From an uncultured Pseudomonadota bacterium (GTDB lineage Bacteria; Pseudomonadota; Gammaproteobacteria; Burkholderiales; Methylophilaceae), in contig CAIRBH010000048.1 in NCBI GenBank assembly GCA_903876765.1, positions 1-64,000 of the forward strand: 64,000 nt of DNA, in the 5' to 3' direction. A program made the position numbers and the translations under genes. The notes under the pieces are model-generated. The model saw only the letters and a list, made by a program, of their open reading frames with translations. It searched no databases and was not told the origin of the DNA. This document shows, piece after piece, positions 1 through 64,000 of this stretch; position 1 is the first letter of the stretch; every line of letters begins with the position of its first letter.

Positions 1-246
1 CACAATGTCTGCACCAGCTTTAAAGAATGGCTCAGCTTCGTAGAAACCAGCATCTGCTGTTTTCAAATCAACTAAGATTTTGTTGTTTGGGAATTTAGCA
101 CGTAAAACTTCAAGTAATTTGATACCGTTATGCTTAATGCAAGGTGTACCAATTTCCAAGATATCTACATGTGGAGCAACTTTGGTTGCTAAAGCGACGG
201 TACCGTCAAAATCTAATGAGTCTAATGCCATTTGGGTTTGTGCCAT
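1..246 (-). CDS. hps: 3-hexulose-6-phosphate synthase, partial (C-terminus outside window)
   Basis: Reverse-strand translation MAQTQMALDSLDFDGTVALATKVAPHVDILEIGTPCIKHNGIKLLEVLRAKFPNNKILVDLKTADAGFYEAEPFFKAGADIV; typical HPS N-terminus; GGAGG SD just upstream. Confidence 0.9.
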   Translation of the reverse strand, partial: MAQTQMALDSLDFDGTVALATKVAPHVDILEIGTPCIKHNGIKLLEVLRAKFPNNKILVDLKTADAGFYEAEPFFKAGADIV

Positions 247-461
247 GCTACATCCTCCAACTAAAAAGTAAATCTAGATAAGATTTACTTAAGATTAAAA
301 ATACGAATTGAATAGTTATTTTGTGCAGAAAACACACGTTTCGCGATAATAACACGCACTTAATATGAAATTAATAATTTTTTTGTTAATTTGGGCTTAT
401 TCGCCATATTTATGCTGATTTTCTCAATTTATTGACAGATTTTATATCAGATTTGCTAGGC

Positions 462-1523
462 TTATATCAGTAACTCTGACAGCGCATTAATCAGTAATTT
501 TGACTGTTCATCGGTACCGACGGTGATCCTGATATATGGTGCGATGCGGCTTGGCAACTTAAAGTGGCGCACAATAATATGTCGTTCTCGCAATAGTGCG
601 GCCAATGCTAGCCCATCTTTGATTTGATGCTTTGCAAAGATAAAATTTGCGCCAGAGGGCAGTACTGTAAAGCCCAGTTGAGTTAAATCACTCACCAGCG
701 CATCACGGCTAGCCATCACCTTGCTACAAGTCAATTTAAAATAAGCCTTATCTTGCATGGCGGCAATCGCGCCAGCTGAGGCCAAGCTATCAATCGGGTA
801 GGAATTAAAGCTATCTTTTACCCGCGTCAACGCCTCTATTAGGTCTTTTGCGCCTAATGCGTAGCCTACTCGCAAGCCAGCCAATGAGCGGGCTTTGGAC
901 AAGGTGTGTATCACCAATAAATTGGGGTAAGTATTGATTAAATGAACCGCAGATTCCGTACCGAAATCAACATAAGCTTCATCTACCACCACCACTGACT
1001 GCGTATTTATTTTTAGTAATCGCTCAATCTCATCCAAAGCCAGCGGTATGCCAGTCGGGGCATTAGGGTTGGGGAATATAATGCCGCCATTAGGCACATC
1101 ATAATCATCAATATTGATGGTGAAATCTTCGGCTAATGGGATGGCTTGGTATTCAATGTCGTATAAACCACAATACACTGGATAAAAACTATAAGTAATA
1201 TCAGGAAACAGCAAAGGCCTACTATGCTTTAAAAGTGCCTGAAAAACCTGTGCCAGTACTTCATCAGAACCATTGCCGACAAAAACTTGTTGCGCTGTTA
1301 GGCCATGCACATTGGCAATGGCCGCTTTTAGCGCATCTGAATTGGGGTCTGGATACAAACGCAACGCGTCAGTAGTGGCCAGCTTAATCGCCTCAATCAC
1401 CTTGGGGCTAGGCCCATAGGGGTTTTCATTAGTATTTAATTTAACTAAATTATCTAACTTGGGCTGCTCACCTGGTACATAAGGCGTGAGTTTATGTACG
1501 ACATCACTCCAAAATTTACTCAT
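462..1523 (-). CDS. hisC: Histidinol-phosphate aminotransferase
   Basis: PLP aminotransferase with [12 protein letters not shown] and [14 protein letters not shown] motifs; next to hisD/hisG. Confidence 0.95.
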
Positions 1524-2833
1524 GTTTGATTAGCTTTCAGCCTAAATTCTGCCGACCTAGCATGTGCCTGCAAGCCTTCTCCGTAAGCCAAGGTCGCCGC
1601 CACCTTGCCCAGCGTTTGCGCGCCTTGCTCTGACACCATAATCAAACTTGAGCGTTTTTGAAAGTCATAAACGCCTAAGGGAGATGAAAAACGCGCTGTA
1701 CGCGAAGTTGGCAACACATGATTAGGCCCAGCGCAATAATCTCCTAGGGCTTCACAAGTGTTTCTACCCATAAAAATAGCGCCCGCATGTTTGATTGTTT
1801 TGCTAAAGGCTAGTGGATCATCCATAGACAGCTCTAAGTGCTCAGGCGCAATATAGTTGCAAATTTCCGCCGCTTCAGCCAAATCCCGCACTTGAATCAG
1901 CGCACCTCTGTCCGTCAACGACTTAGTAATAATCTCTTTACGCGGCATTTCTGCCACTAATTTTTGTATGCTCGCGCTCACTTTCTCTAAAAAGTCAGCG
2001 TCAGGGCTTAGCAATATCGCTTGGGCTAATTCGTCATGCTCAGCTTGGCTGAACAAATCCATGGCCACCCAATCTGGGTTAGTTTTACCGTCACATATCA
2101 CTAAAATCTCTGAAGGCCCCGCCACCATATCAATACCGACCACACCAAATACACGTCGTTTTGCCGCAGCAACATAAGCATTACCAGGCCCTACCACTTT
2201 ATCTACCTGCGGCACGGTTTGTGTGCCGTAAGCCAATGCACCCACTGCTTGGGCGCCGCCTATACAAAACACCCTATCCACCCCCGAAATTGCCGCGGCG
2301 GCCAATACAAGCTGGTTTCTTTCACCATTGGGCGTAGGCACCACCATAATCAGCTCTTTAACACCCGCCACTTTAGCGGGAATCGCATTCATTAATACCG
2401 ATGAAGGATACGCCGCTTTGCCACCTGGCACGTACAAACCAACGCGATCTAGGCAAGTCACTTGTTGGCCGAGCAGCGTTCCATCGGCCTCGGTATAACT
2501 CCAAGAGCTCATCAGCTGCTTCTCGTGATAAATTCGTACCCTATCTGCGGCGAGCTGTAAAGCTGCGCGCTGGTCTTGCGGCAGCTCGTTTAAGGCGGCA
2601 TTTAAGGCCTGTTTGCTAATTTCCAGCTCAACTAAACTAGTTGCACTGGTTTTATCAAAACGGTTGGTATATTCCAAAACTGCAGCATCGCCACGTTTTT
2701 TAACATCTTTTAAAATGCCCGCGACAACCTCATCTACACTGTCATCTTGCGCCGTTTCAAAGGCAAGCAAAGCGTGCAAGTGCTGGTCAAAATCTATATC
2801 GCTAGTAGAAAATCGTCTAATATTTATCGTCAT
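1520..2833 (-). CDS. hisD: Histidinol dehydrogenase
   Basis: [22 protein letters not shown] and [11 protein letters not shown] motifs; overlaps hisC. Confidence 0.96.
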
Positions 2834-2861
2834 ACCCTTAAACCTAACAATCTTAAATGAG

Positions 2862-3518
2862 TTATTTTTGAATTATTGACTTAGATGAAATTGCACTTAA
2901 AAATGCATCCATCATAGGTTGAATTTTTGCTCGATTTAACTTGAGTGACGCCTGATTGACTATCAAACGTGAGCTAATATCTCCCACCTCTTCTACAGCT
3001 TTGAGTTTGTTGGCACGTAGGGTGCTGCCTGTGCTGACTAAATCAACAATCACATCAGCTAAGCCAACCAATGGGCCTAACTCCATAGAGCCATATAGTT
3101 TAATTAAATCCACGTGCATGCCCTTGGCGGCAAAATGTTCGCGGGCTGTTTTGACATATTTAGTCACCACTTTTAAACGGGCACCGCTGCGAATTGATGC
3201 AAAATAGTCAAAATCTTCACGCACCGCGACCATCATTTTACATTTGGCAATTTGCAAATCTATAGGCTGATACAGCCCGTCGCCGCCATGCTCGTCTAAT
3301 ACATCTTTACCGGCAATGCCTAAATCGGCCGCGCCATATTGCACATAGGTCGGCACATCTGAAGCTCGGACAATAATCAATCGTACATCTTCAAGATTGG
3401 TGGCTAAAATCAGCTTGCGTGAAGACTCAGGGTCTTCTAAGGCATGAATGCCTGCCGCGGCTAATAACGGCGTTGTTTCTTCAAAAATGCGACCTTTTGA
3501 TAATGCGATAGTAATCAT
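2862..3518 (-). CDS. hisG: ATP phosphoribosyltransferase, short form
   Basis: [28 protein letters not shown] motifs; about 218 aa. Confidence 0.95.
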
Positions 3519-3520
3519 TT

Positions 3521-4783
<1,263 letters not shown>

Positions 4784-5095
4784 TTACTTAGCCGCATCTA
4801 ACATAGTTTGCAGCTCGCCGTTTTCGTACATCGCACGCATAATGTCTGAGCCGCCTACAAACTCGCCATTGATATACAGCTGTGGGATGGTAGGCCAATT
4901 GGCATAGACTTTAATGCCTTCTCGTATTGCTTGGTCAGCCAGTACATCGACCGCAACATACTTGGCATGGCAGGCCTCTAAAATTTGTGTCGCCATGTTA
5001 GAAAACCCACATTGTGGAAATTTTGGACTACCTTTCATGTAAAGCACGACTGGGTTAGTGGTCACCGTTTGTTTAATTGTTACTTGTGCATCCAT
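4784..5095 (-). CDS. grxD: Monothiol glutaredoxin, Grx4 family
   Basis: CGFS active site (PKFPQCGFS), WPTIPQLYINGEFVGGSDI. Confidence 0.95.
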   Translation of the reverse strand: MDAQVTIKQTVTTNPVVLYMKGSPKFPQCGFSNMATQILEACHAKYVAVDVLADQAIREGIKVYANWPTIPQLYINGEFVGGSDIMRAMYENGELQTMLDAAK

Positions 5096-5148
5096 TTATC
5101 TCTCCATGACTGAATATTTTCATTAAATTTATTGTGCATCAATAAGCA

Positions 5149-5391
5149 CTAAGACTGACTCATCCATTGCGCTGGGGTGTAGGTTTTCATTGACAAAGCG
5201 TGAATTTCTGAGCGCATTCTATCGCCAAGCGCCGCGTATACTAGCTGGTGCTGTTGCACCATGTTTTTCCCTAAAAAAGCCGCGCTCACGATCTGCGCTT
5301 CAAAATGCGTGCCGTCATCACCTAATACTTGGATGTATTCACAGTCCAAATGCTGTGTAATGTATAACTCTAACTGTTTTGCACTTAACAC
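5149..5391 (-). CDS. BolA family protein (IbaG-like)
   Basis: Small BolA-fold protein, DGTHFEAQIVSAAFLGKNMVQQHQLVYAALGDRM; upstream of grxD/murA. Confidence 0.88.
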   Translation of the reverse strand: MLSAKQLELYITQHLDCEYIQVLGDDGTHFEAQIVSAAFLGKNMVQQHQLVYAALGDRMRSEIHALSMKTYTPAQWMSQS

Positions 5392-5463
5392 GATGACATC
5401 ACCTTTTTGACTTGGGCTTTTTTGACTTGGTCTTTTAAGTTGGGCTTTTAACTTTAGCCAAGC

Positions 5464-6264
5464 TTACGTTCTTAATTTATAGCCAGATTTTAGCATTTTT
5501 AGTGTAATCAGTGCTAACACTAAGAAAGACGTGCCAACAATCAACAAACTTACCCAGGGCGAAATGTCACCTTGCCCAAAAAATCCGTATCTAAATCCAT
5601 CTATCATGTAGAAAAACGGATTGAGCTGCGACACTTTTTGCCAAAAAGGTGGCAGTGAATGTATAGAATAAAACACGCCAGATAAAAAAGACAAAGGCAT
5701 GATAATGAAGTTTTGGAATACCGCCATCTGATCAAATCTATCGGCCCATATACCAGCAATAATGCCAAATGCGCCCAGTAAAGCGCTGCCCAATAAAGCA
5801 AATGCAATCATCATCCAAGGGTGCAGCACATGTATATCAACAACCCACATCGCCACTAAATAAATACATAAGCCAACACTCAAACCGCGAATAATGGCGG
5901 CACATAAAAATGCGATAAAGAATTCAAAATGCGTCAATGGCGTGAGTAAGACAAAAATCAAATTACCCATCACTTTGGACTGAATTAAGCTAGAAGAGCT
6001 ATTAGCAAAAGCGTTTTGCAAGACCGACATCATGATTAGGCCCGGTATCAAAAAAGTCGTATAGGGCACATCTTGATAAACTTGCACGTGCCCCGCCAAT
6101 ACATGTGAAAAAATCAGCAAATACAACAGCGCAGTAATGACTGGTGCTGCCACAGTTTGAAAGCCTACCCGCCAAAAACGCAGCATCTCTTTTTTTAACA
6201 GGGTCCAAGGCCCGCGAAACCTTGGACTGATGGATATGCCATACATTTTATAAACTTTAGCCAT
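5464..6264 (-). CDS. ABC-2 type transporter permease (YadH-like)
   Basis: Six hydrophobic segments, VFYSIHSLPPFWQKVSQLNPFFYMIDGFRYGFFG; paired with ATPase. Confidence 0.9.
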   Translation of the reverse strand: MAKVYKMYGISISPRFRGPWTLLKKEMLRFWRVGFQTVAAPVITALLYLLIFSHVLAGHVQVYQDVPYTTFLIPGLIMMSVLQNAFANSSSSLIQSKVMGNLIFVLLTPLTHFEFFIAFLCAAIIRGLSVGLCIYLVAMWVVDIHVLHPWMMIAFALLGSALLGAFGIIAGIWADRFDQMAVFQNFIIMPLSFLSGVFYSIHSLPPFWQKVSQLNPFFYMIDGFRYGFFGQGDISPWVSLLIVGTSFLVLALITLKMLKSGYKLRT

Positions 6265-7165
6265 GATGCTGTCCTACCAATGATAAAAATACGTCCTCTA
6301 AGTCGGCTTCGTTCAACTGCATATCTAGCACTTTAATATTAGCGCCCCTTAAAGCAGCTAAAACCAGCTCTATCTGTGCCATATCGCTCAATGCAAAGGT
6401 GAAAATGCCTTTTTCTTGGCTGCGCAACATCGTTAGAATTTCTACTGGCAAAACCACTTCACCTAAAGTGAGCCGTAATTTTTTTGCAGCAAATTTATTG
6501 AGTAAATTAGCGGTGCTATCTAAAGCTACGATTTCACCTTGCTTCATCATGCCCACTCGGCTGCATAAAGTTTCAGCTTCTTCTAAATAGTGTGTAGTTA
6601 AAATAATGGTATGACCATCTCGGTTAAGCTTTTTAATAAACTCCCACAGCATTTGGCGCAACTCTACATCTACGCCAGCAGTCGGTTCATCTAGCACTAT
6701 AACAGGTGGTTTGTGCGCCAAGGCTTGAGCGATAAGTGCTCTGCGCTTCATGCCACCAGAAAGCTTGCGCATATTAGTATGCGCTTTATCTGTAAGCCCT
6801 AGTCCTTCTAGGATTTCATCCACCCAAGCATCATTTTCTGGGCCACGACCAAAGTAGCCAGCCTGAAATCGCAACATTTCACGTACATTAAAAAATGGAT
6901 CAAATACAAGCTCTTGCGGCACGATACCTAATAATTGCCTAGCTTGCTGGTACTGATTGACCACATCAAAACCCATGACAGATACATCGCCAGCACTGGG
7001 TTTGATTAAGCCAGCTAAGATACCGATTAAGGTCGACTTACCTGCGCCATTGGGTCCTAATAAAGCAAAAAATTCGCCTTGTGCTATGGTTAAATCTATG
7101 CCTTTAAGTGCATGTAGATTGCCAAAATGCTTATGTATATTATCGATACGAATTGCAGGGGTCAT
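6257..7165 (-). CDS. ABC transporter ATP-binding protein (YadG-like)
   Basis: Walker A GPNGAGKST, LSGGMKRR signature, Walker B VIVLDEP. Confidence 0.93.
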   Translation of the reverse strand: MTPAIRIDNIHKHFGNLHALKGIDLTIAQGEFFALLGPNGAGKSTLIGILAGLIKPSAGDVSVMGFDVVNQYQQARQLLGIVPQELVFDPFFNVREMLRFQAGYFGRGPENDAWVDEILEGLGLTDKAHTNMRKLSGGMKRRALIAQALAHKPPVIVLDEPTAGVDVELRQMLWEFIKKLNRDGHTIILTTHYLEEAETLCSRVGMMKQGEIVALDSTANLLNKFAAKKLRLTLGEVVLPVEILTMLRSQEKGIFTFALSDMAQIELVLAALRGANIKVLDMQLNEADLEDVFLSLVGQHHG

Positions 7166-7322
7166 GGTGTTCTAAAAATTTAACCTTATTCTAAATTTGG
7201 CTGACGTTAAATGAAATATGGCCTGTTCTTCAACAAGCCGTCAGGAATTAGTGCGATAGATTTAGCATCAGACTTAAGACTATTTAGGCGGCTATTTAGG
7301 CAAAATTGACTACTATTATTGG

Positions 7323-7631
7323 CTAAGCTTGACGGATAGAAACAAATTCCGTGACCCCATAAAGCGCTAGCAAACGGCTTAAATTGAGGGGTAAATTAGC
7401 AAAACTGACTTTAGCCGAAGCGGCAAAAGCCCGCCGCTGCCATTCCAACATCAAACTCAGTGCGGCGGTATCGACTTTAGTCACTTGGGAAAAATCCACC
7501 GCAAATTCACCTAGCATGGACAAGGCTTCACTTTTAAGCAAAATCAAATTAGCATTGTCCATTAGCACCTCTCCAGAGATATGCCAATTGTTTGCCTCTT
7601 GAACAATATTCGCTGGCTTAAGCATAGTCAT
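7323..7631 (-). CDS. mlaB: STAS-domain protein, MlaB-like
   Basis: STAS-like fold (VDFSQVTKVDTAALSLMLEW); position in mla operon. Confidence 0.85.
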   Translation of the reverse strand: MTMLKPANIVQEANNWHISGEVLMDNANLILLKSEALSMLGEFAVDFSQVTKVDTAALSLMLEWQRRAFAASAKVSFANLPLNLSRLLALYGVTEFVSIRQA

Positions 7632-7646
7632 TTAAAATTGCACAGC

Positions 7647-8270
7647 CTATTTAAGCCCAGCGACGGTGTTTTTATCTGCCAGTTTTTTATTCAGACTATC
7701 TAAGCCATTTTGGCGAATTTCATTGCTAAATTGACTGCGATAATTGGTCACCAAACTAACGTTTTCTATCACAATGTCATAGACTTTCCAACCTGCAGGG
7801 CCTTTGACCAAACTGTAATCGACCGCAACTGGCTGGCCACCTGCTTGTAAAATCTGCGTTTTAACGCTAACGTTTTTTTCATCTGCTTCATAGCGCATGG
7901 GCTTATATTCAATGACTTGGTCTTTATATTTGCTAAGGGCGCTTGAGTATGTGCGCAGCAATAAGCTACGAAACTCTTTTTGAAATATCGCCTGCTGTTC
8001 TGGCGTGGCTGTTTTCCAATTTTTGCCAAGCACCATACGACATACGCGATCAAAATCAAAATTAGGTAAAATTTTATCTTCAATCACCGCATATAATTTT
8101 TGTTGATTGCCAGCTTGGATGTCTTTATCAGTTCTAATAATAATTAATACGTCATCTGCGGTTTGCTTAACCAGTACATCTGGCGCTAACTCTGCGTTAG
8201 CTATACCTGTAGCGGCGAATAAGCTCAAAAAAAAGCCAAAAGCCAGTAAGCATTTTACAAAAATCTTCAT
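7647..8270 (-). CDS. mlaC: Phospholipid-binding periplasmic protein MlaC
   Basis: Signal peptide; KILPNFDFDRVCRMVLGKNWKTATPEQQAIFQKEFRSLLLRTYSSAL. Confidence 0.93.
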   Translation of the reverse strand: MKIFVKCLLAFGFFLSLFAATGIANAELAPDVLVKQTADDVLIIIRTDKDIQAGNQQKLYAVIEDKILPNFDFDRVCRMVLGKNWKTATPEQQAIFQKEFRSLLLRTYSSALSKYKDQVIEYKPMRYEADEKNVSVKTQILQAGGQPVAVDYSLVKGPAGWKVYDIVIENVSLVTNYRSQFSNEIRQNGLDSLNKKLADKNTVAGLK

Positions 8271-8323
8271 TTAAACCCTTTTTTCAATTTAATGATTATA
8301 TAAATTAGGCTAACACACCCACG

Positions 8324-8887
8324 CTAAAACGGTGGGTCACCCAATTCGGTTGACTTGCCAGCCTTAGCATTCGCCGCTGGCGTATTATCTACAGCGTTTG
8401 GTACTGGCGTGTTGGTAACAGATTTTGTCTCGGTTTCAGAGGCCTTGCTAAACAAAAACTGACTAATCATTTTTTCTAGCACTATGGCATCTTGCGTTTT
8501 CGCGATTTTATCACCATTTTTCAACACCTCCTCGTCACCGCCCGCCTCAAGCCCAATGTATTGCTCGCCCAACAAACCTGCTGTGTAGATATTAGCAAAG
8601 GTATCGGTAGGAAATGCGTAGCGCTTATCTATTTTTATGCTGACCACTGCCTGATAATTCTTGCCATTAAACACGATGCTATCGACACGACCCACCAGCA
8701 CACCCGCGCTTTTAACTGGCGCATTAGGTTTTAAACTGCCGACATTTTCAAATGCAGCGGTGACGCTATAAGTTGCACCAATTTTACTAGAGGTTAAATT
8801 GCCTACTTTCATGGCAAGCCCCAGCAAAGCGGCAAAGCCTAACGCCACAAAAATGCCTACCCATAAATCTATTGTTGTTCTATCCAC
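8324..8887 (-). CDS. mlaD: MCE-family outer membrane lipid asymmetry protein MlaD
   Basis: N-terminal TM + MCE domain (YSVTAAFENVGSLKPNAPVKSAGVLVGRVDSI). Confidence 0.94.
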   Translation of the reverse strand: MDRTTIDLWVGIFVALGFAALLGLAMKVGNLTSSKIGATYSVTAAFENVGSLKPNAPVKSAGVLVGRVDSIVFNGKNYQAVVSIKIDKRYAFPTDTFANIYTAGLLGEQYIGLEAGGDEEVLKNGDKIAKTQDAIVLEKMISQFLFSKASETETKSVTNTPVPNAVDNTPAANAKAGKSTELGDPPF

Positions 8888-8933
8888 TTACCTTCCCCTC
8901 AAATAACATGCGCATATCCATGTGGCCTATACC

Positions 8934-9737
8934 TTACACAACCATCATAAATGATGTTAATACAAAATCTAAGGCCAATACTGTCAAGGATGAAATCACC
9001 ACTGTGCGGGTTGTGGCGCGGCTAACGCCTTCAGCCGTTGGTGGGGCATCAAAGCCCTCAAACAGGGCAATCATGGTACAAGCCACGCCAAATACCAAAC
9101 TTTTGATTAAACCATTGACGATATCTAGCCTAACATCCACATTAGCCTGCATTTGCGACCAAAATGCACCATCATCTACCCCGATGATAGGCACTGCAAC
9201 TAAATAGCCACCTAAAATACCGACCATAGAAAAAATAGTCGCCAATATCGGCATAGAAATAACCCCTGCCCAAAAGCGTGGCGCGACGACTCGTGCAATT
9301 GGATTAACCGCCATCATTTCCATGGCTGACAATTGCTCAGTGGCTTTCATTAAGCCTATTTCTGCAGTAATCGCCGTACCCGCACGACCCGCAAAAAGTA
9401 AAGCAGTGACTACTGGGCCCAGTTCACGCACCAATGCCAGCGCAACCAGTACGCCGATGGCCTCGGATGAACCATACTTTTGCAAGGTATTATAGCCTTG
9501 CAACGCCAGTACCATGCCTACAAAAAATGCTGACACGACTATGATTAGCAGCGACATCACCCCTGTAAAGTAAATCTCGCGCAAGGTTAGATTAAACCGC
9601 TTAAAACTCTCACCCGAATAAACGATGGCCAAACCAAACAGTCTAGCACCCACGCCCAAACGCCAAGTGCGCTCTATCATACGATGGCCTATGCCGCGTA
9701 ATTTATTTGCAATGCTGTTGAGTAAATTGTATTGCAT
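8934..9737 (-). CDS. mlaE: Lipid asymmetry ABC transporter permease MlaE
   Basis: LALVRELGPVVTALLFAGRAGTAITAEIGLMKATEQLSAMEMMAVNP. Confidence 0.95.
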   Translation of the reverse strand: MQYNLLNSIANKLRGIGHRMIERTWRLGVGARLFGLAIVYSGESFKRFNLTLREIYFTGVMSLLIIVVSAFFVGMVLALQGYNTLQKYGSSEAIGVLVALALVRELGPVVTALLFAGRAGTAITAEIGLMKATEQLSAMEMMAVNPIARVVAPRFWAGVISMPILATIFSMVGILGGYLVAVPIIGVDDGAFWSQMQANVDVRLDIVNGLIKSLVFGVACTMIALFEGFDAPPTAEGVSRATTRTVVISSLTVLALDFVLTSFMMVV

Positions 9738-9742
9738 GTTTT

Positions 9743-10588
9743 TTATTGCGCCTGTTCGGTCAGTAATTCTGATTGGTAATTAGCCGCAGGGTAATGAAAC
9801 GGCACAGGGCCATCTTTTTCACCATGCACAAATTGATGTACAAAGGGCAATGTAGACTGCATTAAATCAGCAGGCGTTCCCTCTGCCGCCACAACGCCAT
9901 CTGCCACAAAATAAACGTAATCGGCGATTAAAAAAGTTTCTTTAACATCATGCGACACAATAATAGAAGTGGCCCCCAACGCATCATTGAGGCTGCGGAT
10001 TAAATCGCACACTACCCCCATAGAAATTGGGTCTAGGCCAGCAAAAGGCTCGTCATACATGATAATTTCAGGGTCTAAGGCAATGGCGCGGGCTAAAGCC
10101 ACACGTCTAGCCATGCCGCCAGACAGCTCAGCTGGCATAAATTGATGTGCGCCACGCAAACCCACTGCATTCAACTTCATCAATACTAAATCTCTAATCA
10201 TAGATTCAGGCAAATCGGTTAATTCACGCATGGGAAAAGCGACATTATCGAATACACTTAAATCGGTAAATAATGCACCATGTTGAAATAACATACCCAT
10301 TTTTCGGCGCAATTTGTAGATGCCTTCACGGTCTTGTTGATGAACCACTTCACCTGCAACCCTTACTTGGCCTTTGCTCGGCTTGATTTGCCCACCAATT
10401 AAGCGCAGTAAAGTGGTTTTACCGCTGCCACTACCACCCATAATGGCCACAACTTTACCGCGCGGAAATAGCATATTAATGCCTTGATGCAATAAGCGTC
10501 CCTTGTATCCAAAGGATAAGTTATCAATTTCTACGATATTGGTGGTCATGGATTGCGTGCTAATTTTTAGACTTTTTATTAAGTCCAC
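9743..10588 (-). CDS. mlaF: Lipid asymmetry ABC transporter ATPase MlaF
   Basis: Walker A GGSGSGKTT, LSGGMARRVALARAIALDPEIIMYDEPFAGLDPISMG. Confidence 0.94.
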   Translation of the reverse strand: MDLIKSLKISTQSMTTNIVEIDNLSFGYKGRLLHQGINMLFPRGKVVAIMGGSGSGKTTLLRLIGGQIKPSKGQVRVAGEVVHQQDREGIYKLRRKMGMLFQHGALFTDLSVFDNVAFPMRELTDLPESMIRDLVLMKLNAVGLRGAHQFMPAELSGGMARRVALARAIALDPEIIMYDEPFAGLDPISMGVVCDLIRSLNDALGATSIIVSHDVKETFLIADYVYFVADGVVAAEGTPADLMQSTLPFVHQFVHGEKDGPVPFHYPAANYQSELLTEQAQ

Positions 10589-10652
10589 ATTCTAAAACAA
10601 TTTACCCGCTCTGCCACTATTTATATTGGTTATGCTATGCAGGAGCATACGA

Positions 10653-13418
10653 CTAATGCGCACTTTCCCAATTGTTGCCCACCCCCACCTCAGCAAGTAA
10701 TGGCACATCTAATTGAGCGACTCCCTCCATCAGTTCTACCAGCTTCGCTTTCACTAGATCTAATTCAGCGGCTGGCACTTCCAACACCAGCTCATCATGC
10801 ACCTGCATAATCAGCTTGCTATGCAGCTGCTCATCTTTAAGCCATTGATCGACCGCTATCATTGCCAGTTTGATTAAATCAGCTGCCGTGCCTTGCATAG
10901 GCGCATTGATCGCGGCACGCTCTGCTCCAGCACGCCGCATACCATTAGCGCTATTAATCTCGGGGACCCATAATCTGCGGCCAAAATAGGTCTCTACATA
11001 GCCTTTTTGTTTGGCAACTTCACGAATATTTTGCATATACTCACGCACACCAGGGTAGCGAGCAAAGTAACGCTCAATATAGCTTTGTGCCGCAGCACGC
11101 TCGATATTTAAGTTTTGTGCTAGGCCAAAAGCGCTCATGCCGTAAATTAAGCCAAAGTTAATGACTTTGGCATAGCGGCGCTGTTCACTATCGACTGCTG
11201 CTGGTGCTACGCCAAAAATTTCGGCGGCGGTGTGACGATGAATGTCTTCGTTGTTAGCAAAGGCTTTGAGCATGCCAGCGTCTTGCGATAAATGCGCCAT
11301 AATCCGTAACTCAATTTGAGAGTAATCGGCAGAGACAATAACGCTGCCTTCTGGCGCAATAAAAGCTTCGCGTATGCGCCGCCCTTCGGCTGATCGCACT
11401 GGAATATTTTGCAAATTAGGCTCTGAGCTGGCCAATCGCCCAGTAATGGCAACCGCTTGGTTGTAGCTGGTATGTACGCGGCCCGTAGTTGCATTAATCA
11501 TGCGGGGCAACTTATCGGTATAGGTTGATTTTAATTTAGCCAAGCCACGGTAATCTAATAGCACTTTAGGTAACGGGTGGTCTAAGGCCAGTTCTTGCAA
11601 CACATCTTCATCGGTAGAAGGCGCGCCAGACGGGGTTTTTTTAGTCGGCTTAATACCCAGCTTGTCGAATAAAATTTCTTGCAATTGCTTGGGTGAAGCT
11701 AAATTAAATGGCTGGCCTGCCAGTGCATAGGCTTGGTTTTCTAGCGCGATTAATTTTGCCCCTAGCTCATTACTTTGTATATTGAGCATCGCCCTGTCTA
11801 TCAGCACGCCATTGCGCTCTATGGTAAATAGGGCTTGCGAACTGGGCATTTCAATTTCACGATAAATGTAATCTAGCTTGCTGTCAGCCGCAATTTGTGG
11901 ATACATGGTTTGGTGCAATTGCAAGGTAATATCAGCATCTTCAGCGGCGTATTCAGCCGCGACTTCTACCGTCACTTGATTAAAAGTGACTTGCTTAGCC
12001 CCCTTGCCTGCAACCTCTTCAAAACTGATGGTTTTAAAGCCCAAATGTCGCTCGCTTAGGGCATCCATGCCATGCGTTTTGTGTGATTCAAATACATAAG
12101 ATTGCAACAAAGTGTCATGCACTATGCCGTTTAATGCAATGCCGTGATTAGCCAGCACGTGCTGATCATATTTAAGGTTTTGCCCCAGTTTTTTAATGTG
12201 TGGATTTTCTAAAATAGGCTTAATTTTAGCCATACATTCAGCAAAATTCAGCTGTGCTGGTGCATCAAAATAGTCATGCATCAACGGTAAATAGGCAGCA
12301 CTACCAGCTTCTATGCTAAATGACATGCCGACAATTTTAGCCGTCATCGGGTCTAACGAGGTGGTTTCGGTATCAAAGCAAAGCAGCTCAGCTGTGGTGA
12401 GTTTGGCCAGCCAATCGTCAAGCTGGGCATGGTTTAAAATAGTTTGATATTGACGGCTGGTATTGGGCTGATGCTGCGTTACAGCGAACATGTCTACTGT
12501 TTGGCTATGCGCTGCATTTTGGCTAGAGACTGGTAAAGCGGCTTGATGGTCAGGCATAACGTCGAGCTCACGCCGCCAACTTTTAAACTCAAAGCGTTCA
12601 AATAACTCCGCCAGCTTGGCTTTATTGATGGCTCGCGGTGCTAAATCGCTAAGGTTTTCTTGTATGCCCACATCGCAACGTATGGTGATTAAGTCAAGCG
12701 CCGTGGGCAGCCAAGGTAGCGCTTTGCGCAAATTCTCACCAACCACGCCCGAAATTTTATCTGCGTTAGCGACAATATTGGCGAGCGAGCCATACTCCTT
12801 TAACCATTTAACCGCCGTTTTTGGCCCGACTTTTTCTACCCCAGGCACATTGTCTGAAGTGTCGCCAATGAGCACTAAGTAATCCACCATTAAACTGGGC
12901 GGTATGCCAAATTTCTTTTCTACACCTGCCGTGTCCAGCACATCATCAACTCGTCTAAAGGCATCACGCATGGTATTAACCACAGTAATATGTTGATTGA
13001 CCAGTTGCGTGATGTCTTTATCACCAGTCGAAATGATCACCTTTACGCCTTCACGCTCGGCCTGCTTGGCCAATGCACCAATCACATCATCGGCTTCTAC
13101 GCCGCTCTCCATAATCAAAGGCCAGCCCATGGCCTCAATTGCCTCATGCAGCGGGGCTATTTGCAGGCGCAGATCATCGGGCATGGCGGCACGATTCGCT
13201 TTATATTCAGCGTAAATATCATCGCGAAAAGTTTTACCTTTTGCATCAAAAACACAGGCGCTATAATCTGAAGGGTAATCTTTATGTAGTCGGCGTAGCA
13301 TATTGAGTACGCCTTGTATCGCCCCTGTGGGCTCATTTTGACTATTTCTTAAATCAGGCATAGCATGAAAGGCGCGGTACAAGTAGGATGAGCCGTCAAC
13401 TAATAACAATGTTTTCAT
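10653..13418 (-). CDS. polA: DNA polymerase I (5'-3' exo, 3'-5' exo and polymerase domains)
   Basis: 921 aa; LLVDGSSYLYRAFHAMP; DTETTSLDPMTAKIVG; VSADYSQIELRIMAHLS; QVHDELVLEVP. Confidence 0.98.
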   Translation of the reverse strand: MKTLLLVDGSSYLYRAFHAMPDLRNSQNEPTGAIQGVLNMLRRLHKDYPSDYSACVFDAKGKTFRDDIYAEYKANRAAMPDDLRLQIAPLHEAIEAMGWPLIMESGVEADDVIGALAKQAEREGVKVIISTGDKDITQLVNQHITVVNTMRDAFRRVDDVLDTAGVEKKFGIPPSLMVDYLVLIGDTSDNVPGVEKVGPKTAVKWLKEYGSLANIVANADKISGVVGENLRKALPWLPTALDLITIRCDVGIQENLSDLAPRAINKAKLAELFERFEFKSWRRELDVMPDHQAALPVSSQNAAHSQTVDMFAVTQHQPNTSRQYQTILNHAQLDDWLAKLTTAELLCFDTETTSLDPMTAKIVGMSFSIEAGSAAYLPLMHDYFDAPAQLNFAECMAKIKPILENPHIKKLGQNLKYDQHVLANHGIALNGIVHDTLLQSYVFESHKTHGMDALSERHLGFKTISFEEVAGKGAKQVTFNQVTVEVAAEYAAEDADITLQLHQTMYPQIAADSKLDYIYREIEMPSSQALFTIERNGVLIDRAMLNIQSNELGAKLIALENQAYALAGQPFNLASPKQLQEILFDKLGIKPTKKTPSGAPSTDEDVLQELALDHPLPKVLLDYRGLAKLKSTYTDKLPRMINATTGRVHTSYNQAVAITGRLASSEPNLQNIPVRSAEGRRIREAFIAPEGSVIVSADYSQIELRIMAHLSQDAGMLKAFANNEDIHRHTAAEIFGVAPAAVDSEQRRYAKVINFGLIYGMSAFGLAQNLNIERAAAQSYIERYFARYPGVREYMQNIREVAKQKGYVETYFGRRLWVPEINSANGMRRAGAERAAINAPMQGTAADLIKLAMIAVDQWLKDEQLHSKLIMQVHDELVLEVPAAELDLVKAKLVELMEGVAQLDVPLLAEVGVGNNWESAH

Positions 13419-13456
13419 AAAGTAACGCTTTCCATGTTTGATAAGGTGCCTGAATA

Positions 13457-14194
13457 ATGACTAATATTAAAAAACTAAGCAAGGTTCCAAAAATATCAGA
13501 CCCTGACGTGCAGGGCATGCACCAAACTGGGCAAGAGTCTTGGCGCGCGTTTGAGATTATGGCAGAATTTGTGGAAGCTACCGAGCGACTTAAAACAATC
13601 ACCCCTGCCGTATCTATTTTTGGCAGCGCACGTACCCCAGTAGATCACCCGTATTATAAGCTGGCAGAAGAAATTGCCAGATTGCTAAGCGATTCTGGCT
13701 TTAGTGTCATTTCTGGCGGTGGTCCTGGCATTATGGAAGCGGCCAATAAAGGCGCCTTCCCTGGCACATCGCCAAGTGTAGGCTTAAACATAGAATTGCC
13801 ACATGAACAAACACGTAACCCCTACCAAGACATTAGCCAAAATTTTAAACATTTTTTTATGCGTAAAGTCATGTTCGTTAAATATGCCAGCGCCTATGTG
13901 GTCATGCCAGGTGGGTTTGGCACATTAGATGAAGTCATGGAAGCGGTCACGCTGGTACAAACAGGTAAAACCTTAAAAATACCAATTATTTTAGTCTGTG
14001 GGCACTTTTGGGCAGGCTTGATTGACTGGATTAAAACAACTTTAGTACAAGAAAAAATGATTTCTGTCGAAGATTTAGATTTAATTCAAGTCATTGATGA
14101 GCCCGCTAAGATAGTAGAGGCCATATTCAAACATTATGAAGCACGTGGATTCAAGTTATCTGCTGAGGAAGAGCGTGTTCAGCTTTATTTATAA
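13457..14194 (+). CDS. LOG family / TIGR00730-type Rossmann fold protein
   Basis: SGGGPGIMEAANKGA and VMPGGFGTLDEVMEAVTLVQTGK motifs. Confidence 0.92.
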   Translation: MTNIKKLSKVPKISDPDVQGMHQTGQESWRAFEIMAEFVEATERLKTITPAVSIFGSARTPVDHPYYKLAEEIARLLSDSGFSVISGGGPGIMEAANKGAFPGTSPSVGLNIELPHEQTRNPYQDISQNFKHFFMRKVMFVKYASAYVVMPGGFGTLDEVMEAVTLVQTGKTLKIPIILVCGHFWAGLIDWIKTTLVQEKMISVEDLDLIQVIDEPAKIVEAIFKHYEARGFKLSAEEERVQLYL

Positions 14195-14281
14195 CGAATG
14201 TTAAGTATATGTGTGGGTAATTTGTTAGAATAAACAGCTATTAAATGTGTGAAATTAAATTTTAGAGAGCGAGTGCCTGCG

Positions 14282-14647
14282 ATGCAAAAAATCTACTATC
14301 ATTTAGCAATATTGCTAGCGCTATTTGCTAGTCAATTGCCACTAGCTACCGCAGCAGAAGCCCCTAAAGCGCTGCCATTACCCGCTGATTTACAACCCTT
14401 AGAAGACATCCCGCCACCCAGTATTAGTAATGGCGAAAATGCAGATGAGCCAGAAATTACCATCGTTAAAAAAAATGGTGAAACCATAGAAGAGTACCGC
14501 ATTGGCGGCGAACTCTACATGATGAAAATAACCCCAGCCCATGGCGTACCTTATTACATGCATAAAGAAGACCAAAACGGTGGATGGCTAATGGACGGCC
14601 CAGTTCAGCCTCTTAGCATCCCCAAATGGACAATCTTCAGATTCTAA
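14282..14647 (+). CDS. DUF2782 domain-containing exported protein
   Basis: Signal peptide from the internal ATG (MQKIYYHLAILLALFASQLPLATAA); EITIVKKNGETIEEYRIGGELYMMKITP... Confidence 0.78.
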   Translation: MQKIYYHLAILLALFASQLPLATAAEAPKALPLPADLQPLEDIPPPSISNGENADEPEITIVKKNGETIEEYRIGGELYMMKITPAHGVPYYMHKEDQNGGWLMDGPVQPLSIPKWTIFRF

Positions 14648-14669
14648 TGAATGCAGGGGCTTATCAAAA

Positions 14670-14692
14670 AAAGAGGGTGATATGCCCTCTTT
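14670..14692 (+). terminator. Candidate intrinsic terminator after the DUF2782 gene
   Basis: AAAGAGGG-TGATATG-CCCTCTTT hairpin followed by T-rich TTATTTAT. Confidence 0.65.
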
Positions 14693-14746
14693 ATTTATAT
14701 ACTTAAGTCATTATCCCAATATTAAAAATTTATCATCTCATCCCCT

Positions 14747-15700
14747 ATGTCAGTATTTACCTCAGTCAGTATCCCGCAATTAAAAACCTGGCTTAAGGAT
14801 TATGCAATAGGAGAACTGCTTGAATTAAAAGGCATTTCATCAGGCATTACCAATACGAATTATTTTGTTACCACCAATCAAGATAAATACGTGCTCACCT
14901 TATTCGAGCACAATACGCTAGACGAACTGCCTTACTTTATTGATTTAATGAGCCACTTGGCTAGCCATGGCATTCCATGCCCACGGCCTATTAGCGATAA
15001 AACCGGTCAGAGCTTACATACCCTCAATGGCAAACCAGCCGCCTTAATTAGCTGCTTATCAGGCCAAGACATTGAATCCCCCAACAGCAAACAATGCAGC
15101 GCAGTGGGCGAAGTGCTAGCACAAATGCACCTTGCCAGCGCTTCATTTGACTTGCAGCCTAACCACTGCAATAGCCATAACCCACGCGGGGCAGATTGGC
15201 GGATTAAAACCGCCAGCCTAGTCATGCCAAACTTATCAGAGTCTGATCAGCAATTATTAAAACAAAACATCGCATTTCAAGCATCGCTAGATGTCAGCCA
15301 ATTGCCCATGGGCGTCATTCATGCCGATTTATTCCGCGACAATGTATTATTTAACGGTGACGAAATAGGTGGCTTGATCGATTTTTATTATGCCTGTCAC
15401 GATGTATTAGCCTACGACTTAGCCATCGCTGTGAATGACTGGTGTGTCAATATTGACGGCAGTTTAGATGCCCCTAGATTAACGGCCATGCTCAGCGCCT
15501 ACCAAGCCGTGCGGCCTTTTAATGCCGCCGAACAAGCTGCCTGGCCTAGCTTATTGCGTATTGCTGCGTTGCGCTTTTGGTTATCTCGCTTGTATGATCA
15601 AATGTATCCACAAGCTGGTGAGCTCACGCATGCGAAAGACCCTCATCATTTCAAAAATATTCTGCAACAAAGAATACAGTCCAATATCAAGCATTTTTAA
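14747..15700 (+). CDS. thrB: Homoserine kinase (ThrB, aminoglycoside phosphotransferase-like type)
   Basis: MSVFTSVS...GISSGITNTNYFV; VIHADLFRDNVLF; FYYACHDVLAYDLAI. Confidence 0.92.
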   Translation: MSVFTSVSIPQLKTWLKDYAIGELLELKGISSGITNTNYFVTTNQDKYVLTLFEHNTLDELPYFIDLMSHLASHGIPCPRPISDKTGQSLHTLNGKPAALISCLSGQDIESPNSKQCSAVGEVLAQMHLASASFDLQPNHCNSHNPRGADWRIKTASLVMPNLSESDQQLLKQNIAFQASLDVSQLPMGVIHADLFRDNVLFNGDEIGGLIDFYYACHDVLAYDLAIAVNDWCVNIDGSLDAPRLTAMLSAYQAVRPFNAAEQAAWPSLLRIAALRFWLSRLYDQMYPQAGELTHAKDPHHFKNILQQRIQSNIKHF

Positions 15701-15716
15701 GGATAATTTTTAAACG

Positions 15717-16499
15717 ATGGCTATTTTAGAAACTAGCACTAAAACCGGTAGAAGCTGGCTAAACGAAAGCATCGCCTTATTTAAAAGTTCGGCCAGCCGC
15801 TGTATGTTACTTGCTTCAGTATATGTGACAGTTTTTATAATGATTCCGTCGCTTCCTAGCTTCCAGTTATTCTCATTTATTGCCATTTTAATTTGGCCAA
15901 TTTTCATGGCAATCGCCATTGCCATGTATCGTAATGCGGACAATAAGACTAGCCAGAAATTAGGGGTAATTTTTACTATGATTCAACCAAAAATTAGCCC
16001 CTTGCTTGCGCTTGGCAGCCTATTTTTACTATATATCTTGCTAGTCAATCTGCTACTCAATAATGATATAGAGAGTTTGGTCGGCATGACAAACACTATG
16101 GACAAGATGACAAATTCACAAGCCATGGCAATATTGAATAAAACCTTACCATTTTTATTAAAACTTTCACTTGCTTTGATCCCTATGATGATGGCCACAT
16201 GGTTTTCACCCATGTTGATCGCATTTAATAATTACACGGTTGGCAAAGCTATTAAATCCAGTATTGCTGGTTCGCTGCAATATATGCTGGCCTTAGGCGT
16301 GGCTTGGCTGTTGCTTACACTGACTATCTTTTCTTTATTAATTATAGCGGGAATGGGCATTATGATTTTGGGTAGCGTAGCGCCTATACTGAGTCAGCTG
16401 CTGATGCTAATAATGTTATTGGGCTGTTTGCTATTAGCCACCGCACTGATGCTGGCATTTCAATATGTAAGTTACCGCGATGTGTTTAGAGCCGCTTAA
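15717..16499 (+). CDS. Multi-pass membrane protein, BPSS1780-like family
   Basis: Several TM segments; SWLNESIALFKSSASRCMLLASVYV. Confidence 0.65.
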   Translation: MAILETSTKTGRSWLNESIALFKSSASRCMLLASVYVTVFIMIPSLPSFQLFSFIAILIWPIFMAIAIAMYRNADNKTSQKLGVIFTMIQPKISPLLALGSLFLLYILLVNLLLNNDIESLVGMTNTMDKMTNSQAMAILNKTLPFLLKLSLALIPMMMATWFSPMLIAFNNYTVGKAIKSSIAGSLQYMLALGVAWLLLTLTIFSLLIIAGMGIMILGSVAPILSQLLMLIMLLGCLLLATALMLAFQYVSYRDVFRAA

Positions 16500-16600
16500 A
16501 AAAAATCTGATACTACTAAGCGCTAGTAAGCAACTCATGACTATTACCTCTGTATTGCCGATTAGGTTATCACTTTGAAAGAGGTCTGTTAAAAAAATTG

Positions 16601-18799
16601 CTAAATAGCCGTTAGTTTAGCGAATTCCATTGCCAACCATTTTAAGCCTTCACGACCAAAATTCACTTGCACGCGCATATCGCTGGCGTTGCCTTCGTAA
16701 CTCACGACCACACCATTACCAAATTTAGTGTGCGCTACTTGCTGGCCTATCTTCCAAGGCATGACATTTTTTTGGCTGTGACTTTGTTGTGCGCTCATCA
16801 TCGCAGGCAGTTCGCTGTAGTCACGCGTACTGCCTGATCTAGCAACAGGCTTGCTGTTGATACGCTTGAGTAGCTGCTCTGGAATTTCGTCTAAAAAGCG
16901 CGAGGGGATGCCATAACGCACCTTGCCGTGTAACATGCGGCTTTGGGCGTGGCTTAAATAAAGGCGCTGACGAGCACGGGTCACGGCCACATACATTAAG
17001 CGCCGCTCTTCTTCTAGGCTTTGATTTTCGTACAAACTTTGCTCATGCGGGCATAGGCCTTCTTCTAAACCGCTAATAAATACTACTTTAAATTCCAAGC
17101 CTTTAGAGGCGTGCACAGTCATCAGTTGCAGGGCTTCTTTGCCAACATCCGCTTGATGTTCGCCTGCCTCTAGGCTGGCATGGCTTAAAAATTGAGTGAG
17201 TAAATCTTGTTCAGTTTCACCGTCCACATTATTGTGATTACCAAAATCTTGATTAGTAAATGACACCGCTGCCGTCACCAATTCTTTTAAGTTTTCTAAG
17301 CGGTCTTCGCCTTCTTTATCTTGTTGATAATGCGCGGTTAAGCCAGACATCGTGGTGGCTAATTCCGTCAGCTCAGCCAAGCTAATGCCATAAGCGCTAT
17401 CGACCATGTGTCTAATCAGCGCCACAAAGCCTTCTATGCCTTTGCCACCTAATTTACCATCGCCCACTTTATTAATCGCAGCTTGCCAAATGCTACAGTT
17501 TTCTGCGCGTGCCAGCTCTTGTAATTGCTCTAAACTGCGCGCGCCTATGCCGCGTGCCGGAAAGTTAATCACCCGCAGTAGCGCAGTATCGTCATTAGCG
17601 TTAGCAATTAAACGCATATAGGCCAAGGCATGCTTAATTTCGGCACGTTCAAAAAAGCGCAAGCCACCATAAACGCGATACGGTAAATTGGCCGAAAACA
17701 GCGCGTGCTCTAAGATGCGCGACTGCGCATTAGAACGATACAACAGCGCAATCTCGCCCAGAGAACTGCCTTCACAATGCAACATTTTAATTTCATCAAC
17801 AATGAATTGCGCTTCGTCGGTATCGTTATAAGCATCATAGACCCGCACAGGTTCGCCAGCGCCAGCCGATGTCCACAGATTTTTACCCAAACGATTAGTA
17901 TTGTGCGAAATAATGGCATTGGCGGCATCCAGTATATTGCTATGTGAGCGGTAATTCTCTTCTAGCTTAACAATATGCTGAATATTGAAGTCTTTTTCGA
18001 AATCTCGCATATTGCCTACCCGCGCACCTCGAAAACCATAGATAGATTGATCATCATCACCCACGGCAAACATGCAATTACCTTGCCCTGCCAGCAATTT
18101 AAGCCATAAGTATTGCAGACGATTTGTATCTTGAAACTCATCTACCAAGATGTATTTAAAGCGGCTTTGATAATGTTGCCGTATATTCGCATCGCGTTCT
18201 AAAAGCTCGTAACAGCGCAACAACAACTCGGCAAAATCGGCCACCCCATCACGCTGACATTGTTTGTCATACTCCTCAAAAATATCACGCATTTTTTGCG
18301 AATGAGCATCGTAGGCTTCTACCGCATGGGCACGTAAACCTTCATCCTTACAGCCATTAATAAAGTTTTGTACTTGTTTAGGCGGATATTTCTCGTCATC
18401 CACATTCATCAGCTTCATCAAACGCTTAATCACAGATAGCTGATCGGCAATGTCTAAAATTTGAAAACTTGCAGGCAAACCAGCTTCTCGATGGTGAGCG
18501 CGTAGTAGCCGATTGCATAGCCCATGAAAAGTCCCAACCCACATACCACGCGTATTGATGGGCAATGAAGCGGTGATACGAGTGAGCATTTCTTTTGCGG
18601 CTTTATTGGTAAAAGTCACCGCTAACAAACCAGTGGGCGAGACTTGCCCCGTTTGAATCAGCCAAGCAATGCGTGCAGTCAGTACGCGGGTTTTACCACT
18701 ACCCGCCCCTGCTAAAATCAGCGCAGACTGGTGTGGTAGGGTTACTGCCTCTAGCTGTTTATTGTTAAGATCGACGAGTAATGTAGATTGATTTTCCAT
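16601..18799 (-). CDS. uvrD: UvrD/Rep-family DNA helicase II
   Basis: LNNKQLEAVTLPHQSALILAGAGSGKTRVLTARIAWL; VGDDDQSIYGFRGA; LMTVHASKGLEFKVVF. Confidence 0.95.
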   Translation of the reverse strand: MENQSTLLVDLNNKQLEAVTLPHQSALILAGAGSGKTRVLTARIAWLIQTGQVSPTGLLAVTFTNKAAKEMLTRITASLPINTRGMWVGTFHGLCNRLLRAHHREAGLPASFQILDIADQLSVIKRLMKLMNVDDEKYPPKQVQNFINGCKDEGLRAHAVEAYDAHSQKMRDIFEEYDKQCQRDGVADFAELLLRCYELLERDANIRQHYQSRFKYILVDEFQDTNRLQYLWLKLLAGQGNCMFAVGDDDQSIYGFRGARVGNMRDFEKDFNIQHIVKLEENYRSHSNILDAANAIISHNTNRLGKNLWTSAGAGEPVRVYDAYNDTDEAQFIVDEIKMLHCEGSSLGEIALLYRSNAQSRILEHALFSANLPYRVYGGLRFFERAEIKHALAYMRLIANANDDTALLRVINFPARGIGARSLEQLQELARAENCSIWQAAINKVGDGKLGGKGIEGFVALIRHMVDSAYGISLAELTELATTMSGLTAHYQQDKEGEDRLENLKELVTAAVSFTNQDFGNHNNVDGETEQDLLTQFLSHASLEAGEHQADVGKEALQLMTVHASKGLEFKVVFISGLEEGLCPHEQSLYENQSLEEERRLMYVAVTRARQRLYLSHAQSRMLHGKVRYGIPSRFLDEIPEQLLKRINSKPVARSGSTRDYSELPAMMSAQQSHSQKNVMPWKIGQQVAHTKFGNGVVVSYEGNASDMRVQVNFGREGLKWLAMEFAKLTAI

Positions 18800-18915
18800 T
18801 CCCTTATTATCGCATGGGATTTAACTAAAATTTGGATATTGCACTGACACAAAGTGTTACAAATGAATCTGAACCAAACTAAATAGCCTTTAGTCTGAGT
18901 AGGTATGATAGCTAA

Positions 18916-19020
18916 ATTTCAATTTGGCTAGCGTTCCGCTCCAATTCCTCCCTGAGCGGAGGCCTTAGAAGATAAGGCATTTAGCCCCGGCTCTCATCCC
19001 CTTGAGTCGGGGTTTTTTTT
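18916..19020 (+). ncRNA. Candidate three-hairpin sRNA with a CCUCCC loop and an intrinsic terminator
   Basis: CCGCTC-caattcctccct-GAGCGG (18936-18959), GCCTTA-GAAGA-TAAGGC (18962-18978), CCCCGGCTC-tcatcccctt-GAGTCGGGG (18985-19012), T8 at 19013-19020; -10-like TATGAT at 18904-18909; starts 3' of the divergent uvrD start so it is not uvrD's own terminator. Confidence 0.65.
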
Positions 19021-19190
19021 GACCTGATAGCCCGCTAAAAACTGTACTAATAAGCATAGCGCGCAGCAGCTTGTTAAGCTCATAAAGTCACGGCTAATGG
19101 GTCATTGTCACAAATGTGTCACCCAACACAGTGCCAAAAAAAGCTAAACTCTAGCATCTTCAATTTATCACTTTAATTATGGGAGTAGTC

Positions 19191-19487
19191 ATGAAAATTA
19201 AACCAGCATCAGAAGCGTATTTAGAGAAAGCAAAAATGCTGAGTGAAGAAGAATCTGAAAGATTATTAAGCAGAATGCGCGGCAAGCCAGCGCGCCGGCT
19301 AGAAGACAACAAACTGACTACGCTTGAAGCCGTGGCCATACAGCTTGAACTTGATGATGAGCTGTTATCAGAGTGGCGTAAAAATATGTACGCTATAAGA
19401 GAAAAAGACGCGAAAAAGGCAAAAGAAAAAGAAGAAAAAGCAAAGGGAAAAGAAGCTAAGGCGAAGGAAAAACCTGCTAAAGAGTAA
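19191..19487 (+). CDS. Hypothetical protein with highly charged Lys/Glu/Ala C-terminal tail
   Basis: SD GGGAGT before ATG at 19191 (MKIKPASEAYLEKAKMLSEEESERLLSRMRGKPARRLEDNKLTTLEAVAIQLELDDELLSEWRKNMYAIREK...). Confidence 0.75.
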   Translation: MKIKPASEAYLEKAKMLSEEESERLLSRMRGKPARRLEDNKLTTLEAVAIQLELDDELLSEWRKNMYAIREKDAKKAKEKEEKAKGKEAKAKEKPAKE

Positions 19488-19522
19488 AGCTAAAATTCAA
19501 GGATTTTAGTTGCTTAATACGG

Positions 19523-19553
19523 CTTAATAATGTGCGCTAGCCACATTATTAAG
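19523..19553. repeat. Perfect inverted repeat between convergent genes
   Basis: CTTAATAATGTG-cgctagc-CACATTATTAAG (12-bp arms). Confidence 0.8.
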
Positions 19554-19567
19554 CGATAGGCTAGGGC

Positions 19568-20194
19568 TTAATCGGCACTGGCCTCTATGATCCAATCTAG
19601 CAAAGGCACCCACTGCTCAACATCTTGGGCAACAAATGATGGGCGCATATCAAAAAGACTGACACCTAATTCTGCAGCGGTTGCATAAACTTGGGCATTA
19701 CGCAGGTAAGTAAGTACAGGAAACCCCGTTTGCGCCATAAAATCTGCCAATCCTGCCGCCGCATGGGTACGATTATTAACGCGCATACCAACCAAGGCCA
19801 CAAAAGTTTTGTTTTTACGTATGGCTTTTTCTTCGGCTAATTTATCGAGAAAATCACTGGTCGCCCCAATATCAAACGCCGATGGCTGTATAGGCACAAT
19901 CACACAATCAGCTTGTTTTACCGCATCAGCTAGTTTTTCATCACGAAACCCAGCTGGCGAATCAGTAATTATCCATTCTGGCGTTTGCAATTGCGTTTTG
20001 TTGCGTGAATGATAGCTATGAATGATAGGCATAGCCGCGGGCCTTCTGAGTAGCCATTGCGCTGAGGACTGTTGGCGATCTAAATCATTGAGGATGACAT
20101 GCTTGCCTAATGAGGCAAAATAACCCGCTAGATTAGTCGCTAGTGTAGTTTTGCCAGCACCGCCTTTAGAGTTGGCGACCAAGATGTGTTTCAT
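19568..20194 (-). CDS. ParA/MinD-family ATPase (orphan)
   Basis: Deviant Walker A KGGAGKTT, NDLDRQQSSAQWLLRR, TDSPAG. Confidence 0.93.
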   Translation of the reverse strand: MKHILVANSKGGAGKTTLATNLAGYFASLGKHVILNDLDRQQSSAQWLLRRPAAMPIIHSYHSRNKTQLQTPEWIITDSPAGFRDEKLADAVKQADCVIVPIQPSAFDIGATSDFLDKLAEEKAIRKNKTFVALVGMRVNNRTHAAAGLADFMAQTGFPVLTYLRNAQVYATAAELGVSLFDMRPSFVAQDVEQWVPLLDWIIEASAD

Positions 20195-20267
20195 CAGCTA
20201 GACCCAATATAATTAATTTGTAGGCTTAAATCATACTGCAATTTAGCTGGCTAATTGAGTATTTTCT

Positions 20268-20296
20268 AAAAAAAAGAGCACGCAATTAAGGTGCTC
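20268..20296 (-). terminator. Intrinsic terminator upstream of the ParA-like gene
   Basis: GAGCAC/GTGCTC stem with 8 T on the minus strand. Confidence 0.85.
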
Positions 20297-20350
20297 AAAA
20301 GGGGGAGTTATATACTCAAGGAGTAGTTTATAACTGTAATCTTAGCGAGT
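20268..20350 (-). ncRNA. Candidate two-hairpin sRNA with CUCCUUGAG segment and strong intrinsic terminator
   Basis: Minus strand: AGTTATA-AAC-TACTC-CTT-GAGTA-TATAACT (20335-20306), CCCCCTTTT, then GAGCAC-cttaattgc-GTGCTC (20296-20276) followed by T8 (20275-20268). 5' end is approximate. Confidence 0.5.
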
Positions 20351-20509
20351 TAATATGTAAGCAATAAGATGAATTTGTGACAATGATATTAATTTTTGAC
20401 TGTATGGTGCAGCTAAATAATAAACTAGCTACAAGCTATTTACCTTAGGCGTTTTTAATTCCGTCTAAACTGCTGTATCAAAGCAGTCTAGAGCGAGACA
20501 AGCATAAAA

Positions 20510-21316
20510 TCAGTCAAATAATCTAACGTGCTTCAAAGCAAGCACGCGCCTTGTCAGTCTGGGGTGACTTCTAAAAATTTCTGAGATAAACCCAGAGATA
20601 GATGGCACCAGATGTTCTTGATTTTCGAATGCAGCAAGATTCATTTTGCTATTAAGTCTTTGACAGCCGCAGCCTAGCATTTGAATGGCCGCGCAAGAAT
20701 GATTGACGTCTCTGGATAAATAATAGCCTATCTTATCGCAAGTAAATTCACATTGGCGTGAATAGGCCTTATGCAGAAATGGGATCACTCTGGCTGGAAA
20801 CCTTAGCCAGAAGCCGATAAAATTCAAATGCCCAGCAGCGTGATGACCTAACTCGTGGCCAACGACAAATTTAACTTGCTCATCTGTACTAGCCTCAACA
20901 AGCGACGAAGTCAGCATCAAATACTTTCGACCAACCGTCTGCCTGGCAAATGCATTAAACAATCCATGCGAATTATATAAAAAAGCCTCAGGTGGCGATG
21001 CCAGTCCAAGCTTTTTAGCGCCCTCAATAACCATATAATGTAAGTGAGGAAATTGATCTTCAGAAATCAGTATCATATTGCCCAGCGCATTTGCTCTAAA
21101 CAATAATGCCGCTATGCCAAAAAATAAGATAAACGCTACTAAGTAGAACATAATTGGCAAAGTTGCGATCAATGTTTTTTGGTCTACTGTGATAAAAAAA
21201 TAAGCGATAGCAGCCCAAATCAGCGCACCTATACTACACAAAATATAGTTGTAAATTGACTCTTTATTTGTGCGATACACATTGACAATCTCACTCATGT
21301 TATTTTCCTTAATCAT
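20510..21316 (-). CDS. M48-family zinc metalloprotease, HtpX-like
   Basis: VGHELGHHAAGH (HExxH), N-terminal TM pair. Confidence 0.88.
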   Translation of the reverse strand: MIKENNMSEIVNVYRTNKESIYNYILCSIGALIWAAIAYFFITVDQKTLIATLPIMFYLVAFILFFGIAALLFRANALGNMILISEDQFPHLHYMVIEGAKKLGLASPPEAFLYNSHGLFNAFARQTVGRKYLMLTSSLVEASTDEQVKFVVGHELGHHAAGHLNFIGFWLRFPARVIPFLHKAYSRQCEFTCDKIGYYLSRDVNHSCAAIQMLGCGCQRLNSKMNLAAFENQEHLVPSISGFISEIFRSHPRLTRRVLALKHVRLFD

Positions 21317-21402
21317 GTTAGGTATACCCTATAGGCTTGGAATTTAAGCCTATAAAAGCTGATTAATCAGCACTTGCTTATTCGGTTATCGCTAGGTTGC
21401 AA

Positions 21403-22299
21403 TTAAAAAAACCAGTAATGATCAACCAGTAGTGCCGCAAACAGCAAAGTTAAGTAAATGATGGAGTACCTGAATGTACGTTTGGCTAAATCATCCGAAT
21501 ATTTTCTATATAAACCAATGACATAAGCCATGAATATCGCGTTTAAAATAATGGCTGAAGCCAAGTAAATTAAGCCGCTCATGTGCATGCCATATGGCAT
21601 GAATGACACTGCCACCAAAATAATGGTGTATAGCAAGATGTGTAGTAGCGTAAATGCCTCGCCATGTGTGACTGGCAACATGGGCATGCCCACTTTTGCA
21701 TATTCTTCACGTCTATATAAAGCCAAAGCCCAAAAGTGCGGCGGCGTCCAAGCAAAAATAATTAAAAACATAATGAGCGATTCTGGCGCCACAACATTAT
21801 TAACCGCCGCCCAGCCTAATATTGGCGGCATAGCACCCGATGCGCCACCAATCACGATATTCATAGGCGTGGCAGGCTTTAAAAACACCGTGTAAATCAC
21901 TGCATAGCCGACGAAAGTGGCAAACGTGAGCCACATGGTAAGCGGATTAACAAAGAAATACAGGATGGCTAAACCAGTGCTGCCTAGTATGCTAGCAAAA
22001 ATACTGGTTTGCCCTGATGATACCTGTCCAGTAGGTAAAGCTCGGCCTCGGGTACGTGCCATAATGGCATCAATTTTATGTTCTATTAAGCAATTAAAAG
22101 CCGCCGCCGCGCCTGATGCAAAGGCAATACCCAAAGTAGTAGCGATTAATAACGGCCATGGCACCATGCCTGGAGTTGCTAAAAACATACCAATTAACGC
22201 AGTAAAGACTATCAGCGAGGTGACTCTGGGCTTACATAGAGAGAAAAAGTTCTTAAAGCTCAGGCCTAGGCCCTGCATAGTGTGGCTGCTACTGGTCAT
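21403..22299 (-). CDS. cyoE: Protoheme IX farnesyltransferase (heme O synthase)
   Basis: [30 protein letters not shown]; polytopic membrane protein. Confidence 0.95.
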
Positions 22300-22383
22300 T
22301 ATTCGCTCGGATTATCATTTTTCTTAAGTAATCTTTATTGATTGATTTGAATATAGCTGTTTTTTTAAAAAACAGTTGTTAAG

Positions 22384-23388
22384 TTATCGGTAGCCTGTAA
22401 TTTTAGAGTTAAGCACCACGACTATAATCACTAGCAGGCCAGCAGTAAAATTATGTGCAACTGCCAAAACCAGCGGTAAATGCAATAGTAAATTACTAAC
22501 GCCTAAAACTATTTGTAATACCAGCACTACTAGCAAAAGCGTAGCCCAGCGTTTTAATTGCCAATAGCGTAAGCTGACTAAGCCCAAGCTACCTAAGTAA
22601 ACTAAGCTAATTAACGCGCCTATTCGGTGTGTCCATTGTATGGCGGTGATGGATGCAAGTGATAATGCGCCGCCATCTTTGCTTTGACCTAACTCACGCA
22701 CCATGTGAAAGGCATCGCTAAAATCCATTGCTGGCAACCAAGCACCATGGCAAGTAGGAAAATCGGTACAGGCCAGCGCCGCATAATTAGTACTGGTCCA
22801 ACCACCTAGAAAAATTTGCATGAATAATAACAAGAGCGCGAAGCGTATGGCAAAACGCAAATGGTTAGACTTTAATATTCGATTGGAATAATAACCCCAG
22901 TGTCTGTGCGCTATCCATGCAAGTATGGCTAGTGTGGACATGCCGCCAAGTAAGTGCCCGCTAACAATGGCAGGCTTGAGTAGCATGGTCACGGTCCACA
23001 TGCCCAACATGGCTTGAAATGCAATCAGCAACAATAAAAAACTAGGCGTTAAAGCTGAGCATTTAATCTCATTTTTAGCTTTCCATCCCCATAAAAAAAT
23101 CGCCAATACCATTAAGCCTAGGGTGCCTGCGAGGTAGCGGTGTATCATTTCTCGCCAAGCTTTGCCAACCACCACCGCGCTATGCGGAAAGGCCGTCTGT
23201 GCTTGCGTGATGGCGGCTTCACTTTGAGGCACGGTCAGTGTGCCATAGCAGCCTGGCCAATCTGGGCAACCTAAACCCGCATCGGTTAAACGCACATAAG
23301 CCCCAAGCACAACCACGCATAACGCTAAAATGGTGGCAATTAACACCAATCCTCTAAAATACTGATAACTTTTTGAAGTTGGATACAT
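22384..23388 (-). CDS. ctaA: Heme A synthase (COX15/CtaA family)
   Basis: LGAYVRLTDAGLGCPDWPGCYG; WREMIHRYLAGTLG. Confidence 0.94.
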   Translation of the reverse strand: MYPTSKSYQYFRGLVLIATILALCVVVLGAYVRLTDAGLGCPDWPGCYGTLTVPQSEAAITQAQTAFPHSAVVVGKAWREMIHRYLAGTLGLMVLAIFLWGWKAKNEIKCSALTPSFLLLLIAFQAMLGMWTVTMLLKPAIVSGHLLGGMSTLAILAWIAHRHWGYYSNRILKSNHLRFAIRFALLLLFMQIFLGGWTSTNYAALACTDFPTCHGAWLPAMDFSDAFHMVRELGQSKDGGALSLASITAIQWTHRIGALISLVYLGSLGLVSLRYWQLKRWATLLLVVLVLQIVLGVSNLLLHLPLVLAVAHNFTAGLLVIIVVVLNSKITGYR

Positions 23389-23389
23389 A

Positions 23390-24001
23390 CTAACCTGCCC
23401 AAGAAAATCTTAATAATCGGGTGACATCTTTGCGTACTGTAGCAAGTGGTAATTGCGCTTGATAGCTCATCATCAAATGACCGAGTGGGTCAACTAAATA
23501 AAGGCGATCACTTTTATAGACGTTTTCATGATTGACCTGAAATTGCTGGCTCAAGGCTGCAATATTTTCAGTAGGTTGATTGATCACAATCAAATCTGGG
23601 TAGTCACGTTTAATATGACTGGTGTCTTGCATATTCGTAATGAATACCCGCTGAGCACGTGGCATGTCTTTATATAGCGATACGTGCAATTGACGCATAT
23701 CATGTAACTTGGCCTTGCAAGTGACTTGGCAGTCGTCTGCAATGTAAACAATACTCCATTTTTGTTGCCAAAATTGGCTCGGTAGCAAGCTGCCCACATC
23801 ATCTTTGAGCGCATCATCAGCACTTAATAAACGGGCCGGGCGTACTAGCTCGCCGACGCTTTCACTGGTAGGCATCCAGTTAAATTTGAACATCAACATC
23901 ACTACCACCAGCGGCACGACAAAAAATGTCAGCATTAAAATAAGGACGATACGGCCTTTGCGTTGTTGCGCTAGTTCAGATAATTGTTTGTCGTTTTGCA
24001 T
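23390..24001 (-). CDS. SCO-like thioredoxin-fold membrane protein (cytochrome oxidase assembly)
   Basis: N-terminal TM, CxxxC (DDCQVTCK), located with ctaA/SURF1. Confidence 0.7.
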   Translation of the reverse strand: MQNDKQLSELAQQRKGRIVLILMLTFFVVPLVVVMLMFKFNWMPTSESVGELVRPARLLSADDALKDDVGSLLPSQFWQQKWSIVYIADDCQVTCKAKLHDMRQLHVSLYKDMPRAQRVFITNMQDTSHIKRDYPDLIVINQPTENIAALSQQFQVNHENVYKSDRLYLVDPLGHLMMSYQAQLPLATVRKDVTRLLRFSWAG

Positions 24002-24077
24002 GTAAAACTCTATCGTTAATTAAAGGTTAAAATTAATCAGGTGCATCACCGTCAGCAAAAACATGCACATATTAAAG

Positions 24078-24923
24078 CTATTTAGCATTTAAATCTGCAT
24101 TTTCCTCATGCTTGATTTTGCTAAAGCTCATATAAATAAAAATAAGTAAGCTAGCTATAGCAAAACCAAACCACTGATAAGCATAGCCCATGTGCATGGT
24201 AATGCGTTCTGTCGCCACCTGCCAATTTCTTACAAAACCATCCGCTTGGCTGCTAGGGTCCAATTTAATCGCCATGTCAGCAACGGCAAATGGCACAGCT
24301 TGCTTGTAGGCATCCATATTCATATTCTGCCAAACCAATTGCCAAACAGCTTGCTTGCGAGCATCGCTAGGTGTGGGCTTGGCCTCTAAAGTAAATATTT
24401 TTTTGCTAGGCACCCATATTTGACCAAGCACAGTCTGCATACCAGTTGGCGTGCTAAATTCGGGTAAACTCGTGTGCGTATCACCACCTAAAATCCACCC
24501 ACGATTGACCAATACATACTGATTAGTTTTATCGATTTTTAAGGGCGTGATGACCTGAAAACCCACCCTATCGCCCTCCACCTGATTGTCTAGCAATATC
24601 TGATATTGGGGCTCGTACACCCCTTGAACGGTCACGTTTTTATATTGCCAATCGGCTAAATCTGAGGCTAGCGGACTTTTGAGCTGGACTGGAAATTGCA
24701 ATGCTCCGCTCATTTTTGCTTGATTGTATATGGCCTGAATAGCGATTTTTTGCTGTGCTTTATGATATTGCCACAAACCAAAATTAATAAACAAAGGTAT
24801 GCAGATTAAAGTGGCTATCGCCCCCACTAGGGATGGTTTAAAAATATAACTAATTAGTCTAAATTGTATAGGTTTGATCATTGATGTAGTTTCATGATTG
24901 AATTTGCTTAGCTTGTGACTCAT
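24078..24923 (-). CDS. SURF1 family protein
   Basis: FINFGLWQYHKAQQK; VLVNRGWILGG; MHMGYAYQWFGFAIASLLIFIYMSF. Confidence 0.92.
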   Translation of the reverse strand: MSHKLSKFNHETTSMIKPIQFRLISYIFKPSLVGAIATLICIPLFINFGLWQYHKAQQKIAIQAIYNQAKMSGALQFPVQLKSPLASDLADWQYKNVTVQGVYEPQYQILLDNQVEGDRVGFQVITPLKIDKTNQYVLVNRGWILGGDTHTSLPEFSTPTGMQTVLGQIWVPSKKIFTLEAKPTPSDARKQAVWQLVWQNMNMDAYKQAVPFAVADMAIKLDPSSQADGFVRNWQVATERITMHMGYAYQWFGFAIASLLIFIYMSFSKIKHEENADLNAK

Positions 24924-24928
24924 AATAC

Positions 24929-25159
24929 TTGCTCAAATTCAAATTGGGTAAAATTATGTTAATAAAAGTCATCATTGTGTTAACTTTACTGGTTATAGTT
25001 GGTAGCTTATTTTCTGCACTATTCTTTTTATCTAAAGATAAAAGCGGTGGGGAAAGAACGGTTAAGGCATTGACTGTGCGTATAGGCTTATCAATCACGC
25101 TATTTATTCTGTTAATGTTAGGCTACTATTTTGGCCTGATAGGCCACGCGCCTAGTTAA
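24929..25159 (+). CDS. Twin transmembrane protein, DUF2909 family
   Basis: FFLSKDKSGGERTVKALTVRIGLSITLFILL; adjacent and divergent to SURF1. Confidence 0.8.
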   Translation: MLKFKLGKIMLIKVIIVLTLLVIVGSLFSALFFLSKDKSGGERTVKALTVRIGLSITLFILLMLGYYFGLIGHAPS

Positions 25160-25203
25160 GTTTACTGATAATTCATATTGACAGTTCATTTAATTTAGCT
25201 AGT

Positions 25204-25242
25204 CCAACAAAAAGCCACCCGAAAAGGGTGGCTTTTTGTTGG
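25204..25242. terminator. Bidirectional intrinsic terminator between convergent genes
   Basis: CCAACAAAAAGCCACCC-gaaaa-GGGTGGCTTTTTGTTGG, perfect 17-bp arms. Confidence 0.93.
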
Positions 25243-25293
25243 CGTCTAATCACTGTCTAATTGGCGCTTCACTATGCTAGTTATTTGGGCTAA

Positions 25294-25623
25294 TTATTTA
25301 GTGGCGTCTTGCTTGCCATCCATTTTGGCACCATGCCTTTTACAATGGCTAGGCATATTGACTTTCATCGCTTGACGTTCACTTAGGTCAATTTTGCCAT
25401 CATGGTTAGCATCCATCATGGCAAACATTTCTTCAGACCTGGCTTGATGTGCCGCAATAAACTCATCATGACTAATCGCGCCATCTTTATTGGTATCAGC
25501 GTCTTGCAGCCCATGTTTTTTATAATCGCAATGCTTAGCTGTGTCACTAGTTTGATCGGCGTAGACTAAAGCTGAGAGGCCTAGCGCTAATCCTGCAACC
25601 ACTATCATTTTTAAAATTTTCAT
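25294..25623 (-). CDS. Exported EF-hand protein (two EF loops)
   Basis: Signal peptide MKILKMIVVAGLALGLSALVYA; loops DTNKDGAISHDE and DANHDGKIDLSE. Confidence 0.88.
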   Translation of the reverse strand: MKILKMIVVAGLALGLSALVYADQTSDTAKHCDYKKHGLQDADTNKDGAISHDEFIAAHQARSEEMFAMMDANHDGKIDLSERQAMKVNMPSHCKRHGAKMDGKQDATK

Positions 25624-25698
25624 TATCTGTCCTTTGAATAAAAACTCGGTGCTATTCATAACGCAGGCTTAAGTATTTGCGTTGACCTTAAGATAAAA

Positions 25699-26118
25699 CT
25701 AATAATTAAGCGTATCGTAAGTCTTAGCTTCGCCCAGTAATTCCAAGCTAATTTGATTGGGTAAACAAATAGCAACTTGGCCTGCCCGAGTAAGCCAACC
25801 TTGGTGCACGCAATATTGGCTGGTGCATGGAGACTTGGCAAATCTAGCTTTGCCTTGCGAAATGCTGATGACGGCCTCGCCTAACTGACCATGTACATGA
25901 ACTTCACGTTGTTGATTCAAACTATAGCTGGCATAAATTTTATTACCTAAGCGAATTTGCACGCTAGTGGCATGCTCATTGCTCCAAAGCTCATGGAATA
26001 AATACCACACGCACACTAGGCTAGCCAGTATCACCAGCCAATCGCCCAGCAATAAATATTGGGCAACTAACTTAGCATTGAGCGATTTAGGGGATGATGG
26101 AAAATTTAACACCTGCAT
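25699..26118 (-). CDS. NusG domain II-containing protein
   Basis: N-terminal TM; SPCTSQYCVHQGWLTRAGQVAICLPNQISLELLG; adjacent to apbE. Confidence 0.82.
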   Translation of the reverse strand: MQVLNFPSSPKSLNAKLVAQYLLLGDWLVILASLVCVWYLFHELWSNEHATSVQIRLGNKIYASYSLNQQREVHVHGQLGEAVISISQGKARFAKSPCTSQYCVHQGWLTRAGQVAICLPNQISLELLGEAKTYDTLNY

Positions 26119-27130
26119 CCACCCAATGTAACTGCTGTGCCAGCTGTTTTGATACCAATATAGTCGACTTTGCGTCTATCACCATGAAGTGTTGGATAGC
26201 AAAGGCCTGCGCTGCCTTACTTCTGTTGTCTGGTGTTTGAATAAAAATAGGCTTTGAGGCCACATCCGATAATACCCCGGCATGGTCACTGGGCGGCACT
26301 AATACAGTCACCGCTTGAGTATGTGAAACAGGGTAACCAGTTCGCGGATCAATAATATGGCAATAGCGCTTGCCGCCATACATAAAATACCGCTGATAAT
26401 CGCCCGATGTGCCTATCGCCCAGCCATCTGGCAGGTCTAAGGTAGCGATGGCGTTAGGCTGACGTGGATGCTGTATGCCGACGCGCCAAGGCTGATTGCC
26501 ATGCTGGCCTATGGCAATAATATTGCCACCTATATTTATCAGCGCGTTTTTGACATGCTGCTGACGCAAATAATGTGCCGCAAGGTCTAGCGCGTAGCCC
26601 TTGGCGTACCCCCCTAAATCAAGCTTTACTGCGGGGTTAGTGCTATAAATTCGATTGCCTTTGAGCACGATGTCCGTCATCTGGGGATGATCTTTGACCA
26701 GTGCGCTGATTTGCTCCGCATCAATATTCACCGCGCTAAATTCATCGCGTTGAAAACCCCAAGTGCTAATTAAATTGCCGATAGCAGGGTTAAATAAGCC
26801 CGCAGATTGTTGCGATAACTGAGTTGCATCTGCCAGCATGGCGGCTAAATCTGGGCTGATTTGACTGGACTTACCCTGCTCGAATGCCGCATTCAACTGA
26901 TATAGCTCACTGGGCTTGCCTGATGATATTGGCTTCCAAGCATGTAAGCGATTGTGCAAATTTTGAAAGTCCTGCAAGACTTGATTGACCAGTAATTGTG
27001 CGCGTTCTTCGGTCTCGCCATAAATGCTAATATCCACCAAAGTGCCAAATACATAGCTTTGGCTGTGGTAAAGCGGCTCTTTCATGCAGCTACTGACTAA
27101 CAGCAAAAATAAAATGGCTAAATAACGCAT
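26087..27130 (-). CDS. apbE: FAD:protein FMN transferase
   Basis: LDLGGYAKGYALD, ALINIGGNIIAIG, HIIDPRTGYPV motifs; lipoprotein-type N-terminus. Confidence 0.94.
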   Translation of the reverse strand: MRYLAILFLLLVSSCMKEPLYHSQSYVFGTLVDISIYGETEERAQLLVNQVLQDFQNLHNRLHAWKPISSGKPSELYQLNAAFEQGKSSQISPDLAAMLADATQLSQQSAGLFNPAIGNLISTWGFQRDEFSAVNIDAEQISALVKDHPQMTDIVLKGNRIYSTNPAVKLDLGGYAKGYALDLAAHYLRQQHVKNALINIGGNIIAIGQHGNQPWRVGIQHPRQPNAIATLDLPDGWAIGTSGDYQRYFMYGGKRYCHIIDPRTGYPVSHTQAVTVLVPPSDHAGVLSDVASKPIFIQTPDNRSKAAQAFAIQHFMVIDAKSTILVSKQLAQQLHWVDAGVKFSIIP

Positions 27131-27139
27131 ACAATACAG

Positions 27140-28066
27140 CTATTGTCTTGCCAGCGCATCCACAAACAATTGGGCAGGATTGCAACTGGTTTGCTCGGCA
27201 ATCTCAACCATGCCAGTCGGGCTGGTGACATTGATTTCGGTTAAGTAATCGCCTATGACATCCAGACCCACCAAAAACAAACCATGTCGTTTAAGTACCT
27301 GACCTACCTTAGTCGCAATTTCTTTATCTCTTGCGCTTAGCAATTGAGCAATGCCAGTGCCGCCAACGGCCAAATTAGCCCGCGTTTCACCCGCTTTTGG
27401 TATTCTGGCCAGCGCATAAGCTAGGGGCTCGCCATCAATCACAATAATGCGTTTATCGCCTTGTAAAATAGCTGGCAAATAACGCTGCGCCATAATGGTT
27501 TTGGTGCCAAATTGCGTCATCGTCTCTAATATCACACTGATATTCGGATCTTGTACGCCTAGCCTAAACACACTGCTACCGCCCATGCCATCTAAGGGCT
27601 TAAGCACAATATCTTGCTGGCTAGCCAAAAACTCAAGAATTAAATCATGGTGACTGGTGACTAAAAATTCTGGAGCAAATTGTGGAAAGCGGCTAACGGC
27701 AAGCTTTTCATTCCAAGCACGCACCGCACTTGGTCTGTTGTAAACCTTGGCACCTTGATTGACGGCTATTTCAAGCAAATAGGTGCTGTATAGATATTCA
27801 TTATCAAATGGCGGGTCTTTACGCATAATCACCGCATCAAAATCAGCAGGCTGATATTCAATTGCTGGTTCTAATGAATAACTGTGCTGGCTAAAGCTAA
27901 ATTTTTTAGCATAAATTTTTGCCAGATCGCCGCGCAGAAATAAATCGTGCTGCATGCTGACAAATAGTTGATGGCCGCGGCTAGCGGCCTCTCGCATGAT
28001 GGCTAGACTTGTATCTTTATAGGCCTTTAAGCTTTCAAGTGGGTCTAATATAAAAACAAGTTTCAT
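27140..28066 (-). CDS. gshB: Glutathione synthetase
   Basis: MKLVFILDPLESLKAYKDTSLAIMREA; VLKPLDGMGGSSVFR; EINVTSPTG. Confidence 0.97.
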   Translation of the reverse strand: MKLVFILDPLESLKAYKDTSLAIMREAASRGHQLFVSMQHDLFLRGDLAKIYAKKFSFSQHSYSLEPAIEYQPADFDAVIMRKDPPFDNEYLYSTYLLEIAVNQGAKVYNRPSAVRAWNEKLAVSRFPQFAPEFLVTSHHDLILEFLASQQDIVLKPLDGMGGSSVFRLGVQDPNISVILETMTQFGTKTIMAQRYLPAILQGDKRIIVIDGEPLAYALARIPKAGETRANLAVGGTGIAQLLSARDKEIATKVGQVLKRHGLFLVGLDVIGDYLTEINVTSPTGMVEIAEQTSCNPAQLFVDALARQ

Positions 28067-28076
28067 GTGCTGGTCT

Positions 28077-29372
28077 TTATTGATTAAGTGGGTCTTGTTC
28101 TTGCAATTCTATTGCAGCGGCAAGCAGTGCCAAGCGTGCCACTACGCCATAAGCATAAAAACGGTTGGGCGCAGCATCTGGTGCATCCGCGCAGTCTGGC
28201 AGGGTGCAAGGTTTTTCAAAGGCCAATGGCACAAATTGGGAGCCTGGCGCGTTGAGATTTTCATCTATGCCACGCCCAGTATGCACTCGGTAAAAGCCGC
28301 CAATGACAAAATGGTCCATCATATATACCACAGGCTCAGCGACTGCATCGTCTATGCTCTCAAAAGTATAAACCCCTTCTTGAATAATCACTTCAGACAC
28401 CTGCAAACCTTCTTTAACTACCGCCATTTTATTGCGGGCTTTACGATTCAAATCACGCACATCATCAGGCGACTTTACCGTCATAATGCCCATGCCATAA
28501 GTACCCGCGTCAGCTTTCACAATGACAAATGGCTCTTGTGTAACGCCATATTGCGCGTATTTCACTTTGATTTTTGCCAGTAACTGCTCAACTTTAAGGG
28601 CTAGGCAATCTTCACCAATACGCGCATGAAAATCTATCTCGCCACAGGTTGCAAAATAGGGGTTTAGTAACCACTCATCTATACCAAGCAGGGCAGAAAA
28701 CTCACTCGCCACCCGATTATAAGCAGCGAAGTGCTGAGATTTGCGGCGCGTACTCCAACCTGCATGTAGCGGTGGAATTAAATTTTGCTCAAGATTTTTT
28801 AATATCTCTGGAATGCCAGCAGACAAATCGTTATTAAGCAAAATTGCACAGCTATCAAAGTCGCCTAACTCGGAATTAATCAATTTAATCCGATTACCGA
28901 CCCGCACCACAGGCTCTAATAGCAAAAACTGGCCGTCTTGTGTGGCTAGCTGGGTGGGCTCGGTTATTTCAGGTGAAATGGAACCCACCCTCACGTCAAG
29001 CCCCGCTTGCTTCATAATGTGCACCAACTCAACCACATTGCGTAGGTAGTAAGTATTACGTGTATGGTTTTCAGGAATTATCAGCAAACGATGGGCTTCA
29101 GGGCAGACCTTCTCAACAGCCACCATCGCTGCTTGCACGCTTAAGGGCAAAAAATCTCGGTTAAGATTATTAAAACCACCAGGGAATAAATTCGTATCAA
29201 CTGGCGCTAATTTAAAGCCCGAATTACGCAAATCTACACTGGCGTAAAAAGGCGCAGCGTACTCTAACCATTGACAACGAAACCAATGCTCTATTTTTGG
29301 CATGGCGTCTAACATGCTTTTTTCTAGGCTGAGCAGTGGGCCATTCAGGGCGGTGGTTAAATGTGGGACCAT
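28077..29372 (-). CDS. gshA: Glutamate--cysteine ligase (proteobacterial GshA type found next to gshB)
   Basis: NLFPGGFNNL; VKADAGTYGMGIMTVKS; adjacency to gshB. Confidence 0.9.
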   Translation of the reverse strand: MVPHLTTALNGPLLSLEKSMLDAMPKIEHWFRCQWLEYAAPFYASVDLRNSGFKLAPVDTNLFPGGFNNLNRDFLPLSVQAAMVAVEKVCPEAHRLLIIPENHTRNTYYLRNVVELVHIMKQAGLDVRVGSISPEITEPTQLATQDGQFLLLEPVVRVGNRIKLINSELGDFDSCAILLNNDLSAGIPEILKNLEQNLIPPLHAGWSTRRKSQHFAAYNRVASEFSALLGIDEWLLNPYFATCGEIDFHARIGEDCLALKVEQLLAKIKVKYAQYGVTQEPFVIVKADAGTYGMGIMTVKSPDDVRDLNRKARNKMAVVKEGLQVSEVIIQEGVYTFESIDDAVAEPVVYMMDHFVIGGFYRVHTGRGIDENLNAPGSQFVPLAFEKPCTLPDCADAPDAAPNRFYAYGVVARLALLAAAIELQEQDPLNQ

Positions 29373-29407
29373 AGGTGCTTTTTCAATATCCGTTATGTTA
29401 TTCAGGC

Positions 29408-30364
29408 TTAGGCCACGTGATGCGCTTGCACATCAGCATGGTAGCTACTTCTTACCATGGGGCCACTGGCAGTATTATTAAAGCCCATAAGCTCAGCTTG
29501 TAACTTAAGCTGCTCAAAAACGGCAGGCTCTACATAACGCATGACCGGAAAATGATGCACGCTAGGCTGTAAATATTGGCCTAATGTTAGCATGCTGACA
29601 TGGTGGCTGCGTAAGTCTTGCATGACCGCCAAAATCTCTTCATCCGTTTCACCCAAACCCAACATTAAGCCAGATTTTGTTGGAATATGTGGATACATCT
29701 GGGCAAAAGTGGCTAATAAGCTCAGCGAGTTTTGATAATCTGACCCAGGCCGCGCTTGTTTGTATAGGCGTGGCACTGTCTCTAAATTATGATTCATGAC
29801 ATCTGGTGGGGCTTTGCTCAAAATCTGCAAGGCAAGGTCTAAACGACCACGAAAATCTGGCACTAATATTTCTATTTTAATATTCGGGGAATGCAAGCGA
29901 ACAGCTTGTATGCAATCGACAAAATGTTGAGCGCCACCATCTTTTAAATCATCCCTATCTACCGAGGTAATTACAACATACTTCAGTTTCATTTGCGCGA
30001 TAGTACGGGCTAAGTTCTCTGGCTCATGCACATCAGGCGGTAATGGTTTGCCATGGGACACATCACAAAATGGGCAGCGACGCGTGCAAATATCGCCCAA
30101 AATCATAAAGGTAGCAGTACCGCCACTAAAACATTCGCCTATATTTGGGCAGCTAGCCTCTTCACATACCGTATGTAATTGGTTGTCGCGCAGTATTTTT
30201 TTAATCTCTTGATAACGCGCTGAATCTGGCACTTTCATGCGTATCCAGTCGGGTTTACGCTGTATCGGCTGTGGAATAATTTTGATAGGAATGCGCGAAG
30301 TTTTTGCCGCATCTCTTTCTTTGACGCCAGCTACTTTTCGGCTGGAGATATTGGTTTCACTCAT
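29408..30364 (-). CDS. lipA: Lipoyl synthase (radical SAM)
   Basis: [36 protein letters not shown]. Confidence 0.98.
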
Positions 30365-31007
30365 GCTGTTGTCCGTTTGCTAGTTGCTCGAGCAGTATAG
30401 CGGCTAATTGCTCACCTGCTTTTTTTACATTGATGTCGATAGCTAAATCATGAGTTTGCGTCACTTTTAAACCCACATATCCGCATGGGTCTATTGCCGC
30501 AAAAGGCCTTAAGTCCATATTAATATTCAGGCTCAAGCCATGATAGCAGTAATTATTTTTAATGCGTAAGCCCAGTGAGGCAATTTTTTCTGCCCCAACA
30601 TAAACGCCAGGCGCATCTGCTTTTGCAGTCGATTTGACGCCATGCGCGGCCAATAATTGCATGACGGCATTTTCTAGCAAAGTCACCAGTTTGCGAACAT
30701 TGAGCTGATGCCGATTTAGGTCTAGCAGTGCATATATAATAAGCTGGCCTGGGCCATGGTAAGTGATTTTTCCACCTCTATCGGTAAGCACCACAGGAAT
30801 ATCGGCATCACTGGCTAATCGCACGTTTTTCCGATTAAGCCCCAAAGTATAAACCGAGCTATGCTCAGTGAGCCATAGCTCATCTGGCGTATTGGCTGAA
30901 CGCTCGGCAGTAAAGCGCTGCATGGCCTGCCATGTTGACTGATAGTCAGTTAGGCCTAAGTGTTTGACTAAAATAGAATTTTGCATCATAAAATGCTGCT
31001 GCATCAA
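30357..31007 (-). CDS. lipB: Octanoyltransferase
   Basis: [34 protein letters not shown]; start possibly a few codons downstream. Confidence 0.96.
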
Positions 31008-31032
31008 AGACGTTTTAGGCAGCTTGATTAAT

Positions 31033-31326
31033 TTAAAGTGAATATTTAACCAGCGGATGAGCGCTGATTAACCGATAAACCGCATCTAATTGCTGCTGTG
31101 AAGCCACGTATACGGTACAAGTCAAACTAATATATTTGCCCGTAGCACTGAGCCTGGATTCAATCTTAGTGTCATTAAAATCAGGCAATACCGTTTGTAT
31201 CAGCGCTAGGATAGTTGGTCTAAATGCGCTTTGCGCCTCACCCATGACTTTTACTGCAAAGTCACAGGGAAAATCGATCAGGGGTGGCTGGTCAATCGCA
31301 TTTAATGATGGTTCAATTTTTGCCAT
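31033..31326 (-). CDS. DUF493 family protein (YbeD-like)
   Basis: Small protein with LIDFPCDFAVKVMGE; located between lipB and dacC. Confidence 0.87.
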   Translation of the reverse strand: MAKIEPSLNAIDQPPLIDFPCDFAVKVMGEAQSAFRPTILALIQTVLPDFNDTKIESRLSATGKYISLTCTVYVASQQQLDAVYRLISAHPLVKYSL

Positions 31327-31353
31327 GATGCTGGTTAAGTTAATGCTCAGTTT

Positions 31354-32517
31354 TTAATGGAATAGTAATTTAATTGAATCCCAAGTTCGGCCAAAGATAC
31401 CCGCTGCCGCAATTGATTTTGCGGCAACTAAATGCTGCTCATCTATCACTTGACCATTTAGGCTAAATTTAATCGTCGCGATGACTTGCCCTTTGCTAAT
31501 TGGCGCAATTAAGTCTGGTTTGCTCGTGATTGTGGCCTTCACATTGGCGTAATCACCCTTAGCAACTGTCACAAATAAATCATCGGCAACCGTCATCGCC
31601 ACTTGATTTTCATTGCCCTTCCACACTTTAACCTGATTGATAGTTTGGCCTTGTTTATAGATTAGTTTTGAATCAAAGTACTGAAAGCCATAGTTCAACA
31701 GCTTCTGACTTTCAGCGGCACGCGCCGCATCTGTGGCTGCACCTAGCACGATAGAAATACGGCGTATGCCGTCACGTTTAGCAGATGAAATAAGGCAATA
31801 ACCAGCTGATTCTGTGTGGCCAGTTTTCATACCATCCACGCTGGGGTCTAGCCACAATAAGCGGTTGCGGTTAGGTTGGCTAATATTGTTATAGCGATAC
31901 TCTTTTACCGAATATAAACGCTGATACTGGTCTGGAAAGTCATGAATTAAGGCTGTCGCAAGTATCGCTAAATCTTCGGCGGTGGTGTAATGCTGAGGGT
32001 CTGGCAAGCCAGTTGCGTTCATATAATGCGTGTTTTTCATACCTAAACGCTGGGCTTCTTTATTCATCATGTCGGCAAATTGCGCTTCTGTACTGGCAAT
32101 GCCTTCGGCCAAGGCAATCGAAGCGTCGTTGCCAGATTGAATAATCATGCCATGCAAAAGCTCATCTACCGTCACGGGCAGATTAGGCTCAATAAACATC
32201 TTAGAGCCCTCGACTTTCCAGGCAATTTCGCTCACTGGCAAGGTTTGTGTCAACGACAAATGATTATTTTTAAGCGCTTTAAAGCTTAGGTAGGCCGTCA
32301 TGATTTTAGTCAGCGAGGCTGGCTCTATGCGCATATTGCTATTTTGCGCCGCGATCAGATGGCCACTATTAAAGTCTTTAAGCAAATAGGCCTTCACTAC
32401 CAAATCTGGTGGTGGCGCAATTTGCGTACTATCTGCAAATGCCCATGGGGCTTGTAGCAGGGTGATTAAACTTAAAATAAAAACTAATGAAGTGCTTTTT
32501 GCTAGGCTAAGTGTCAT
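31354..32517 (-). CDS. dacC: D-alanyl-D-alanine carboxypeptidase (PBP5/6 family)
   Basis: PASLTKIMTAYLSF (SxxK), SGNDASIALAEGIA, VDGMKTGHTESAGYCL. Confidence 0.95.
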   Translation of the reverse strand: MTLSLAKSTSLVFILSLITLLQAPWAFADSTQIAPPPDLVVKAYLLKDFNSGHLIAAQNSNMRIEPASLTKIMTAYLSFKALKNNHLSLTQTLPVSEIAWKVEGSKMFIEPNLPVTVDELLHGMIIQSGNDASIALAEGIASTEAQFADMMNKEAQRLGMKNTHYMNATGLPDPQHYTTAEDLAILATALIHDFPDQYQRLYSVKEYRYNNISQPNRNRLLWLDPSVDGMKTGHTESAGYCLISSAKRDGIRRISIVLGAATDAARAAESQKLLNYGFQYFDSKLIYKQGQTINQVKVWKGNENQVAMTVADDLFVTVAKGDYANVKATITSKPDLIAPISKGQVIATIKFSLNGQVIDEQHLVAAKSIAAAGIFGRTWDSIKLLFH

Positions 32518-32606
32518 GATTTAATTGGATGTGATAAGTAATTGGGTTTGATAAATGAGTGGATTAAGTTGCCAGATGATCTCAGATGGCGTGATGCATA
32601 AATAGA

Positions 32607-33506
32607 TTAATGAATTACCAGTACCGTCATATTGAGTAGGCTACGAATTTGAGCCGCTGCGTCCTCTGCGGCTTGCTGCTTGGCATAAGGGCCGAGCTTC
32701 ACCCGATACAGGCCGTCATTATACACCTTAGCTACCGCTACATTGCCAACCAGTGCTAAACCTTGAATTCTTTTCAGCAAACTATTGCCATTCTGTTCAT
32801 TTTTAAAAGCGCCTACTTGCAAGTAATATGCTGCGCTTACGCCATCCGCCGCTGTCATGAAAGGTGCTGTTGCCGCTTGTGCTAATGCCGGCTGGGTTGC
32901 ATATTTTTGCATGGCTGCGGCACTGGTATCTATGGCCTCTACTTCCACCAGTCCACTACCATGATCGACTAAGCGCAGTTGATAAGCAGCTACGTAGGAT
33001 AAATCAATCAGCCTATCATTCTTAAATGGGCCTCTATCGTTAATACGCACAATCACTGAGCGGCCATTAGCTGGGTTGGTGACCTTAGCGTAACTGGGGA
33101 TAGGCAATGTGGTATGTGCGGCAGACATGGCATACATATCATATATCTCACCCGTCGATGTTTTTTTGCCATGGTAGCGCCTGCCATACCAAGAGGCTAC
33201 ACCCTGCTTTTTATAGGGTACATAGCTGGTCATGGGCGTGTATTGCTGGCCTAAGGCGGTGTATGGTTTGTTGGCACGTATAGACAGCTGTTCTGACTTA
33301 GGTACTGCACTTGCAATGCTATCAATATCTGCTGGCGCATTCTCACCAGGACCATCATCTAAATAATAACCGCCAGCCCCAGACTTTTTGCCGATATTTT
33401 CAACATTTGACGGTGACTTGGCCGCAGGACTGATGACAGGGTTTGCACCACAGGCGGCTAATAAGCTTAAACAGATAAGTAAAACTAAATTTTTGATGAT
33501 GGTCAT
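32607..33506 (-). CDS. rlpA: Septal ring lytic transglycosylase RlpA-like lipoprotein with SPOR domain
   Basis: Lipobox LLAACGAN; GVASWYGRRYHGKKTSTGEIYDMYAMSAAH; VRINDRGPF; C-terminal SPOR-like. Confidence 0.94.
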   Translation of the reverse strand: MTIIKNLVLLICLSLLAACGANPVISPAAKSPSNVENIGKKSGAGGYYLDDGPGENAPADIDSIASAVPKSEQLSIRANKPYTALGQQYTPMTSYVPYKKQGVASWYGRRYHGKKTSTGEIYDMYAMSAAHTTLPIPSYAKVTNPANGRSVIVRINDRGPFKNDRLIDLSYVAAYQLRLVDHGSGLVEVEAIDTSAAAMQKYATQPALAQAATAPFMTAADGVSAAYYLQVGAFKNEQNGNSLLKRIQGLALVGNVAVAKVYNDGLYRVKLGPYAKQQAAEDAAAQIRSLLNMTVLVIH

Positions 33507-33512
33507 AGCTAA

Positions 33513-33587
33513 TTGATCTTAAAAGTTGATTAATCTTAAACTAGATTAATCTTAAGGTTAGTTAATCTTAAGGTTAGTTAATCTTAG
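33513..33587. repeat. Degenerate 16-bp tandem repeat (TTAATCTTAAGGTTAG), overlapping the rodA stop
   Basis: TTAATCTTAA/G starts at 33530, 33546, 33562, 33578; a degenerate TTGATCTTAA starts at 33513. Confidence 0.9.
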
Positions 33588-34678
33588 GTTGCGACTAACT
33601 TCTTATGCGTTTCTATGCTCATAAGTATGCCCAAACTCAGGCATAGCATTACCATAGAGGTGCCGCCATAGCTTATCAGCGGCAAAGGCACGCCAACTAT
33701 AGGCAAAATACCGCTAACCATGCCCATATTGACAAAAGCGTAAGTGAAAAAAGTCAACGAGATGCTGCCTGCCAACAAACGACCAAAAGTTGTTTGTGCT
33801 TGATGGGCTATCATCAAGCCGCGCAATACAATTAAACTAAAAAGACCAACTAACAAGACATTGCCTAATAGACCAAATTCCTCACTAAACACGGCAAAAA
33901 TAAAGTCTGTGGTGCGCTCGGGGATAAAGTCTAGCTGGGCTTGTGTGCCATTGAGCCAGCCCTTGCCCACCGCGCCGCCTGAGCCTATGGCAATAATCGC
34001 TTGTATGGTATGGTAGCCTGAGCCTAAGGGGTCTTGCGTGGGGTCGAATAAAATCTCTATGCGGCGGCGCTGATAGTCATGCAGCATAGACCACAATATA
34101 GGCGTAGAGGCAGCAAATGCCAGCGCACTACCCACGAGCAGCTTCCAACTGAGGCCAGCTAAAAATAATACATAAAAACCTGAGGCGGTAATCAGTAAAG
34201 CTGTGCCTAAATCAGGCTGCTTCATGATTAATGCTACGGGCACGACTAAAAACAAGCCTGCAAAAACAAAATCTGTCATGACGGGCTTACTTTCTTGTTT
34301 AGAGAAATACCAAGCGAGCATCATAGGCATGGCGATACGCATGACTTCAGAGGGCTGTATTTTAGTAAAGCCTAAATTAAGCCAACGCTGAGCACCGTGG
34401 CTGATGGAGCCAAATAATTCAACCGCAATCAATAATAAAACCGCTAAAACATAAAGTGGCAGCGCAATTCGCTCAAGTTGATTGGGGGCAATATTAGCTG
34501 CCGCCCACATAAAACTTAGAGCGACTATGATATTGACACCTTGTGCATAGACACGGCTAAGATCTTGGCCAGAAGCGCTATACAGCACAAATAGCCCTAT
34601 CATCAAGGTGAAAAATAAACTGGCCATTAAGAACGAATCTATGTGTTTAAGCCATTGCGTTATTAATTGACTAATCAT
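33584..34678 (-). CDS. rodA: Rod shape-determining protein RodA (SEDS glycosyltransferase)
   Basis: FIFAVFSEEFGLLGN; VGVPLPLISYGGTSMV. Confidence 0.97.
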   Translation of the reverse strand: MISQLITQWLKHIDSFLMASLFFTLMIGLFVLYSASGQDLSRVYAQGVNIIVALSFMWAAANIAPNQLERIALPLYVLAVLLLIAVELFGSISHGAQRWLNLGFTKIQPSEVMRIAMPMMLAWYFSKQESKPVMTDFVFAGLFLVVPVALIMKQPDLGTALLITASGFYVLFLAGLSWKLLVGSALAFAASTPILWSMLHDYQRRRIEILFDPTQDPLGSGYHTIQAIIAIGSGGAVGKGWLNGTQAQLDFIPERTTDFIFAVFSEEFGLLGNVLLVGLFSLIVLRGLMIAHQAQTTFGRLLAGSISLTFFTYAFVNMGMVSGILPIVGVPLPLISYGGTSMVMLCLSLGILMSIETHKKLVAT

Positions 34679-36593
34679 GTAACTCTTCTTCTATAGCATG
34701 GGGTGGGGTTAATATTTTTTTAAGCTCTTTTGTAGCTTCAACAGCAGGCAGTTGGCCTAGCAAATAATAATCCATGACTTTTCTGGCAATTGGCCCCGCC
34801 GAGGAGCCACCATGACCACCATTTTCAACTATCACCGCCAAGGCTATGCTGGGGTCGTTGGCTGGGGCATAGGCAATAAATAATGCGTGATCGCGATGGC
34901 GTTCATTAATGGCACTGGTGTCATATTTTGCATTCTGTTTAATGCCTATGACTTGCGCTGTGCCTGTTTTAGCCGCGATAGCATAACTGGCATTAGCGCC
35001 CACACTGGCCGCCGTGCCGCCCGGCAAGGTCACATCTATCATGCCTTGCTTGACGATGGCAATATTTTCTGGCTTGAGACTCATTTTATCTTGCACTAGC
35101 GGGGCGATCAATTGGCTTTCTGCTGTCATCGGATTTTGAATTTTCATGACTAAATGCGGCTTCATCGCCACCCCATTATTGGCTAGCGTGGCAGTGGCCT
35201 GAGCTAGCTGCATAGGTGTCACTAAAGTATAGCCTTGACCTATGCCGACTATTACCGTTTCACCCTGATACCAAGGCTGTTTATAACGGCGCATTTTCCA
35301 AGCAGGGGTAGGCAATAGGCCGCCGTTTTCACCTTGAATGTCCACCCCTGACTTTTCACCAAATCCAAAATGGCGAACAAATTCGGTCAATTTTTCTATG
35401 CCTAAATCTAGTGCTAAGCCATAAAAAAACGTATCACACGAAACGGTAATAGCGCGTTGCATGTCTACCATGCCATGTCCGCCTGGCTTCCAATCTCTAT
35501 AGTGATGGCTACTATTACCTAAACTATAATAACCTGGGTCATGAATAGAAAATGGTGGGGTGCGCTTAGCATTTTCTAGTCCTGCCATGGCAACAAAGGG
35601 CTTAAACGTTGAGCCTGGCGGATAAATGCCGCGTATCGGCCGATTCACCAAAGGCTTATCTAAGGATTCATTGAGTAATTTCCAGTTATCCATATCAATG
35701 CCATCGACAAATAAATTAGGATCGAAGCTGGGCTGGCTAACATAAGCTAAAATTTCGCCGGTTTTAGGGTTAATAGCCACGAGCGCGCCGCGCCGCTCAC
35801 CAAACGCAGTTTCGGCAATTTCTTGCAATTTACTGTCTATGGATAATACCAAGTTGCTGCCCGATACCGGTGAAGTGCTGGATATGACCCGAACGGCGCG
35901 TCCATCTGCATCCGTTTCTACTTGCTGAAAACCCGTCTTCCCATGTAATTGATGCTCATAAAACTGCTCTACACCACTTTTTCCTACATGGTCAGAGCCC
36001 TTGTAATTAGACAAGTCGCCTGATTTTTCAAGATTAACTATATCGCTATCATTAATGCGGCCAATATAACCTATCATGTGCGAGCCCAGCTTACCTAAAG
36101 GGTAATGTCTAAATAATCTAGATTTTATTTCCACCCCAGGAAAGCGATAGTGATTAACGGCAAACCTGGCCGCCTCTAGTTCGTTAAGGTGGGTGCGTAT
36201 GGGGATGCTTTCAAAGTTGCGACTTTCACTTTGTAATTTGTTAAAGCGTTTTCTATCTAGTTTGCTAATCTCAACCAGCTGGCCTAGCTGGGCAATAGTA
36301 GCCTCAAGATTATCTACTTTAGCAGGGGTGATTTCTAAGGTGTAAACAAAAAAATTGTGCGCTAACACCAAGCCATTCTTATCTAAGATGAGCCCGCGAT
36401 TAGCCACAACGGGCAATAGTGAAATGCGATTATTTTCTGCTAGCGTTTGGTAATGGCCGTATTGCTTAATTTGTAAATAAGAAAAGCGAAACAGCAATAA
36501 GCCAAATAAACCCAATACCACGAAGGCGGTAAAGCCCAATCTCAGCCTAAAATAATACTGCTCATGTTGGTAGTTTTTAAGTTCCGCAGCCAT
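34671..36593 (-). CDS. mrdA: Penicillin-binding protein 2
   Basis: YPPGSTFKPFVAMAGLE; SCDTFFYGLALDLGI; AAKTGTAQV. Confidence 0.97.
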   Translation of the reverse strand: MAAELKNYQHEQYYFRLRLGFTAFVVLGLFGLLLFRFSYLQIKQYGHYQTLAENNRISLLPVVANRGLILDKNGLVLAHNFFVYTLEITPAKVDNLEATIAQLGQLVEISKLDRKRFNKLQSESRNFESIPIRTHLNELEAARFAVNHYRFPGVEIKSRLFRHYPLGKLGSHMIGYIGRINDSDIVNLEKSGDLSNYKGSDHVGKSGVEQFYEHQLHGKTGFQQVETDADGRAVRVISSTSPVSGSNLVLSIDSKLQEIAETAFGERRGALVAINPKTGEILAYVSQPSFDPNLFVDGIDMDNWKLLNESLDKPLVNRPIRGIYPPGSTFKPFVAMAGLENAKRTPPFSIHDPGYYSLGNSSHHYRDWKPGGHGMVDMQRAITVSCDTFFYGLALDLGIEKLTEFVRHFGFGEKSGVDIQGENGGLLPTPAWKMRRYKQPWYQGETVIVGIGQGYTLVTPMQLAQATATLANNGVAMKPHLVMKIQNPMTAESQLIAPLVQDKMSLKPENIAIVKQGMIDVTLPGGTAASVGANASYAIAAKTGTAQVIGIKQNAKYDTSAINERHRDHALFIAYAPANDPSIALAVIVENGGHGGSSAGPIARKVMDYYLLGQLPAVEATKELKKILTPPHAIEEELHD

Positions 36594-36647
36594 GCCTAGC
36601 TACCAAGCAAGCAGACTTGATGTGCAATATTTTGCCAAATAGCCAAA

Positions 36648-37127
36648 TTAATGATCACGACGGTGCCCGCCCACATCCAAGCCAAATATGCCGGCAATCA
36701 ACCATAGCAAAACGCCTATCAAACTGGGGATAAAGTAGGTCCAGCCTATCAATTGCCCGCCAGCAAAGGTTTTAATAATTAATAGGATGATCTGCGAAAT
36801 GAAAAGTAGCAGGAATACATAAAATAGCTGTTGTGTGCGATTAAACAGTACCAAGCGTTTCTGATAGGTCACGGCAAAAAAAGCCGTGATAGTGTAAGCC
36901 AGTGCGTATTGCCCAAACACCCCACCAGTGGCCAAGTCGACAAATAGTCCGACAAACCATGCAGTGCCAACATTGCACAAATTAGGCGCACGTATTAGCC
37001 AAAATATAATAAGCAGCAACATAAAATCAGGACGCACGGTCAAAGCAAAACCAGACCAGGGTAGTAGCAATAAAATTAACGCCAATATCAGCGACAAGTA
37101 AACCGACTTGAAATTATTCATGTACAT
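36648..37127 (-). CDS. mreD: Rod shape-determining protein MreD
   Basis: RPDFMLLLIIFWLIRAP; GLFVDLATGGVFGQYALAYT. Confidence 0.94.
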   Translation of the reverse strand: MYMNNFKSVYLSLILALILLLLPWSGFALTVRPDFMLLLIIFWLIRAPNLCNVGTAWFVGLFVDLATGGVFGQYALAYTITAFFAVTYQKRLVLFNRTQQLFYVFLLLFISQIILLIIKTFAGGQLIGWTYFIPSLIGVLLWLIAGIFGLDVGGHRRDH

Positions 37128-37129
37128 AA

Positions 37130-38095
37130 TTACTCACTGGTATGATGTGGCGGCATGGTGTTGGCTGGTTGATTAGCATCTGCATTCGCTGGCGCTGCTA
37201 TTAGCTGCGAGCTTGATTCAGTTTGTGACGTATGAGCATGGGCAATACTCACCACCAGCACTTGCTTATGGTTTTCAACGCCCCCCGTAGGGGCGCAAAT
37301 GATGCGGGCAAAGGGTGAATCTGGGCTAATTTCAATTTTAGATACTATCGCCACTGCAAGACCTGTAGGGTAAACGCCATCTATGCCAGAAGTTACCAAT
37401 TTATCGCCACGGCGTATATCTACATTAGATGGCAAGTACGGTAGATCTAAGCTACTATCACGGCCATGACCAAATGCGATGGCACGTAAGCCATTGCGCT
37501 CTATCTGCACAGGAATTGCCAAAGTCGTATCAGTAATTAACGTGACCTCGCTAGTTAAGGGATAAACCCGCGTCACTTGGCCTATCACCCCAGCCGCATC
37601 AACCACCGCCTCACCTGCAGAAATTTGATGGGCTTGTCCACGATTAATCACGATTTTTCTACTGAATGTATCACGGCCTACATGCATAATCTCGGCCGCC
37701 ACAGTAGCTTGCGCTATGCTTTCATTCACTTGCAGCAATTGCCGCAGATGAATATTCTCAAGCGCCAGTGTATTGAGTTTTTGTAGGGTGATCGCTTGTC
37801 CTATAGACTGCTGTTTTAAATGCTTATTTTCGCTGAGCAAATAATCATGTGTGGAAAAGTATTCGCCCGCATCACGGTAAAGTTGCGATGGCGCGTTGGC
37901 TAAAATTTGTAGTGGATGCAATAGCGTTTGCAAAGTTTGTCGCACTGTTAGCAAATATTGCAATCTGGAATCAGCGGCCATTAAAGCTAAAGACAATACT
38001 GAAAAAAAAGCCAGACGCGCCAAAGCACTAGGGCCATGCACAAAAAATGCTGGGGCTTGCTGTTGCTCTAATTTTTTATTTAAACGACGAGTCAT
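37130..38095 (-). CDS. mreC: Rod shape-determining protein MreC
   Basis: N-terminal TM, coiled coil, INRGQAHQISAGEAVVDAAGVIGQV. Confidence 0.95.
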   Translation of the reverse strand: MTRRLNKKLEQQQAPAFFVHGPSALARLAFFSVLSLALMAADSRLQYLLTVRQTLQTLLHPLQILANAPSQLYRDAGEYFSTHDYLLSENKHLKQQSIGQAITLQKLNTLALENIHLRQLLQVNESIAQATVAAEIMHVGRDTFSRKIVINRGQAHQISAGEAVVDAAGVIGQVTRVYPLTSEVTLITDTTLAIPVQIERNGLRAIAFGHGRDSSLDLPYLPSNVDIRRGDKLVTSGIDGVYPTGLAVAIVSKIEISPDSPFARIICAPTGGVENHKQVLVVSIAHAHTSQTESSSQLIAAPANADANQPANTMPPHHTSE

Positions 38096-38221
38096 TGGTT
38101 AAGTTGTGCTCAATAACTCTAAATTTATTTAAAGTTACCCTCAAGTGTTACTTGTTCAAAATATCTATTTTAATTGGCAATCTCTAGCAAAATAGCTGCT
38201 TGTGATTTAGCCTTTATTATG

Positions 38222-38251
38222 AAGTTTAGGCCGTAAATACGGCCTAAACTT
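38222..38251. repeat. Perfect inverted repeat in the mreB-mreC intergenic region
   Basis: AAGTTTAGGCCGTA-AA-TACGGCCTAAACTT. Confidence 0.85.
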
Positions 38252-38304
38252 TAATTACCACCCGTCAAATACTGCCCTAAAAACTAGGGCAATTTAGGCT
38301 ATTT

Positions 38305-39399
<1,095 letters not shown>

Positions 39400-39571
39400 T
39401 TACGTCAGCAATTTAGGTGTCTATAAAATCAAGGTATAATACCGCATATCTTGTTGAAAATTAAGATGTGATTACAACTTATTACAAAACAACAAATCAT
39501 AACCTCATAAAAATGATAAACGTCAGGCGCAGCATAATAGCTGTACCACTTAAATTTTGGATTATTCAAGC

Positions 39572-39886
39572 ATGGCATTGAGCATTGAAGATATTAAAAA
39601 AGTCGCGCATTTGGCCCGCATTGCCATTAGTGATGCCGACACTAGCGCTACACTGACTAAGCTGACAGGCATTTTGGGCTTAATAGAGCAGATGCAAGCA
39701 GTTGACACTACTGGCATTGTGCCCATGTCGCATTCGCAAAACTTAAGCCAACGCTTGCGCAATGATGTCGTAACAAAAACCAATCTGCGCGACGAGTTTC
39801 AAAAAAATGCGCCTAAGCTAGGCAATGGTTCAACTGAGCCCGCTGTTGCCGACGGCTTGTATCTTGTCCCTAAAGTCATAGAATAA
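39572..39886 (+). CDS. gatC: Asp/Glu-tRNA amidotransferase subunit C
   Basis: [20 protein letters not shown]; upstream of gatA. Confidence 0.95.
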
Positions 39887-39888
39887 TC

Positions 39889-41388
39889 ATGAATCAAATA
39901 GATCTCACTCACTTTAGCTTAAGGCAAATTGCCGAGCTGTTGCAAAGCAAAAAAATTTCCAGCGTTGAACTGACGCAAACTTTTTTAGCTCGCATCAAAC
40001 AATATAACCCCAATATCAATGCCTACATCGCCTTAGATGAAGACAAAACGCTAGCCCAAGCACAAGCGGCAGATGCACGAATTGCAGCAGGTAATGTCAC
40101 GCCCTTGACTGGCATCCCGATTGCACAAAAAGATATTTTTTGTGCCAAAGGCTGGCCAACTACTTGCGGCTCTAAAATGCTTGCTGAGTTTATTGCTCCT
40201 TATGACGCCCATGTCATTAGTCAATTTGACAGCGCAGGTGCAGTGAATTTGGGTAAAACCAATATGGATGAATTCGCCATGGGTTCTTCTAACGAAACCA
40301 GTTACTTTGGCGGCGTTAAAAACCCATGGAGCTATGATCGTGTGCCAGGCGGTAGTAGTGGCGGCAGTGCCGCGGCAGTGGCTGCTAGGCTGTGTGCCGC
40401 GGCCACTGGCACAGATACTGGCGGCTCTATTCGCCAACCAGCCTCATTATGTGGGCTGACTGGGCTAAAACCAACTTATGGCGTAGTCTCACGTTACGGC
40501 ATGATTGCCTTTGCCTCATCGCTAGACCAGGCGGGGCCCATGGCAAAAAGTGCCGAAGACTGCGCTTTAATGATGAATGTCATGGCAGGCTTTGATGAGC
40601 GCGATTCCACTAGCTTGGACCGCGCAAAAGAAGATTACTGCAAAGATTTGCATCAGCCATTACGCGGCCTAAAAATAGGTCTGCCCAAAGAATTTTTTGC
40701 CCAAGGTTTGGATGCCAATGTCGGTAAAGTGATTGAAGCCGCCATTTCACAATACAAAAAATTAGGCGCTGATATCATAGAAATATCCTTGCCTAACACT
40801 GGGCTGTCGATTCCTGTTTACTATGTGTTGGCGCCAGCTGAGGCCTCAAGTAATTTATCGCGCTATGATGGCGTGCGCTATGGTCATCGCAGCGCTGAAT
40901 ATTCAGATTTAATGGATATGTACTGTAAGAGCCGTGCTGAAGGCTTTGGCGCTGAAGTCAAACGCCGCATTTTAATTGGCACTTATGTATTGAGTGCGGG
41001 CTACTATGATGCCTATTACCTCAAAGCGCAGCAAATACGTCGTTTAATTGCCCAAGACTTTGTAGAAGCCTTTAAACAATGTGATGTGATTATGGGCCCA
41101 GCTGCGCCTTCAACCGCTTTTAAAGCTGGTGAAAAAGTAGATGATCCAGTGGCCATGTATCTACAAGATATTTATACCATCTCAACCAATTTAGCAGGCT
41201 TACCTGGCATGAGCGTACCAGCTGGTTTTGCCCAAAGTGATGATGGCAAATCATTACCTGTGGGCTTACAAATTATTGGCAACTATTTTGATGAAGCGCG
41301 CATGTTAGGCGTCGCCCATCAGTATCAACAAGTGACAGATTGGCATAAGCAAGCACCGAATTTAGATATGCCTGAAGGAATAGCATAA
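39889..41388 (+). CDS. gatA: Asp/Glu-tRNA amidotransferase subunit A
   Basis: Amidase signature [33 protein letters not shown]. Confidence 0.98.
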
Positions 41389-42836
41389 TGGAATGGGAAG
41401 TCGTTATTGGGTTAGAAACGCATACACAACTGCAAACAAATACTAAGATTTTTTCTGGTGCCGCCATCAAATATGGCGCAGAGCCCAATACTCAAGCTTG
41501 TGAAGTGAGCCTAGCCTTGCCTGGCGTATTGCCAGTATTAAATAAGCAAGCGGTACATTGTGCGATTAAGTTTGGTCTTGCGATTAATGCTGAAATTGCG
41601 CCTCGCTCAGTCTTTGCTCGTAAAAATTACTTTTACCCAGACTTACCTAAAGGCTACCAAATCAGCCAATTTGAGCTGCCCGTGGTGGGCAAAGGCGCAG
41701 TCACTATACAAGTGCCTGCACAAGGTAAAAATGCCGCCTATGAAAAAGTCATCAACATTACTCGCGCGCATTTAGAAGAAGATGCTGGCAAGTCTGTACA
41801 TGGTGCAGTTGAGGACATGAGTGGTATAGACCTTAACCGAGCAGGTACTCCATTGCTAGAAATTGTCACCGAGCCTGATATGCGTTCTGCCGCCGAAGCT
41901 GTGGCTTATGCCAAAAAACTGCATGAACTGGTGCAATGGATAGACATTTGTGACGGCAATATGCAAGAAGGCAGTTTTCGCTGTGATGTCAATGTTTCAG
42001 TACGCCCCAAGGGCACAGAAAAACTCGGTACTCGGCGCGAGATTAAAAACCTCAATTCATTCAAATTTATGACGCAGGCCATTGAATATGAAACCCGCTG
42101 GCAAATTGAAACGCTAGAAGATGGTGGCAAGATACAACAGGCAACGGTGTTATTTAACCCAGATACTGGTGAAACCCGCGCCATGCGTAGCAAAGAAGAA
42201 GCCAATGACTACCGCTACTTCCCCGACCCAGATTTGCTGCCTTTAATCATTACTGAAGCGGATAAAGCGCGTATTGGTGCTGATATGCCAGAGCTGCCAG
42301 CAGCCATGAAAGCTCGCCTAGAAGCGCAGTATGGCCTATCTAGCTACGATGCCAGCAGCCTAACCACCTCAAAAGATTTAGCCGATTATTTTGTGGCTAT
42401 AGTAGATGCTGGCGCTGATGCCAAACAAGCCGCCAACTGGATGATGGGCAGTGTTTCAGCCAAATTAAATAGCGAAGATAAAAATATCAAAGCCTGTTCA
42501 ATTAGTGCGCAGCAACTGGCACAGCTATTAACACGCATTGCTGATGGGACTATTTCAAATAATGCCGCCAAGCAAGTATTTGAAGCGATGTGGGCTGGTG
42601 AAGGTGACGTAGACAGTATTATTGCAGCAAAAGGGCTTAAACAAGAATCTGACACTGGCGCAATTGAAGCCATTATTGATGAAGTATTAGCGGCTAATGG
42701 CGCGATGGTAGAAGAGTTTAAAGCCGGCAAGGAAAAAGCCTTTAATGCGCTTGTTGGCCAAGCTATGAAAGCTTCAAAAGGTAAAGCCAACCCTGCACAA
42801 GTCAACGAGATACTGAAGAAAAAACTGAGCGCCTAA
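41388..42836 (+). CDS. gatB: Asp/Glu-tRNA amidotransferase subunit B
   Basis: [39 protein letters not shown]. Confidence 0.98.
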
Positions 42837-42870
42837 TTTTTAGTTGATCGACTATTTTTAAAAGTCAGCG

Positions 42871-43554
42871 TTAATCTACACCATATTGTTGGCGATATGC
42901 ACTGACAGCTTGCAAATTCTGCTTCATATCTTGCTGGCTTTGCAAATAAGCCATTAAATCACTCAAATGGGCAATCGCACATACAGGTATTTGGTTATTT
43001 TCCACCACTTCTTGTACGGCCGATAACTCGCCCAAGCCTTTCTCTTGCCTATCAATAGCGATTGCTACCCCGCAAGCCATGGCGCCATGGGCGGCTATTA
43101 GCGCAACAGATTCCCTTACTGAAGTGCCTGCTGATATCACATCATCAATAATCAGTACGCGACCTTTTAGTGGACTACCAACTATCACCCCACCCTCACC
43201 ATGATCTTTGGCTTCTTTACGATTATAGGCATAAGGCAGATTGCGACCATTTCTGGCAAAGGCAATGGCAATGCTGGCAGCCAAGGTAATACCCTTATAG
43301 GCAGGGCCAAATAACATATCGAATTCTAGGCCTGATTTAGTAATAGCGGCGGCATAAAATTCGCCTAGCCTCATCAAGCTTTCGCCATCGTTAAATAGAC
43401 CCGCATTAAAAAAATAAGGGCTGATGCGACCCGCTTTTGTTTTGAACTCCCCAAAACGTAATACCTCTTTTTGCAGCGCAAATGCGATAAAATCTAGGCT
43501 AGTTTGGCTAGCTGTCATTTGCTGGCTAGCTGCTTTTGTATGGTTTGATGTCAT
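42871..43554 (-). CDS. pyrE: Orotate phosphoribosyltransferase
   Basis: [33 protein letters not shown] motif. Confidence 0.97.
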
Positions 43555-43592
43555 GGTGTTGGTTAAATCGTGTCAATTTTAAGGAATCAGTT

Positions 43593-44381
43593 TTGAAGAT
43601 TATATCGCTAAAACTAAACGGCATACGTTCTGCCACAAATAAAGGCGTGCAAACTTGGTTAAAAAAACAAGATGCCGACATTATTTGTATGCAAGAACTC
43701 AAGGCGCAAGCCGCCGACATGACACCTGAAATGCTTAACCCACCAGGCTATTTCGGCCATTTTCACTATGCTGAAAAAAAGGGTTACAGTGGCGTTGGCA
43801 TCTATTCAAAAATAAAGCCAGATAGCGTGATTCAAGGTTTAGCTAGTAGCAATGCCGATGTCGCGGATATTGATAGCGAAGGGCGCTACATAGAATGTCA
43901 ATTTGGCAATCTAAGTGTAATTTCGCTATATCTGCCCTCTGGCTCTAGTGGAGAAGAGCGTCAAGCATTCAAATTTAGCGTGATGTCGCGATTTATGTTG
44001 CACTTACAAACACTCATCCGCAGCGGTCGTGACATCATCATTTGTGGCGACTGGAATATCGCCCACCAAGAGTTGGACCTGAAAAACTTCAAGGGTAATA
44101 AGAAAAATTCTGGCTTTTTGCCTGAAGAACGCGCTTGGCTCAGCGAGCTATTTGACCAAGTTGGCTGGGTAGATGTTTATAGAGCATTGCATCCGCATAC
44201 TAGCGATGAATGCTATACCTGGTGGAGTAACCGCGGACAAGCTTGGGCCAATAACGTTGGTTGGCGTATCGACTATCAAATCGCCAGCCCAGCCATAGCT
44301 GCAAAAGCAATTACGGCAAGCATCTACAAAGATGAGCGGTTTAGCGACCATGCACCACTCATTACTAACTACCATTTATAG
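43593..44381 (+). CDS. xth: Exodeoxyribonuclease III family AP endonuclease (TTG start inferred)
   Basis: TTG-initiated MKIISLKLNGIRSATNKGVQTWLKKQDADIICMQELK; AAGGAA SD upstream; WRIDYQIAS; FSDHAPL. Confidence 0.9.
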   Translation: MKIISLKLNGIRSATNKGVQTWLKKQDADIICMQELKAQAADMTPEMLNPPGYFGHFHYAEKKGYSGVGIYSKIKPDSVIQGLASSNADVADIDSEGRYIECQFGNLSVISLYLPSGSSGEERQAFKFSVMSRFMLHLQTLIRSGRDIIICGDWNIAHQELDLKNFKGNKKNSGFLPEERAWLSELFDQVGWVDVYRALHPHTSDECYTWWSNRGQAWANNVGWRIDYQIASPAIAAKAITASIYKDERFSDHAPLITNYHL

Positions 44382-44438
44382 CGCATTCCTTAAGCTAAAA
44401 TTATCATATTAATATCACTAACAATTAAATATTGTTTA

Positions 44439-44472
44439 TTTATAGTAAAAATTTCAAATTTTATAGTAAAAA
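44439..44472. repeat. Direct repeat TTTATAGTAAAAA x2, 21-bp period, upstream of hup
   Basis: Copies at 44439-44451 and 44460-44472. Confidence 0.85.
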
Positions 44473-44565
44473 AATACATAAAGATGGTTATATGATTGAC
44501 TAACAGCGAGAATTAGGACACAGTATCAGTGCTTGTGATGAGCATTTAATTTAAAGGGATAAAAT

Positions 44566-44838
44566 ATGAATAAATCTGAATTGATTGATGCAATTGCCGC
44601 TAGTGCTGGCCTTACTAAAGCTGCTGCTGGTCGCGCTGTTGATGCTACAACTGCTGCTATTACAGCTGCACTTAAAAAAGGTGATACAGTAACGCTTGTT
44701 GGTTTCGGTACATTTAAAGTAACTGGACGTGCTGCTCGCGTTGGCCGTAATCCACGTACTGGTGCTGAATTAAAAATCGCTGCTCGTAAAGCTCCTGGTT
44801 TCTCTGCTGGTAAAACATTGAAAGATGCGGTTAATTAA
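44566..44838 (+). CDS. hup: HU family DNA-binding protein
   Basis: [52 protein letters not shown]. Confidence 0.98.
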
Positions 44839-44861
44839 TTAACTACGCATGTAGTTCTGAC

Positions 44862-44886
44862 AAAAGGGAGCATAGCGCTCCCTTTT
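44862..44886 (+). terminator. Intrinsic terminator of hup
   Basis: AAAAGGGAGC-atagc-GCTCCCTTTT then GTTATT. Confidence 0.9.
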
Positions 44887-44949
44887 GTTATTCTAGCTGC
44901 CTAACTAATCTACTCCCCAGTCTCTATCTAGCCAAAACTGTCAACCACC

Positions 44950-45426
44950 ATGACTCACACACTGCTAGGCATAGCCTTAGTCGGCTTAATGCTTAATGCG
45001 CCATTGATAGCTGCTGCCAATCTACCTAATGCAAAACTGACCGCGGGCGTGATAGATACTGCAATTACCCAGCAAAATATCCATACTACGGTGTGTGTAA
45101 AAGGCTATACCAAGACCGTTAGGCCGCCTGCGTATTACACCAATAAGTTAAAAAAGTCACAAATCATAGAGTATGGCTACACCGATACTAATCCCCAGCA
45201 TTACGAGGAAGACCACCTGATCCCACTTTCCATCGGTGGCAGCGCAACTGACCCACAAAATCTTTGGCCGCAACCTAGGCTAAGTGAGTGGAATGCGCAA
45301 AAAAAAGACATCTTAGAGCTTAAGATTTACCAATTAGTCTGTGATGGAGTAGTGCCATTAAACCAAGCTAGGCTAGCATTGGCAAATCATTGGATAGATG
45401 CCTATAAACTCTATTTGCAATATTAA
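44950..45426 (+). CDS. Exported HNH-like nuclease-fold protein
   Basis: Signal peptide; HYEEDHLIPLSIGGSATDPQNLWPQP resembles HNH core. Confidence 0.6.
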   Translation: MTHTLLGIALVGLMLNAPLIAAANLPNAKLTAGVIDTAITQQNIHTTVCVKGYTKTVRPPAYYTNKLKKSQIIEYGYTDTNPQHYEEDHLIPLSIGGSATDPQNLWPQPRLSEWNAQKKDILELKIYQLVCDGVVPLNQARLALANHWIDAYKLYLQY

Positions 45427-45457
45427 GCTAAAAAAACTGACCCCTTACAAGCGCACC

Positions 45458-46717
45458 TTATGATAAGTGCAGTGTAGCTGCTTCTTTTTGGGCGATGAAT
45501 TTTTGCACCACCAAGCTGCCTACCATGTCGCCTTCTACATTAACGGTAGTGCGTAAAGTATCTAGCAGACGGTCTATCGGCAATAAAATGGCGATGGCTT
45601 CGGCTGGTAAGCCCACCGATTGCAACACCATGACCATGGTGACCATGCCTGCACTAGGGATGCCAGGGGCGCCCATGGCCGCTATCATGGCGGTAAAAAA
45701 TACGATTAATTGTTGCACCATACTGAGCTCTATACCAGCCAAATTAGCAATAAATAAGGCAGCGGCGGCTTCATAGAGCGCGGTTCCGTCCATATTAATA
45801 GTAGCGCCTAAGGGGATGACAAAACCTGCGATTTCTGGCTTGACGTGCAAGTGTTGTGTGGTGCAACGCAAGGTCACAGGTAAGGTCGCCGAACTAGAAC
45901 TGGTCGCAAAAGCAGTCATTAGGGCTTCGCGCGCACCCTGCCAAAACCATATTGGCGTTCTGCCCGTAAATAAATAGAGTATCAACGGCAAGATGACAAC
46001 GCCGTGTAGCAAGGTAGTGCCGACCACCACCGCCACAAACTTAGCCAAAGTGCTCAGCATGGCAACATCTTGTATGGCGACCAACTGTAACAGCAAGGCA
46101 GCTATACCCAATGGGGCTAGGCGCATAATCCAGCCGACAATTTGCATAGTGATAGCCAAGCCTTCTTGCAACAAAGCCAATATGCCTTTATAGCGATCAC
46201 CGCCTACTACTAGCGTAATGCCTAAAATCAAGGCAAAACATACAACCGCCAGCACATTGCCTTGTGACAAAGCAGTAAAAGGATTAACAAATAAGCCATG
46301 CAAAAATTGCGCGAAGAACTCTGGCAAGGGCAGTTGTTTGGCCTGAAAGTTTTGCATGGCATGGTCAAACATTGCCAGATGCAGACCTGCGCCTGGCTTA
46401 AAGTAGTTGCCTGCCAATAGCGCAAGTACAATCGCGATGGCCATGCTGCTGATAAAAAATATTAAGGTAGTCAGCCACACGCTATGCATTTGCTGATGTT
46501 GCCGCAGATTTGCAATACCCACCGCAATTGAGCAAAAGACCAGCGGAATTAAAATCATTTTAAGTAAATCTATGAACAAAGTGCCGATTAAACTGGCGGT
46601 ATAGACGCCACCTTGCACCAGCTGATGTTCTGCACCTAAAGCATGAAAATACAAGCCCAGCGCCACGCCCAAAGCTGCGCCTAATAAAATTTGCACATTC
46701 AGACTGGGCAGTTTCAT
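45458..46717 (-). CDS. Dicarboxylate/amino acid:cation symporter (DAACS/GltP family)
   Basis: ATSSSSATLPVTLRC; PLGATINMDGTALYEA; GAPGIPSAGMVTM; LLPIDRLLDTLRTTVNVEGD. Confidence 0.95.
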   Translation of the reverse strand: MKLPSLNVQILLGAALGVALGLYFHALGAEHQLVQGGVYTASLIGTLFIDLLKMILIPLVFCSIAVGIANLRQHQQMHSVWLTTLIFFISSMAIAIVLALLAGNYFKPGAGLHLAMFDHAMQNFQAKQLPLPEFFAQFLHGLFVNPFTALSQGNVLAVVCFALILGITLVVGGDRYKGILALLQEGLAITMQIVGWIMRLAPLGIAALLLQLVAIQDVAMLSTLAKFVAVVVGTTLLHGVVILPLILYLFTGRTPIWFWQGAREALMTAFATSSSSATLPVTLRCTTQHLHVKPEIAGFVIPLGATINMDGTALYEAAAALFIANLAGIELSMVQQLIVFFTAMIAAMGAPGIPSAGMVTMVMVLQSVGLPAEAIAILLPIDRLLDTLRTTVNVEGDMVGSLVVQKFIAQKEAATLHLS

Positions 46718-46724
46718 ACTGGCT

Positions 46725-48266
46725 TTATTCCTTGATTATTTTGGCTTTAACGACTTTGGTTTTAACGACTTTGGCTTTAAGCAATTTTTCTTTTACGGCG
46801 GCAGTTTTTGCAACGGGCTTAGCTTTTTTCGGCTCAAGCGCTGCTTCAAATTCCACTGGCTTTGGCGCTTTTTTTACGGCTACTTTTTTAACGGCCACAG
46901 CTTTCTTAGGCTTAGCTTCAACTACTGGGATTTCTGCCACAGCAGCATCCACAGCTGGCTTTTGCTCTTGTTTTTTCACGGGTGCTGTCAAATCAGTTTT
47001 TTCAAACACCGCAGCGAAAAAACCATCCGTGTGGTGTAAATGTGGCAGTAATTTTAAGTATTTACCCGTATCTAAATTGATTTGTTGCTGGCTTAAAATC
47101 TCTGCCGCATTAAGCAGCTTAAAGTCTGGATGCTTAGTCAAAAAGTCTGTGGCAATTTGCTCATTTTCATCACTAAGTAAGCTGCAAGTTGAGTAAATCA
47201 GCCGCCCACCTGCCTTAGTTAACTTAGCTGCACGGGCTAAAATAGCCGTTTGCTTAAGCGTAAGCTCGGCTAAATCTTGTGGCGTTTGCCGCCATTTTAA
47301 GTCAGGGTTGCGGCGCAAGGTACCCAAGCCTGTACATGGCGCATCGACTAATACTCGATCAAATTTACCGTTTAAGCGTTTAAGTTTAGGGTCATTCTCG
47401 CCATTGATTGTTTGTGCATTGAGGTTGCTTAAGCCTGAGCGTTTTAAACGCTGGCCTAAGCTGTGCAGACGTTTTTCTGATACATCAAAGGCGTATAAAC
47501 GGCCAGTATTACGCATTAAAGCGCCTATGGCTAAGGTTTTTCCGCCAGCGCCCGCACAAAAATCGGCGACCATCATGCCGCGTTTAGCTGCGACTAAATG
47601 TGCCAAAATTTGGCTACCTTCGTCTTGCACTTCAATGTGCCCCTCAGTAAACAGCACATGGCGGCTAATGTTTAAACGTAATGGCATACGCAAACCTATG
47701 GGCGAATAAGGCGTTTTAGTAATACCGCCTTCGGCACTGACATTTTCTGCTAGAAACTTGGCCAGCACCTCGTCGCGTGTTGCTTTAATGGTATTGACGC
47801 GCAAATCTAAACTGGCACCCTCATGCATACTGCGAGCAATTGTCAGCGCTTCTGTTTCACCATACTGCGCGACTAATTTATCCCACAACCAATCGCGCAC
47901 ATCAGCTTGCACGGCTAGCGGCATATTTTCGGTAGATTTTGCCTTGATGGTCCGCGCCCATTCTATTTGCTGCTCGCTTAGCATGGGCTCCATTTTTTGT
48001 ATGCTCATGCCTTGTATGCGTAGCATCCAAGCCAATACTAGCTTACGTGCATCATCTGTATCGGTATCATCGGTGGCGGTGACTGTGCTTAAAAAGCGTA
48101 AGCGACGCAATACGCCGTAAACACTCTCAGCGACAAACGCGCGCTCTTTAGTACCTAAATCTCGATTATTGCGAAAGAATTCACTTAATTTTACATCCGC
48201 GGGGCTGTTAAATTCTAATAGATTAGATAGCATTACCGCGGCTTGCCGTATTAAATTGGGCGTCAT
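46725..48266 (-). CDS. RsmB/NOP family rRNA cytosine-C5 methyltransferase with Lys/Ala/Val-rich C-terminal tail
   Basis: VADFCAGAGGKTLAIGALM; VDAPCTGLGTLRRNPD; IYSTCSLLSDENE; tail KPKKAVAVKKVAVKKAPKP...KVVKTKVVKAKIIKE. Confidence 0.92.
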   Translation of the reverse strand: MTPNLIRQAAVMLSNLLEFNSPADVKLSEFFRNNRDLGTKERAFVAESVYGVLRRLRFLSTVTATDDTDTDDARKLVLAWMLRIQGMSIQKMEPMLSEQQIEWARTIKAKSTENMPLAVQADVRDWLWDKLVAQYGETEALTIARSMHEGASLDLRVNTIKATRDEVLAKFLAENVSAEGGITKTPYSPIGLRMPLRLNISRHVLFTEGHIEVQDEGSQILAHLVAAKRGMMVADFCAGAGGKTLAIGALMRNTGRLYAFDVSEKRLHSLGQRLKRSGLSNLNAQTINGENDPKLKRLNGKFDRVLVDAPCTGLGTLRRNPDLKWRQTPQDLAELTLKQTAILARAAKLTKAGGRLIYSTCSLLSDENEQIATDFLTKHPDFKLLNAAEILSQQQINLDTGKYLKLLPHLHHTDGFFAAVFEKTDLTAPVKKQEQKPAVDAAVAEIPVVEAKPKKAVAVKKVAVKKAPKPVEFEAALEPKKAKPVAKTAAVKEKLLKAKVVKTKVVKAKIIKE

Positions 48267-48314
48267 TTGATTCTCTTTATTGTAATGAATACAAGCACTA
48301 TCTCAGGTTTAAAG

Positions 48315-49418
48315 CTAAGGCTTAGTCTTGTCAGGCGATTGCGGCGAAATTGAGACATTTTCTATTCTTAAACTTTTAATTAACAACTCATAAACTTTGC
48401 CATTTTTCTCAGTTTCCCGTATTTTAACAGGTAGGTACTGATAATCTAAAGATAACCACAAATCTGTTTTCTTTTCGCCCTCGTCGGCCGCCCTTGTGAT
48501 GTGCAATGTCTTTAAATTGCCAATTTTGCTGCTGATGGTTTCCTCACCATCAAAGCTATAAATATAAAGCCCTATTTTTCTACCATTGGTAATGCTCAAT
48601 TGCATATTCTGCATAGGCGCAACATGCATAAATTGATACATAAAGCTTAATAAATCTTGTGAGCCAGCTGCCAAGTCCATCGTTTGTTGGCCGCTTTGAC
48701 TTTGCAACTTTATTTTTTTAGCTCCCCAGTCAAAATCAGCGGTATAAGTTTTATTTTTGCCAAATTGATATACATAATGCTCAGGCTGCAAACCTAGGTT
48801 ATCCAAATAGCCATCACTGGTCTGCAATAAATCTGGCACGAACAGGGCGGCTAAACCTTTAGCTTGCATTAAACTTTCTATGCGATATTGCTCAGCGCCT
48901 AGCAGTATCTGGTAAGTAATTTTTGCATTACCTGCTGGGCTATCATGGATAGTAGAATCTTTAGCGGTGTATAAATCAAACAACGACTCAACATGTTGAT
49001 AGGGCCGAGTATTAACAATGAGACCAAGGGCGACAGGGTCTTCTGGCTCAGCCATAGTTATCGGGATATCCATTGCTTGTTGCATTGTAGGTTCTATTAA
49101 TGGCGCCGCTGTGCTTAGCTCTTGATTATCCACTGTCGGCAAAATGGTTGGCGACTCAGACATGAGTAGTGTTCTTGATGCAGCCGAATGGCTATGGACG
49201 GGGGTTGTTTTAACTAAAGGTTTTGCTTTAGGCGGCTTTACAGTGGCCTTGGGTAAGACCAAGCTCGCCTCCAGCACGGGTGAGCTAAGATTTAAAATAG
49301 GTGGGTTGATAGGCAAGTCACCTAACAGCAATAAATGCAGCAGCAATGAGCAGACCAAGGCCATCGCTAAATGCCGATAGCCTAAATCATGCCAAAGCAA
49401 TTGCCATTTATTCAACAT
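48315..49418 (-). CDS. DUF3108-like protein with TonB-like N-terminal anchor
   Basis: N-terminal TM + proline-rich region; YRIESLMQAKGLAALF; paralogous to the adjacent ORF. Confidence 0.72.
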   Translation of the reverse strand: MLNKWQLLWHDLGYRHLAMALVCSLLLHLLLLGDLPINPPILNLSSPVLEASLVLPKATVKPPKAKPLVKTTPVHSHSAASRTLLMSESPTILPTVDNQELSTAAPLIEPTMQQAMDIPITMAEPEDPVALGLIVNTRPYQHVESLFDLYTAKDSTIHDSPAGNAKITYQILLGAEQYRIESLMQAKGLAALFVPDLLQTSDGYLDNLGLQPEHYVYQFGKNKTYTADFDWGAKKIKLQSQSGQQTMDLAAGSQDLLSFMYQFMHVAPMQNMQLSITNGRKIGLYIYSFDGEETISSKIGNLKTLHITRAADEGEKKTDLWLSLDYQYLPVKIRETEKNGKVYELLIKSLRIENVSISPQSPDKTKP

Positions 49419-50130
49419 GAAGCTCAGTTAAGGTTTGTTCTAACTTTTGCCCTTGGTCATCTACCATCACCAAGCGTACTGGCAAATAATACTTATCAGC
49501 CGCTAGCCATAAGTCTTTCCTGTCCGTTTTTTCGGCCATTTCATTGACTACTTGAGCTAAATGCATGGTGCTATATTGCTTATCGGCAATCTTTATTAGT
49601 TCTTTTTTATTGCCCACTTTGTATTCATACAGATTAATCTTTTTACCCGTAGTCATGGTCAGCAACAATCTGTTTTTAAGTGGCTTAGGCAAAAACATAA
49701 ACTGGTATGGGTAACTGGCCAAATCTTGCACACCAGCGGTCAATGTTGCCTCTTTATGCTCACCCTTAACCGTCATCTGCAAGATTTTATTCGGCCAGTC
49801 AAAGTCTGCTATCAGGCTATGTTTTTCGTCCCGACCTTGATGCAACTGAAAACGCTTGGGCTTTAAACCTAAGCGACTGACTTCGCCCTGGCTGGTCAAT
49901 TGACGTTCACCAAAAAGTGCATATATACCAATACCTTTGGTCACGCTTTCTACTTGATAAGTATTGCCAGTGATCACGAATAACTCACGCACCTTAGCAA
50001 AGGGCAAGCCATTTTTTGTGACCGCATAATTGGCTTGAACGCGCTTTGGCAAGGCACTTTGCTGGGCGGACACCAGAGATGAGAAAGTGATGAGAAACGC
50101 TAAAAAGCAGACACCAATATAACGCAACAT
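49408..50130 (-). CDS. DUF3108 domain-containing exported protein
   Basis: Signal peptide MLRYIGVCFLAFLITFSSLVSA; YQVESVTKGIGIYALFGERQLTSQGEV. Confidence 0.8.
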   Translation of the reverse strand: MLRYIGVCFLAFLITFSSLVSAQQSALPKRVQANYAVTKNGLPFAKVRELFVITGNTYQVESVTKGIGIYALFGERQLTSQGEVSRLGLKPKRFQLHQGRDEKHSLIADFDWPNKILQMTVKGEHKEATLTAGVQDLASYPYQFMFLPKPLKNRLLLTMTTGKKINLYEYKVGNKKELIKIADKQYSTMHLAQVVNEMAEKTDRKDLWLAADKYYLPVRLVMVDDQGQKLEQTLTELHVE

Positions 50131-50210
50131 ACATTCCTCGAAATGTTTAAATCGGCTCTCCCGCACTTAGTAAATCGTGCATATTTAGATGCGGATGGAC
50201 GCCAATATAA

Positions 50211-51260
50211 TTAAACAACGATTGTAGGGGCCTCGCCTGCTTGCTGAGTGCGAATGTGCCCAATATGAAATGCTGTTTCACCAGCATCTCTCAGCAACTC
50301 AAGCGCTGCCGCAGCGTGCTCTTCGGCGACTATCACCGCCATGCCTATGCCGCAATTAAAAGTTTTATACATCTCACGATCTGCCACATTGCCCTGCGCC
50401 TGCAACCAACTAAATAAAGCTGGCATTGCCCAGCTGTCTTTTTTAATTTCCGCCGTTAAACCCGCGGGCAATACCCGTGGGATGTTTTCGGTAATGCCGC
50501 CGCCAGTAATATGTGCCATGCCTTTTACTGGCAAGGTAGATATCAACAGCAATAGCGGTTTCACGTAAATACGTGTTGGCGCCATGACCACATCTTTAAA
50601 CGGTCTGCCATGAAAATCCGACTCAAAATCTATACCAGATTTTTCTATCAATTTACGAATCAGCGAATAGCCATTTGAATGCGCACCACTTGAAGCCAAG
50701 CCTATGACCACATCACCTGGGCCTATGGTCGTGCCGTTAATAATATTTTCTTTATCCACACAGCCGACGGCAAACCCCGCCAAATCGTATTCACCAGCTG
50801 GGTACATGCCTGGCATTTCTGCGGTTTCTCCGCCAACTAGTGCACAACCTGACTGCTCGCAGCCCTCGGCAATACCTTTAATGACTTGGGCAGCCGTGCC
50901 AACTTCTAACTTACCACAAGCAAAATAATCTAAGAAAAATAGCGGCTCAGCACCTTGCACCAAAATATCATTGACACTCATCGCCACCAAATCAATGCCT
51001 ACGGTATCGTGCTTGTTTAGCTCAAAAGCCAGCTTAAGCTTAGTGCCCACGCCATCTGTGCCTGAGACCAATACTGGGTTTTTATATTTCTTGGGCATCT
51101 CAAATAAGGAACCAAACCCCCCTATGCCAGCTAGCACTTCTGGGCGCATGGTGCGTTTTGCAAACGGTTTAATTTGCTCAATTAATGCATCACCCGCCTC
51201 AATATCTACCCCTGCGTCGCGGTAGCTTATGGATGTGGTATCAATAGAATGTGTAGTCAA
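50211..51260 (-). CDS. purM: Phosphoribosylformylglycinamidine cyclo-ligase
   Basis: [50 protein letters not shown]. Confidence 0.98.
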
Positions 51261-51344
51261 AACAGCTCTCGCTTTGTGATCAATGAAGGTTTTTTTAATG
51301 CTTTTAGGGAGTTAAACAGTATTTTAAGTATAATTTTAACCTAT

Positions 51345-51539
51345 ATGATGACTGAACCCCACAAAACAGCAGTAAAAAAACATACTAGCCATCTCTGCTG
51401 TTACATCCCTGCCAAGCTTTTATTGTTGCTGATGTCTAGCTTGCCGGCGCGACTGGCACTGGCATTAACGACTAAAGTTGCCTGCTATCTCAGTCGCATA
51501 CAGCGCGATTGTTGTAATAGCAATCTGGCTAAAACATGA
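51345..51539 (+). pseudogene. Possible N-terminal remnant of a lysophospholipid/lauroyl acyltransferase-like gene (speculative)
   Basis: MMTEPHKTAVKKHTSHLCCYIPAKLLLLLMSSLPARLALALTTKVACYLSRIQRDCCNSNLAKT*; resembles the LpxL/HtrB N-terminal region, then stops; no catalytic HxxxxD. Confidence 0.3.
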
Positions 51540-51555
51540 GTATTAAAGCCTATCT

Positions 51556-52161
51556 ATGAAGCAACTTTTACTCGACATTAAACCTGCATCGCCCGCCACC
51601 CTAGATAACTTTATCGTAGGGCGCAATGCTGAAGCGCTGGCCAGTTTATCTGCTGCCGCACAGCATCGCACACAATCTCAGTTCATTTACCTGTGGGGAG
51701 CATCTGGCAGTGGCAAAAGTCATTTACTCACTGCGTGTCAGGCCCAAAACTTTACCGTGGTTGATGATGTTCATTTATTAGATAACGTAGCGCAAATTGC
51801 CTTATTTAATCAGTACAATCAATTGAAAGAAAACAACGGCAGATTGTTAACTGCGGGCTTACATGCGCCAACACAAATGGGCTTACGTGACGACTTAGCC
51901 ACGCGTTTAGCTTGGGGCTTGGTTTATCAGCTAGAGCCGCTCAATGACGCAGAAAAATCTTTAGCGCTAAAAAATCACGCCATAGAACGCGGCATACGTT
52001 TGCCAAACGAAGTGGTTGATTACTGCTTGCGCTATTTGCGGCGCGACCTATCTACGCTAATGGCAACACTAGATGCGCTAGATGAGTGGTCGCTTACCAC
52101 TAAAAAACCTGTTACCGTGCCGATGTTGCGGCATTTACTGCAGCTGAATTTAGAAATATAA
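51556..52161 (+). CDS. hda: DnaA regulatory inactivator Hda
   Basis: MKQLLLDIKPASPATLDNFIVGRNAEAL; GASGSGKSHLL. Confidence 0.93.
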   Translation: MKQLLLDIKPASPATLDNFIVGRNAEALASLSAAAQHRTQSQFIYLWGASGSGKSHLLTACQAQNFTVVDDVHLLDNVAQIALFNQYNQLKENNGRLLTAGLHAPTQMGLRDDLATRLAWGLVYQLEPLNDAEKSLALKNHAIERGIRLPNEVVDYCLRYLRRDLSTLMATLDALDEWSLTTKKPVTVPMLRHLLQLNLEI

Positions 52162-52188
52162 CCGCATGACTTACCTAGGTTTACTCGC

Positions 52189-53811
52189 ATGATACGTATC
52201 ACCGAAATTAAATTACCGCTTGAGCATCAGCCTAGCGATATCCATGCTGCCATTATCAAAAAATTAGGCATCAATGCCGCGGACTTACTGGACTATAGCA
52301 TCTTTAAACGTGGGGTCGACGCACGCAAAGCCAATGCCATTTTATTGGCTTATACACTAGATGTGACGGTGCAAGGGGAAGCCAAAATATTGGCAAAATT
52401 ACGCAAAGACCCCCATGTCAAACTCGCACCCGATATTACTTACCACTTTGTCGCCAAGGCGCCCAGCACCCTTAAAGAAAGGCCTGTAATTATTGGCTTA
52501 GGCCCTGCTGGGCTATTTGCCGCCTTAATTTTAGCCCAATCTGGCTTTAGACCTTTGATCTTAGAGCGCGGCAAAGCGGTGCGAGAGCGCACTAAAGACA
52601 CGTTCAACTTTTGGCGTAAAAGTAAGCTCAATAGCGAATCCAACGTACAATTTGGCGAAGGTGGCGCAGGGACCTTCTCTGATGGCAAGCTCTACAGCCA
52701 AATTAAAGATCCCAAACATTACGGCCGTAAGGTGTTAAATGAATTTGTCACCGCTGGTGCACCCGAAGAAATTTTATACGTCAGCCACCCGCATATAGGC
52801 ACATTTAGATTAGTCGGCATGGTTGAAAAAATGCGCGAAACCATTATTGCGCTTGGCGGTGAGGTGCGCTTTGAGAGCCGCGTAGATGACATTGAAATTG
52901 CGCCAAACGCTCAAGGACAAAATCAAGTACAGGCAGTCATACTGCAAAGTGGTGAGCGCATTGCCACCCAGCATCTAGTATTGGCAGTGGGCCATAGCGC
53001 CCGTGACACCTTTGAAATGCTTTATCAACGTGGCATTTATATTGAAGCCAAACCGTTTAGCATAGGCTTTAGAATAGAGCATCCGCAATCGCTGATAGAC
53101 AGCGCACGCCATGGACCCAATGCCCAGCACCCGATTTTAGGCGCGGCTGACTACAAACTAGTGCATCACGCCAGCAATGGCCGAAGTGTCTATAGCTTTT
53201 GCATGTGCCCTGGCGGCACGGTGGTGGCGTCTGCCTCCGAGGCCAATTGCGTGGTAACCAATGGCATGAGTCAATATTCGCGCAATGAACGCAATGCCAA
53301 TGCCGGCATAGTCGTGGGCATTACCCCTGAGCTGGACTTTCCTAGCCACCCATTGGCAGGCATGGCATTGCAGCGCAAATGGGAGCATCAGGCTTTTTTA
53401 CTAGGCGGTAGCACTTACCAAGCGCCCGGGCAGTTGATAGGGGACTTTTTAGCCAACAAACCATCTACTCAGTTTGGTGAAGTCAGCCCGTCTTACACCC
53501 CAGGCGTGCATCTGACCAATTTAGACCAAGCTTTACCCGAATACGTGATTAGCGCAATTCGTGAAGCCATTCCGCAGTTTGCCAAGCAAATCAAGGGCTT
53601 TGACTTACCCGATGGCATATTAACAGGGGTAGAAACTCGCACCTCCTCACCCATACGCATTAAGCGTCATGATGATAATTTGCAAAGTATCAATACCCAA
53701 GGCCTGTACCCCACTGGCGAAGGCGCAGGCTATGCTGGCGGTATATTGTCAGCCGGCGTGGATGGCATTAGAGTGGCTGAAGCGGTAGCGCTAAGCATGA
53801 CAAATCAATAA
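52189..53811 (+). CDS. FAD-dependent oxidoreductase (COG2509-type)
   Basis: VIIGLGPAGLFAALILAQSGFRPLILERG; FGEGGAGTFSDGKL; YPTGEGAGYAGGILSAGVDG. Confidence 0.93.
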   Translation: MIRITEIKLPLEHQPSDIHAAIIKKLGINAADLLDYSIFKRGVDARKANAILLAYTLDVTVQGEAKILAKLRKDPHVKLAPDITYHFVAKAPSTLKERPVIIGLGPAGLFAALILAQSGFRPLILERGKAVRERTKDTFNFWRKSKLNSESNVQFGEGGAGTFSDGKLYSQIKDPKHYGRKVLNEFVTAGAPEEILYVSHPHIGTFRLVGMVEKMRETIIALGGEVRFESRVDDIEIAPNAQGQNQVQAVILQSGERIATQHLVLAVGHSARDTFEMLYQRGIYIEAKPFSIGFRIEHPQSLIDSARHGPNAQHPILGAADYKLVHHASNGRSVYSFCMCPGGTVVASASEANCVVTNGMSQYSRNERNANAGIVVGITPELDFPSHPLAGMALQRKWEHQAFLLGGSTYQAPGQLIGDFLANKPSTQFGEVSPSYTPGVHLTNLDQALPEYVISAIREAIPQFAKQIKGFDLPDGILTGVETRTSSPIRIKRHDDNLQSINTQGLYPTGEGAGYAGGILSAGVDGIRVAEAVALSMTNQ

Positions 53812-53837
53812 CTTAAATTAACACTGAGGATGTTGCA

Positions 53838-54980
53838 ATGAAGAAAATATTCCAGCTTTCTAAGAAAATTTTTACTTGGTCCATTATTGCGCCATTGCTT
53901 GCCGGCTTATTACTTTATGCCACTAAACTAGGCATTAAACCTGTATTAGGCGTGTTTTATTTACCTATTATGTTTGCCAGCTTGGTGGGGGCAGTGTTGG
54001 CAGCAGTGCATCATGCAGAAGTGGTAGCGCACAGATTGGGCGAACCATTTGGCACGTTATTACTGACTGTCGCTATTACTGTGATTGAAGTTGCATTAAT
54101 TGTATCTTTAATGCTAACAGGCGGCCCAGAAGCAGCCAGCTTGGCGCGTGACACCGTGCTTGCCTCGGTGATGATAATCTTATCTGGCATTATAGGCTTA
54201 TGTTTACTCATAGGCGGCGTGCTGTACAAAGAGCAAGTATTCCAATTGCATGGCGCTAGCGTGGCGCTCTCTACTTTGACGGCGATTGTGGTATTAACCT
54301 TGATACTGCCTAACTATACAACCACTAGCATAGGCCCTATGTATAGCGCCAGTCAGCTCACCTTTATCGCCTTAGTTTCTCTGGTGCTGTATAGCACCTT
54401 TATCTTTGTACAAATCATACGCCACAGAAATTACTTTTTAGATGCAGCCGATGCCGATATTTATACAGAAAATGATGGCGATGACAACACTAGCATTGAG
54501 CTGTCAGACTTGCCTGGCACAGGCAATAAAGTGGTCTTGTTAAGCGCAGGCTTGCTCGTGCTGAGCTTGGTGGCGGTCGTGTTGCTTGCCAAATCAATTG
54601 CCCCTAGCATAGAAATACTGGTGGCTGCACTAGGTGCGCCTAACCAATTGGTGGGGGTGATTATCGCCAGCATAGTCTTATTGCCCGAAGGTTTAGCAGC
54701 GATCAATGCGGCGCGTAACAACCATTTTCAAACCAGTTTAAATTTAGCGCTGGGCTCGGCTTTGGCCACGATAGGCCTCACTATTCCAGCGGTGGCCATA
54801 CTGTCACTGGTGATGAATTGGACATTATTGATTGGGATTGATGCAAAAGCGACCGTCTTATTACTGCTAGCCTTGTTTATCAACACTTTATCGCTGACCA
54901 CTGGCCGCACAAATATACTGCAAGGCACAATACTTTTGGTGATTTTTGCAGTGTACTTGTTTACAACGATTATTCCTTAA
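53838..54980 (+). CDS. Calcium/proton antiporter, ChaA-like
   Basis: Two alpha-repeat-like segments: GEPFGTLLLTVAITVIEVALIVSLML and LLPEGLAAINAARNNHFQTSLNLALGSALATIGLTIPAVA. Confidence 0.9.
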   Translation: MKKIFQLSKKIFTWSIIAPLLAGLLLYATKLGIKPVLGVFYLPIMFASLVGAVLAAVHHAEVVAHRLGEPFGTLLLTVAITVIEVALIVSLMLTGGPEAASLARDTVLASVMIILSGIIGLCLLIGGVLYKEQVFQLHGASVALSTLTAIVVLTLILPNYTTTSIGPMYSASQLTFIALVSLVLYSTFIFVQIIRHRNYFLDAADADIYTENDGDDNTSIELSDLPGTGNKVVLLSAGLLVLSLVAVVLLAKSIAPSIEILVAALGAPNQLVGVIIASIVLLPEGLAAINAARNNHFQTSLNLALGSALATIGLTIPAVAILSLVMNWTLLIGIDAKATVLLLLALFINTLSLTTGRTNILQGTILLVIFAVYLFTTIIP

Positions 54981-54984
54981 TACT

Positions 54985-55040
54985 TGAATCTTAAAGATTT
55001 GAATCTTAAAGACTTGAAACTTAAAGCCTGCAATCTTAGC
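54985..55040. repeat. Degenerate 15-bp tandem repeat (TTGAATCTTAAAGAC)
   Basis: Copies start at 54985, 55000, 55015 and a degenerate copy about 55030. Confidence 0.9.
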
Positions 55041-55055
55041 GGCAGCCTCTAGTAT

Positions 55056-55388
55056 TTAAGCTTGGGTCACCGCTATTTGCTGTGTGGCCGTTTTACCTAA
55101 GTTGTCCTGCCAAGTCACGGTAATCATATCGCCAACTGCCGCACCTGTTAGTCTAAATGTCAGATAAGGGTTCTTAGATATGCCAGTGCCCCACTGCGCT
55201 TCAAGTACCAGCTTATCATTGAGGCTTGCAGTCAATAGTTGCACAAAATGCGCAGGGATGAGCTGGTCAAAATCATCTTTTTTACGTCCAGTTTCCATGG
55301 GGTGGCTGATGAGCACCTTTACTTCAGTGATGCCACCAGCCTTTAATTGGGCGCGCATTTTCATATTGTCTGCGTTCAAATCTGTCAT
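55056..55388 (-). CDS. soxZ: Thiosulfate oxidation carrier SoxZ
   Basis: KVLISHPMETGRKKD; TWQDNLGKTATQ; start at internal ATG abutting the soxY stop. Confidence 0.93.
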   Translation of the reverse strand: MTDLNADNMKMRAQLKAGGITEVKVLISHPMETGRKKDDFDQLIPAHFVQLLTASLNDKLVLEAQWGTGISKNPYLTFRLTGAAVGDMITVTWQDNLGKTATQQIAVTQA

Positions 55389-55389
55389 A

Positions 55390-55848
55390 TTAGCCACAGC
55401 CATTTTCTAGAACGATGACAGATTTAGTATTGCTAAAATATTGCTCGCCAGCCTTGACCAACACTTTAATATCGGAAGTTTCTGCCATTTTAATGCGCGT
55501 CACAATATAAGGCTGAGCGCCATGACTAAAAGTAAAGTGTGCGATAAGTGGCGTTGGGTTATTTTCCACCAAAATCGCCATACTTGCGGTATCGGCAATA
55601 TTGCTTATTACTTCCACCTGCACAATAGCGCCATTTTCAGCTTGGTCTGGTGCCTTGATAATAATGTCCTGACTGACAATTTCTACATCTACGTTTAAAT
55701 AATTAGTCACTTCTTCTAGTTTTGCCGCCTCGAACGCGTTTTTATGCCAAATGGCGGCCAAGGCATTGATTGGCGTAATTAAAGCCCAAGCAAAACCCAT
55801 CGCCAAAAGCTGTAAAAATCCTCTGCGTGGCATGTTATTTTCAGTCAT
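55390..55848 (-). CDS. soxY: Thiosulfate oxidation carrier SoxY
   Basis: Tat-like N-terminus RRGFLQLLAMGFAW; C-terminal swinging-arm cysteine ENGCG-stop. Confidence 0.93.
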   Translation of the reverse strand: MTENNMPRRGFLQLLAMGFAWALITPINALAAIWHKNAFEAAKLEEVTNYLNVDVEIVSQDIIIKAPDQAENGAIVQVEVISNIADTASMAILVENNPTPLIAHFTFSHGAQPYIVTRIKMAETSDIKVLVKAGEQYFSNTKSVIVLENGCG

Positions 55849-57293
55849 TATTTTTTAACCTCACCTTGCATACGGCGCAGCTCTTTTAAACGGGCTTCCA
55901 CGATAGACGCCTGATAAAAATCACCGTCATTTGCTTTATTGGCAATGTCCATTTGCTCTATCGCATGTATCAAATCATATTTTCTAAAATAAGCCTCGCC
56001 TTGCGCTTGGTGACTTAATAAGGTTTTATTCTGCATGGCATAGGCTTGGGCTAATAAATCATAAAAATAAGCATCATACGGGTACAAGCTCTGTTTTTCT
56101 TTAACCAGTTTTACGGCATTGTCGGGCTGTTTAATCGCCAAAAAGTGCTCTGCATAGCCATAAATCAAAGCGCGATTATCTGGATACAACTTTAAAGCAG
56201 AGGCATATTGCTTAGCCGCCTGCTGAGGATTGTTATTCACCACCTGTAAGCGTGCGCTTAAATTTTCTATCATGGCGTGCGACGGCGCATTATTTTTTAG
56301 CCATGCAATTTCTTTTTCCGCCTTTGTCAAATAGTCCTTTTGGGCACTCTTACGCATATAGGCAACCGCCAAACCGTAATGTTCGGCCGCCTCATTGCTA
56401 TAACGACGCTCACGGATATTTTGCTCAAATACCGCTATCGTCATATCAGGCACATCTTTAATAGCGAGTAACTTAGCGCGCACGTATTGAAAATCTACGC
56501 TATCAGGCACTTGCCGATAAGGCATCAACGCCACTCGGTTATCAACATCGGCTATACGTTCACTGGTCAGGGGATGAGTACGCAAAAAGCTAGGCGCTCC
56601 GCCTTCAGCAAAGCGCGTGCCGCGCTGCAAGGTGGTAAAAAATGCTGGCATACCGCGCACATCAAAACCGCCAGTATCCAGAATTTGCAAGCCTATGCGG
56701 TCAGCTTCACGTTCATGTTCACGGGTGTAATCTAGCTGACTTTGCACGCCAACCGCCGATGCGGTAGTTAATGCGCCGCTGGCTAATTGTGGATTAGCAC
56801 GCGCCACTAACAAGGCCAGCGCTATGCCAGCAATATTTTTAAAAGTATCATTTTTTTGTGCGGCTAGCATACGCGCCAAATGATGCTGGGTAACGTGGCC
56901 TATCTCATGGCCCAACACGCTAGCCAATTCAGATTCGCTGCTGGCGGCTAAAATCAAACCGGTATGCACCCCCACCACCCCACCTGGCATGGCAAAGGCG
57001 TTAATTGAGCTATCTTGCACCACAAAAAAATTAAACTTAAGCTGGTTATCAGGGCTGTGTGCAACCAGTCTAGTGCCCAAAGCCTGCAAATAGGCGGTCA
57101 CTTCAATGTCTTGCACCACATCGTCACTCACCGCCACATCACGCAAAATTTGTTCGGCAATGGCCTGCTCTTGCAGAGGCGAAAGCACGGTTTGAGCAAC
57201 ATCCCCCAACTCGGGCAAATCATTGGCCCATGACACAGCACCCATTAAATTGCTGGCTAGAAAAACGACACATAGACTATATTTTATATTCAT
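55848..57293 (-). CDS. bepA: M48 family periplasmic metalloprotease, BepA-like
   Basis: LGHEIGHVTQHH; FAMPGGVVGVHTGLI; C-terminal TPR-like region. Confidence 0.92.
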   Translation of the reverse strand: MNIKYSLCVVFLASNLMGAVSWANDLPELGDVAQTVLSPLQEQAIAEQILRDVAVSDDVVQDIEVTAYLQALGTRLVAHSPDNQLKFNFFVVQDSSINAFAMPGGVVGVHTGLILAASSESELASVLGHEIGHVTQHHLARMLAAQKNDTFKNIAGIALALLVARANPQLASGALTTASAVGVQSQLDYTREHEREADRIGLQILDTGGFDVRGMPAFFTTLQRGTRFAEGGAPSFLRTHPLTSERIADVDNRVALMPYRQVPDSVDFQYVRAKLLAIKDVPDMTIAVFEQNIRERRYSNEAAEHYGLAVAYMRKSAQKDYLTKAEKEIAWLKNNAPSHAMIENLSARLQVVNNNPQQAAKQYASALKLYPDNRALIYGYAEHFLAIKQPDNAVKLVKEKQSLYPYDAYFYDLLAQAYAMQNKTLLSHQAQGEAYFRKYDLIHAIEQMDIANKANDGDFYQASIVEARLKELRRMQGEVKK

Positions 57294-57365
57294 TGTTATT
57301 ATGATAACTACTTTATCATGCGAGTTCAGCTCGCTTCTTAAAAAAATACATTCTGGAAAGTAAAA

Positions 57366-57869
57366 ATGAGCACATCTGACTTAATCACACCCGAACAAAC
57401 GCTTAGTCATTTTGATAACAGCGGGCAAGCTCACATGGTGGATGTTGGCGACAAATCGCACAGCAAGCGTACTGCGGTGGCAAGCGGCATTATTAGTATG
57501 CAAGCCGCCACTTTACAACTCATTAAAAATGGCAATAGTAAAAAAGGTGACGTGCTTGGCATTGCGCGCATTGCAGCAATTCAAGGCTCAAAACGCACCG
57601 CGGATTTAATTCCGCTATGCCACCCGATTAGCCTGACTAAAGTAGCCGTGAGTTTTGACATTGACGAAAAAAACAATGCCGTGACTTGCCGCGTAACCGC
57701 CGAAACCACTGGCCAAACTGGGGTGGAAATGGAAGCACTCACCGCCGTAAGTGTTGGCCTACTCACCATTTATGACATGCTAAAAGCGGTTGATAGAGGC
57801 ATGACCATTAGTCAAATAAAATTGCTAGAAAAACATGGTGGCAAGTCTGGTGATTGGCTTGCAAGCTAG
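57366..57869 (+). CDS. moaC: Cyclic pyranopterin monophosphate synthase
   Basis: [57 protein letters not shown]. Confidence 0.97.
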
Positions 57870-57921
57870 CAAGCACTAACAAACTACAAGACTAAATAGT
57901 CATCCTAGCGACTAAATCCTC

Positions 57922-57948
57922 TTGAGTAAGTCAAGTTGACTTACTCAA
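57922..57948. repeat. Perfect 27-nt palindrome between convergent genes
   Basis: TTGAGTAAGTCAA-g-TTGACTTACTCAA, flanked by GACTAAAT direct repeats at 57890, 57910, 57952. Confidence 0.9.
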
Positions 57949-57967
57949 TGTGACTAAATCAGGGTAA

Positions 57968-58267
57968 CTAAATTTTAGCAATGCCTAGCGTAGCTCTGGC
58001 ATTTTCCATCAGCAATTCTGAGTCTTTAAGCACATAGCCTTTTTCTAGCATACGGAACATATATTGTTTGTTGTATAAAAAAGCGAATACCAGTTGCCAT
58101 AAGCCAAAAGTCACTAGTGTGAAAAAGAAATGCAGGGCCGCAACCCCAAGTTCACCGCGAATTAATGGCACAAACCAGCCAAAAAAGAAATATGTCCAAC
58201 TAAACCCAAAATAACCCTTTCGAGTTAATCCGTTCTTCGGGTTTTGTATCATTACACAGGTAGCCAT
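57968..58267 (-). CDS. Small membrane protein (HrgC/DUF2628-like)
   Basis: GYFGFSWTYFFFGWFVPLIRGELGVAALHFFFTLVTFGLWQLVFAFLYNKQYMFRMLEKGYV. Confidence 0.6.
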   Translation of the reverse strand: MATCVMIQNPKNGLTRKGYFGFSWTYFFFGWFVPLIRGELGVAALHFFFTLVTFGLWQLVFAFLYNKQYMFRMLEKGYVLKDSELLMENARATLGIAKI

Positions 58268-58311
58268 ATAAATTTCATCCTATAAAAATATAACGGGGTT
58301 AGACAGAGTCA

Positions 58312-59391
58312 TTACAAACAAGCATAAGGTCTCGCATCCAGTGCTGGCTGTTCGCCTTGCATCAAGTCCACTATCAACTTTGCGCTGGCTGGTGCCATAG
58401 TGAGGCCGTATCTAAAATGGCCAGTATTGAGGTAAAGATTTTCTATGCTGGGGTGGGCGCTAATGGTGGGCAGGTTTTCTGGAGTACCAGGTCGCAGGCC
58501 GCTCCAATGTTTAATAATAGGTAGGCCTTTTAACGCTGGCATAATGGCCTGCGCTTTTGCGCTAATTTCATCGCGCACTTCTCGCGTGACGGCGGCTTCA
58601 AAGCCTACATCTTCTAGCGTGCTGCCAGCAAGCAAATAGCCATCACGGCGCGGGATCATATAAAAACCCTCTCTATAAACAATTTGCTGCAAATTTTTTT
58701 GCGGCTTATATAGCAAAATTTGCCCGCGCATGGGTTTAATATTTAATTGTGCGCTGGTTTGTTTAAGTAGTTCAAAGCTCCATGCGCCTGAAGTCACCAC
58801 AAACTGATCTGCCGTTAATATGTCACCATTCAAGGTTTGCCAGCTGTTTAACACGGCGGTTTGCTGTAGTGGCAGCAGCTCGGTATTTTCTAGCATGGTA
58901 ACCTTGTTTTGCTCTAGCCAGTGGCGCATGGCCTGCATAAAGTAAGGCGGGCGTATTTGGCAAACGGTAGGCAACCACAGCGCGTCTTCACCACTTAATG
59001 ACTGCACGGCAAATGCCGATGCCTTGACTGGCTGTGCCAGCAACTGATTGTTATTACACCAAGCGGTGGCTGCTGCGAGATCAAACTTAGGCAGTAGCAA
59101 AAACCCTGATTGCTCAAAGTGAGCATCAATGCCAGTTTCGTGCTGCAAACGCTCACTTAATTGGCGATAGGTTTCTGCACTATGATGCGTCAGCACATTG
59201 ACCGCATCTGCATATAACCAAGGCAGCAAAGGAAAAATAATACCGCCGCCTGCCCAAGAAGATTCACCTGAGGTTTGGCTGGCAATTTGGTTGCGTTCAA
59301 CGATGGTGACTTCACAGCCGCGCCTTACCAGCTCCATCGCGGTCATACAACCGACAATACCGCCACCTACTATGACTACTTTTTTGCGCAT
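58312..59391 (-). CDS. thiO: Glycine oxidase ThiO-like FAD-dependent oxidoreductase
   Basis: VVIVGGGIVGCMTAMELVRRGCEVTIVER; GLRPGTPENLPTI. Confidence 0.88.
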   Translation of the reverse strand: MRKKVVIVGGGIVGCMTAMELVRRGCEVTIVERNQIASQTSGESSWAGGGIIFPLLPWLYADAVNVLTHHSAETYRQLSERLQHETGIDAHFEQSGFLLLPKFDLAAATAWCNNNQLLAQPVKASAFAVQSLSGEDALWLPTVCQIRPPYFMQAMRHWLEQNKVTMLENTELLPLQQTAVLNSWQTLNGDILTADQFVVTSGAWSFELLKQTSAQLNIKPMRGQILLYKPQKNLQQIVYREGFYMIPRRDGYLLAGSTLEDVGFEAAVTREVRDEISAKAQAIMPALKGLPIIKHWSGLRPGTPENLPTISAHPSIENLYLNTGHFRYGLTMAPASAKLIVDLMQGEQPALDARPYACL

Positions 59392-59400
59392 GATTTTTAG

Positions 59401-61386
59401 TTATTTTGCGGCAACCCGCCCCATCAATAAGGCATTTTGCGCATTGGTTAAGCCAGTAGGTTGGCCGAGCAGCACAACTACGTCACCTTCTGCCAGCGGG
59501 CTTTCATTGCTTGGCACCATACCATTAGAATTTGGCCTGCGTATGGACTTCACCTCTACATTAAAGCTTTCTAGCTGCATGTCTACCAAGCGTCTACCTA
59601 TGGCAAAAGAGCCAGGTGAAATAATCACTGAATGTAGGCGCACTTGTTGCTTTTCTAAAGCCTCATCCTCAGCGTCTGAAATACCATGAAAATAGCCTTT
59701 AAAGAGCTGATAGCGCGCTTCTCTAAATAGCCGGATACGCTTAATGACCCGATTAAGAGGCACGCCGAGCAACATCAGCGCATGTGAAGCCAACATTAAA
59801 CTGCCTTCTAAAATTTCTGGTACCACTTCAGTGGCGCCAGCTTCACGCAAAGCTTCCATATTTGCATCATCAACGGTGCGCACAATGACGGGTAACTGCG
59901 GATAATTTTCTTGCACAATATGCAAAATCTTCATGGCGGCTCGGTTGTCGGCATAGCTAATCACCAAAGCTTTGGCGCGCGCGCCGCCTGCCGCCTCTAG
60001 CACCACACGCCTTGCGGCATCACCAAACATGACATTTTCACCCGCTGATGCCGCCTCTAGCACTCGTGATGGGTCTATGTCTAGCGCGACAAATGGGATA
60101 TGTTCTTCTTGCAAAAAGCGGCCTAAATACTGGCCGCTGCGGCCATAGCCACAAATAATCACATGGTTATGTAGGTGCTTAGCCACCTCGTCTATTTCTT
60201 GCACCACTTGACCACTATTGCGACTATAACTTTTGACTAGCCGGCGGGCGATGCGGCCATTATATTGAATCAAAAATGGGGCGATGACCATGGACAATAA
60301 AGAAGCGGCAAGTATGATCTGCAAGGCAGGTCCGCTAATCAATTTTTGCTCTAACCCTAGGGCTAAAATCACAAAGCTAAACTCGCCCGCTTGGCCTAAT
60401 ATTAAGCCTGTACGAATGGCGACGCCTGTTTCATATTGCATCAAGCGAATGACTAAAGTCACAATTGCGGCTTTAAATATGACAAATGCGGCTAAAATTA
60501 ATAACACTAAACCTAGGTGATTAAAGATTTGTTGCAGGTTTAACAACATGCCTACGCTGATAAAAAATAGCCCGAGTAAAATGTCGCGAAATGGCGAAAT
60601 ATCAGACTCGACCTGATAGCGAAATTTAGTTTCTGAAATCAACATACCCGCTATAAATGCGCCTAAGGCATAAGATAGGCCAGCAGATTTTGTGGCAAAG
60701 GCTAATAGCAAGGTCACCATCAACACATTCATGACAAATAGCTCACGTGAACGCTGGCCTGCCACAATATTAAACCAAGGATTAATCAGCCACTTACCCA
60801 CCGTAAATAAAAACAACAGCATAGCCGCCGCTTTTAACAGGGCAAAACCAAGCACGTCTGTTAAATTAGCGCCTGCGACGCCTAGCGCTGGAATAAGCAC
60901 CAAAATAGGCACGACGGCAATATCTTGAAACAGCAATACGCCTATGCTTAAGCGGCCATGGCGAGAGTTTAAATCTAGCCGTTCAGCCAATATTTTAGAA
61001 ACTATCGCCGTAGAAGACATGGCCAAAGCTGAGCCTATGACAAAGGCGGCCGACCAATCTAAACCGACTAATTTAGCGATACTCATCACCAATGCCAGCG
61101 TGATAAATACTTGAGCGCCGCCTAAACCAAGCACTTTTTTACGCATGGCGTAAAGTTGTGGCAGACTAAATTCCAAGCCTATACTAAACATTAAAAAGAC
61201 AATGCCAAATTCAGCAAATTCTTTGGTCGCTTCTGTATCTGGCAGCAAGCCTAAAGTGTGCGGGCCTAGTGCGATACCCACTAAAAAATAAGCCAGCATG
61301 GCTGGCAAGCGCAGCGCGCGAAACAGCGCCACCGCCAAGACCGAACTAATGAGTAATAGTAAAATTAAAGGCAGTGTTTCGAACAT
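59401..61386 (-). CDS. CPA2-type monovalent cation:proton antiporter (Kef/YbaL-like) with RCK-N and RCK-C
   Basis: FRALRLPAMLAYFLVGIALGP; VIICGYGRSGQYLGRFL; C-terminal TrkA-C-like. Confidence 0.94.
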   Translation of the reverse strand: MFETLPLILLLLISSVLAVALFRALRLPAMLAYFLVGIALGPHTLGLLPDTEATKEFAEFGIVFLMFSIGLEFSLPQLYAMRKKVLGLGGAQVFITLALVMSIAKLVGLDWSAAFVIGSALAMSSTAIVSKILAERLDLNSRHGRLSIGVLLFQDIAVVPILVLIPALGVAGANLTDVLGFALLKAAAMLLFLFTVGKWLINPWFNIVAGQRSRELFVMNVLMVTLLLAFATKSAGLSYALGAFIAGMLISETKFRYQVESDISPFRDILLGLFFISVGMLLNLQQIFNHLGLVLLILAAFVIFKAAIVTLVIRLMQYETGVAIRTGLILGQAGEFSFVILALGLEQKLISGPALQIILAASLLSMVIAPFLIQYNGRIARRLVKSYSRNSGQVVQEIDEVAKHLHNHVIICGYGRSGQYLGRFLQEEHIPFVALDIDPSRVLEAASAGENVMFGDAARRVVLEAAGGARAKALVISYADNRAAMKILHIVQENYPQLPVIVRTVDDANMEALREAGATEVVPEILEGSLMLASHALMLLGVPLNRVIKRIRLFREARYQLFKGYFHGISDAEDEALEKQQVRLHSVIISPGSFAIGRRLVDMQLESFNVEVKSIRRPNSNGMVPSNESPLAEGDVVVLLGQPTGLTNAQNALLMGRVAAK

Positions 61387-61458
61387 ATTTTATGGTGTAA
61401 ATTATTCAACGTAATTATTTTCTACTATTGTTTCACATCTACTGGCTAGATACGAAAA

Positions 61459-61504
61459 ATTTTTGATAGCAAAATTTGTGCCTAAATCAAAAATATTTTG
61501 CTAT
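61459..61504. repeat. Interleaved inverted repeats A-B-A'-B' in the divergent intergenic region
   Basis: A ATTTTTGAT 61459-67; B ATAGCAAAAT 61466-75; A' ATCAAAAAT 61486-94; B' ATTTTGCTAT 61495-504. Confidence 0.85.
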
Positions 61505-61611
61505 TTTTACTACAATTATCGTGATTAGCCGCTGTTTAGGCTTTATAAGTCAGGCGTTCCCTTTTATACTAGGCAATAATTATGTCCAACTTTAAAAAAC
61601 CTGCTTAAAAA

Positions 61612-62616
61612 ATGTCATTGCCGTTAACGCTAGATCAAGCAGTCCATCGCCAGCAAGCCACTTTACAGTTGGCACGCGATATATTATCGCTAGAAGCCAA
61701 TGAAATTAACGCGCTGGCCACTAGGCTAAATAATCAATTCACCGATGCAGTATCATTAATTTTGCAATGCAAAGGACGGGTGGTGGTCAGTGGCATGGGT
61801 AAATCAGGACATATAGGCGGTAAGATCGCCTCCACCCTTGCTAGCACCGGCACCCCAGCCTTCTTTATGCATCCCGCCGAAGCGAGCCATGGCGATTTAG
61901 GCATGATTACGCAAGGCGACATTGTCATTGCACTTTCAAACTCAGGCGAGAGCGATGAAATTCTCGCCATTGTCCCGCCACTAAAAAGGCTAGGCGCTAG
62001 CATCATCGCCATTACTGGCAACGACAGCTCTACACTAGCCAAGGCGGCCGATATTCACCTCAGCGCACATGTGGCAAAAGAAGCTTGTCCATTAGGCTTA
62101 GCCCCTACATCCAGTACAACGGTGGCGCTTGCCCTTGGTGACGCACTGGCTTTATGCGTGCTAGATCAGCGTGATTTTACAGCCGAAGATTTTGCCCGCT
62201 CTCACCCTGGCGGCAGCCTTGGCAGACGCTTACTCATACATGTTAATGACCTCATGCGCACTGGCTCAAAAATTCCTCAAGTGTCTATTAGCGCGAGCTT
62301 ATCCGATGGTTTGTTAGAAATGACGCGCAAAGGCCTAGGCCTCACGGCTATTATTGACGACGAACATAAACCGATTGGCATTTTTACCGATGGTGATTTA
62401 CGCCGCGCATTTGAACAAAACGTTAATCTTACCACTGCAAGCATTAAAGATGTGATGCACCATCAGCCGCTGACCATACAGCAAGACCAATTAGCCATTG
62501 CCGCGGTTGAAATGATGGAGCTGCGCAAAGTCAATGCATTGCTAGTCACTAATGATGCGGGCATTTTGGTTGGCGCGTTGAATATGCACGACCTTTTATT
62601 AGCCAAAGTAGTGTAA
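61612..62616 (+). CDS. kdsD: Arabinose-5-phosphate isomerase (SIS + CBS domains)
   Basis: GRVVVSGMGKSGHIGGKIASTLASTGTPAFF; ALGDALALCVLDQRDFTAEDFARSHPGGSLGRRL. Confidence 0.97.
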   Translation: MSLPLTLDQAVHRQQATLQLARDILSLEANEINALATRLNNQFTDAVSLILQCKGRVVVSGMGKSGHIGGKIASTLASTGTPAFFMHPAEASHGDLGMITQGDIVIALSNSGESDEILAIVPPLKRLGASIIAITGNDSSTLAKAADIHLSAHVAKEACPLGLAPTSSTTVALALGDALALCVLDQRDFTAEDFARSHPGGSLGRRLLIHVNDLMRTGSKIPQVSISASLSDGLLEMTRKGLGLTAIIDDEHKPIGIFTDGDLRRAFEQNVNLTTASIKDVMHHQPLTIQQDQLAIAAVEMMELRKVNALLVTNDAGILVGALNMHDLLLAKVV

Positions 62617-62621
62617 TACCC

Positions 62622-63197
62622 ATGAGCCTGAATCCCCCCTTATCTGAACTAATGAATGCCGAACTCATAGCGCGCTTTAAAAACATTAAGCTACTGATAC
62701 TAGATGTAGATGGCGTAATGACCGATGGCGGCCTGACCATAGGAGATGATGGTCAAGAATATAAAACCTTTCATGCCCATGATGGTCTAGGCATGAAGTT
62801 ACTCAAGGCCTCTGGCGTTGAATTGGCCATTATCACTGGGCGCACCTCCAATGTTGTTAAAAAACGTGCCGAAAGTACTGGTGTTGCGCACTTTTACCAG
62901 GGTGCTGAAGATAAATTAGCCGCATTCTATGACTTGATGCAAGCCAGCGGCCTAACAGCAGATCAATGCGCATTTATGGGCGATGATGTAGTAGATTTGC
63001 CGCCTATGTTGCAATGTGGCTTAGCGCTTGCCGTGCCAAATTCACCAGCCTTAGTGCTAGCACATGCCCACTATGTCAGCGCCAAATCTGGCGGTCGGGG
63101 CGCAGTGCGTGAAGTTTGTGAGCTCATTATGCAGGCACAAGGCACGTTTGATGCCCAAATGGCTCAATTTTTAACACAAGCTAGTATTGCTAATTAA
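62622..63197 (+). CDS. kdsC: KDO-8-phosphate phosphatase
   Basis: ILDVDGVMTDGGLTIGDDGQEYKTFHAHDGLGMKLL. Confidence 0.97.
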   Translation: MSLNPPLSELMNAELIARFKNIKLLILDVDGVMTDGGLTIGDDGQEYKTFHAHDGLGMKLLKASGVELAIITGRTSNVVKKRAESTGVAHFYQGAEDKLAAFYDLMQASGLTADQCAFMGDDVVDLPPMLQCGLALAVPNSPALVLAHAHYVSAKSGGRGAVREVCELIMQAQGTFDAQMAQFLTQASIAN

Positions 63198-63856
63198 TGG
63201 CTATCAACAACCGCTCAGCACTGCTTTACCCTATGGTTCTATTGTCGATATTAGCCGTCATGGCCGCTTGGATAAATCACGTGGTGCAGCCGACAAAACC
63301 AAAGCTAGACGGTAGTAGCCGCCATGACCCAGACTATATTATGCGTAATTTTGTCACCACACAAACTGATATGGCAGGCGCTTTGCGCTATAAATTAGCT
63401 TCTGTAGAAATGAAACATTTCCCTGATAATGACTCGACGCATTTACAACGGCCGCGTTACACCCAATTTGCTGCAAACAAACCATACACCGAAGTGCAAG
63501 CGCAACGTGGTTATGTCTCAAGCAATGGCAATCAAGTGCAGTTAGTCGACCATGTAAAAATCACCCGTCAAGCCTTGGCGGATAAAGGTGAGATGACCAT
63601 AGATACTAACTACCTGAATATATTACCCAATGAAGATTTGGTTCGCACCGATAGTCCGGTTGTGATTCGACAAGCCCCAAAAACCATCATCTATGCCACA
63701 GGCATGGTCTATGAAAAAAATAATCATACGGTGACATTATTAAAACAAGTACGAGCACATTACGAAAGACCTACAGCAACAAAATCCATTCAAACAAAAA
63801 CCAGTCCTTTAGCGGTCAACACAAATAATGCGCGCACTCGGAGACGTTATGAGTAA
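63197..63856 (+). CDS. lptC: LPS export protein LptC
   Basis: N-terminal TM, DPDYIMRNFVTTQTDMAGALRYKLAS; between kdsC and lptA. Confidence 0.92.
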   Translation: MAINNRSALLYPMVLLSILAVMAAWINHVVQPTKPKLDGSSRHDPDYIMRNFVTTQTDMAGALRYKLASVEMKHFPDNDSTHLQRPRYTQFAANKPYTEVQAQRGYVSSNGNQVQLVDHVKITRQALADKGEMTIDTNYLNILPNEDLVRTDSPVVIRQAPKTIIYATGMVYEKNNHTVTLLKQVRAHYERPTATKSIQTKTSPLAVNTNNARTRRRYE

Positions 63857-64000
63857 GAACCTAAGCACCACATTAACATTTAAGCTAAGCCTGCGTTTGG
63901 TTTTACTGCAGCTAATATTGTTAGGCTTAAGCTTTTTAGGCTTTTCTAACCTAGCGTTGGCCGAGTCGGCCGACCGAGATAAACCCATAGATTTAGAAGC
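63849..64000 (+). CDS. lptA: LPS transport periplasmic protein LptA, N-terminal part
   Basis: ATG at 63849 overlapping lptC; signal peptide, then LAESADRDKPIDLE; runs off the window. Confidence 0.85.
   Translation, partial: MSKNLSTTLTFKLSLRLVLLQLILLGLSFLGFSNLALAESADRDKPIDLE

Follow-up and report, generated by a model that had tools for sequence, protein, structure and literature searches.

The intergenic region between uvrD and the next open reading frame (ORF) of the window (the whole stretch of 64,000 nucleotides analyzed here) carries, on the + strand, a small RNA (sRNA) gene that is, with near certainty, real and a member of an already known Rfam family, RF02837 (anti-hemB). We read it, with a probability of about 0.6, as an ancient, self-contained RpoE-controlled sRNA unit of the Burkholderiales, consisting of a promoter and four hairpins, retained through a change of neighbors, and acting as a translational repressor in the envelope-stress response, of a kind known from enterobacteria, with the copies of Burkholderia, in which the family got its name and the promoter box has decayed, being atypical.

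An anti-hemB family sRNA gene divergent from uvrD

The sequence at 18904–19020 agrees with its preliminary description, which had proposed that an sRNA gene with exposed C-rich loops and a dedicated terminator lies here, a proposal borne out by both the predicted fold and the Rfam match. The Rfam/cmsearch comparison recommended there placed 18934–19020 (+) above the gathering score of RF02837 (52.2 bits versus 49.5; E = 2.7e-9; model positions 1–81 of 81), and the three hairpins, CCUCCCU loop, and intrinsic terminator of the family are all present. The gene thus founds no new class and does not belong to either of the 2 C-rich-loop classes that had been named as candidates, and the earlier reading, although right about the sRNA gene itself, missed its sigma-E-type box and order-wide distribution. 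The model of the Burkholderia “double-hairpin” or toxic small RNA (RF02278) gave no match at its gathering score or at E ≤ 1. The alphaproteobacterial classes were compared through the suhB/mmgR model (RF00519), which reached 16.5 bits against a cut-off of 41, and, for the CCUCCUCCC-loop family, by bacterial class, copy arrangement, and sequence. The window copy lies beside uvrD and not at the hemB location; membership stands nevertheless, because that location gave the family its name but plays no part in the Rfam model. The Rfam search found the sRNA in one copy in this genome; 4 weaker matches (14–26 bits) are mostly ordinary terminators and not convincing as second copies.

The full sRNA is predicted to span 18905–19020 (+; ~116 nt), with the 5′ end placed from the position of the putative −10 element and the 3′ end from the U run. 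As had been described, it is divergent from uvrD (DNA helicase II; 16601–18799, − strand) and separated by about 160–170 nt from the next + strand ORF, so that the transcript would end before the ORF at a terminator of its own, while uvrD is transcribed away from it. The uvrD assignment rests on TIGR01075 (E = 5.5e-299; 993.5 bits, under the model cut-off of 1144) and on Pfam UvrD domains over their cut-off. The next ORF (19179–19487, +; start at 19179 or at the ATG at 19191) encodes 102 lysine-rich residues with no Pfam or NCBIfam match, falls outside the sRNA unit, and has no counterpart next to the sRNA in any of the 30 other Methylophilaceae loci examined.

Four hairpins with covarying stems and conserved loops

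None of 200 dinucleotide shuffles was as stable as the region 18904–19020, the folding energy of which is −47.0 kcal/mol (z = −5.28); 18934–19020 folded alone gives z = −4.89. The preliminary description counted 3 hairpins, whereas the predicted fold has 4. The 5′ hairpin H1 (18905–18934), which the Rfam model does not cover, is followed by H2 (18935–18960), whose loop, CAAUUCCUCCCU, displays CCUCCCU at 18947–18953, presumably the seed that would bind Shine–Dalgarno sequences. This C-rich loop is exposed, as had been stated, but in the second hairpin and not in the first. Downstream lie H3 (18962–18978; GCCUUA...UAAGGC) and the terminator hairpin H4 (18983–19014), with 11 pairs and, as described, an exposed C-rich loop, UCAUCCCCUU; the U8 run at 19013–19020, the first 2 bases of which fall within the predicted H4 stem, completes an intrinsic terminator ending at 19020.

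Conservation and covariation, the other check that had been proposed, support the structure: the stems covary and the loops are kept in relatives. RNAalifold recovered 12 pairs from the full Methylophilaceae alignment, a result of the varying length of H1, and pairs were therefore counted on an order-wide alignment of 58 sequences. Across H2, H3, and H4, 94.0% of the cells are standard pairs and 15 of 21 pairs show double-sided changes, and none of 500 shuffles reached any of the 5 measures. The core pairs of H2 are formed in 100% of cells, those of H3 in 90.2% (double changes in 7/8 pairs), and those of H4 in 93.9% (6/8 pairs). The sequence of H1 varies by clade but its pairing is kept (GAAGGC/GCCUUC, AGGUGCG/CGCACCU, and AGACGA/UCGUCU at the equivalent place); H1 arms from the same sequence had a mean pairing score of 15.55, compared with 10.08 for arms swapped between sequences (standard deviation of the swapped mean, 0.25), in a test that ignores the relatedness of the sequences. 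The CCUCCCU loop is nearly fixed, being present in 85/87 Methylophilaceae loci and 69/70 others, counts for which the motif itself was partly used to locate the loci. A CCCCUU-type terminator loop occurs in 82/87 Methylophilaceae loci and 50/70 others and is missing from Burkholderia-like copies.

Distribution and change of genomic neighbors

Of 187 Methylophilaceae genomes, 111 gave a match over the RF02837 cut-off, as did 245 of 399 genomes sampled from the order Burkholderiales. Two genera with genomes of ~1.3 Mb (g2 and g16; for example, G001, G003, G083, and G095) have no match over the cut-off; most of their members keep rpoE, and the sRNA may have been lost or have strongly diverged with genome reduction. 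Co-occurrence of the sRNA with rpoE was considered as evidence and set aside as uninformative, given that rpoE is present in nearly all Methylophilaceae.

In all 85 Methylophilaceae loci with enough flanking sequence, the sRNA lies divergent beside uvrD, and neither hemB nor ysxC was matched at any of them. Among the loci of other Burkholderiales, hemB or ysxC is found beside the sRNA in 66/70 (divergent upstream hemB in 55/70) and uvrD in 0/70. The sRNA gene has thus swapped neighbors at least once, and the name “anti-hemB” therefore reflects position only. This split between uvrD and hemB/ysxC locations is absent from the Rfam model and from the searchable papers.

A conserved sigma-E-type box upstream of the sRNA

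Almost every copy of the sRNA is preceded by a common box, GGAACTT (or GGAACTA), N15–18, TCTNA, which resembles the RpoE (sigma-E) consensus of E. coli. In the window, the predicted sigma-E promoter spans 18870–18898 (+) and comprises a −35 element TGAACCA (18870–18876), a 17-nt spacer, and a −10 element TCTGA (18894–18898). Scored as matches to GGAACTT/TCTNA over 11 positions, the box has at least 8 matches in all 85 Methylophilaceae loci and in 62 of the 70 loci from elsewhere in the order, and at least 9 matches in 82% of the 85 and 83% of the 70, as against ~5% of dinucleotide shuffles and 0–1% of stretches located 200–285 nt from the loop. Among the analyzable loci of 100 further ones, fetched after the box idea had been noted, at least 8/11 was reached in 54/54 Methylophilaceae and 32/39 others; because these are relatives of the first loci, they only partly cure the problem of a motif seen before it was tested. 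The box belongs to the sRNA, because it accompanies the sRNA at both the uvrD and the hemB/ysxC locations. When named genomes were scanned for the box together with H2, the matches listed included Thiobacillus, Methylovorus mays, Hydrogenophilus, Candidatus Nitrotoga, and Thiomonas.

This genome, in which both rpoE and hfq are present, has boxes similar to that of the sRNA ahead of rpoE, rpoH, and ppiD, which makes the sRNA box a probable sigma-E promoter. Both rpoH and rpoE are classic members of the sigma-E regulon in E. coli. Here, GGAACTAATGAGAGTGTATCGCTGTCTTG lies ~280 nt upstream of rpoE (G000:C38:23931–23959; L201:1432), and similar boxes were found upstream of rpoE in 2 of the 3 genus relatives examined (L206:801 and L207:1056, reverse complement) as well as in roughly 9 of 20 further Methylophilaceae loci. 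A box in this place is consistent with autoregulation of rpoE. The pattern GAACYW-N15–17-TCTNA occurs at just 17 sites in the 1.91-Mb genome, and the sRNA, rpoH, and ppiD have one each; over the whole genome the pattern is not enriched (17 sites versus 51 for the backwards control). The rpoH and ppiD calls were made with NCBIfam on the first 150 residues, rpoH passing its subfamily model and ppiD remaining under the full-length cut-off. Together with an ORF at L216, whose small secreted product matches no Pfam family, the ORFs behind these boxes (ppiD at L212 and rpoH at L215) form a candidate RpoE regulon.

Sigma-E control of the sRNA is thus likely, judging from sequence. A different promoter for the same anti-hemB sRNA is conceivable but unlikely: in this genus it would be transcribed from a housekeeping sigma-70 promoter, with GAAC/TCTGA as a dead remnant. 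The box of the window scores 8/11 and has one of the weakest −35 elements across the loci compared, and the sequence TATGAT occurs at about 18903; moreover, Burkholderia-like genomes (L036, L037, and L063) combine a degenerate box with TATGAT/TATCAT-type sequence, and the level of ncS04, the homologue in B. cenocepacia J2315, was unchanged under the stresses tested (Table 2, PMC5688073). However, a generic sigma-70 scan found no promoter and no good sigma-70 hexamer pair is present, ATGAT falls within an arm of H1, and GAAC is kept in 84–85 and TC in ~80 of the 85 Methylophilaceae loci, with the right spacing.

The literature searched, which left most subscription journals outside, held no report of a sigma-E link for the anti-hemB family, and although the family has an Rfam entry, no function or regulator of it was found in searchable papers. 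The shared box and the boxes of the partner genes are likewise absent from the Rfam model and those papers and constitute an unreported regulatory link. If the conserved sigma-E promoter is true, it would place the family in the envelope-stress response of most Burkholderiales, make its role directly testable in cultured methylotrophs (for example, Methylovorus), and show that the name “anti-hemB” marks a location only.

Proposed mode of action

We consider it quite probable that this anti-hemB sRNA is trans-acting, driven by RpoE, probably Hfq-dependent, and masks Shine–Dalgarno sequences with its C-rich loops. During envelope stress, RpoE would start a transcript of ~116 nt just downstream of 18898, which would end at the intrinsic terminator at 19020. 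With the probable assistance of Hfq, the H2 loop would pair with G-rich Shine–Dalgarno regions and block translation, and the CCCCUU-containing terminator loop may do likewise in many species. The sRNA would therefore act in the manner of MicA and RybB, the sigma-E-dependent repressors of enterobacteria, without being kin to them. Pairing with Shine–Dalgarno regions is suggested by the loop sequence and by related CU-rich sRNAs.

Searches for targets yielded no convincing candidate. No conserved gene carried the 9-mer complement before its ATG across 52 genomes of the genus, and 4 of the 15 exact 9-mer sites lie on the complementary strand of the sRNA gene. The start regions of porins and OmpA-family proteins paired no better than background, and GGGAGGA-N-ATG occurs at 4 sites in the sRNA's own genome, compared with 3 for the backwards control. 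The best loop-complementary site found at a real gene start in this genome is one of these 4, a GGGAGGA preceding the start of a FixQ/CcoQ-like gene (cbb3 oxidase; L205, G000:C45:12862), which is only a lead.

The lack of convincing targets, and a loop sequence nearly fixed order-wide, as one would expect with one conserved ligand, would suit C-rich loops that bind a protein or another RNA, as a sponge or anti-Shine–Dalgarno decoy, and not mRNA start sites. We regard this as improbable, given that Hfq binding has been reported for ncS04, with evidence cited in PMC5688073, and that pairing with ribosome-binding sites has been proposed for other CU-rich Burkholderia sRNAs (PMC5688073). There is very little chance that the hairpins are a leader or terminator of the 102-aa ORF, which does follow on the same strand ~160 nt downstream, or a bidirectional terminator near uvrD: the RNA is conserved and the ORF is not, the predicted transcript stops short of the ORF at a terminator of its own, transcription of uvrD runs in the opposite direction, away from the hairpins, transcripts of the Rfam family have been detected experimentally elsewhere, and the RNA is kept at 2 unrelated genomic locations, the change of neighbors and the unconserved ORF together arguing against any such role.

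Relation to known sRNAs

Alphaproteobacterial CCUCCUCCC-loop sRNAs, of the CcsR type, occur in several tandem copies under stress-sigma control. They resemble the anti-hemB sRNA in their C-rich hairpin loops and their stress-sigma control and differ in bacterial class, tandem arrangement, and sequence. Among enterobacterial sRNAs, MicA and RybB repress the mRNAs of outer-membrane proteins. MicA, RybB, and MicL are all short, with an intrinsic terminator, and share with the window sRNA the proposed control by RpoE and the proposed repression of translation; the seed here, by contrast, is a hairpin loop, and we claim no kinship in sequence or structure. The Salmonella case of sigma-E sRNAs and outer-membrane proteins is described in PMC1804206.

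The closest counterpart is ncS04 (RF02837; Burkholderia RNA 7), the one family member known to be expressed as a discrete small RNA: dRNA-seq mapped it as a 105-nt transcript, which a Northern blot also showed (PMC5688073). The 2 RNAs share H2, H3, the terminator, the CCUCCCUGAGCGG motif, and length, and both are intergenic and divergent to the upstream neighbor. The window copy, however, lies beside uvrD and not hemB, has a longer H1 outside the Rfam model, and carries a C-rich terminator loop, which is missing from Burkholderia-like copies, and a sigma-E-type box. The sRNAs of RF02278 (ncS27, ncS03, ncS05, and ncS62) have 2 hairpins and occur in 3 to 5 copies per Burkholderia genome (PMC5688073); the likeness lies in CU-rich loops complementary to ribosome-binding sites, in Betaproteobacteria.

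As an incidental observation in the same genome, the first 700 bases of another contig (L218; G000:C22) consist of regular repeats translating as SKPRSRRLT, probably a CRISPR array at the contig end.
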